This document shows positions 1-30,808 of a stretch of 30,808 bases of DNA, piece by piece. The DNA comes from a virus. A program made the translations under genes and the position numbers. The notes below the pieces were generated by a model. It saw only the letters and a program-made list of their open reading frames with translations. It searched no databases and had not been told where the DNA came from. The stretch lies in the IMG/VR virus record IMGVR_UViG_3300046810_000278, positions 1-30,808 of that record, one strand, 5' to 3'. How positions within the stretch are numbered: the first letter of the stretch is position 1; each line of letters opens with the position of its first letter.

Positions 1-6
1 CAAGGG

Positions 7-35
7 GTTGACGGAGCTTCTTAATTCTATAGAAT
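7..35 (+). promoter_or_regulatory. Sigma-70 promoter of the tRNA-Gly/tRNA-Cys operon
   Basis: TTGACG (7-12), a 17-base spacer and TAGAAT (30-35) form a good sigma-70 promoter. It ends 12 bases before the tRNA-Gly gene, as expected for a stable RNA operon. Seen directly; activity inferred. Confidence 0.7.
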
Positions 36-47
36 GCGCATCACCAA

Positions 48-123
<76 letters not shown>

Positions 124-169
124 AGTTAAAACGCGTTTGTTGTTGTGCTACTGATAACAGACGTTTTGA

Positions 170-243
170 GGCCGAGTAGCAAAATGGTTATGCAGTGGAT
201 TGCAAATCCACCTACGCCGGTTCGATTCCGACCTCGGCCTCCA
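170..243 (+). tRNA. tRNA-Cys (GCA)
   Basis: A complete 74-base tRNA with encoded CCA. The acceptor arms GGCCGAG and CTCGGCC pair; the anticodon stem GTGGA/TCCAC encloses TTGCAAA with anticodon GCA. It lies 46 bases after tRNA-Gly and is followed by a strong terminator, so the two are probably cotranscribed. Confidence 0.97.
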
Positions 244-252
244 CTATAAACA

Positions 253-287
253 AGCTCCGTAGATCCATGATTTACGGAGCTTTTTTA
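253..287 (+). terminator. Intrinsic terminator of the Gly-Cys tRNA operon
   Basis: Arms AGCTCCGTA (253-261) and TACGGAGCT (273-281) pair perfectly over 9 bp with an 11-base loop and are followed by a T tract. Confidence 0.92.
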
Positions 288-334
288 TTTGCAGTCCGCA
301 GCAAGATTTAGTCTTGAAAACGGCGATTGCAAAC

Positions 335-363
335 TTGCTTCACCGGGAAGTGATGTATATATT
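335..363 (+). promoter_or_regulatory. Probable promoter of tRNA-Leu
   Basis: TTGCTT (335-340), a 17-base spacer and TATATT (358-363). Because a terminator separates tRNA-Cys from tRNA-Leu, the latter needs its own promoter. The predicted start near 370 leaves about 70 bases of leader. Confidence 0.6.
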
Positions 364-439
364 TCCCGCTCGGCTGTTCAGCGTGCATCCTCTCAGGATC
401 GCGACCCTGCAGTTGAATGGAAGGCTACACCGCGCTACC

Positions 440-526
440 GCCCGAATGGCGAAACTGGTAGACGCATGGGACTTAAAATCCCCCGCTCGTAAGGGCGTGC
501 CGGTTCGATTCCGGCTTCGGGCACCA
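440..526 (+). tRNA. tRNA-Leu (TAA), likely integration target
   Basis: A complete 87-base class II tRNA with long variable arm and encoded CCA. Acceptor arms GCCCGAA and TTCGGGC pair; the anticodon loop CTTAAAA carries TAA. The integrase gene ends 83 bases downstream and points toward it, the usual arrangement of a prophage integrated in a tRNA 3' end. The tRNA is intact, so phage DNA must restore any part it replaced. Confidence 0.96.
488..526. other. Inferred attL core within the tRNA-Leu 3' half
   Basis: Inferred from position only: tyrosine integrases of this class use the 3' part of a tRNA as crossover site, and the integrase gene is adjacent. The core cannot be delimited because the second copy (attR) is outside the window. 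Confidence 0.4.
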
Positions 527-534
527 TCTTAAAT

Positions 535-577
535 CAAGGGTTTGCGAGCGAAAGCTGATGCAAACCCTTGTTTGTTT
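535..577 (+). terminator. Intrinsic terminator after tRNA-Leu
   Basis: Perfect 11-bp arms CAAGGGTTTGC (535-545) and GCAAACCCTTG (560-570), then a T-rich tract. It ends tRNA-Leu transcription and sits between the tRNA and the convergent integrase gene, so it may limit readthrough both ways. Confidence 0.88.
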
Positions 578-578
578 C

Positions 579-605
579 TGGTCCGCTATTTTGATGTTGG
601 TCCGC
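579..605. repeat. Short direct repeats beside the integrase, possible arm-type sites
   Basis: TGGTCCGC occurs at 579-586 and 598-605, starts 19 bp apart, between the tRNA terminator and the integrase stop codon. Integrase arm-type sites are often short direct repeats in this position. Only the repetition is seen; the role is a guess. Confidence 0.3.
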
Positions 606-608
606 AAT

Positions 609-1640
609 TCACTTGGTGGGAGTAACTTTCTTGCCCATGCGATTGCGTATGTATTGCTCAGTCATCACCACGGTAGTATGCCCGAGTTGATCTCTGGCCT
701 GCATGATGTCACCGCTGGATTCGGCCTTGTCAGTGCCTGCCTTGGCGCGTAAATCCCGCATCTGAAATTCAGATTTCTCCACCCCGGCCGCTTCCCTGGC
801 CAAGTCAAACCTCCTGCGCAACATCGCCACCGTCATTGGTGTGCCGTCCTCTGTAACGATCAGCCGCGTCGAGCGGACCTTGTGTTCTGACTTTCGGGAC
901 ATGATTCGATCAATCAAAACCTTGAGCTCGCCAGTGATCTCGATCCGACGCTTTGCCTTAGTCTTTCCCTGCAACACCCAAATCTGCCCGTCGCGCACAT
1001 CGCGCTCGTCCATCAACCGGGTATCGGTCACTCTTTGACCGGTCAAATAAGCGAGGTCCATTGCGTCTTGTAGGCCCGCGTCCGCCTTGTCGTGCACGCG
1101 CTTGAACAGCGCATCTTCGACATATGTGTCCCGGCCGGTCTCTTTGTTGCCCTTGATGCCCGCGCATGGATTGGCAAGCGATGTGTAGCCCTTATCCCGG
1201 GCGTAATTCCAGATCGCGCTGAGCAGAGCCTTTTCGCGGTTCGCGCGCACTGGCGCGGACTTGCGCCAAGTGAGGTATTGGCGAACGTGCAATGGCTCGA
1301 TCGTTTCCAGCGGTGCCGGTGGATCGTCAAAGAAAGCGAACAGGTTTTTCAGCTCGCGCTTGTTATCAGCCTGGGTGGCTGTTCCTTTGGTTGGGACGAT
1401 GTCGACCATGTATTTTTCGGCGACGTAGCGGAACGTGATGACCTTGGCGACCAGATCGGTTGCGGTGCGATCGCGCTCTAGCTTCGCGTATTCCATGATC
1501 GCCAAGCCGTAGTCGCTGCCCAGGGGAATTTCCTTTCGGTCTTTTCCGCCCGTGTCGTAGTAGTAGAACACCCGGCCGCTGGCTTTCTTGCGTTCCCGCA
1601 GCCTGGCGATCGAGCCGGGTTTACTTGGTCGTCTTCCCAT
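609..1640 (-). CDS. int: Tyrosine-recombinase phage integrase
   Basis: A 343-residue tyrosine recombinase that would catalyse site-specific integration and, with an excisionase, excision. The N-terminal part has an arm-binding basic region followed by a core-binding SAM-like region. The catalytic part shows the first arginine in TGQRVTDTRLMDERD, the RDLR box (the usual HxLR with Asp in the His position), LGHTTVVMTEQY with the second His and the nucleophilic Tyr near the C-terminus. I chose the ATG at 1640 rather than an upstream extension because MGRRPSKPG is a typical start and lies 1 base after the stop of the upstream gene, implying coupling. It is the last gene of the leftward operon and abuts tRNA-Leu. 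Very secure as a family call. Confidence 0.95.
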   Translation of the reverse strand: MGRRPSKPGSIARLRERKKASGRVFYYYDTGGKDRKEIPLGSDYGLAIMEYAKLERDRTATDLVAKVITFRYVAEKYMVDIVPTKGTATQADNKRELKNLFAFFDDPPAPLETIEPLHVRQYLTWRKSAPVRANREKALLSAIWNYARDKGYTSLANPCAGIKGNKETGRDTYVEDALFKRVHDKADAGLQDAMDLAYLTGQRVTDTRLMDERDVRDGQIWVLQGKTKAKRRIEITGELKVLIDRIMSRKSEHKVRSTRLIVTEDGTPMTVAMLRRRFDLAREAAGVEKSEFQMRDLRAKAGTDKAESSGDIMQARDQLGHTTVVMTEQYIRNRMGKKVTPTK

Positions 1641-1641
1641 G

Positions 1642-1848
1642 TCAGCTGGCCTTACGTGATTTCCAGACGGGCTTTTCTGATTCAAATGCGCCGACGGCGG
1701 TGACCGCCATCGCGGTGACACTCGGCCAGCCGTTCACTTTAATCGTATGGCGAACGCCATTCTTTTTCAGGTTGAGGATCTGACCTGCCTTGGTCCGCGC
1801 GCCGGTGAGCTCGCAAACCTCCTCGTGTGACAGAAACTGGATGGTCAT
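1642..1848 (-). CDS. DUF4224 small protein, probable excisionase or integration regulator
   Basis: A 68-residue protein beginning MTIQFLSHEEVCELTG, matching what I know of the DUF4224 family, small proteins repeatedly found directly upstream of phage integrases. The N-terminal part is predicted as a winged-helix-like DNA-binding fold similar in position to excisionases (LSHEEVCELTG...GQILNLKKNGV). It ends 1 base before the integrase ATG, so the two are translated together. A GGAG ribosome site lies 7 bases before the ATG and a 6-bp hairpin at 1861-1877 lies just 5' of it. Function as recombination directionality factor is inferred from size, fold and place. Confidence 0.8.
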   Translation of the reverse strand: MTIQFLSHEEVCELTGARTKAGQILNLKKNGVRHTIKVNGWPSVTAMAVTAVGAFESEKPVWKSRKAS

Positions 1849-1898
1849 TGTGATGCTCCATGCCGCGCGTGGCGGCAGAAGGTGGTGATGGGGTGGCG

Positions 1899-2333
1899 TT
1901 ATTCGTCTTCGTCAGGATCGAAGTCGTCTTCGCCGTCATGGCTGACGCTGATCGGCAGTTTCCCGAGGCGCTCAAGGGCGAGCACGAGGCCGATCCGTAA
2001 TCCCTTTGCCATGTCCTTTGTCAGAGCAATCTCCACGGGATCCTCGATGCCGAGTTGGAGCGTCACGCCTTCCTTTGCGTTGTCGTTGATGATCTGCAAC
2101 TGGTTGGCCTGCCGCTTGTGCCAGGCCAGTAACGACTGGATCATTTCACCGACGTCCTGCGGGGCGCTGACTGATCCTTCAAGCGCGTTGGTTACGAGCT
2201 TCTGCAGTTCAAACTTTTCTTCTTCCGCGCGCTCAAGCTGATCGGCTGCGGCGAACGGCCCGCCGACCATCGACCAGCTACTGGCGAACACTTGCGCCTG
2301 GTCCATGATGGCTTTGATATTTTTCTCAGACAT
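1899..2333 (-). CDS. Conserved phage protein of unknown function, acidic tail
   Basis: A 144-residue soluble protein starting MSEKNIKAIMDQAQVF and ending in an acidic run (DGEDDFDPDEDE). It looks wholly helical, with no signal or membrane segment and no motif I recognise. The ATG at 2333 is chosen over an upstream start because GAGG sits 8 bases before it, and an 8-bp hairpin (2345-2365) directly adjoins that GAGG. It lies in the leftward operon between the methyltransferase and the DUF4224 gene. The acidic tail recalls DNA mimics or nucleic-acid-associated accessory proteins, but that is only a resemblance. Confidence 0.75.
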   Translation of the reverse strand: MSEKNIKAIMDQAQVFASSWSMVGGPFAAADQLERAEEEKFELQKLVTNALEGSVSAPQDVGEMIQSLLAWHKRQANQLQIINDNAKEGVTLQLGIEDPVEIALTKDMAKGLRIGLVLALERLGKLPISVSHDGEDDFDPDEDE

Positions 2334-2384
2334 ACGAATTCCTCGCCCGCCGTACACCGGCAGGCTGTTGAGTTGGGGGAGGGA

Positions 2385-2471
2385 TTAGGCTGTTGCGGCG
2401 TCGTGGAAGACGTCCATCTGCGCTGCACCGTCGAGCCAAGCCGCCGCTATCCGACGTTTTTCTGTGGGCAT
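2385..2471 (-). CDS. Possible 28-residue protein
   Basis: An ATG at 2471 preceded by AGAGGA at a good distance opens a 28-codon frame, MPTEKRRIAAAWLDG..., in the direction of the operon. The strong ribosome site is the main support; nothing is known of the product and the frame is short enough to be chance. Confidence 0.4.
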   Translation of the reverse strand: MPTEKRRIAAAWLDGAAQMDVFHDAATA

Positions 2472-2601
2472 GGGGCGTCCTCTGTATTGATCGTCAGACG
2501 AGCGGTAATTGATTCGTGAATTGTCGTGATGGCGGGTGAAGTGGCGGGATCTAATTTGGAAATACCCCAAGAGGTTTCGTTTCAGTCGTGACAACAGAAT
2601 C

Positions 2602-2629
2602 GGTATCACCCAAATAAACCGGTGATACC
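2602..2629. promoter_or_regulatory. Perfect 9-bp inverted repeat, possible operator
   Basis: GGTATCACC (2602-2610) and GGTGATACC (2621-2629) form perfect arms with a 10-base spacer in the 241-bp gap (2472-2712) after the methyltransferase. No T tract follows on either strand, which argues against a terminator; a dimeric regulator site or an mRNA-processing hairpin fits better. Nothing else is seen in this gap. Confidence 0.5.
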
Positions 2630-2712
2630 AAAATGCAAAAACTGAACGAAATTCTTCAGGCTATTTCTCTTCTCCTCGCCATCCTGTCGTCACTAAAAGA
2701 ACTGGGGTGGCT

Positions 2713-4758
2713 TCAAGCTGCTTGTGCCTGGGTCTTCGTGACTTTCCACGGGTCGTTGGCACGAGCCAACGCCGCCATCGGCGGAGGGCTTACGCTGTTG
2801 CCGCACATGTGGACCTGCTGGGTTTTGGTGAATGGCTTGCCGTCGGCGCCGTGGCTGATGATGTAGTCGGCGGGGAATCCCTGAGCCTTGTACAACTCGG
2901 TCGGTTGCAGCATCCGAAGACAGATGTCGACGATCACATACGGCGTGCCCTTGATAGTGACGGTCACCAGTCCCAGCCGATCCTTGGTGGTGATGGTTGG
3001 CGCTGGCGCGTCGGCGGCGCTCATGTTCTCGGTGCCGTAGTAGCTGATCAGGAATGCCGCGACCCGTAATGCGCCGGCCTCAACCTCTGGCGAGAGCTGC
3101 AGCTCGACCAGCGAGCTCTTGCCGCCACCGCCTGCTGTGATGGTCGGCGCCGGTTCGTCCACGCCCTGGCGAACGCTGGCGCCGAACTGGCGCTCCATGA
3201 ATGCGGTGACCAGCCCGTGGTGAGTGCCGCCGGCGCTGATGGTGTGCAGCGGATCGGCCGCGTCCCGCGCATCGCAGTTGCCGCGCAAGTGCACCAGGTT
3301 TGCCGTCACCAGTTGCTGCTGGCTGCCGGTGTTGGTGACCGTGGTCATCGGATCCTTGATGCTCTTGGCTGCCGTCGTATTGAAGCCACCATTCATTTGC
3401 GCCATGAACACAGTTGAGATGCCCATGGCGTGGGCAGCACCGGCAGGGCGCTGATAGTTGCCGCCGCTGGTGATGGTGGGTAGTGGTTCGTCGAGCGCTT
3501 TGCCTTCATCCGAGAACCGAAACTTCACCAGGTGAGCCGCGGCAAGCGCGCGGTGGCCACGCGTCATCAAGGTGCCGAGAGGCTTGTCCGCCGCTACTGG
3601 GTTTCCGGCATATACCGGGCCACCGGCGCCGACCAGCACCGGACTGATCAACGTCAGCTCGCCGCGATTCGCACAGGTCACCGTCGGCAACGGGGCGTGG
3701 GGATCGTTGTTCCGGTCGCTGCCCTGATGGGTTGCTGGTGCAATGATGGGGCTCGCCATCGCAAACGATCCGCCGCGCGGCCACGCCGTCACGGTGCGCA
3801 GCGGTTCGTCTGCCGACTGCACGCTTTCACCGGACCAGTTCGCGATCGGCACAATGAACGGGTCCGCCGCATCAATCACGAACTTCTTCATGCCCTTGGC
3901 GATTCGGCGAAGAGTGGCCGGTGCCAGCGGCTTTGCCCGGTCGAAAATGCTTTTGCTCGGGATGTTCCAGTCGATGCACTCGGCGGCGGTGCGCCACTTC
4001 TTTTGGCCCTTGGCCGGGTTCTTCGCGTGGGTTGGCTCAGGCCACACGATCGGCTGACCATCGCAGCGGGCGATCATGAACAGTCGCTCGCGGCTGGTCG
4101 GAGCGCCGAAGTCGCAGGCCTTGATCACCCGCCATTCAACGGCGTAGCCCAGACGCTCCAGCTCGGCGACGAATACTGTCCATGTTTGCCCGCGACGTTT
4201 CGGGTCAGGCACCAGAAACTGCTGGTGAACCGGTACGACTTCGCCGGGCTCGGCAATGGCCCCGCCCAACTTCATCACCCGGCCAGTTGCCTTGCAGCGC
4301 TTGGCGATCAGCGGCCCCCACTGGAGAATCTGCTTCACGTTCTCCAAGCTGATGACGCGCGGCTTCTTCTTGCCGGCCCACTTCAGGCCGATCCACGACA
4401 GGTTTCGAATCTCGCGCTTGCGCGGCTGTCCGCCGGCGGCCTGGCTGTGATGCGTGCAGTCCGGAGACATATGGAACCAGCCAACGGCCTTGCCGCCGCA
4501 CTCCGTATCCGGATCACCCTCGAAGACGTCGGTGGTGTAGTGCACGGCGCCCGGGTGATTCACGGTGTGCATACTGATCGCTTGCGGGCTGTGGTTCTTC
4601 GCGACGTTCACCGCGCGGCCCAGCCCCATCTCCAGCCCGGTACCGGCACCGCCGCCACCGCAGAAGAAGTCGACAACGATCTCATCGTCCTGAGTGCTGA
4701 AGCCGAGTCCGTATTGAGTTTTGAAATCGAAGGGGTGTTTCTTCTGTTGTGCGGACAT
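2713..4758 (-). CDS. C5 cytosine-specific DNA methyltransferase with repeat-containing recognition region
   Basis: A 681-residue DNA (cytosine-5) methyltransferase. Motif I VDFFCGGGGAGTGLE (29-43) binds S-adenosylmethionine; motif IV is SPDCTHHS with nucleophile Cys101, the PDC variant of the usual PCQ that I know from related phage enzymes; motif VI is LENV (138-141); motif VIII GAPTSRERLFMIA (218-230); motif IX RMLQPTELYKAQGFP (615-629) and motif X GNSVSPPP (653-660). Residues 310-600, where target recognition normally sits, carry eight copies of a D-x-P-L-x-T-[VI]-T unit. The enzyme is longer than stand-alone enzymes of about 350-450 residues because of this. The ATG at 4758 follows AAGGA. 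No restriction partner is nearby, so it probably protects phage DNA or marks the host chromosome. Confidence 0.93.
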   Translation of the reverse strand: MSAQQKKHPFDFKTQYGLGFSTQDDEIVVDFFCGGGGAGTGLEMGLGRAVNVAKNHSPQAISMHTVNHPGAVHYTTDVFEGDPDTECGGKAVGWFHMSPDCTHHSQAAGGQPRKREIRNLSWIGLKWAGKKKPRVISLENVKQILQWGPLIAKRCKATGRVMKLGGAIAEPGEVVPVHQQFLVPDPKRRGQTWTVFVAELERLGYAVEWRVIKACDFGAPTSRERLFMIARCDGQPIVWPEPTHAKNPAKGQKKWRTAAECIDWNIPSKSIFDRAKPLAPATLRRIAKGMKKFVIDAADPFIVPIANWSGESVQSADEPLRTVTAWPRGGSFAMASPIIAPATHQGSDRNNDPHAPLPTVTCANRGELTLISPVLVGAGGPVYAGNPVAADKPLGTLMTRGHRALAAAHLVKFRFSDEGKALDEPLPTITSGGNYQRPAGAAHAMGISTVFMAQMNGGFNTTAAKSIKDPMTTVTNTGSQQQLVTANLVHLRGNCDARDAADPLHTISAGGTHHGLVTAFMERQFGASVRQGVDEPAPTITAGGGGKSSLVELQLSPEVEAGALRVAAFLISYYGTENMSAADAPAPTITTKDRLGLVTVTIKGTPYVIVDICLRMLQPTELYKAQGFPADYIISHGADGKPFTKTQQVHMCGNSVSPPPMAALARANDPWKVTKTQAQAA

Positions 4759-4875
4759 AGAGAATCCTTGCCGGGGCATGCCCGGACGGTGGAGGTGAAT
4801 AAATTTCTTGGTGGGTTCGGGCGAGTCGGAGATCGACTACGATTAGGATCCGCGGACGGACAAAGAGGGTCGGCA

Positions 4876-5430
4876 ATGAAGCACGTCTATATCGATAGCA
4901 ACATCTTCAACTTCATACACGATCATTCGATCGATTTATCTGCCGAGTTTCCACCTGGTGAGTTTTCGCTTCGTATCGTTGGTGAGCAGGATTTAGAGAA
5001 GCGCGCCATACCGGAGGGGAAGCTTTGGCTAAAGCAATTCATTGAGAATTCGATCGATAATTGGGAAATAAAAACCGACAGGCTGTTCGGGTTCTACGAT
5101 CCACGACACTCGCCCGAGGATCAAAGGGCGGGAGGCTACGGAGATGGATCTGGCAACGGCGGCCGGTATGCGAGTCTCGAAGAAGTAGAGTTCATTAACG
5201 AGCAGCGCAAGGAAGGCGAACTCCAGAAAAGAAAGTCAGGGCTATATCCGGACGAAACTGACATATCTCTTGGTGCTCGAGCGGTGTCCGGCGCAACGGT
5301 AATTACGCTAGACGCCAAAAAGGGGCCACTTAGAGCCGCCAAGGATAGAGGTGCCCCAGTGGTGTTTCTGACGGATTTTCTCGCAAGCGGTAAGTCATTA
5401 CGTGAGTTCGTCTTCCCCGATCTGGCGTGA
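4876..5430 (+). CDS. PIN-like domain protein (putative ribonuclease), plus-strand insertion
   Basis: A 184-residue protein starting MKHVYIDSNIFNF. A Rossmann-like first strand with Asp7, an acidic pair E127/D129 in DETDISLGARAVSGA and Asp146 in VITLDAKK are arranged as in PIN-domain nucleases, which are Mg-dependent ribonucleases common in toxin-antitoxin and defence loci. Between them (60-115) is a long Gly-rich, charged insert not typical of VapC. It is the first gene on the plus strand inside a leftward operon, with GAGG 7 bases before the ATG. A membrane protein gene follows 58 bases later on the same strand. No typical small antitoxin gene is adjacent. The PIN assignment rests on motif spacing seen by eye. 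Confidence 0.7.
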   Translation: MKHVYIDSNIFNFIHDHSIDLSAEFPPGEFSLRIVGEQDLEKRAIPEGKLWLKQFIENSIDNWEIKTDRLFGFYDPRHSPEDQRAGGYGDGSGNGGRYASLEEVEFINEQRKEGELQKRKSGLYPDETDISLGARAVSGATVITLDAKKGPLRAAKDRGAPVVFLTDFLASGKSLREFVFPDLA

Positions 5431-5488
5431 TTCGTAGAAGTGGGGTATTTGTGTTCGGCCCGGCATGGAGCCGGATCAAGGAGAAGTA

Positions 5489-6001
5489 ATGTCTTCGTTT
5501 TTACTAACTATTTTGGTCGCCGCCGCTGGCGCATATTTCGCGGTATTCAAAACAAAGCAAGAAAAATTGTGGTTAGAGCGCTACGAGAAAACCAGCGGTG
5601 CGCTGCTACGAGCGAATCTCATTACAAGGTTCCTCCTTAGTGAAGTGCACGGCGAGTATCAACTCCACGGATTGACCCAGCATGAAAAGCAATCGCTCGA
5701 TGCTCATTGGCCGATAGCTCGATATGAGCTGTCGCAGGACATAGTGCGATTGCAGCTGCTTTTCACCGATCGTGATCTGGACGATGTCCACTCTGCTTGG
5801 AGCGCCCTTCAGATGGACCTTTTCTTCCTTATTGAGGAATCATCCGAACATGACCGCCCTGAATACATATCCAAGGCTCTTCCTAAATCTGAATGGCTTG
5901 AGCGGGCCCTGATTGAATTAGCACAGCGCAAATGCGTCGAGAACATCTTTCACACATGGATGAGAAACGTGAAGCCGCAGGTGCGAAAGGATAAGCGTTG
6001 A
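5489..6001 (+). CDS. Membrane-anchored protein of unknown function
   Basis: A 170-residue protein with one N-terminal membrane segment (MSSFLLTILVAAAGAYF) followed by a charged, helical cytoplasmic part beginning KTKQEKLWLERYEK. AAGGAG lies 7 bases before the ATG at 5489, which is preferred to the earlier in-frame 5465. It follows the PIN-like gene and ends with TGA immediately abutting the stop codon of the convergent gene at 6002. The pairing with a PIN-like protein suggests a two-gene functional unit, for example a membrane sensor or restraining partner; this is inference. Confidence 0.75.
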   Translation: MSSFLLTILVAAAGAYFAVFKTKQEKLWLERYEKTSGALLRANLITRFLLSEVHGEYQLHGLTQHEKQSLDAHWPIARYELSQDIVRLQLLFTDRDLDDVHSAWSALQMDLFFLIEESSEHDRPEYISKALPKSEWLERALIELAQRKCVENIFHTWMRNVKPQVRKDKR

Positions 6002-6403
6002 TCAGGCGCGCCGAACTTTGAAATGCAGCATCGCCTTTATGCTGTGGCAGTAATCCTGAAGCCGCTCATAGGCCTTGTATTTGGCCTGACTTCGAGTGGC
6101 TGCCCACACCCTCACCAGATCTTCACGAGCTTCCCGGTTCCAGTCGAGATCGTCCCAGTCATGCTTGAACGGCAGGACCAACCACTCTTTGAGCGGTAGC
6201 GTCTCGGCCATTTCGCCGTACTGCATTTCGTGGGTGGGGTGGTAGTTGCCGATGCGCTTCTTCGGGTCTTCGTCCAGCACCACGCCGATGTAATGGCCGC
6301 GGTCCGCCAGGATGACGCCGGGCTTCCCATAGGCGATGACGCGGCGGCCGATCTCGGCGGGCACCTGATAGTGCTGCCGGACGTATGCGCAGTTGTGGGT
6401 CAT
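6002..6403 (-). CDS. Conserved phage hypothetical protein
   Basis: A 133-residue soluble protein, MTHNCAYVRQHYQVPAEIGRR..., rich in aromatic and charged residues with a strand-rich N-terminal part (VIAYGKPGVILADRGHYIGVVLD) and a helical C-terminal part. I do not recognise a named domain. It is in the leftward operon and has GGAG 7 bases before the ATG. Its stop codon abuts that of the convergent gene, so the plus-strand cassette was fitted in without any spare bases. The N-terminal strand pattern is reminiscent of small regulatory or nucleotide-sensing folds, but no catalytic motif is visible. Confidence 0.75.
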   Translation of the reverse strand: MTHNCAYVRQHYQVPAEIGRRVIAYGKPGVILADRGHYIGVVLDEDPKKRIGNYHPTHEMQYGEMAETLPLKEWLVLPFKHDWDDLDWNREAREDLVRVWAATRSQAKYKAYERLQDYCHSIKAMLHFKVRRA

Positions 6404-6501
6404 AGATTATCTCCAGTCAGGCGCCGCCCTCCGTGACCGGTGGTGGCAATTTGGTTCGGGTTGGGGTATTAAGCTCGTGAGAGAAATTTAAGGTGATGAA
6501 A

Positions 6502-6894
6502 ATGTTTGCGATTAAATGCTTGGGTTCTTCGACTCCTGAGGTGAGATCAGTTGACAGAGGAGTGTGTTTTGGATTTTTCGATCAGCCGATCTCGTTCGAA
6601 ATTTCTTCGAGCTTTGTTTCTACACCGCTAAAAATTCGCTTTTTTTTGAAAGAAGATGCTCGGTTTGATCCTGTTTCAATGGTCGTTGGAGATATGGTCA
6701 ACGACACTATTGATCTTACTTTCTACAACGTAAAAAATGGATCAAGTGGCGGTTTGAGAACGCCAGTTGATCTTGTGAAGATGAGAGGCTTCCAGCTGTC
6801 TATGTTTTTTAGGGTAGATAGGGCCTTTGATATTCAGTCTTTTAATCTTACGTACGAGTTTTTCGAAAGCCGCATTCCTGAGGGCGCAGAATGA
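6502..6894 (+). CDS. Unknown beta-rich protein, plus-strand accessory gene (DUF6864-like?)
   Basis: A 130-residue protein, MFAIKCLGSSTPEVRSVDRG..., with alternating strands and no membrane segment. It reminds me of proteins labelled DUF6864, but I cannot confirm this. GTG at 6493 and ATG at 6496 are also in frame; I chose ATG at 6502 because AAGG ends 8 bases before it. The last four bases overlap the next gene as ATGA, so the two are translationally coupled. The stretch 6480-7160 is visibly richer in A and T than its surroundings, a sign of separate origin. Together with the next gene it forms a second plus-strand insertion in the leftward operon. Confidence 0.75.
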   Translation: MFAIKCLGSSTPEVRSVDRGVCFGFFDQPISFEISSSFVSTPLKIRFFLKEDARFDPVSMVVGDMVNDTIDLTFYNVKNGSSGGLRTPVDLVKMRGFQLSMFFRVDRAFDIQSFNLTYEFFESRIPEGAE

Positions 6895-7157
6895 ATAGCT
6901 GGAGCGAATTCGCCGCGACCTCAAAGAAAACCGTACAAGGCGGTGGTGAAAAGCCTAGAGTCAGGGATTATGCCGTAATTACAATCGTCGATAACTGGAT
7001 GCCAATTTGCGCCTTGTTGATATTGGTTTGTTGTGCTGGGGCGGGCTTATTCTGTGCAAATTCTGACAAGGCGTCAGTAGTGGATGCTGGTAAATGGTTT
7101 TTTGAAAGTGCAAAAGTAGTACTCGGTGTGTTTCTAGGACTGCTTGCAAAGAAATAA
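6891..7157 (+). CDS. Small membrane protein coupled to the preceding gene
   Basis: An 88-residue protein with a charged N-terminal 30 residues, a strong membrane segment (WMPICALLILVCCAGAGLFC, about 37-56) and a second hydrophobic stretch at the C-terminus (AKVVLGVFLGLLA). The start overlaps the preceding stop as ATGA. A soluble protein coupled to a tiny membrane protein in a prophage is a common form of anti-phage or superinfection-exclusion system; no domain supports a specific role. Confidence 0.75.
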   Translation: MNSWSEFAATSKKTVQGGGEKPRVRDYAVITIVDNWMPICALLILVCCAGAGLFCANSDKASVVDAGKWFFESAKVVLGVFLGLLAKK

Positions 7158-7182
7158 TGCCGGATCTTGTTGTAGTTTTATT

Positions 7183-7497
7183 TTACTCTTCGCAAGCATC
7201 GAGCTTCACCGCTTCACGGCGGCCACTACGGTATATATCTTGCGCCACGTTTTCACTCACCACGATTTCGTGGCGCGGATAACTCAGGAATGCCTGAAGT
7301 TCTTCGTCCGACATCAAGTCCATCTTCATGATGGCGATCTGCAAGACCTCGCTGATGATTGAAGTCTTGCCTCTGACGCAGATTCGCCCTATTGCCTGCT
7401 CGATACCCGGTCTGACCTTGTGCCGCAATTCCTTCTCGGCGACAAACTGGCGCTTTTGTGCAGCCTTCGCCGACCGTTCCTTTACTGATCTGGCCAT
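7183..7497 (-). CDS. Conserved phage hypothetical protein, possibly DNA-binding
   Basis: A 104-residue protein with a strongly basic N-terminal half (MARSVKERSAKAAQKRQFVAEK) followed by a strand-helix-helix-like stretch (ELRHKVRPGIEQAIG...ISEVLQIAIMKMDLM) and an acidic tail. The pattern is loosely like ribbon-helix-helix regulators. It belongs to the leftward operon; AGGTAGG precedes the ATG, and a perfect 6-bp hairpin (7520-7536) lies upstream of it. It converges with the cassette ending at 7157, leaving 25 bases between stops. Confidence 0.7.
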   Translation of the reverse strand: MARSVKERSAKAAQKRQFVAEKELRHKVRPGIEQAIGRICVRGKTSIISEVLQIAIMKMDLMSDEELQAFLSYPRHEIVVSENVAQDIYRSGRREAVKLDACEE

Positions 7498-7572
7498 GAC
7501 CTACCTCTTCAATTCCGCTGGCTGGCAAGTCCAGCCAGGTCTGTCGTTTGCGTTGTTGGGGTCTGGAACGTC

Positions 7573-8037
7573 TCACGCAGCTACCTTCACCTGATGCCAG
7601 GCGCCGGCGGCGTAGAACAGCTTCGCGGCTTCGGCTTCATCCATCGAAACCTCGTCCGGAATCGCGATCCAGCCTGATGCGACCAGATGGGCCGGGTTCG
7701 CGCTGTTGCGCAGCTCCAGGTAGTAATGCTCGATCGCATCGGTGAGGCGCTCGACCTTGTAGATGCCCTCCGGCGATATCTCGACCGACTTGATGTACTC
7801 GGCGCCTCGCTCGTCGCGACACATGGCGCCGATGTAGATCGTCCAGCGGTAGGAGAAATCGAAGATCGCGTTGGCGATCGCCAGACTGCGGATCTGCCGG
7901 CAGCTCTTCCAGTTCGCCATGATCTGGCTGCCGCTGGGATCGATGTTGACCACCGCGACGTGATTGGTGCGCAGCAGCGCCCGGCAGCTGCGTTCAGCTC
8001 GGGCGAAACCGTTGTTGGGTTTGCGTTTCGACTTCAT
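7573..8037 (-). CDS. Conserved phage hypothetical protein
   Basis: A 154-residue basic-to-neutral protein, MKSKRKPNNGFARAERSCRA..., without membrane segments or recognisable motif. The N-terminal 45 residues are basic; the rest mixes strands and helices (YRWTIYIGAMCRDERGAEYIKSVEISPEG...). The first 44 bases overlap the end of the upstream gene, consistent with coupled translation in the leftward operon just after the recombination genes. It may be an accessory of phage recombination, by location only. Confidence 0.7.
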   Translation of the reverse strand: MKSKRKPNNGFARAERSCRALLRTNHVAVVNIDPSGSQIMANWKSCRQIRSLAIANAIFDFSYRWTIYIGAMCRDERGAEYIKSVEISPEGIYKVERLTDAIEHYYLELRNSANPAHLVASGWIAIPDEVSMDEAEAAKLFYAAGAWHQVKVAA

Positions 8038-8275
8038 AGCGAGTCCGCCATTTTTCGCAGAGCTTTGCGGTCAGCCGCCGATATCGGTTCGGGCGCCGCT
8101 TGAGTACCGTTTCAGGGTCTACCCAATCGCGCCGCTCAGGCTTCGGCTTCATTCGAGCTGGCGGCAGCTCCTTAAAGCTGCTGCCGGGCCGACTCCAGAA
8201 GTCAGCTGTCGCCGCCGCGATCCGGTCAGACTCACCTTGTTTCGTTCGAACTGCGTTGAGATTCAGCCTGATCAT
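7994..8275 (-). CDS. Small basic phage protein
   Basis: A 93-residue, very basic protein (MIRLNLNAVRTKQGESDRIA... ending in Arg/Gln-rich RYEVETQTQQRFRPS). I start it at the ATG at 8275 rather than a TTG at 8281 because AGGAG lies 7 bases upstream. It starts 2 bases after the exonuclease stop and its end overlaps the next gene by 44 bases. High charge suggests nucleic-acid contact; no family recognised. Confidence 0.65.
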   Translation of the reverse strand: MIRLNLNAVRTKQGESDRIAAATADFWSRPGSSFKELPPARMKPKPERRDWVDPETVLKRRPNRYRRLTAKLCEKWRTRYEVETQTQQRFRPS

Positions 8276-8277
8276 GC

Positions 8278-8940
8278 TCAAGCTCCTAATCTATGGGCTT
8301 GTGCCCGTGCTTTGTCCGCGACCTCATCAACCATGCGATTCAGCTCCAGGTTGAATTGGACGAGCTCTCTGTGCAGGTTGGCGATGTAGTCTTCGTCGCG
8401 GTAAATCGTTTCGATATAGAGCTGACACTCCTCGTCTTGGCGGGAATCGAAGGACAGAAAGTCCCACCATTGCCTGCCCGTCACGAACATGCAGCCCTGA
8501 ATCTGCGGCATATGTTCCTCGGGCATGCCCTCCAGCCAAGTCCTGACGTGGATCGCCTCGTTGAAAGGACACTTTGACTCGGTGCCACCGTCATCGTTGA
8601 TCAGGCCGTCTGGCGAGCAGCCGAGCCAGTCATACTTCGGGTGAACGATGAATTCCGACGGCACGACAATGTTGCCGGTCAGCATCTCGTAGGCGTCCTG
8701 AGCCTTTTGCTCTTCTGTGTGACCCCACTTCATGGAAGCGCTGCTGACGTTGTGCTTGGACTTCTTTGCCAGTCGTTCGAAGCACAGCTCGCGCATGTAG
8801 GAGGTCCGCGCGCCCATCGGCTCGCGCTTCCCATGCTTGTCAGGTTTTCCCCAAGCCATTACGTCTTTGAAGCGGCTGGCTGTCACTCGACCGGATCGGT
8901 CTGAATGCCACTTTTCAGTACCTTGCAGTTCGGTTCTCAC
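8278..8940 (-). CDS. YqaJ-type phage recombination exonuclease
   Basis: A 220-residue alkaline exonuclease of the YqaJ/lambda-Exo superfamily, which degrades one strand of DNA ends to leave single strands for annealing. The PD-(D/E)xK core is visible: GRVTASRF (17-24), GHTEEQKAQDAYE with Glu77, GCSPDG with Asp111, ESK with Glu121 and Lys123, and the helix HMPQIQGCMFVTGRQWWDF. It starts with GTG, sharing one base with the RecT stop codon (TAGTG), so the exonuclease and annealase are made together, as in Red and RecET systems. Its length fits the family. Confidence 0.92.
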   Translation of the reverse strand: MRTELQGTEKWHSDRSGRVTASRFKDVMAWGKPDKHGKREPMGARTSYMRELCFERLAKKSKHNVSSASMKWGHTEEQKAQDAYEMLTGNIVVPSEFIVHPKYDWLGCSPDGLINDDGGTESKCPFNEAIHVRTWLEGMPEEHMPQIQGCMFVTGRQWWDFLSFDSRQDEECQLYIETIYRDEDYIANLHRELVQFNLELNRMVDEVADKARAQAHRLGA

Positions 8941-9923
8941 TACGTCGCATCCTCGACCTGCGACAGGTCTTCGACGGGGCCAGTCATGTCCGTGAAGTCA
9001 GCATCAACGATTGCCGCCATGCTCTTGAGTGCTTCATGACACTCCAAACCAATCGCCGCACGCTGCTTGGGCTTTAGAGCTGCCCAAGCCGCCGCATAGG
9101 CGTCGATGTCCTGCTGCTTCGCGACGACCAAAAGGTCTGCGAATACACCGTCGATTTCCGGTGAAGGGGATTTCGGGCCGAACGACACACCGGCAGCGGT
9201 ATTTGAGGCTTGCTTCGCAGGGGTGATATCGATTTCGCCACCGTAAGAGTCTTCGAACTCGTCGGGCGTGTAGACGCCAAGGATGACGTCAGGACAGAAG
9301 AGCCGGGCCCATTTTTTCGTAACCAGGTAGGCGATTTGTTGCTTTGGATCTTCCGCCCAAAGTGTCGAGTTCCGGGTACGAACCTGAGTGAGCAGAAGTT
9401 CTAGAGTGCGCGGTTCATCCTCGCCCTTGAACGTTGCCCAGACCTTGATCCCAAGCCCTTTCTCGTCGTCAAAGCTCCATCCCGGAACACGGTACTTCTT
9501 GAACTCGCCCGTGTCCTCGTCCTTCTTGGTTCGGCTGGTCACTTCGCGCATCTTTCCGATGACGTTTTCCCAAGTGCCGAACCACTCGAAGTTCAACCGT
9601 CCTTTGACTGGTGCTTTGGCGGTGATCACCGCGTTGACAAGCTGCGCCTCATAGCTGAGTGCACCACCGTTCACGATGAAAGTCTTCTGAGCAACCGCAA
9701 AGGGGTTCATTTGCCACTGCATTGCTTGCAGGACGACTGCCATGCAGTCGGCTTGATTGCCCTTCAAATGTTTGGGCACAGTCGTCACACCCTTCGACAT
9801 CATCATGGCGAGGTCGCTCATCGACTTCATGGTGCCTGGGTCGAGAATGAGTGCAGCTGCGTTGTGGGACGGGTCTTGGTAAGTAGCAAGGCCAGTCGCT
9901 GCTTGAGTATCTGAGTCGTTCAT
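8940..9923 (-). CDS. recT: RecT-family single-strand annealing protein
   Basis: A 327-residue RecT-type annealase that would bind single-stranded DNA and pair it with complementary strands during phage recombination and repair. Family features are AVVLQAMQWQMNPFAVAQKTFIVNGGALSYEAQLVNAVI (about 60-100), GIKVWATFKG, and the region WAEDPKQQIAYLVTKKWARLFCPDVILGVYTPDEFED (about 200-240), typical of RecT. The C-terminal 80 residues are variable and acidic. The ATG at 9923 follows GGAG and a hairpin (9936-9957); an upstream in-frame ATG at 9962 lacks a ribosome site. Confidence 0.94.
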   Translation of the reverse strand: MNDSDTQAATGLATYQDPSHNAAALILDPGTMKSMSDLAMMMSKGVTTVPKHLKGNQADCMAVVLQAMQWQMNPFAVAQKTFIVNGGALSYEAQLVNAVITAKAPVKGRLNFEWFGTWENVIGKMREVTSRTKKDEDTGEFKKYRVPGWSFDDEKGLGIKVWATFKGEDEPRTLELLLTQVRTRNSTLWAEDPKQQIAYLVTKKWARLFCPDVILGVYTPDEFEDSYGGEIDITPAKQASNTAAGVSFGPKSPSPEIDGVFADLLVVAKQQDIDAYAAAWAALKPKQRAAIGLECHEALKSMAAIVDADFTDMTGPVEDLSQVEDAT

Positions 9924-9977
9924 TGCGCTCTCCGTGGCCGACGATGAATTGCCAGCCTTCAAAAGGGAGGGGGAGGG

Positions 9978-11105
9978 TTAGAAGCGAATAGCGCGAAGCC
10001 AAGTCCGAGCGGTATCGATATTTACGTCGAATCCCAGCGCTACGACCTCGACGATGTCGTCAACCGGCGGAGCGGTTGTGGTCAGGTCGTCAGATTCTGG
10101 GGCGATCACGGCCTCGTTGAAGGGGACGACCTCGACCGCCTCGGTGTCTGTCGGCGCAGGCGCGGCAATGATTGGCGCCGGTGCGGCAGCTTGGGCGCGC
10201 AGACGTGCCAGTTCTTCCCGGTCACGCTGATTCTCCTCGTCCTTCAAACGCTGGGCGTCTTGATCACGCTGCAGTTGTTCGCGCTGCCGGTTGAGTTCTG
10301 CCTGCTGATCTGCAATACGCTGGCGATCTTCTGCTGCGATCCGTTGGCGTTCCTTCTCTGCGTTTTCATCGGCAATCCGTTGTTTCTCGCGCAGCGCTTC
10401 GAGTTCTTTCTGCTGAGCCGCCAACTTGGCGGCAGCTTCTTCTCGGTCAACAGCGGCTCTGTGCAGCGTTTCAAGCTGTTCAATAGCGTTGTCGCGCGCA
10501 ATCGTGCCTTCCGCTTCGAACTCGGCATATTCCTCAGGCAGGATCACCGACTCTTTGACGTTCTGCAGCACGCTGGCAACATCGGCAGCGCTACGGCTTG
10601 CGTATGCCGCAGCGACTGAGCTGAATCGGGTGATTTTTGCTCGGATAGCTTCGACGCGCTCAGCTTCGATGCGCTCGCGTTCGGCTTTAGCGTCTGCAAT
10701 GCGCTTTTCTTCGGCCTTGATGGCTTCGTCGACAGGCGCTTCAATCGCTAGAACTCGATCCTTCAGCGCCTCGCCAAACTCCTTTACTTGGTTGACGCGG
10801 GCTTGGGCTTCTTTGACCTTCTGCTGGTAAGGAACGAGTGCAGTTTTGGTGGTGTTTGCCAGGGCGTAGCGCACGTCGCGGATGTCGACGCGCACTTCCT
10901 TGGCGCTTGCCAGCCCCTCACTGGTCGAGCAGTCAACGACGAGCTTCGCGTAACTTGTTTCTAGCCGGACAATCTGCTCCTCATGCGGCCGATACTCCGC
11001 GATGTCGGTGACGGCAACTGCAGGAGCAACAGCGCTCTTTGTACTGCCGGTTTCACTTAGCTCGAGGTCGGCCGACACGGGGGCTTGTTTTGCATTTGCG
11101 GACAT
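9978..11105 (-). CDS. Coiled-coil phage protein (DUF1351-like)
   Basis: A 375-residue protein with a short disordered N-terminus, a helical segment (about 40-125) resembling DUF1351-type phage proteins found next to RecT genes, then a long highly charged coiled coil (about 125-300, repeats of EAERVEAIRAK and EKERQRIAAEDRQRIADQ type), an Ala/Pro linker and a small C-terminal domain. It is the gene immediately upstream of recT in the same operon, with AAGGA 6 bases before the ATG and a 7-bp hairpin (11117-11133) adjoining it. A role in recombination or replication is inferred from this constant neighbourhood. Confidence 0.8.
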   Translation of the reverse strand: MSANAKQAPVSADLELSETGSTKSAVAPAVAVTDIAEYRPHEEQIVRLETSYAKLVVDCSTSEGLASAKEVRVDIRDVRYALANTTKTALVPYQQKVKEAQARVNQVKEFGEALKDRVLAIEAPVDEAIKAEEKRIADAKAERERIEAERVEAIRAKITRFSSVAAAYASRSAADVASVLQNVKESVILPEEYAEFEAEGTIARDNAIEQLETLHRAAVDREEAAAKLAAQQKELEALREKQRIADENAEKERQRIAAEDRQRIADQQAELNRQREQLQRDQDAQRLKDEENQRDREELARLRAQAAAPAPIIAAPAPTDTEAVEVVPFNEAVIAPESDDLTTTAPPVDDIVEVVALGFDVNIDTARTWLRAIRF

Positions 11106-11148
11106 GACGATTCCTTGCCGCGCCTAGCGCAGCTTGTGGTGGTGATGT

Positions 11149-11265
11149 TTATTGAGTGACGTGATCGGCGAGGGCGCTGAGCAGCATCAGGAGGGTGAAA
11201 ACGCCGATGGCGGAGAACGAGCCGCGACGGATCAGAATGCGGCGGGCAAGTTGGCGGGATGTCAC
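11149..11265 (-). CDS. 38-residue membrane peptide with GTG start
   Basis: A 38-codon frame starting with GTG that overlaps the preceding stop as GTGA. The product has a basic N-terminus (MTSRQLARRILIRRG) and one membrane segment (FSAIGVFTLLMLLSALA). The chain of identical overlaps with four preceding genes makes it likely to be translated. Function unknown; lambda-type early regions often encode such small membrane peptides. Confidence 0.6.
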   Translation of the reverse strand: MTSRQLARRILIRRGSFSAIGVFTLLMLLSALADHVTQ

Positions 11266-11387
11266 CGGAACACCCTGTAGGCGGTCGAGTGCGGCACCTC
11301 GCAGATGCCAGACGAATCGCGCGCAGTGCTGTAAGCGGCCATCCCGGCAACGAGGACGGTAGCGAGAATCCAGTAGACGAGCTTCAT
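11262..11387 (-). CDS. 41-residue membrane peptide
   Basis: A 41-codon frame beginning MKLVYWILATVLVAGMAAYS, a signal-anchor-like membrane segment, then a short polar tail with one cysteine. Its ATG overlaps the preceding stop (ATGA) and its stop overlaps the next start (GTGA). Function unknown. Confidence 0.65.
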   Translation of the reverse strand: MKLVYWILATVLVAGMAAYSTARDSSGICEVPHSTAYRVFR

Positions 11388-11578
11388 GGCCGAGCCCTCA
11401 CAGCGATGCGTCCGCCTTTCATGGTGACCGACAGGCGCTGCGGGAGACTGGCGACCAGCTCATCAGGCTGGCGACCGATCACTTCGTTAAAGGGCAGACC
11501 GAAGCCGAGAATGGCGATGCGCCGCTCAATGTCGTCGAGCTGTTCATCAACCAGCGTTTTTACCGGTGGCGTTGTCAT
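11384..11578 (-). CDS. Small phage protein of unknown function
   Basis: A 64-residue soluble protein, MTTPPVKTLVDEQLDDIERR..., mixed helix and strand, ending in a basic tail. It is coupled by ATGA overlaps to the genes on both sides. Nothing identifies its role. Confidence 0.7.
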   Translation of the reverse strand: MTTPPVKTLVDEQLDDIERRIAILGFGLPFNEVIGRQPDELVASLPQRLSVTMKGGRIAVRARP

Positions 11579-11808
11579 GCTGCAGCTCCTTGCGTGATCG
11601 AAGCGTTGTAGGTGGCGTAGATCTGATCAATGCGCGCCCGGAAGCGCCGGTGTTCATCGTTATCGATGGCGCGAAGCAGGAAGGCGAGGGTGATTGCAGA
11701 TGTCGCGGCGGCGCTGGCGTTGGGCTGTCCGAGATCCTTGATCATGTTGTTGATCTCGCCCTCGATCCAGGTGATCGCCGTCTGGTGATCTCGCTGCTGA
11801 ACGTTCAT
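11575..11808 (-). CDS. Small helical phage protein
   Basis: A 77-residue helical protein, MNVQQRDHQTAITWIEGEIN..., with an Ala-rich hydrophobic helix (NASAAATSAITLAFLLRAI). I use the ATG at 11808, which overlaps the stop of the upstream gene as ATGA; a much longer upstream extension in this frame overlaps that gene and is not credible. Unknown function. Confidence 0.72.
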   Translation of the reverse strand: MNVQQRDHQTAITWIEGEINNMIKDLGQPNASAAATSAITLAFLLRAIDNDEHRRFRARIDQIYATYNASITQGAAA

Positions 11809-12041
11809 TTCAGCCCCCAGAATTCGCCATAAGCGACTACTGCTGCTGCAATTCGAGTGGCCCGCGCCTTGCGGTCGATCAACTCCTGCGCCGCCATTAA
11901 CTTCTGATGCTGATTGCGTTGGAATGCGGCAGCCTCGTAGTCGTGGAAGTCTTCGACCTTCGGCGCTTTCGGGCGCCCCCAGTCGTCGTAGCGCCTTTCC
12001 CACTCTCGGGCCTGCGCACTGTCTGCATAGCTGGTTGCCAT
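11805..12041 (-). CDS. Small phage protein, first of an overlapping chain
   Basis: A 78-residue charged helical protein, MATSYADSAQAREWERRYDD..., without membrane segments. GGAGG lies 6 bases before the ATG at 12041, the only strong ribosome site of the five-gene chain 12041 to 11149, so it probably drives translation of the whole group. A 6-bp hairpin (12081-12096) lies further upstream. Unknown function. Confidence 0.72.
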   Translation of the reverse strand: MATSYADSAQAREWERRYDDWGRPKAPKVEDFHDYEAAAFQRNQHQKLMAAQELIDRKARATRIAAAVVAYGEFWGLK

Positions 12042-12193
12042 GGTCGCCTCCGTGGTGGCAGGTGTTGATCCAACAAAAATCGGATGCACTCATCCGCTCC
12101 GCTGGTTGCCGTTGGGCGCGGAGGGGAGTGCATTCGGGATTGGTCGGGGAGATTGATGACTAGCTGCGCGGACTCATTGCGGTACGACACGCA

Positions 12194-12219
12194 GAAAAAA
12201 GCCCGCGAGGGAGGCGGGC
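12194..12219 (-). terminator. Intrinsic terminator, leftward
   Basis: GCCCGC (12201-12206) and GCGGGC (12214-12219) pair around a 7-base loop, with a T tract on the minus strand (complement of 12194-12200). It ends transcripts of the 12235-12663 gene and lies inside the leftward operon, so operon transcription must be antiterminated to reach recT and int. Confidence 0.85.
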
Positions 12220-12234
12220 TTCAAGAGGCAGTGT

Positions 12235-12663
12235 TCAGAGGCAGTCGGACTTGCCTATCTGAAACTCAACTATCGGTGAGCTGGTTGAATCCTTGTACAG
12301 AAGGTTAATGGAAAGACCCGTTCTCACGAATTGTCCTAGACCTTTTTCATTACAGAATGCAGTAACTGCAAGCGCTTTTGCGTCCTTGGTGAACTCATCG
12401 GTATCGATTTCGTCCTTCGCTACTTTTGTAAGTGTGTAAGAGATACGCATGACCTCATCGCCGTAGGACACCGAGTCGACGCGAGTTGAATCATCAGATG
12501 CTTTTCCGGACTGAACACTCATGATGAGCGCGAGACCTTTTAGCTGGCGCTCCCGCTCCTGCATTTTCTCTTCCGGAGCTGTCTTCGCATGCCATACCTG
12601 TACCAAGATAAAGAGCAAAGTCATTGCCGAGAAAAATATGATTATTCCGCGATTCTGTTTCAA
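12235..12663 (-). CDS. Signal-anchored protein of unknown function
   Basis: A 142-residue protein with an N-terminal membrane anchor (GIIIFFSAMTLLFILVQVW) and a soluble, presumably periplasmic part containing two cysteines (near 107 and 141) that could form a disulfide. The start is a TTG at 12663 without a clear ribosome site; the ATG of residue 14 would cut into the membrane segment. It is followed by its own terminator and is more A/T-rich than its neighbours, suggesting an independently acquired accessory gene within the leftward operon. Confidence 0.65.
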   Translation of the reverse strand: MKQNRGIIIFFSAMTLLFILVQVWHAKTAPEEKMQERERQLKGLALIMSVQSGKASDDSTRVDSVSYGDEVMRISYTLTKVAKDEIDTDEFTKDAKALAVTAFCNEKGLGQFVRTGLSINLLYKDSTSSPIVEFQIGKSDCL

Positions 12664-12669
12664 CTGAGA

Positions 12670-12885
12670 TTACCGTAGCAAAAGGCCATTACTTATTTGA
12701 CCATGCCCGCATGACCATCTCAAGTTACCAGAGCTGCCGGTTACGTCTCCGGCGCCGAGTTCCACGGCCGTGTTCAGTTCACCAGCGCTCGATGACAACC
12801 GATTCTGGGATTGATGCAGGTGGGCGGTTATAGGCCGCAGTTTCGCCCGCATCGGGGTGTGATCTGCATGACGTTTGCCTGACAT
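12670..12885 (-). CDS. Doubtful small ORF over an inverted repeat
   Basis: An open frame of 71 codons, MSGKRHADHTPMRAKLRPIT..., with GAGAG before the ATG, ending 6 bases before the next gene's TTG. The composition is basic and low in hydrophobic residues, and its 5' part is one arm of the inverted repeat 12848-12929. It may be real or chance. Confidence 0.3.
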   Translation of the reverse strand: MSGKRHADHTPMRAKLRPITAHLHQSQNRLSSSAGELNTAVELGAGDVTGSSGNLRWSCGHGQISNGLLLR

Positions 12886-12929
12886 TGCTCTCACGCAGCC
12901 AGACGGTACTCAGATCACACCCCGATGCG
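12848..12929. repeat. 19-bp perfect inverted repeat
   Basis: CGCATCGGGGTGTGATCTG (12848-12866) and its exact complement (12911-12929) are separated by 44 bases. It lies in the weakly coding stretch 12664-12982 and could form a long stem-loop in RNA from either strand. No transposase or T tract is near. Confidence 0.85.
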
Positions 12930-12982
12930 CTCTCATAGAAAGGATTGGGCAGTTAACGACAGGCTGTCGTGGCGCTGGTTGT

Positions 12983-13132
12983 TCAGACTGTCTGGCTGAT
13001 GGCGTCAACTACATCGTTGATTGAGTCAGGCGAATCAACAATTCCTTGGAGGTAGTCGAGCGCGCCACAAGCAGTAGCGATTATCAGAAGTTCTTTGAGG
13101 TCCTTCAGCGCTTGTTTCTGTTGCTCGGTCAT
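12983..13132 (-). CDS. 49-residue acidic helical protein
   Basis: A 49-codon protein starting MTEQQKQALKDLKELL and ending ...DVVDAISQTV, acidic and helical. GGAG lies 8 bases before the ATG, and a 7-bp hairpin (13158-13179) sits upstream of that, mirrored in the preceding gene's leader. Third gene of the PL transcript. Function unknown. Confidence 0.65.
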   Translation of the reverse strand: MTEQQKQALKDLKELLIIATACGALDYLQGIVDSPDSINDVVDAISQTV

Positions 13133-13157
13133 AGCTTTATCTCCGGTTGTTTTCCCA

Positions 13158-13434
13158 ATGCACCCATCACCAGGTGCATCAGTGAAAAGGCCCGGTCAGC
13201 CTTCGCAGCCCATTTGGTAGTAGCTTGCATGCTCAGCGCTGCAAAACGGCAGCTCTCGAGTACGAAGCACCTGACGATTGGTGTGCGGGTCGCGGGTTCG
13301 GTCGTGGATGTTGCGGCGCACCACCTGTTCGGCTGGCTTACCGCAGTACGTGCACTTCGTTTGCGTTGCTGCTGCTGCATCGGTCATCGTGTTGCCCTCC
13401 GTTGATTTCCAATGCCGCCTCATCGAAGCGGCAT
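13158..13434 (-). promoter_or_regulatory. Pair of similar leader hairpins before two small genes
   Basis: ATGCACC/GGTGCAT (13158-13164, 13173-13179) precedes the 13132 gene and ATGCCGC/GCGGCAT (13412-13418, 13428-13434) precedes the 13387 gene. On the minus strand both read ACTGATGC-stem-loop-GCATTGG, then an A-rich stretch, CAAC and GGAG. The shared flanks indicate duplication or shared regulation of translation. Confidence 0.6.
13196..13387 (-). CDS. Small zinc-binding protein
   Basis: A 63-residue protein with CTYC near residues 12-15 and a second half-site FCSAEHASYYQMGC at the C-terminus, a treble-clef or TRASH-like zinc-binding arrangement. I start it at the ATG at 13387 because GGAGGG lies 8 bases upstream. 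Second gene of the PL transcript, after the putative N-like gene. Small zinc proteins here usually act as regulators or host-takeover factors; the exact role is unknown. Confidence 0.75.
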   Translation of the reverse strand: MTDAAAATQTKCTYCGKPAEQVVRRNIHDRTRDPHTNRQVLRTRELPFCSAEHASYYQMGCEG

Positions 13435-13607
13435 CAGTAAATCTGTGGCGCCGTGACCCGCTTCTGGCGTCGGTCACTGGCTGAATCAAATTGTTCCTCC
13501 AGCCGCGGGCCTTTCGGCTTGTTCTCCCGCTGGATAACTGCTTTCGACGTTTTACGCTGCACGCCCGGGTCAGTTGCCAACCCTCTGAACCGTTGAGGCC
13601 GGTTCAT
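13434..13607 (-). CDS. Putative N-like antiterminator (57 residues, very basic)
   Basis: A 57-codon frame, MNRPQRFRGLATDPGVQRKT..., with about 14 Arg/Lys residues spread along it (QRFRG, VQRKTSK, NKPKGPR, SDRRQKR). AAGG sits 6 bases before the ATG. It is the first gene after PL, exactly where lambda carries N, and a nut-like site lies between it and the promoter. N proteins are small, arginine-rich, disordered and hardly conserved, so similarity searches usually miss them. The arginines are less clustered than in lambda N, so this remains a hypothesis; an unrelated basic protein or a chance frame is possible. Confidence 0.5.
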   Translation of the reverse strand: MNRPQRFRGLATDPGVQRKTSKAVIQRENKPKGPRLEEQFDSASDRRQKRVTAPQIY

Positions 13608-13625
13608 CGCTGCCTTCGAATCTGG

Positions 13626-13669
13626 GCCGGTGGTGATCCGGCAAGGTGGAGCGGTGGAGCTAAAGAGCG
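13626..13669 (-). promoter_or_regulatory. Nut-like site: boxA and stem-loop
   Basis: On the minus strand CGCTCTTTA (13669 to 13661) matches the boxA consensus bound by NusB-S10. Eighteen bases later GCCGG-7-CCGGC (13642 to 13626) can form a boxB-like stem-loop. It lies about 45 bases after the predicted PL start and before the N-like gene. The match is by eye. Confidence 0.5.
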
Positions 13670-13720
13670 GCGGGTCTGTTGAGGCCCTACGCAGTGGCGG
13701 TGTGTCGCTGCGATTGGTGA

Positions 13721-13749
13721 AATATAGGCACTCCCATATTTCGTGTCAA
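13721..13749 (-). promoter_or_regulatory. Leftward early promoter PL
   Basis: On the minus strand TTGACA (13749 to 13744), a 17-base spacer and TATATT (13726 to 13721): an almost consensus sigma-70 promoter. It faces the leftward operon 114 bases before the N-like gene. Two CI operators overlap it. Confidence 0.9.
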
Positions 13750-13763
13750 CGGGTATTCCCATA
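13723..13763. promoter_or_regulatory. Left operators OL1 and OL2
   Basis: Two sites of the form TAYGGG-N4-CCCRTA, each with five of six left-half matches: TATAGG-CACT-CCCATA (13723-13738), over the -10, and AACGGG-TATT-CCCATA (13748-13763), touching the -35. The same motif occurs three times between cI and cro. Starts are 25 bp apart, so a CI or Cro dimer on either would block PL. Confidence 0.8.
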
Positions 13764-13791
13764 AAATTTGTTTCGCCCGTATTTTTGGTCG

Positions 13792-13815
13792 AAAAAAAGC
13801 CCGCGCTTGGCGGGC
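13792..13815 (-). terminator. Intrinsic terminator after the superinfection-immunity gene
   Basis: GCCCGC (13799-13804) and GCGGGC (13810-13815) pair around a 5-base loop, with seven T on the minus strand. It isolates the cI-proximal transcript from PL. Confidence 0.88.
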
Positions 13816-13836
13816 TTCATACGACGCTGATGCCGT

Positions 13837-14253
13837 CTACACGACCTGCTGCTCCAATTCAGAACCGCAGTATCGGCACTTTTTGGCGGCCGCCTTGATG
13901 GTTTCCGCGCAGAAGGGGCAGTCCTTCATTTCTGATACAGGCCCATGTGCTCGTCGTGCCGATTCCGGAAAACCACTTGCCCTTGCGAACTCGATGGGTG
14001 TGGGCCTGCTTAAGGCCCAGATGAAAGCCGCGATCCATCCGATAAATGTCCAGCCCGCAAGGAGGTTTAGCGCAAAGATTGGTGTGGTTTTTGGGTGTTC
14101 GCCGACAGCGCAGATTGTCGGGTAGAAGTACAACGCGATGGCGCTCGGAAAGAACACGATACTCGCGATCATGGCGAAACTGTTGGTGCCGCTCCCAATT
14201 AGGAAACTGACTAGGCAAACAAGCCCGAGCAAAATCAAGCCTACGATCTTCAT
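13837..14253 (-). CDS. Superinfection-immunity-type membrane protein with C-terminal zinc ribbon
   Basis: A 138-residue inner-membrane protein. Hydrophobic segments lie at about 1-20, 27-45 and 58-82. The stretch [19 protein letters not shown] followed by [20 protein letters not shown] is the signature of the superinfection immunity family (T4 Imm-like; such proteins block DNA entry of incoming phage). The C-terminus adds a zinc ribbon, CPFC (112-115) and CRYC (126-129), a common extension. It is the last gene between cI and PL, with its own terminator. In this position lambda carries the exclusion genes rexA and rexB, so expression in the lysogen from the cI transcript is likely. Confidence 0.85.
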
Positions 14254-14336
14254 CGGTTCCCTCCATCAATTGAATTGAAATTTTACCATTCGTGGCGGTG
14301 CGCCACCATTGGCTGGAGGGGAAGGAGGGGAATGAG

Positions 14337-14359
14337 AAAGCCCAGCGCTCGGCCGGGCT
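14337..14359 (-). terminator. Weak intrinsic terminator
   Basis: AGCCC (14339-14343) and GGGCT (14355-14359) pair, with extra pairing inside the 11-base loop, and a short TTT on the minus strand. It lies directly after the 14366-14977 gene and may only partly stop transcription. Confidence 0.45.
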
Positions 14360-14365
14360 GCATTT

Positions 14366-14977
14366 CTATCTTTTGTCTTCTGTTTGAGTCTGCCTAACTC
14401 GTAGATCTGTGACTTGCTGCAGGATTGCTGAGAGCTTTTGATCCATTTTGCCGTCCAGAGAGTCAAGTTTTGCTTCTGCGCGGTTAAATCGAGTTTCGAT
14501 TAATTCGTTCACACCCTTAAAATCTTGTTTGGTCTCGAGCCTTGCATCGCCGATAGCATCGTCCAGACGGGTATACATCACCCATGCTGCCCCTATCACT
14601 ACTGCCAAAATAGGAAGAGTCTGAGACACGAATATGTCCATCCTAGACAAGGTGTTACTCGCCATCCCAAGCTCCTCTGAATATTTCTCAATAATAAGTT
14701 GGCTCGCCAGTGAGAGATCCAATGCACTGATAAAACCTATCTCTGCACCGGCAGGCATCGAAATTACAGATCGAAACGCAAGTGTTTCTGGAGTCTTAGC
14801 GACTTCAATTTTTCCACTGGCATCCGAAAATTCGCTTTTATGTGACTCTGAAGCATAGCTTTGAATGGCGGATGCTGCTGATCTAAAGGACAGAAGGCTT
14901 GCGGATCCAGTGTCGCAAGACGAAAACCACGACGATCCGCTGATCACCCCTGAATGCGCCGAAAGTGCTGCCGACAT
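14366..14977 (-). CDS. Single-span membrane protein with coiled coil, immunity region
   Basis: A 203-residue protein: a Ser/Ala-rich N-terminal 60 residues, a mixed region (about 60-110), one membrane segment (IFVSQTLPILAVVIGAAWVMY, about 114-134) and a C-terminal charged helix (about 135-203) with heptad-like spacing, resembling DUF-type tail fibers only superficially. It begins 5 bases after the upstream gene ends. The two genes are A/T-rich relative to cI and probably arrived together. Placed between cI and PL, they are expected to be expressed in the lysogen. No family recognised. Confidence 0.72.
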   Translation of the reverse strand: MSAALSAHSGVISGSSWFSSCDTGSASLLSFRSAASAIQSYASESHKSEFSDASGKIEVAKTPETLAFRSVISMPAGAEIGFISALDLSLASQLIIEKYSEELGMASNTLSRMDIFVSQTLPILAVVIGAAWVMYTRLDDAIGDARLETKQDFKGVNELIETRFNRAEAKLDSLDGKMDQKLSAILQQVTDLRVRQTQTEDKR

Positions 14978-14982
14978 TGGTA

Positions 14983-15330
14983 TCAGTCCTCTGATACTGG
15001 TCTGCCTAGGACACCGGATGTAGCAGTATTGATGAGCTCGTTGAGCATAGATCTTAGTCTAATAGCCGCTTCCACTCGCATGGTGAAAGTACCGAAATCC
15101 ACCCGCTCGAGATAAAAACCATCGTTGTGAGGCTCGGGGCGGAATAGTCCGTTGGAGGTCTCTACATACACTTCCTCCACGATTGTCATCTTGTCTCTGC
15201 CAAAAGTGAGAGAAATCCGAGGTTCGTCGGGAGGTCCAAAAACGAACCCGACATTCTGGTCTGCTTCCTCGTTAATAAACCCCGCGGCTTTAACGTGGGC
15301 AAGCTTGTCACCTGCAAAAATTGGCTTCAT
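14983..15330 (-). CDS. Unknown soluble protein, immunity region
   Basis: A 115-residue protein, MKPIFAGDKLAHVKAAGFIN..., with two beta-rich stretches (VGFVFGPPDEPRISLTFG and KMTIVEEVYVETSNG) and a C-terminal helix. AAGGAG precedes the ATG. It is immediately downstream of cI (54 bases) and coupled to the membrane protein gene after it. A cytoplasmic sensor plus a membrane effector is the arrangement of lambda RexA/RexB; that comparison is by layout only, not by sequence. Confidence 0.7.
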   Translation of the reverse strand: MKPIFAGDKLAHVKAAGFINEEADQNVGFVFGPPDEPRISLTFGRDKMTIVEEVYVETSNGLFRPEPHNDGFYLERVDFGTFTMRVEAAIRLRSMLNELINTATSGVLGRPVSED

Positions 15331-15384
15331 GCAAAACTCCTTTTTAAAGCTAAATGCAAACCGTAATTGATTGAGCTCTATACA

Positions 15385-16116
15385 TTATCGTGAATACATC
15401 GCCCACCAAAACACATGCCCCAGGATCGAGATTTGCTGCTCCTGGATCTGCTGGAACGTGTAGTCCTCGTCCGGATGTTCATCGCGGTTGAAGCTGCGCA
15501 GGCGAATCCCGATCGGGATGCGGTAAACCTGCTTCACGCGGAGCTGGCCATTGTGGTTGATGGCGTACATCTCGCCGTCGACGATATCACTCAGGGAGTT
15601 TTTTCCGACGTTCACGCCTACAGTTGCGCCATCGCGCAGCACGGGCATCATGCTGTTCCCGCCAACCTTCACGCACTTCGCGTTGCTGAACTGAACGCCG
15701 TTGTGGCGTAGATCCTTCTTGTTGAAGCGCAGACGCGAGTTGGCGCTTTCCTCTATCGCAAACCTGCCAGATCCGGCCGCCAGTTCGACTTCGTGAAGAA
15801 AGGGGACGTAGACCTCATCGTCATCGAGTGGGGTTTCGTCATCCCAGGTTTCGATGGTGCCAAGTTTCACGCTGGGCTGGATGAATTCAGCCTGATGATC
15901 AGGCACACCCTTGAGCATGTCACCGACACCTTCAGCCAGCCACATCGGGGACACGCCACAAACAGAGGCGATCTGGGCTGCGAAGGCTGTAGCCTTCGAT
16001 TTTCCCCTCTCCAAATCGGAGATTGAGGTCTGCGTGAGTCCGGCGCGCTCAGCAAGCTCAGTCTGATTGAGCTTGGCATGGCGGCGGGCGGTTTTGAGTC
16101 GGTCTTTGAATTCCAT
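15385..16116 (-). CDS. cI: CI-type prophage repressor with LexA-like autocleavage domain
   Basis: A 243-residue repressor that keeps the prophage silent by binding the TAYGGG-N4-CCCRTA operators. Residues 5-60 are an HTH_3 domain (NQTELAERAGLTQTSISDLERGK, recognition helix about 28-36). Residues 105-235 are a peptidase S24 fold: Ala114-Gly115 in ELAAGSG is the probable cleavage bond, Ser155 in GNSMMPVL the nucleophile and Lys195 in RVKQVYR the general base. It should therefore be inactivated through RecA on DNA damage, giving SOS induction. The ATG at 16116 has no ribosome site and lies at the predicted PRM start, so the mRNA is probably leaderless, as for lambda cI. A long upstream in-frame extension crossing the operators is not coding. 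Confidence 0.94.
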   Translation of the reverse strand: MEFKDRLKTARRHAKLNQTELAERAGLTQTSISDLERGKSKATAFAAQIASVCGVSPMWLAEGVGDMLKGVPDHQAEFIQPSVKLGTIETWDDETPLDDDEVYVPFLHEVELAAGSGRFAIEESANSRLRFNKKDLRHNGVQFSNAKCVKVGGNSMMPVLRDGATVGVNVGKNSLSDIVDGEMYAINHNGQLRVKQVYRIPIGIRLRSFNRDEHPDEDYTFQQIQEQQISILGHVFWWAMYSR

Positions 16117-16123
16117 CCGTGAA

Positions 16124-16152
16124 GTATTACGGGCGCTCCCATACCCTTGCAA
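16124..16152 (-). promoter_or_regulatory. Repressor-maintenance promoter PRM
   Basis: On the minus strand TTGCAA (16152 to 16147), 17 bases, TAATAC (16129 to 16124). The start would fall at about 16117, right at the cI ATG (16116). Its -35 is the same six bases as that of PR. Confidence 0.7.
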
Positions 16153-16191
16153 ATCGGTATTCCCATAAACTACTATATGGGTATTCCCGTA
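16128..16191. promoter_or_regulatory. Right operators OR3, OR2, OR1
   Basis: Three 16-bp sites, TACGGG-CGCT-CCCATA (16128-16143), AATCGG-TATT-CCCATA (16152-16167) and TATGGG-TATT-CCCGTA (16176-16191), start exactly 24 bp apart. The first covers the PRM -10, the second lies in the PR spacer, the third adjoins the PR -10. The outer two have perfect half-sites; the middle one is degenerate on its left half. Confidence 0.88.
16147..16176 (+). promoter_or_regulatory. Rightward early promoter PR
   Basis: TTGCAA (16147-16152), 18 bases, TACTAT (16171-16176), giving a start near 16183 and a short leader to cro at 16204. TTGCAA is self-complementary and shared with PRM. Confidence 0.6.
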
Positions 16192-16203
16192 TGGAGGGGC
16201 ATC

Positions 16204-16419
16204 ATGAACGCAATTTACAAGGGCCTCGTTGACTACTTCGGCACCCAGGAGGCCACCGCCGAAAAGCTCAAGGTTGATCAAAGCACCGTTTCCGGTTGGG
16301 TTCGGGGGAAGCACGGCATGTCTCCGGTTATTGCCAAACGAGCGGAGGCGCTGACCGAAGGTGCTTTCAAAAAAGAAAACCTGTGCCCGTCGTTTCCTTG
16401 GGCCGAGATGGCCGCCTAA
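16204..16419 (+). CDS. cro: Cro-like (YdaS-type) repressor
   Basis: A 71-residue helix-turn-helix protein, MNAIYKGLVDYFGTQEATAEK..., with DQSTVSGWVRGKHGMSPVIAKRAE giving the turn and recognition helix (about 20-46). Size and divergent position opposite cI are those of Cro; the sequence resembles YdaS-type Cro proteins. It is preceded by GGAGG and is the first gene from PR. It should bind the same operators and repress PRM during lytic growth. Confidence 0.88.
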   Translation: MNAIYKGLVDYFGTQEATAEKLKVDQSTVSGWVRGKHGMSPVIAKRAEALTEGAFKKENLCPSFPWAEMAA

Positions 16420-16473
16420 GCGACATCCCTGTCCGCCAATCCGTTGAAGCCAGATTAGAAGAGAGCAGTCCCT

Positions 16474-17088
16474 ATGGAAACGTCCAGTCCAAGACATAAC
16501 GCCCAAACCCGTGACCAAGTGCTGGTGGCGCATGCGGCAAACCAGATCGCCCGAACCAGCTTGAGCCAGGACGATTTCGCGCAATCGCTGAGCCGTGAGC
16601 TGCACCTGTCGATTCCTGAACGCGCCAAGAAGAAGGAAGTTCCAGACTTCAATTCGCCAGAACTGACCGGTGACGTGAGCGAGTTTGTGAAGGCGACCGG
16701 TCGCTGGCTGAAGCGTGTACAGCGCTGGCTCTCCGGGGATCAGGAGATGCCGTCTTGGCTGGAGGAGTCTTGGGTGAATGCTCTGGAGCCTGAGTTTCGC
16801 GACAACTGCATCAATGAGCTGGCCGGCCGACATGGCCTGATCGGCGCTCGCCAGATGCAGAGCGACCAGTGCGCCAACAAAAGCTTCGGTGCGCTGATCC
16901 GCGCGCTGGGCGATGTGATCGACACCGGAAGCGAAGTATTTGACGACCAGGTGATGTGCGAAGAGGACCTTCCTCACCTGCCGGCGTTCGCCGAGCAATG
17001 CCGTCAGGTCGAGGCCAGGGCGGGGGAGTTGGGACGGAAGGCCGAGACCCTGCTTGCGAAACACAAACTGAATTTGAAGCTTGCCTGA
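16474..17088 (+). CDS. Phage regulatory protein in the cII/ydaT position
   Basis: A 204-residue soluble, largely helical protein, METSSPRHNAQTRDQVLVAH... It follows cro by 54 bases in the place of cII (lambda) or ydaT (Rac-type prophages); the size and the N-terminal helices recall YdaT-like proteins, but I see no decisive motif. Residues 60-110 are Trp-rich (RWLKRVQRWLSGDQEMPSW). The start has GAGAGCAG upstream, a moderate site. It could be a lysogeny regulator; this is by position. Confidence 0.7.
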   Translation: METSSPRHNAQTRDQVLVAHAANQIARTSLSQDDFAQSLSRELHLSIPERAKKKEVPDFNSPELTGDVSEFVKATGRWLKRVQRWLSGDQEMPSWLEESWVNALEPEFRDNCINELAGRHGLIGARQMQSDQCANKSFGALIRALGDVIDTGSEVFDDQVMCEEDLPHLPAFAEQCRQVEARAGELGRKAETLLAKHKLNLKLA

Positions 17089-17098
17089 ATCGCAGGCA

Positions 17099-17125
17099 CA
17101 AAAAAGCCGGGATTGCGCCCCGGCT
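17099..17125 (-). terminator. Strong hairpin with T tract on the minus strand
   Basis: AGCCGGG (17105-17111) and CCCGGCT (17119-17125) pair perfectly; a run of A (17100-17105) gives a T tract only for leftward transcripts. For rightward transcripts it is followed by AATTC, so it would terminate poorly. No minus-strand gene ends here. Confidence 0.7.
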
Positions 17126-17153
17126 AATTCATTAACACTTGATGAGGCCGATT

Positions 17154-17960
17154 ATGCATAGCGAACCTACTTCAAGCAATACCCCCGACAGTGTCGCGAC
17201 ACGTTTTTCGAATTCTGAAAACGTGTCGCGTACCACGATGTCCTCCCGCGAGATCGCTAACGTCACCGGCAAGCGGCACGCCAACGTGAAGCGCGACATC
17301 GCTGCGATGCTGAAAGAACTGAAATTAGATGTACTCAGTTTTGAGCACATCTATCTAGACGGTCAAAACCGGGAGCAGGTCGAATACATGCTCGACCGCG
17401 AACACACCGACTGCCTGCTCACCGGCTACAGCGCCCCGATGCGCATGAAGGTGATTCGCCGTTGGCGCGAACTTGAACAGCAGCAGGGCGCTCGCGAGCA
17501 GGTTCTGCTCAGCGGCACCAAGGTGGTGGGCGAGATCGCAATCATGGAGTGCTTCACGCGCCTGCTGAAGCCGGCTCCATCCTGCCAGATGGCCATGCTC
17601 ACGAAGATCGCCCAGAACAACGGTCTTGACCCGAAGTTTCTCCCAGGCTACGCCGTCGACGCCGCGCCAGATGCTACCGGCGGATCCTCGATGCCCACCA
17701 AGTCAGCCACGGCTTTGCTGAAAGACAACGGCATTCGCGTGTCTCCCGCTGCGTTCAACCGCGCACTGGAAACCAAGGGCTTTCTGAAGCAGCTCCAGCG
17801 CAAGAATTCCAAACAGGAAATGGTTCCGTTCTGGTCGGTGACCGAGAAGGGCATGACCTACGGCAAGAACCTGACCAACCCCCAATCCCCACGCGAGACG
17901 CAGCCTCACTGGTACGTCGATCGCTTCCTCGAACTGGCCAAACTGGTCGGGAAGGCCTGA
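17154..17960 (+). CDS. rha: Rha-family phage regulatory protein
   Basis: A 268-residue protein of the pRha family, known from phi80 and P22-like phages where it affects growth in IHF-deficient hosts. The N-terminal domain has MSSREIANVTGKRHANVKRDI (about 29-50), a winged-helix-type DNA-binding segment, followed by the family stretch QVEYMLDREHTDCLLTGYSA. The C-terminal half looks like a separate antirepressor-type domain (TALLKDNGIRVSPAAFNRAL). GAGG lies 7 bases before the ATG at 17154. A perfect inverted repeat lies inside codons 14-26. Confidence 0.88.
   Translation: MHSEPTSSNTPDSVATRFSNSENVSRTTMSSREIANVTGKRHANVKRDIAAMLKELKLDVLSFEHIYLDGQNREQVEYMLDREHTDCLLTGYSAPMRMKVIRRWRELEQQQGAREQVLLSGTKVVGEIAIMECFTRLLKPAPSCQMAMLTKIAQNNGLDPKFLPGYAVDAAPDATGGSSMPTKSATALLKDNGIRVSPAAFNRALETKGFLKQLQRKNSKQEMVPFWSVTEKGMTYGKNLTNPQSPRETQPHWYVDRFLELAKLVGKA
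17195..17230. promoter_or_regulatory. 13-bp perfect inverted repeat inside rha
   Basis: CGCGACACGTTTT (17195-17207) and AAAACGTGTCGCG (17218-17230) with a 10-base spacer. A related imperfect copy lies at 23119-23156, sharing GTCGCGACACGTTT. Probable protein-binding site, perhaps of Rha or a host factor; the protein-coding constraint on this stretch is weak. Confidence 0.7.
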
Positions 17961-17961
17961 T

Positions 17962-18933
17962 ATGCAATTCACCGTCACGATCAATCAGGTGAAGGCGTTG
18001 GAGTGGGGGCTGAACTCTCAGCAGGCCCTGCTGTTTGCCTTCGTCTATGGCTGCCCGAGCTGGACAAAGCCAATCAAGACTGACGACGGGATCTTCTTCG
18101 CGCTGAGCAAGGCCAAGATCATCGAGGAGCTGCCGCTGCTCACCGACAAGCCAGACACTGCTTACCGCATGCTGAAGGCCCTGGAAGAGGCCGGTCTGAT
18201 TGAGCTTTCCAGCACGTCGAACATCACCCTGTTTCGCCTGACCGACAAGGCGATTGAGTGGAACCAGAAACTGGACGGGTCGGAAAAATATCCGACCCCA
18301 CCGAAGAACGAAGGTCGGAAAAAAATCCGATCTACCTCGGAAAAAAATCCGATCAAGGTCGGAGAAAAATCCGAGCAAGGGTCGGAAAAATCTCCGACAA
18401 ATCAGGATACCAATCATCAGGGTACCAATCAGGATACCAGTCAGGACTCGCAAGGCAGCCCGGACAAGCCGGCCCGCAATCTGGTTCTGGTGGTTGATCG
18501 CACCGATGCGCCACGGGTTGAGATTCCTGCCGACATGCCAGGCCCAAAAGACCAGTCCTGCAAAACCTTCAAGGTCTGGGCGAACTACGCCATGGCCTAC
18601 CGCAAGCGCTACAGCACTTGGCCGGTGTGGAACGCCAAGGTCGGTGGCCAGCTTGGCCAACTGGTCGACCGCCTCGGCGCCGATGTCGCTCACCACGTCG
18701 CTGCACACTTCCTGAAAACCGCCGATGCCGCGGTGCTGCGCAAGTGCCACAGCCTCAACGAACTGCTGGCCAACGCCGAGAGCTACCACACCCAGTGGGT
18801 GACCGGTCAGCGCATCAACGGCACGACAGCGCGCCAGATGGAACGGACCGAAGCGAACGTCTCCGCCGCCGAGCAGGCCGCGCAAATGGTCTTGGCCAAG
18901 CGCCAAGCAGGGGAGCGCAATGAATACCTTTGA
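17962..18933 (+). CDS. O-like replication initiator containing the origin
   Basis: A 323-residue protein in the position of lambda O. Residues 1-100 form a winged-helix DNA-binding domain (ALSKAKIIEELPLLTDKPDT...MLKALEEAGLIELSST). Residues 104-160 are a low-complexity Lys/Ser/Asn/Gln linker encoded by iterons and direct repeats. Residues 190-310 form a C-terminal helical domain (FKVWANYAMAYRKRYSTWPVW...) that would contact a helicase loader. The layout, DNA-binding domain, repeat-encoded linker and C-terminal domain, is that of lambdoid O proteins with the origin in the gene. Starts 1 base after rha. Confidence 0.85.
   Translation: MQFTVTINQVKALEWGLNSQQALLFAFVYGCPSWTKPIKTDDGIFFALSKAKIIEELPLLTDKPDTAYRMLKALEEAGLIELSSTSNITLFRLTDKAIEWNQKLDGSEKYPTPPKNEGRKKIRSTSEKNPIKVGEKSEQGSEKSPTNQDTNHQGTNQDTSQDSQGSPDKPARNLVLVVDRTDAPRVEIPADMPGPKDQSCKTFKVWANYAMAYRKRYSTWPVWNAKVGGQLGQLVDRLGADVAHHVAAHFLKTADAAVLRKCHSLNELLANAESYHTQWVTGQRINGTTARQMERTEANVSAAEQAAQMVLAKRQAGERNEYL
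18279..18398. repeat. Five 18-bp iterons, probable phage replication origin
   Basis: Five copies of GTCGGAAAAAAATCCGAT-like units start at 18279, 18314, 18336, 18358 and 18381. Each is an interrupted dyad TCGGA-A/T tract-TCCGA. The last four are spaced 22-23 bp, so sites lie near the same face of the helix. Lambda has four 18-bp iterons in gene O; the match in size, number and place is strong support for an origin. Confidence 0.88.
18400..18438. repeat. Three short direct repeats beside the iterons
   Basis: AATCAGGATACC (18400-18411), CATCAGGGTACC (18415-18426) and AATCAGGATACC (18427-18438), A/T-containing, directly after the iterons. In lambda an A/T-rich unwinding region adjoins the iterons at this place. 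Confidence 0.75.
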
Positions 18934-19717
18934 AATGAACGACCAACAGGTTGCCGGGCTAGCTGCAGCGATCTGCGCCACCGCCGAGGCCATGGGTCAG
19001 GAAATGAACCCAGGCACCGCGGCGATGATGGCGGAAGACCTCTGCGCTTACTCAGTGCCCACCGTGAAAGCCGCGCTGAAGGCCTGCCGTTTCGAGGTGA
19101 AGGGCAAGCTGGCCATGGCTGACATTCTCCAGCGCGTGCAGGCCGCTGACGGTCGCCCGGGCAAAGACGAAGCATGGGCGATCGCCATGACTACGAACGA
19201 CGAGTTCGAAACCGTGGTGCTGACCGATGAAATCCAGCTCTCGCTGGCAGCCGCGAAACCTGTACTCGATGCCGGCGACAAGGTCGGTGCGCGCATGGCG
19301 TTCAACAGCGCTTACGAGCGTTTGGTGGGTCAGGCTCGTGAGGACAACAAACACGTCAATTGGCACGTATCGGTCGGTTTCGACGCCAACCGCCGCACAC
19401 ACGCGATCACCAAAGCTGTGCAGATGCAACGGATCCCACATGAGCGCGGGCAGTTGTACTTGGCCGACTTGAGTGTCGCGCCGGTTACTGAAGACGGCCG
19501 GGCCGTCGTTGCGCTGCTCACCGGTGATGTAACCCGACCTTCCCCAAAACTGCGCGAGAAGCTCGCCGCGGTAAAGGATTCGATGCTCGCCATGCGCCAA
19601 GCATCGGCCGAGGAAAAAACAGAACTGCGAATTCTGGCAGCCAATGAACTGGCGGATCGCCGGGCGCTGCTGATTCAGCAGGCCGAACAATTGGAAGCAA
19701 GGAGTGCGGCTCAATGA
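18920..19717 (+). CDS. Phage replication protein, P-position (possible helicase loader)
   Basis: A 265-residue helical protein that overlaps the O-like gene by 14 bases and is preceded by GGGGAG. Its N-terminal part (about 1-60, QQVAGLAAAICATAEAMGQ...TVKAALKACRFEVKGKLAMADIL) resembles short helical domains in phage replication proteins. There is no Walker A motif, so it is not a DnaC/DnaB-type ATPase. Position suggests the partner that brings host DnaB to the origin, like lambda P, but sequence alone does not prove it. Confidence 0.72.
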   Translation: MNTFEMNDQQVAGLAAAICATAEAMGQEMNPGTAAMMAEDLCAYSVPTVKAALKACRFEVKGKLAMADILQRVQAADGRPGKDEAWAIAMTTNDEFETVVLTDEIQLSLAAAKPVLDAGDKVGARMAFNSAYERLVGQAREDNKHVNWHVSVGFDANRRTHAITKAVQMQRIPHERGQLYLADLSVAPVTEDGRAVVALLTGDVTRPSPKLREKLAAVKDSMLAMRQASAEEKTELRILAANELADRRALLIQQAEQLEARSAAQ

Positions 19718-19941
19718 GCATTGATAAACAAAAACTCCAGAAGCTGCTGTGGGCGGAAGCTGCGTCTTACCGTGCCGACTGCGCAGACTGGAAGCGCAAC
19801 ACTGAGGCGCTGCAGGACTTCCTCGGGGAGAAAACCGTGGAGGAGGTGGCGCTGGAGCTGCTGGTTGAAAATGAACGACTGACACAGCAACTCGGCGAGT
19901 TGATCAACGGATTGCTGAACAAGGTGGCCACCCATGGCTGA
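19714..19941 (+). CDS. Small helical phage protein
   Basis: A 75-residue charged helical protein, MSIDKQKLQKLLWAEAASYR..., with a leucine-zipper-like second half (LELLVENERLTQQLGELINGLL). It overlaps the stop before it as ATGA and the ninB start after it by 8 bases, so it is part of the coupled replication-nin group. Unknown function. Confidence 0.75.
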   Translation: MSIDKQKLQKLLWAEAASYRADCADWKRNTEALQDFLGEKTVEEVALELLVENERLTQQLGELINGLLNKVATHG

Positions 19942-20404
19942 CAAAATCTCCGTGAACTGTCAGGCGAAACTCTCCGAGGCCATCACGAAGCTTAGCGCCA
20001 TGTACCGCGACAAGAAGTTCGTCGTCGTATCGCTGCGCTCGGGAAAGGACCGCACGCTCGACCAGAACCGGCTGTGGTTCGCGATGTACAAGCGGATTGC
20101 CGAGATGACCCAGATCGGCGACGAGGCCGACGCTCGCCGATACTGCAAGCTGCATATCGGCGTGCAGATACTGCTGAACGAGGATGCCGGGTTTCAGACA
20201 GAGTGGTATCGGGTGATGCGCCATCTTCCCTACGCGACGAAGCTGGAGATGATGGGAGGCTGCCATCTGTTCGGCCCGGATGGCTTCCCAGTGACGAGCC
20301 TGTTCAATCGCGCTCAAGGCGTGGCGTATACCGACCGGATCGTCGCGCGCTTCGCACAGCAGGGCGTGTACTTCGATGATCTGCTGAGACAGGAGGCTGC
20401 ATGA
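19934..20404 (+). CDS. ninB: NinB (lambda Orf) recombination mediator
   Basis: A 156-residue NinB/Orf-family protein, which in lambda binds single-stranded DNA and helps recombination in place of RecFOR. The family mark is RTLDQNRLWFAMYKRI (about 42-57), with a second block (FPVTSLFNRAQG...VARFAQQGVYFDD) at the C-terminus. Overlaps neighbours on both sides. It complements the RecT/exonuclease pair on the left arm. Confidence 0.92.
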   Translation: MADKISVNCQAKLSEAITKLSAMYRDKKFVVVSLRSGKDRTLDQNRLWFAMYKRIAEMTQIGDEADARRYCKLHIGVQILLNEDAGFQTEWYRVMRHLPYATKLEMMGGCHLFGPDGFPVTSLFNRAQGVAYTDRIVARFAQQGVYFDDLLRQEAA

Positions 20405-21003
20405 CGATCGCAAGGAAGCAGCCAAAGCCCAAGAAATGCCGCGTCGCTACCTGCAGGGCCTCATTCGTTCCATCGCGGATGGGGCAGGCGGTTTGCAGTC
20501 CAGCTTGTGCGGCAATTGATGCCCCGCGTAATCAAGAGAAAGCTCGCAAGGCGATCGAGCAGTGCGATCGCCGCGAGATCCAGATTCGCAAGGAGAAGCT
20601 GAAGAGCAGGGCGGATCACCTGCGCGAAGCCCAGGCAGCGGTGAATGAGTACGTCCGCGTGCGTGACGCGCACCTGCCATGCATCAGCTGCGACTCGATG
20701 CCGAACGACGACGACCTCATGACCGGCAGCCGATGGGACGCTGGCCACTACCGATCCGTCGGCGCCTGTCCTGAGCTGCGCTTCGAGCCGCTGAACATCC
20801 ACCGTCAGTGCGTGAAGTGCAACCGCAACCTGTCCGGCAACGCTGTCGAGTACCGCATCCGCTTGGTGCTGCGCATCGGCGCCGAAACGGTGGCATGGCT
20901 CGAAGGACCACATGATCCCCGCAAGTACACCGTCGAAGAGATCAAAACCATCAAGGCCGAATACCGAGCCAAGACACGCGAACTGAAGAGGGCTGCAGCA
21001 TGA
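20401..21003 (+). CDS. ninG: NinG (lambda Rap) recombination endonuclease
   Basis: A 200-residue NinG/Rap-family protein, a structure-specific nuclease acting on recombination intermediates. It has an N-terminal zinc-knuckle (CRVATC ... VCSPAC, about 12-35), a coiled basic linker, then an HNH-like core with CISC (about 98-101), DAGHYRSVG and HRQCVKCNRNLSGN (about 138-151). It overlaps ninB as ATGA. Length and motifs are typical. Confidence 0.94.
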   Translation: MTIARKQPKPKKCRVATCRASFVPSRMGQAVCSPACAAIDAPRNQEKARKAIEQCDRREIQIRKEKLKSRADHLREAQAAVNEYVRVRDAHLPCISCDSMPNDDDLMTGSRWDAGHYRSVGACPELRFEPLNIHRQCVKCNRNLSGNAVEYRIRLVLRIGAETVAWLEGPHDPRKYTVEEIKTIKAEYRAKTRELKRAAA

Positions 21004-21545
21004 CTTATCGCAACGTGGTTTCCGCTGTAGTCCGAGCGCTGGCCGCCGAGACAATCACTTCGGCAGGGGGCTGCGATTTTGAGCCCAAGGTGCAGTGCGC
21101 CAAGCAGAGAGGGGAGATTGTCGGCAAGGAGGCTGCTCTCCTGACGGACTGCTGGGTTTTCGGGCGCTTGCACAAGGCGCTGTCTGCGGAGCATTGGCGC
21201 GCCCTGGTAGCGAAGTTCTCCACGCATACCGAACGCAAGCATGCGGCTATTGCTGAACTAACCCGAGTGTTGCGCTCACCCGCGCCGGAGCGGTTCCTGC
21301 ACTGCGCGGTGGTGACCTGGGCATTCCCTCGGCTTCCAGGTGTGGATGGCAAGCGCTCCACGAACGTGCTGCCGGCCGGCTGGTACGAGATGGACAACTG
21401 GTCGAACGAGCCGCACCCGATCAAGACCCAGGAACGGTGGAGGCGGGACATTCGCAAAGCGCTGGAGAGCAGTGTAGACCTGGCCCTAGTCGAGGCTCAG
21501 CACATCCTTGAGCATGAAGGCCTTGTGATATCAGAAGTCGCTTGA
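21000..21545 (+). CDS. Probable late antiterminator (Q position)
   Basis: A 181-residue soluble protein, MTYRNVVSAVVRALAAETIT..., coupled to ninG by an ATGA overlap. It is the last rightward early gene before a strong terminator and the lysis genes, which is the place of the late gene activator Q. No clear zinc finger is visible (CDFEPKVQC is only one pair) so it is not a lambda Q homologue by eye; other Q families exist. Call rests on gene order. Confidence 0.6.
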   Translation: MTYRNVVSAVVRALAAETITSAGGCDFEPKVQCAKQRGEIVGKEAALLTDCWVFGRLHKALSAEHWRALVAKFSTHTERKHAAIAELTRVLRSPAPERFLHCAVVTWAFPRLPGVDGKRSTNVLPAGWYEMDNWSNEPHPIKTQERWRRDIRKALESSVDLALVEAQHILEHEGLVISEVA

Positions 21546-21865
21546 CGGGCGGTGATCCATTGAGCCATTATTCACCCATCCTGTCATTCCTTTGTGCATC
21601 AAGGTGTGACGACCAGTTCGTACTCTTCGGAGCGGGCGGTGCAGGAAAGTTGTTGACGTTAGGAGGGGCCGCGTTTTTTGGATTTATTGTTCTGATTATG
21701 TGGTGCGTCGCTTTAAAACTTACTTCTAACACTCAACAAACTGGACCAAAAGGGGATAATGGTATGGCTAAATTAATTGGTGTTTCCTTGGCAACATTCG
21801 TGGCAAACGCTTCAACGGCCCTACTCGTTAACAACCTTCCAGCACTTAGCATTCGGGTGATTTAA
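21542..21865 (+). CDS. Possible small membrane protein
   Basis: A 107-codon frame with two membrane segments (LLTLGGAAFFGFIVLIMWCVALKL, about 37-60; AKLIGVSLATFVANASTALLV, about 75-95). The only starts are TTG (21542, overlapping the preceding stop as TTGA, or 21560). The stretch 21640-21865 is A/T-rich compared with the genes before it. It may be a late-acquired accessory or a holin-like protein. Confidence 0.45.
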   Translation: MTGGDPLSHYSPILSFLCASRCDDQFVLFGAGGAGKLLTLGGAAFFGFIVLIMWCVALKLTSNTQQTGPKGDNGMAKLIGVSLATFVANASTALLVNNLPALSIRVI

Positions 21866-21903
21866 TAACCCACCGGTTTCGCGAGTCCAGCGCAACCAAC
21901 AGG

Positions 21904-21936
21904 ACCCCGGTCGACATCGTCGATTGGGGTTTTTTT
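21904..21936 (+). terminator. Intrinsic terminator before the late genes
   Basis: ACCCC (21904-21908) pairs with GGGGT (21926-21930), with additional pairing of TCGAC/GTCGA inside, then a run of seven T. It separates early and late genes, so late transcription must be antiterminated here or start downstream. Confidence 0.85.
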
Positions 21937-21957
21937 ATGCCTCGAATTCACCTGTAG

Positions 21958-22025
21958 CCAGGACAGCCTTCGGGAAGGCCTGGACGTCGATAGCCGGATA
22001 GTGCGACGCACGGATCAACGCCGGC
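21958..22025 (+). other. Two adjacent stem-loops in untranslated DNA before the holin
   Basis: First, CCAG-bulge-GCCTT-CGGG-AAGGC-CTGG (21958-21983). Second, GCCGG-ATA-GTGC-GAC-GCAC-9-CCGGC (21993-22025). They lie in the 405-bp gap 21866-22270, which has no convincing gene. Such stacked stem-loops after a terminator resemble RNA antitermination or processing elements. The rest of the gap holds one weak terminator-like hairpin (22158-22182) and the holin ribosome site. Confidence 0.5.
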
Positions 22026-22270
22026 AGCCCGCGCACTCTGACCTCACAATGCTTTCAGGGTGGCGCGAGACAGGAACAGCGAGATCGATGCAAAGGGGCG
22101 TCGACGCTGGGAAAGTCTTTGGCCGACAGCTCGGAAAGACGAGCGCACCTATTCAGGGCCTCTGCATTCGCGGGGGCTTTTTCGTTTTCGGCTCCCCACA
22201 CCCATTGCCCCGAGCTGGGAGTGCAGCGGACGCCGGATTTATCAATCTCCCCAAGGGGGAGGCAACCCGG

Positions 22271-22594
22271 ATGCCAAACATGCCTGATAAGCCAGACACA
22301 TGGGCCAAGATCTGGCTGGCGTTGAGCAATCCGCTCTGGCAGGGCGCAATCATGGCCATCACCGTATCGTTGCTTCGCGTGATGTACGACGCGAAGGAAA
22401 CCAGTAAGCGTCGGATCCTGTTCGAATCGCTGATCTGTGGATCGCTGAGCCTCGTTGCGTCCAGCATTATCGAGTGGATGGCCTGGCCTTCCAGTCTGTC
22501 GGTCGCTGCCGGTGGCACGATCGGCTTCCTTGGTGTGACAGCCATTCGCGAGCTGGTGACCCGCTTCCTCGGTCGCAAGGCGGATGCCGCATGA
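22271..22594 (+). CDS. Phage holin, lambda family
   Basis: A 107-residue inner-membrane protein of the lambda-type holin family: MPNMPDKPDTWAKIWLAL at the N-terminus, three hydrophobic segments (about 17-36, 50-65, 75-92) and a C-terminal IRELVTRFLGRK. It would form the lesions that release endolysin. GGGAGG lies 8 bases before the ATG; a second in-frame ATG nine bases later could give a shorter product, reminiscent of the dual starts of lambda S. Overlaps Rz as ATGA. Confidence 0.88.
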   Translation: MPNMPDKPDTWAKIWLALSNPLWQGAIMAITVSLLRVMYDAKETSKRRILFESLICGSLSLVASSIIEWMAWPSSLSVAAGGTIGFLGVTAIRELVTRFLGRKADAA

Positions 22595-22977
22595 AAGCCT
22601 TCGCCGCTGCAATCATCATCGCCCTGGTCGCTGTCCTCCTCGTAGGGATTCAGCAGTACCGCGTGATCGCCCTGCGCGCCGACGTGAAGTTCGAAGCCGG
22701 CGAGAAGCAGAAGGCGGTCGACGCCAACGTCGAGAGTCAAGCCACCATCACCACGCTGCGCGCCGAGGCCCAGCGCAACGCCGACTACCAGAAAGACCTG
22801 AACAAGCGTCTTCAGGCCAGTCAGGCAAAAGCCAAAAAGGCGGAGAAGAACTTTGAAGAACTCAAGCGCAACAGCAAGCCTGTTCGTGATTGGGCTGCTC
22901 AGCCTCTGCCTGACGGCCTGCGCGGGAAAACCGGCGGTGGTAACAAAGACAGCGGCGGTAAGAGTCGAGCCCCCTGA
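22591..22977 (+). CDS. Rz: i-spanin (Rz)
   Basis: A 128-residue inner-membrane spanin: an N-terminal anchor (AAAIIIALVAVLLVGIQQY) and a long periplasmic coiled coil (VKFEAGEKQKAVDANV... about 35-95). With Rz1 it would fuse the inner and outer membranes in the last step of lysis. It follows the holin directly with no endolysin gene between. Confidence 0.9.
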   Translation: MKAFAAAIIIALVAVLLVGIQQYRVIALRADVKFEAGEKQKAVDANVESQATITTLRAEAQRNADYQKDLNKRLQASQAKAKKAEKNFEELKRNSKPVRDWAAQPLPDGLRGKTGGGNKDSGGKSRAP

Positions 22978-23119
22978 ACTGGTGCCGTGTGAGCGAGTAG
23001 CTGATGAAGACCTCGCCGACAATGGCCAGCTCTGGGAACTGAAGAACCAAGCCATCAACCTGCTCGACACCTGTGCAGATCAAGTGGACGCACAGATCAA
23101 GCGCAGTCAGAGCAAGTAG
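22853..23119 (+). CDS. Rz1: o-spanin lipoprotein (Rz1), start inside Rz
   Basis: An 88-residue outer-membrane lipoprotein with a signal and lipobox LTAC (LFVIGLLSLCLTAC), then a proline-containing short periplasmic part. It begins within the Rz gene in the next frame, the embedded arrangement typical of spanins. The start is a TTG at 22853 with GGAG about 8 bases upstream; a GTG at 22886 is an alternative. The exact start is uncertain, the product is secure. Confidence 0.88.
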   Translation: MKNSSATASLFVIGLLSLCLTACAGKPAVVTKTAAVRVEPPELVPCERVADEDLADNGQLWELKNQAINLLDTCADQVDAQIKRSQSK

Positions 23120-23156
23120 TCGCGACACGTTTCGCGAATCAGCAAATTGTGTCACG
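23119..23156. promoter_or_regulatory. Imperfect copy of the rha inverted repeat
   Basis: GTCGCGACACGTTT (23119-23132) matches 17193-17206 exactly; a degenerate right arm AAATTGTGTCACG lies at 23144-23156. It sits at the end of the lysis genes, before the minus-strand insertion. Confidence 0.55.
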
Positions 23157-23164
23157 AGGTACTT

Positions 23165-23713
23165 TCAGAGATCTTCCATAGGGCTGCGCCTATTTTTACA
23201 ACGATCGAGTGAATTTCGGTTTTGCTCTAGTTTTCTCACGGCCTCTTCTCGTCGCTGTCCCCGCAGCGCAGAAACCTCGGCTTCGGATACGGATAAATCT
23301 CTTTCAGCATCGTTGATTGCTCGTTCGAAGACTGCGCAGCGTTTGTCGTCTGCCACGAGCTTCTTCCAAGTCTCCGCTTCAGCTTCAATTGTTTCGATCT
23401 GCTTCTCTGCGGTACTCGATCGATTCCGAGCTGACTCTAAGCTTTGCTTGCTAGTTTCGAGCGCTAGAGCCGAGGCACGTAGCTCTTGATTTAAACCCTT
23501 TACGTTGGATTTCAAAGAGTCATTTTCTTTCCGCGCTTCATAGAGGCGATCCGTTAGATTTGCAACATCGCTTCTCAGCTGGCCGCGCTCTTCCGATAGG
23601 TTTATCACATAGTGTAAGCCCGCGCCGAGTACGGCCAGCAACGCGCCATTGGTCAACCAACTTCGTACTGAACTCTTCGTCTGTTTCTCTTCGGGTGCGT
23701 CTTTTTCTGGCAT
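23165..23713 (-). CDS. Membrane-anchored coiled-coil protein, minus-strand insertion
   Basis: A 182-residue protein with a charged N-terminus, one membrane segment (NGALLAVLGAGLHYVINL, about 22-39) and a long coiled coil of Asp/Glu/Arg-rich heptads over residues 40-175. It runs against the surrounding late genes, with no clear ribosome site at its ATG (23713). The coiled coil superficially resembles spanins, but orientation and size make an accessory role more likely. No family recognised. Confidence 0.7.
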   Translation of the reverse strand: MPEKDAPEEKQTKSSVRSWLTNGALLAVLGAGLHYVINLSEERGQLRSDVANLTDRLYEARKENDSLKSNVKGLNQELRASALALETSKQSLESARNRSSTAEKQIETIEAEAETWKKLVADDKRCAVFERAINDAERDLSVSEAEVSALRGQRREEAVRKLEQNRNSLDRCKNRRSPMEDL

Positions 23714-23805
23714 TTATAAGGCTCATGTAGATTCACTGTTCAACTCTGGGTGCACGATTTCAAATTTAGGAATTCATCGCGAGAGTTGGTTCGCTTGGGC
23801 TCGAA

Positions 23806-24399
23806 TCAGCTGTTAGCCATTTCGAATACAGCTTTGGATGCTAGGCCAAAACCTTTGCTCAACGCGTCATTTGCCAAAGTTTTTATGGCTTCAACCATCC
23901 CGCCCTTAGCTGCCTGCTGAAGGCTAGCACCAATGCTTTCGCCTGAAAGCGTTGATGGAGTCGCTTTCAAAATTTCCAGAGTCTTGGCAGTAAGGATGCA
24001 ATCTTCGAACTTGTAGGCATAGGAAGACTTCTGGCGTTCGACGATGTATCCGGATTCTATTAGCCAATCAATGGTGCCAGTGAAGAATTCAAATGGCTCA
24101 CCACCTCTGCATTTGTCATCTTCGGAGAGTTCTCTATTAAAAAACAGGGCTTCCTTAAAATCCATGACGTACAAGTCAACCGGAATTGGAAAACTGCCGT
24201 AGAGCTTTGAGAAAACCAGGCCTGTTAACTGGTCGAAGCGCTCAATATTTGGATCAGACACGTAGTAGACCTGCTTTTTGTTCTGGAGGTCTCGACAAAT
24301 ACCGGCTTTCTGCCACCAATTCAAGTTCCGGGGACTTATGAAGAGGCCATTTCCACCAGGCTCACTCAGCGATCTGTGGAATCTGTCTGGCTCGAACAT
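23806..24399 (-). CDS. Unknown protein with winged-helix-like middle, minus-strand insertion
   Basis: A 197-residue protein. The middle part (FDQLTGLVFSKLYGSFPIPV... FFTGTIDWLIESGYIVERQ... DCILTAKTLEILKATP) has the pattern of a winged helix-turn-helix. The C-terminal 50 residues are an Ala/Gly-rich amphipathic helix stretch (SLQQAAKGGMVEAIKTLANDALSKGFGLASKAVF). I recall similar proteins in other pseudomonads without known function. The ATG at 24399 opens inside the start region of the plus-strand metallopeptidase gene, so the two overlap head to head by about 60 bases. With the gene at 23713 it forms a minus-strand pair. Confidence 0.7.
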   Translation of the reverse strand: MFEPDRFHRSLSEPGGNGLFISPRNLNWWQKAGICRDLQNKKQVYYVSDPNIERFDQLTGLVFSKLYGSFPIPVDLYVMDFKEALFFNRELSEDDKCRGGEPFEFFTGTIDWLIESGYIVERQKSSYAYKFEDCILTAKTLEILKATPSTLSGESIGASLQQAAKGGMVEAIKTLANDALSKGFGLASKAVFEMANS

Positions 24400-24961
24400 T
24401 TGCCTAATCCCTGCTCCGGAAGTATGGGAGTGGCTCCAAGCCGAGATCCTTGCCGACAACGGAAGCATCCACAACGAAGACCACGCCCATCTGATCGATG
24501 CGGACGTGAGAGTCATGTGGGCGTCTGCTGCCTTCACGAAGAAGGGACGAACAGTTGTCGGTCAGGCCGAACAAGTAGCGTTCCGCGCCGGTGGCTGGCA
24601 GAAAGCCCGGATGGAACAGCAGATGCTGGATTGGTTCGGCGACGTGCCGGCCTACATCATCACCCTGGCCGCCGACTACTGCGCCCAATGCTCTGACGCC
24701 GACTTCTGCGCACTGGTAGAGCATGAGTTGTACCACATCGCTCAGGCGACCGATCAGTACGGCGCACCCAAGTTCACCCAAGAAGGATTGCCCAAGCTTG
24801 AGATGCGCGGACACGACGTTGAAGAGTTCGTCGGTGTGGTGCGTCGATATGGGGCGAGCCCTGAAGTGCAAGATCTGGTGGACGCTGCAAACAATCCTGC
24901 CGAGGTAGGGAAATTGAACATATCGAGGGCCTGCGGAACCTGTCTGCTCAAGTCGGCCTGA
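24338..24961 (+). CDS. Phage putative metallopeptidase (HExxH)
   Basis: A 207-residue protein with the zinc site VEHELYH (His129, Glu130, His133) and family features WASAAFTKKGRTVVGQAEQV (61-80) and DWFGDVPAYIITLAADYC (98-115). Proteins of this phage metallopeptidase family commonly sit before terminase genes. I start at ATG 24338 because GGGGA lies 4 bases before it, but residues up to about 24 match poorly what I expect and lie under the divergent gene; the insertion probably replaced the original start. Confidence 0.85.
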   Translation: MKRPFPPGSLSDLWNLSGSNICLIPAPEVWEWLQAEILADNGSIHNEDHAHLIDADVRVMWASAAFTKKGRTVVGQAEQVAFRAGGWQKARMEQQMLDWFGDVPAYIITLAADYCAQCSDADFCALVEHELYHIAQATDQYGAPKFTQEGLPKLEMRGHDVEEFVGVVRRYGASPEVQDLVDAANNPAEVGKLNISRACGTCLLKSA

Positions 24962-24991
24962 CTTTGACAGTACTTTGACGGATGCCCACTT

Positions 24992-25468
24992 ATGGCCGCA
25001 CTCAGAGACGAGGTGAAAGCCTTTGTTGTACAGGCTCTCGCCTGCTTTGACACGCCATCGCAAGTGGTGGCGTCCGTCAAAGAAAGATTTGGACTCGAAG
25101 TTACCCGCCAACAGTGCGAGGCATACGACCCGACCAAGTACGTTGGACGCAACCTGCACGTGAAGTGGCAGACGCTTTTCAACGACACCCGCAAGAGATT
25201 CCGCGAAAAGACGGCAGAGATCCCGATCGCCAACCGAGCGTATCGACTTCGCACCTTGGGACGCATGGCTGAGAAGGCCGAGAACATGAAGAACATGGCG
25301 CTGACTGCCCAGTTGCTGGAGCAGGCAGCCAAAGAAGTGGGCGACGTTTACGTGAATCGTCGCCTCGAACCTGAAAAACCTCTGGGCTCCCAAGCGGACC
25401 AGCAGCACGCCGTTGCTGAGTACACCCTGGAGCCTGATGAGAATGTCCCCGCTACCCCGTACCTATGA
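24992..25468 (+). CDS. DUF2280 protein, probable terminase small subunit
   Basis: A 158-residue protein whose N-terminus (AALRDEVKAFVVQALACFDT... VTRQQCEAYDPTKYVG) is a helix-turn-helix of the DUF2280 family, found directly before large terminase genes. It should bind the packaging site and guide the large subunit. The last 26 bases overlap the next gene. Confidence 0.85.
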   Translation: MAALRDEVKAFVVQALACFDTPSQVVASVKERFGLEVTRQQCEAYDPTKYVGRNLHVKWQTLFNDTRKRFREKTAEIPIANRAYRLRTLGRMAEKAENMKNMALTAQLLEQAAKEVGDVYVNRRLEPEKPLGSQADQQHAVAEYTLEPDENVPATPYL

Positions 25469-26762
25469 CCCGCCGGTAAAGCTGACGCCGAAGCAGGCGA
25501 ACATTTACTGCTGGGGCTTCCAGCCACAGGCGCGCTTCCGCGATGCGGTGTGTGGTCGCCGGTTCGGCAAGACGTTCTTGGGCAAAGCTGAGATGCGCCG
25601 AGCTGCTCGGCTGGCAGCTGAGTGGGGCGTGAGCGTCGAGGACGAGATCTGGTACGGCGCGCCGACCTTCAAGCAGGCCAAGCGCGTGTTCTGGCGTCGG
25701 CTGAAGCAGGCAATCCCTGAAGCGTGGCGTGCACAACGTCCGAACGAAACGGAATGCTCGATCACGCTCAAGTCTGGCCACGTCATGCGCGTGGTAGGGC
25801 TCGACAACTACGACAACTTGCGCGGCTCCGGTCTGTTCTTCGTCCTGGTGGATGAATGGGCTGACTGTCCATGGGAGGCTTGGGAAGAGGTTTTGCGGCC
25901 GATGCTTTCGACCTGCCAATACTCGATACCGGGCATCGGCATGCGGAAGGGTGGTCACGCGCTACGCATCGGCACGCCCAAGGGATTCAATCACTGCTAC
26001 GACACGTTTCAAGACGGCCGGCCGGGGCATGAGCCTGATCACAAGAGCTGGCTCTACACCTCGCTCGATGGCGGCAACGTTCCGGCTGAAGAGCTGGATG
26101 CGGCGCGCCGCAAGATGGACCCTCGCACCTTTCGGCAGGAATACGAAGCCAGCTTTGAGAATTACGCAGGTGTTGTCTACTACACGTTCAATCGTGAGGC
26201 GAACCGCACCAGCGAAACCATCAAGCGCGGCGAGGCCTTGCACATCGGCATGGACTTCAACGTCATGAAGATGGCGGCAGTCGTGCACGTCATTCGCGAT
26301 GACCTGCCATTGGCGCTCGGCGAGTTTTCAGATGTGCGGGACACGCCTGAGATGATCGAGAAGATCAAGCTCCGCTTTCCTGACCACAGCATTGCGATCT
26401 ACCCGGACGCCAGCGGCCAGAACACAAGCAGCAAGAGCGCAAGCGAATCTGATCTGTCACTGCTGAAAAAGGCGGGATTTACCGTAGTGGTGGATTCGAC
26501 CAACCCCGCTGTGAAGGATCGGGTCAACGCCATGTGCGCGATGTTCGCCAATACCTACGGCGAGCATCGATATCTGGTCAACGTCGACCAGTGTCCGAAA
26601 TACACGCAGTGCCTGGAGCGCCAGATTTACACGGACAAGGGCGAGCCCGATAAGAAGGCCGGCTACGACCACCTGGTGGATGCCCCTGGCTACTTCATTG
26701 CCAAGCGGTACCCGATCAAAACACGCACAGGCGGAACACGCCGAATTGGAGGCTTGGCCTGA
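25443..26762 (+). CDS. terL: Terminase large subunit
   Basis: A 439-residue DNA-packaging ATPase-nuclease. Walker A is CGRRFGKT (37-44), Walker B FFVLVDE (132-138) with the catalytic Glu, motif C region GTPKG (177-181). The nuclease half has MDFN with Asp271, PDASG with Asp322 and GYDHLVDA near 407-414, an RNase H-like metal site. It starts at the ATG at 25443, with GGAG 10 bases upstream, and overlaps the preceding gene. Its stop overlaps the portal start as TGATG. Confidence 0.94.
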   Translation: MSPLPRTYDPPVKLTPKQANIYCWGFQPQARFRDAVCGRRFGKTFLGKAEMRRAARLAAEWGVSVEDEIWYGAPTFKQAKRVFWRRLKQAIPEAWRAQRPNETECSITLKSGHVMRVVGLDNYDNLRGSGLFFVLVDEWADCPWEAWEEVLRPMLSTCQYSIPGIGMRKGGHALRIGTPKGFNHCYDTFQDGRPGHEPDHKSWLYTSLDGGNVPAEELDAARRKMDPRTFRQEYEASFENYAGVVYYTFNREANRTSETIKRGEALHIGMDFNVMKMAAVVHVIRDDLPLALGEFSDVRDTPEMIEKIKLRFPDHSIAIYPDASGQNTSSKSASESDLSLLKKAGFTVVVDSTNPAVKDRVNAMCAMFANTYGEHRYLVNVDQCPKYTQCLERQIYTDKGEPDKKAGYDHLVDAPGYFIAKRYPIKTRTGGTRRIGGLA

Positions 26763-28222
26763 TGCCAGTGCAATCGACAAACCCGGACTACGACGCGCAC
26801 ATCGCCGAGTGGGAAATGATGGACGATGCCCTCGAGGGTGAGTGCGCCGTCAAGCGTAGCGAGCGCAACCTGCACAAGCCGAGTGGCATGGTCGAAGCTG
26901 AGAAGCTCGACAGTGCGGGCAACAAGTACCTCTACGAGAACTACACGAACCGTGCTCAGTACGAGCACTGGGTGCGCGATTCGCTGCGATCGATGATGGG
27001 GCTGGTTTCCCGGTTGATTCCGGAGATTGAGCTGCCCGCCGGCCTGACGGGGATCGAGGACAATGCCACTTCTGACGGCTTCGGCCTGAAGCAACTGTTC
27101 TTCCGCATGGTCCGCCAGGCTATTTCACACGGCCGCGTCCCTCTGGTGGTGAACATCGATGAGCGCGGCGAACCATACTTTTCAACATACGCCACGCGCA
27201 ACGCGATCAACTGGGACACGGCTGATCAAGGCGGTCGCCAAGACCTGGTTCTTTCGGTGTTCCGGGAGTTCCGAAAGAAGGGCAGCGACCGCTACAGCCA
27301 CGACTGCGACACGGTGTTCCGCGAGTTCTTCATGCAAGGCGAGACCTGTTACACCGCTGTGCGGAACGAAGGTGGCGAGATCGTCGAAGAGGAGAGACCC
27401 CTGGGCACCACTGGCACCGATAACCGACTGGTCAAAGGCCTGTCATACCTGCCGGTGATCTATTGCGGCTCGACCGACAACTCGCCGGAAGTGGATGAGG
27501 TGCCGTTGCTCACGATGGCGCGTGCGGCGCTGAAGTCCTACCAGTTGAGCGCTGACTACTTCACTGCGCTACACCAGACCAGTCACCCGCAACCATGGGT
27601 ATCTGGCCTGGATGACTCGGTGGAGCTGAGCGTGACCGGGCCATCTGCGGCATGGGATCTCGGTCGAGACGGCAAATGTGGCTATCTGGAGTTTCAAGGC
27701 GCTGGGATTGAGGCCGTGCGCAAGGCAATGGATGACCAGAAAAACGCCGCGCTTGAAGCCGGCGCCAAGGTCATGGATGTCGGCGGTACCGAGTCGGGTG
27801 AGGCGCGTAAAACACGTCAGAACGACCAGCACGCCACTTTGCACAGCATTGTCGTCACGGTGGCAGAGGCAGTGGAGCAGGCGCTGCGCTACGCAGCTGA
27901 GTGGAAGGGCTACGACCCCAAGCAGGTCAAGTTCAAGGTGAGCCCTGAGTTTGTGACCCCTGTGGTCGATGCCCAGGTGCTTGCGGAGCTGCTCAAGGGA
28001 ATGATGGCTGGCACGATCAGCGCCGACACTTACTGGCAGTACCTCACCACCGGCAAGTTGCCGGATCGCCCATACGAAGACGAAGCCGACCTGATCAGCG
28101 ATGAGCGCGAGTCGGCCGGCATCAACTTGGACAAAGACGATGCCAACGACAAACCTGGCGCAGGCAGACAGCCAACTGCTGGAGCAGACGACGCGCCACT
28201 CGGTAATGCTGGAGCGGCTTAA
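26762..28222 (+). CDS. Portal protein (DUF4055)
   Basis: A 486-residue DUF4055-type portal protein that would form the dodecameric ring at the packaging vertex. Family features are the start YDAHIAEWEMMDDALEGE, YLYENYTNRAQYEHWV, the stretch RVPLVVNIDERGEPYFSTYA and the helical C-terminal portion with TRQNDQHATLHSIVVTVAEA. The tail is acidic and disordered and overlaps the next gene by 83 bases. Confidence 0.9.
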   Translation: MPVQSTNPDYDAHIAEWEMMDDALEGECAVKRSERNLHKPSGMVEAEKLDSAGNKYLYENYTNRAQYEHWVRDSLRSMMGLVSRLIPEIELPAGLTGIEDNATSDGFGLKQLFFRMVRQAISHGRVPLVVNIDERGEPYFSTYATRNAINWDTADQGGRQDLVLSVFREFRKKGSDRYSHDCDTVFREFFMQGETCYTAVRNEGGEIVEEERPLGTTGTDNRLVKGLSYLPVIYCGSTDNSPEVDEVPLLTMARAALKSYQLSADYFTALHQTSHPQPWVSGLDDSVELSVTGPSAAWDLGRDGKCGYLEFQGAGIEAVRKAMDDQKNAALEAGAKVMDVGGTESGEARKTRQNDQHATLHSIVVTVAEAVEQALRYAAEWKGYDPKQVKFKVSPEFVTPVVDAQVLAELLKGMMAGTISADTYWQYLTTGKLPDRPYEDEADLISDERESAGINLDKDDANDKPGAGRQPTAGADDAPLGNAGAA

Positions 28223-29252
28223 GGCCGGCGAGGTCAAGAAGTTCGAGAAGTACCTTCGCCAGATCGACACGCTTGTGCGGGTGCAGTTGACCCGGAAGGA
28301 GCTGACCACCTACAGCCGGGACCGCCTTGAGCAGTTCCTGGCTCGTGTGGACGGCAAGCTGCTCGAGATCTACAAGGCCTACGGCGATCTGGTGCAGACA
28401 GATCTGGTCGATATCGCTCTGTACGAGTCGACCTTCGAGGCCAACAGCCTGAGCAATGCGCTGTCCATCGACGCGGTGGTGCCGAGCAACACGGTGATCC
28501 GCGCGGCGGTGTTCTCCTATCCGCTGCAAGTGAAAGGCATCGACGGCGGCAAGCTGCTGAAGACCTTCGTCAGCGGCTGGACGCGCACGGAGACGATGCG
28601 CGTGACGAACACCATCAGGCTCGGGTTCGGCCAGGGGCAGACGAACGCCCAGATCATCAAGGCGATTCGCGGTACCGCGGCGCAGAACTTTACGGACGGA
28701 ATCCTTGCGGTGAGCAATCGCAACGCCGCCTCTGTGGTGCAGACTGCGATCCAGCATGTGGCCACCACAGCCCGGATGGAAACGCTAAAGGCCAACAGCG
28801 ACGTGGTTCTGGGCTATCGGTGGGTTTCGACGCTCGACCGCAAGACCTCGCAGCAATGCAAGGGGTTGGATGGTATGCGCTTCGATTTGGGCAAAGGACC
28901 GCTGCCGCCGGCACACATTAATTGCCGGTCAACTACCGTGCCGACGACGCGGCTTTCGGAACTGTTCGCTAAGGACGCAACGCGCGCTTCGGTGGGCGAA
29001 AACGGCGGAGCACAGGTAGATGCGAGCCTGAACTATTACGAGTGGCTGGCGACGCAGCCGGCGAGCTTTCAGGATCATGCGCTCGGACCCGTGCGAGCCA
29101 AGTTGTTCCGCGATGGCGGCCTGACGCCTGAGAAGTTCGCCAAGCTGCAGCTCGACAAGTCGTTCAAGCCGCTGACGCTGGCGCAACTGAAGGATGCAGA
29201 GCCTGACATGTTCATCCGTGCAGGCGTTACACTCGGCGCTCAACCAGGTTGA
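28140..29252 (+). CDS. Minor head protein, MuF/SPP1 gp7 type
   Basis: A 370-residue virion protein. The C-terminal MuF-type domain (228-268) has WVSTLDRKTSQQCKGLDG followed by PPAHINCRSTTVP, characteristic of SPP1 gp7 family proteins, which associate with the portal and enter the capsid. The N-terminal half is helical. I start at ATG 28140, inside the portal gene's 3' end. Confidence 0.92.
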   Translation: MPTTNLAQADSQLLEQTTRHSVMLERLKAGEVKKFEKYLRQIDTLVRVQLTRKELTTYSRDRLEQFLARVDGKLLEIYKAYGDLVQTDLVDIALYESTFEANSLSNALSIDAVVPSNTVIRAAVFSYPLQVKGIDGGKLLKTFVSGWTRTETMRVTNTIRLGFGQGQTNAQIIKAIRGTAAQNFTDGILAVSNRNAASVVQTAIQHVATTARMETLKANSDVVLGYRWVSTLDRKTSQQCKGLDGMRFDLGKGPLPPAHINCRSTTVPTTRLSELFAKDATRASVGENGGAQVDASLNYYEWLATQPASFQDHALGPVRAKLFRDGGLTPEKFAKLQLDKSFKPLTLAQLKDAEPDMFIRAGVTLGAQPG

Positions 29253-29260
29253 GATGGCGC

Positions 29261-29743
29261 ATGCAGATCATCGTTGAGGACGGGAAGGGGAGGCCGGACG
29301 CGAATAGCTTCGTGCCGCTGGAGAAACTGACCTTCTACCGCGACTACTACGGGTTCCGGATCCCTGAAGCTGAGGCCGATCAGGTCGAACTGCTGCTGCG
29401 CGCCGCGGCCGACATCAACGATCGACAGTGGAAGGGGCAAAGGGCCAATCTTGATCAGGCAATGGCCTGGCCTCGGCGTGACTGCAAGATCGAATGCCAG
29501 ACGCTGTCCGAAACGTTCGTGCCTTTTGAGATTGAGTGGGGGCAGGTGCGGCTGGCTGTTGAGTTGTACGCCGAAGAACAGGGCTTTCAGATCGAAGAGC
29601 CGACGCACTGTATTGAACCGAATGGCAGACGGACGTTGCTCAAGCGAGCCACACCAGGCTTTCGAATGCGACCGCCGCCATATGCCCCGAGCAGGACGCA
29701 TTTTGCTGACTACCTGGTAATGCGTGGGCTCTATGTAGTTTGA
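29261..29743 (+). CDS. Head-tail connector-type protein (DnaT-like domain family)
   Basis: A 160-residue protein beginning MQIIVEDGKGRPDANSFV and containing QWKGQRANLDQAMAWPR, the pattern of a family labelled DnaT-like but found in tailed phages after MuF genes, thought to be a connector. It starts 8 bases after the MuF stop. Confidence 0.8.
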   Translation: MQIIVEDGKGRPDANSFVPLEKLTFYRDYYGFRIPEAEADQVELLLRAAADINDRQWKGQRANLDQAMAWPRRDCKIECQTLSETFVPFEIEWGQVRLAVELYAEEQGFQIEEPTHCIEPNGRRTLLKRATPGFRMRPPPYAPSRTHFADYLVMRGLYVV

Positions 29744-29755
29744 TCCATCCTGTAC

Positions 29756-30166
29756 TTATCGCAATTTGACTGCTTCTGGATGCGTGATAGGAATCAATTC
29801 TAAAGCTGCTGAGCAAACTGCCTTGGTACTCACCTCGCCTCGTGCGGCAGTAATGAGAGGGACCAATGCGGCCATTGTCTCTGGTATTTTTGAGTCTGTT
29901 TTCTGGCCAATTTGAGTAATCATTCCGTTGGCCAGTGTCACATTGACGTCCGCAGAGCCAAGCCCATTTTTAAAATCAAGTCTTCGCTTTTCACCCGGCA
30001 GCGTGACCGCAGACAGCGTTTTGGTGCAGTCAGGGTTTGTTGTAATCAGCACGTATGGAACTGGGTCGTAATACGTAAGGCCTTTCTCCCCTAAATCGAT
30101 TCCTGCACAGGCGCTTAAGCCTGATGCACTGGCTAAAACCAAAAATCCTTTCGCTAATTTGTTCAT
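29756..30166 (-). CDS. Lipoprotein, minus-strand insertion in the head module
   Basis: A 136-residue lipoprotein with signal peptide and lipobox LSAC (LVLASASGLSAC), so anchored by Cys20, with no Asp at +2 and therefore probably outer-membrane sorted. The mature part (GIDLGEKGLTYYDPVPYVLI... ) has two more cysteines and a beta-rich core. GGAGGAG precedes the ATG at 30166. It is transcribed against the head genes from its own promoter and ends 13 bases from the connector stop. Outer-membrane lipoproteins of prophages often block superinfection or alter the surface; no family is recognised. Confidence 0.8.
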   Translation of the reverse strand: MNKLAKGFLVLASASGLSACAGIDLGEKGLTYYDPVPYVLITTNPDCTKTLSAVTLPGEKRRLDFKNGLGSADVNVTLANGMITQIGQKTDSKIPETMAALVPLITAARGEVSTKAVCSAALELIPITHPEAVKLR

Positions 30167-30256
30167 CGCTGCTCCTCCGTATCGGCCTGCATGGCCGTGT
30201 TCGAGTGTAGTCACGCGTTTGCATTAAACATGCGCTAGCGCGCCTTCATTCTTCCG

Positions 30257-30280
30257 CCTCGGCCATGCCGGGGCTTTTTT
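30257..30280 (+). terminator. Intrinsic terminator between lipoprotein and scaffold genes
   Basis: CCTCGGC (30257-30263) and GCCGGGG (30267-30273) form a 7-bp stem with a 3-base loop and one G-T pair, followed by six T. It faces the direction of head genes, so late transcripts must read through it. Confidence 0.75.
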
Positions 30281-30322
30281 ATGCCTGCAAAGCGGGCTGA
30301 CCAAACCCAAGGGGTGCACCAA

Positions 30323-30808
30323 GTGGCAGACGAAAACCAGATTGATCTTGAAGACCCGGCAGTTCAGACCGCCATTGCTGCAGCTGTTGAGGCTGCGACC
30401 TTGGGCCTCAAGAACAAAAACACCGAGCTGCTTGGCTCGCTCCGTACCACCAAAACTGAACTGGAAGGCTTCAAGTCCCAGTTCGAAGGCTTGGATATCG
30501 CGGCCGTGAAAGGACTGCTGACCAAGGTTGGCCAGGATGAAGAGACCAAGCTGATTGCCGAGGGCAAGCTGGACGAGGTCATTACGCGCCGTACCGAGCG
30601 CCTGCGCACCGACTATGACACCAAGCTGGCCGCCGAAAAGGCCCGCGCCGACAAGGCTGAGCAATTCGCCGCCAAGTACAGCGACAAGGTGCTGGCCGAC
30701 TCCATCCGCGCTGCTGCCATCAAGGCCGGCGCGCTCCCTGAAGCTGCCGAGGACATCATCCTGCGCGCCCGGGGCTCTTTCAAACTCAGCGAAGACGGCG
30801 AGGCGATC
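30323..30808 (+). CDS. Probable capsid scaffold/assembly protein (partial, runs off the window)
   Basis: An open frame of 162 codons continuing past the window end. The product starts MADENQIDLEDPAVQTAIAA..., is wholly helical and charged, with a coiled-coil middle (LRTDYDTKLAAEKARADKAE) as in phage scaffold proteins, which precede the major capsid gene. The GTG at 30323 is favoured by AAGGGG about 9 bases upstream; an in-frame ATG at 30281 lies directly on the terminator T tract. The reverse frame here is only a shadow. Confidence 0.8.
   Translation, partial: MADENQIDLEDPAVQTAIAAAVEAATLGLKNKNTELLGSLRTTKTELEGFKSQFEGLDIAAVKGLLTKVGQDEETKLIAEGKLDEVITRRTERLRTDYDTKLAAEKARADKAEQFAAKYSDKVLADSIRAAAIKAGALPEAAEDIILRARGSFKLSEDGEAI

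Follow-up and report, generated by a model that had tools for sequence, protein, structure and literature searches.

A leader-headed membrane-protein gene and a solitary PIN-fold gene, probably independent accessory modules in a Pseudomonas-type prophage

The locus and its genes

The window, i.e., the whole stretch of DNA analyzed here, spans the 30,808 bases of an IMG/VR virus record. The features that bear on the segment 4876–6001 are collected in Table 1. The protein encoded at 26762–28222 shares 73% identity with a P. syringae prophage region annotated as portal, and the phage records that have DNA in common with the slot or the leader described below are nearly all from Pseudomonas. In agreement with the first-pass annotation, the segment lies in a prophage, where it makes up an accessory slot. 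In the rightward part of the prophage, a Proteo-phage-1 RNA (RF03044) lies on the plus strand at 21952–22029 (74.1 bits versus a gathering score of 42).

Table 1. Features in and around the accessory slot (positions in the window)
Feature	Position	Strand	Details
Integrase gene	612–1721	-	Adjoins tRNA-Gly/Cys/Leu cluster
DNA methyltransferase-like gene	2713–4779	- (leftward)	Borders the PIN module; ORF list
Block 98.4% identical to L001	4742–5448	+	Methyltransferase start, PIN gene and first part of leader; blastn
ORF 1, solitary PIN-fold protein gene	4876–5430	+	ATG 4876, stop 5428–5430; 184 aa; PHROG 26388
Block 85% identical to L005	5422–6473	+	Both ends at leaders; blastn
Class A leader core TGGC-N15-GGGGTATT, promoter-like	5423–5449	+	Starts at the last codons of the PIN gene
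Leader hairpin CCGGC-ATGGA-GCCGG	5460–5474	+	Follows the leader core
Ribosome-binding site AAGGAG of ORF 2	5478–5483	+	Five bases before ATG 5489; sequence
ORF 2, membrane-anchored all-helical protein, cargo gene	5489–6001	+	170 aa; stop 5999–6001
Backbone gene	6002–6403	- (leftward)	133 aa; PHROG 16342; convergent with cargo gene; slot marker in related prophages
Class B leader core	6444–6470	+	Heads the next rightward gene; motif scan
DUF6864 gene, second leader-headed cargo	6493–6894	+	Likely start 6493 or 6502; Pfam E 4e-8
Small membrane-protein ORF	6891–7157	+	88 aa; overlaps the end of the DUF6864 gene; ORF list

ORF 1 matches PHROG 26388 (E 8.5e-26), the function of which is unknown, and has no match in Pfam, NCBIfam or PADLOC; a sequence-profile search of the PDB gave noise only. 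Its AlphaFold2 model, for which six natural sequences served as input, has a pLDDT of 79.7 and a pTM of 0.80. When the model is compared with the PDB by Foldseek, almost every top match is a PIN domain, with modest E-values (best 1.6e-3). A second structure aligner gives the best Z, 9.8, to VapC2 (123 residues, rmsd 3.9) and a Z of about 9 to Utp24 and AF0591. Residues D7, N9, E41, D129, D146 and K148 are invariant across seven sequences of the family, down to 30% identity. By the secondary structure of the model, the acidic quartet D7, E41, D129 and D146 sits at the canonical PIN places, that is, after strand 1, in the following helix, in the central helix and after strand 4. Thus, the structure matches and the positions of the acids bear out the first-pass annotation's lone PIN-like protein: as modeled, ORF 1 is a PIN-fold protein, and it presumably cleaves RNA. 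The residues singled out beforehand for a structural check, D7, E127/D129 and D146, are all conserved, and E41, the usual second acid, is to be added to them. The Gly-rich insert remarked on earlier is a real stretch of the protein. Its residues 86–95 have a pLDDT below 50, and because the stretch is modeled as disordered and is absent from the 69%-identical L003, it is reckoned to be a variable loop.

The reading frame of ORF 2 is open from 5465, although ATG 5489 is the likelier start. Hydropathy supports one N-terminal membrane helix (19-residue mean 1.98), in agreement with the membrane anchor proposed earlier; past this helix, the protein is probably helical and cytosolic. Its structure model is of middling confidence (pLDDT 69.5), and a fold search with it returns generic helical bundles and nothing else. 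The outline of the protein resembles that of several other cargo proteins (see below), and ORF 2 is most likely a protein of the exclusion or abortive-infection type.

The arrangement of the two genes is as first described. ORF 1 and ORF 2 lie head to tail on the plus strand with a gap of 58 bp, no small antitoxin-like ORF is found beside ORF 1, and the TGA of ORF 2 meets the convergent stop of the minus-strand gene at 6002–6403 as TGATCA, with zero spacing.

Relatives of ORF 1 occur in the virus records L001 (98% identity), L002 (79%), L003 (69%), L017 (44%) and L018 (42%), and on plasmids of Nitrosospira, Polaromonas and Photobacterium (28–39%). Relatives of ORF 2 occur in L005 (86%), L006 (78%) and, at 51%, in L199 and L233, which look like near-duplicates. 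Since relatives exist for both, neither is a chance ORF. Among 50,697 phage records, neither has a relative. A short-pattern search for ORF 1 in a genome collection of 84,980 species found nothing, even with alignment, which is weak evidence of absence because a search of this kind reaches close relatives. Two unrelated plasmids carry distant PIN relatives a few kb from DUF262-domain genes (L007, 6748–8427; L008, 9363–10540), a proximity that hints at a defense neighborhood for these relatives. At 4955–5170 of L019 there is an apparent decayed PIN homologue, its tblastn match being limited to residues 135–176 and its reading frame short.

The junction, the slot and the leader family

Between the two genes lies a leader. 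The copy at 5423–5476 consists of TGGC-N15-GGGGTATT followed by the hairpin, and then come the ribosome-binding site and the start codon; the 27-base core reads TGGCGTGATTCGTAGAAGTGGGGTATT. The end of ORF 1, CTG GCG TGA, is itself leader sequence. That is, the leader supplies the last two codons and the stop of the PIN gene. The edges of the core are break points: similarity to L001 ends at 5448, where the same core goes on to head a different gene in L001; L005 and L006 resemble the window from 5422 onward. In two other records, L059 and L098, GGACATAGAGGATCCTCGCCGG is joined directly to CTGGCGTGATTCG; in the window, the matching halves, 4753–4774 and 5422 onward, are split by 647 bases with the PIN gene. 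By the test for an extra gene of the moron kind, then, the PIN stretch counts as inserted, L059 and L098 having the sequence unbroken. The PIN gene is not directly behind a recognizable leader. On its other side, the neighboring methyltransferase has a counterpart at the same position in L001 that is 36% identical overall, yet the N-terminal start and the upstream DNA are nearly identical (window 4742–4779 versus L001 2848–2885), so that the exchange break of these methyltransferases is just inside the 5′ end of the gene.

The place of ORF 2 is marked by the backbone gene. Wherever this gene is present at 79% identity or above (16 records), it is faced by a convergent, leader-headed gene that ends 4–50 bases from its aligned end, so TGATCA is one case of a frequent tight joint. 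About 12 unrelated genes occupy the slot in these 16 records, the membrane-protein gene being the occupant in the window and in L005; a fixed locus with variable cargo, as looked for in a hotspot, is thus found.

The leader recurs far beyond this slot. The exact 17-mer GTGGGGTATTTGTGTTC is present in at least 119 IMG/VR stretches, almost always in one extended context. Conservation is strong outside the 17-mer too, starting some 27 bases upstream of it and ending some 35 bases past its first base. A second class, TGGCAATTTGGTTTGGGTTGGGGTATTACGGG, turned up unsought in these loci and is present in at least 120 stretches; in the window it is the copy at 6444–6470, which heads the DUF6864 gene. 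Common to both classes is TGGC-N15-GGGGTATT. At sequence level the spacing is rigid: 147 sites have exactly this spacing, versus 0–3 sites at any other spacing from 6 to 23, and shuffled sequence has none. Where GGGGTATT stands outside the retrieval 17-mer, TGGC is at exactly the same distance in 34 of 62 cases. Read as −35 and −10 hexamers, the TGGC and TATT boxes have a spacer of 17 bp. As sigma-70 boxes they match poorly, and a promoter scan found none; recognition may therefore depend on an activator or on a different sigma factor. A sigma-54 reading was dropped, as the −12 GC is missing.

The hairpin, CCGGC-AUGGA-GCCGG in the RNA, is present in most copies, not all. Its CCGGC/GCCGG stem is nearly invariant and displays almost no covariation; as a repeat across the window, it is not above chance. 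Terminator-like sites are at chance level, with no conserved terminator seen, and no leader was found on plasmids. Against Rfam, the leader has no match at the gathering score, the one microRNA match being at chance level (E 0.83). Its strings are absent from the open-access papers searched, among which most subscription journals are missing, and no paper was found there that describes a conserved motif preceding accessory genes of Pseudomonas prophages. Thus, the leader is apparently undescribed in Rfam and the open-access papers searched, though the elements of the locus (PIN proteins, morons, variable defense-rich phage loci and start-associated repeats) are of known kinds.

What the leaders head was surveyed in 243 loci, retrieved by leader sequence from the virus collection. 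They contain 280 leader sites, 274 of which are followed by an ORF of at least 40 aa, with a motif like a ribosome-binding site before 249 of the leader-headed ORFs. The cargo start codon is at a median of 49 bases (interquartile range 47–50) from the G two bases before GGGGTATT. BLAST grouping of the cargo gives about 126 unrelated families, most of them unnamed, and 18 are found behind both leader classes. PADLOC matches in a first cargo set are PDC-S31, PDC-M14B, AbiP, CBASS E2-type and PDC-S12; further ones are TIR-TM (E 2.8e-58), AbiP, PD-T7-4, PDC-S33, PDC-M16A and weaker ones. Pfam matches include putAbiC, HEPN RiboL-PSP, SUKH, DUF2971 and 8xMP, as well as RelA_SpoT, AbiU2 HEPN and TIR_2. 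We make no claim that defense genes are enriched in the cargo, because the PADLOC control, i.e., non-leader genes, is dominated by two methyltransferases among the matches listed. A membrane helix is predicted in 25 of 114 cargo proteins versus 11 of 109 controls (p = 0.018), a weak difference given crude gene calls in the control. Of the 243 cargo genes whose two neighbors could be called, 119 have oppositely oriented genes on both sides, and cargo is therefore expected to need its own promoter. In the window, the second cargo gene, DUF6864, and the 88-aa ORF that overlaps it have no relative in any fetched locus.

Two unrelated prophages have, in a non-leader context, a common ORF tail, ...CRVIHTV.AFHHRATVQV.PVVGRLSGLSARRSPVEAMRS... 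(L002, 7183–7590; L006, 8713–8997), a candidate for a repeated element, non-coding or Ash-like.

A pair or two separate genes

The segment 4876–6001 probably carries two accessory modules that belong to a Pseudomonas-type prophage and are independent of each other: an exchangeable membrane-protein gene headed by the leader, and a solitary PIN gene. The first-pass annotation had instead taken the PIN protein and a membrane partner as one prophage defense unit, in which the partner senses infection or holds the nuclease inactive. The head-to-tail order, the 58-bp gap, the PIN fold of ORF 1 and the membrane helix of ORF 2 are all as such a pair would have them. A pair that never co-occurs elsewhere had been named beforehand as the refuting outcome, and no co-occurrence was found. 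In a small sample, eight PIN relatives (five phage, three plasmid) and four relatives of the membrane-protein gene, the two are never together: whole-record searches find no membrane-protein gene in the three closest PIN records (L001, L002 and L003) and no PIN gene in L005 or L006, and L017, L018, the three plasmid PIN loci, L199 and L233 each have one of the two genes. The joint between the genes is a leader that heads other genes too. In L001, moreover, the 98%-identical PIN copy has another neighbor, the switch falling inside the leader. With no co-occurrence and a different neighbor in L001, a role of the membrane protein in sensing infection or restraining the nuclease is without support, and the two-gene unit can be given hardly any credence. 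As to the proposed link to defense, genes in slots of the same type elsewhere do match known defense families.

The PIN protein might alternatively be the toxin of a VapBC-like toxin–antitoxin module with an overlooked antitoxin, VapC toxins being among its closest folds (the Z of 9.8 is to VapC2). ORF 1 does share with VapC and other PIN-domain ribonucleases the fold and the acidic positions, D7, E41, D129 and D146 in its own numbering. It differs in having no antitoxin, in forming its own sequence family, PHROG 26388, and in its extra variable loop; at 184 aa, with a long extra stretch, it also exceeds the matched VapC chains, which have about 130 aa. The neighbors of ORF 1 vary by locus, and no conserved small partner is present in the window, in L001, L002, L003, L017 or L018, or in the plasmid loci. 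Unlike VapC with its antitoxin, the family is solitary on prophages and plasmids alike, and a VapBC-like module is very improbable.

Under the reading of two independent modules, the leader would combine a TGGC/TATT promoter-like box pair and a ribosome-binding site with, in most copies, a 5′ stem-loop. The membrane-protein gene would be one of many interchangeable single genes behind this leader, facing the leftward early operon, and the PIN gene a separate ribonuclease-like module between the leftward methyltransferase start and the leader. The segment shows why adjacency of prophage genes without co-occurrence does not make a two-gene system.

Function of the leader and comparison with known systems

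The leader is presumably a promoter active in the lysogen. Cargo that has its own promoter-leader and is set against the leftward early operon could be expressed in the lysogen, and near-identical leaders may let one cargo gene be exchanged for another by homologous recombination. We infer that much of the cargo serves exclusion or defense. The leader could instead be a recombination boundary or a translation-initiation element and not a promoter. Consistent with this are the hairpin and ribosome-binding site that adjoin the start codon in most copies, the breaks of similarity at the leader and the poor sigma-70 score. The most rigid part, however, is the TGGC/TATT pair, 30–50 bases upstream of the start and kept in copies without the hairpin, and the upstream gene often faces away (119 of 243), so that the cargo needs its own promoter. 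A non-promoter role therefore seems rather unlikely.

A parallel for such an element is the start-associated sequence (SAS) of cluster K mycobacteriophages, a 13-bp repeat that overlaps the ribosome-binding site and is present in at least 11 copies per genome. Many unrelated small genes of these phages are immediately preceded by a SAS or an extended SAS (ESAS), in some cases with inverted repeats, and the function of these sequences is unknown (PMC3203893). The leader is like them in being a short conserved sequence directly upstream of unrelated phage genes. It differs in that its sequence and hosts are unrelated, its consensus being unlike the SAS sequence GGGATAGGAGCCC next to start codons; it is longer, with a rigid promoter-like box pair, and its 1–2 copies per locus head exchangeable accessory genes.

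Morons are open reading frames flanked by a promoter and a terminator (PMC3029335). As with morons, the cargo is a single gene that brings its own control sequence and is inserted where relatives have contiguous genes, and leader-headed cargo often faces against the operon. In contrast to morons, one leader is common to about 126 unrelated genes in many phages, and no conserved terminator accompanies it. The slot also recalls the defense hotspots of P2-like phages and P4-like satellites, in which a variable locus lies between conserved phage genes (PMC9122126). In both, different, often defense-like genes come at a fixed place, but the slot belongs to other phages and hosts, it takes single genes with a common leader, and its cargo is putatively defensive by family resemblance.

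A broader proposal, which we put forward tentatively, is that the leader is the dedicated lysogeny promoter of widespread one-gene exclusion or defense cassettes in Pseudomonas prophages, and that most cargo families are unrecognized anti-phage or host-modifying genes; the DUF6864 gene and the membrane protein of ORF 2 would be among them. Should the leader prove to be a genuine lysogeny promoter, it would offer a simple bait for prophage accessory and defense genes missed by profiles, any gene starting about 49 bases past TGGC-N15-GGGGTATT being a candidate. It would then also become possible to test how morons are exchanged, because the joints are located to single-base precision.

The hairpin and ribosome-binding part occurs by itself, at 96–100% over 27 bases, in H66, an F116-like phage of P. 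aeruginosa (L142, 3001–3027), and in PseuP_222, a P. protegens phage (L141, 3001–3027). As these two share only this part, the halves of the leader may be separate modules. In H66, it is flanked by two leftward genes, a DNA methylase gene on one side and a LexA-like gene on the other.
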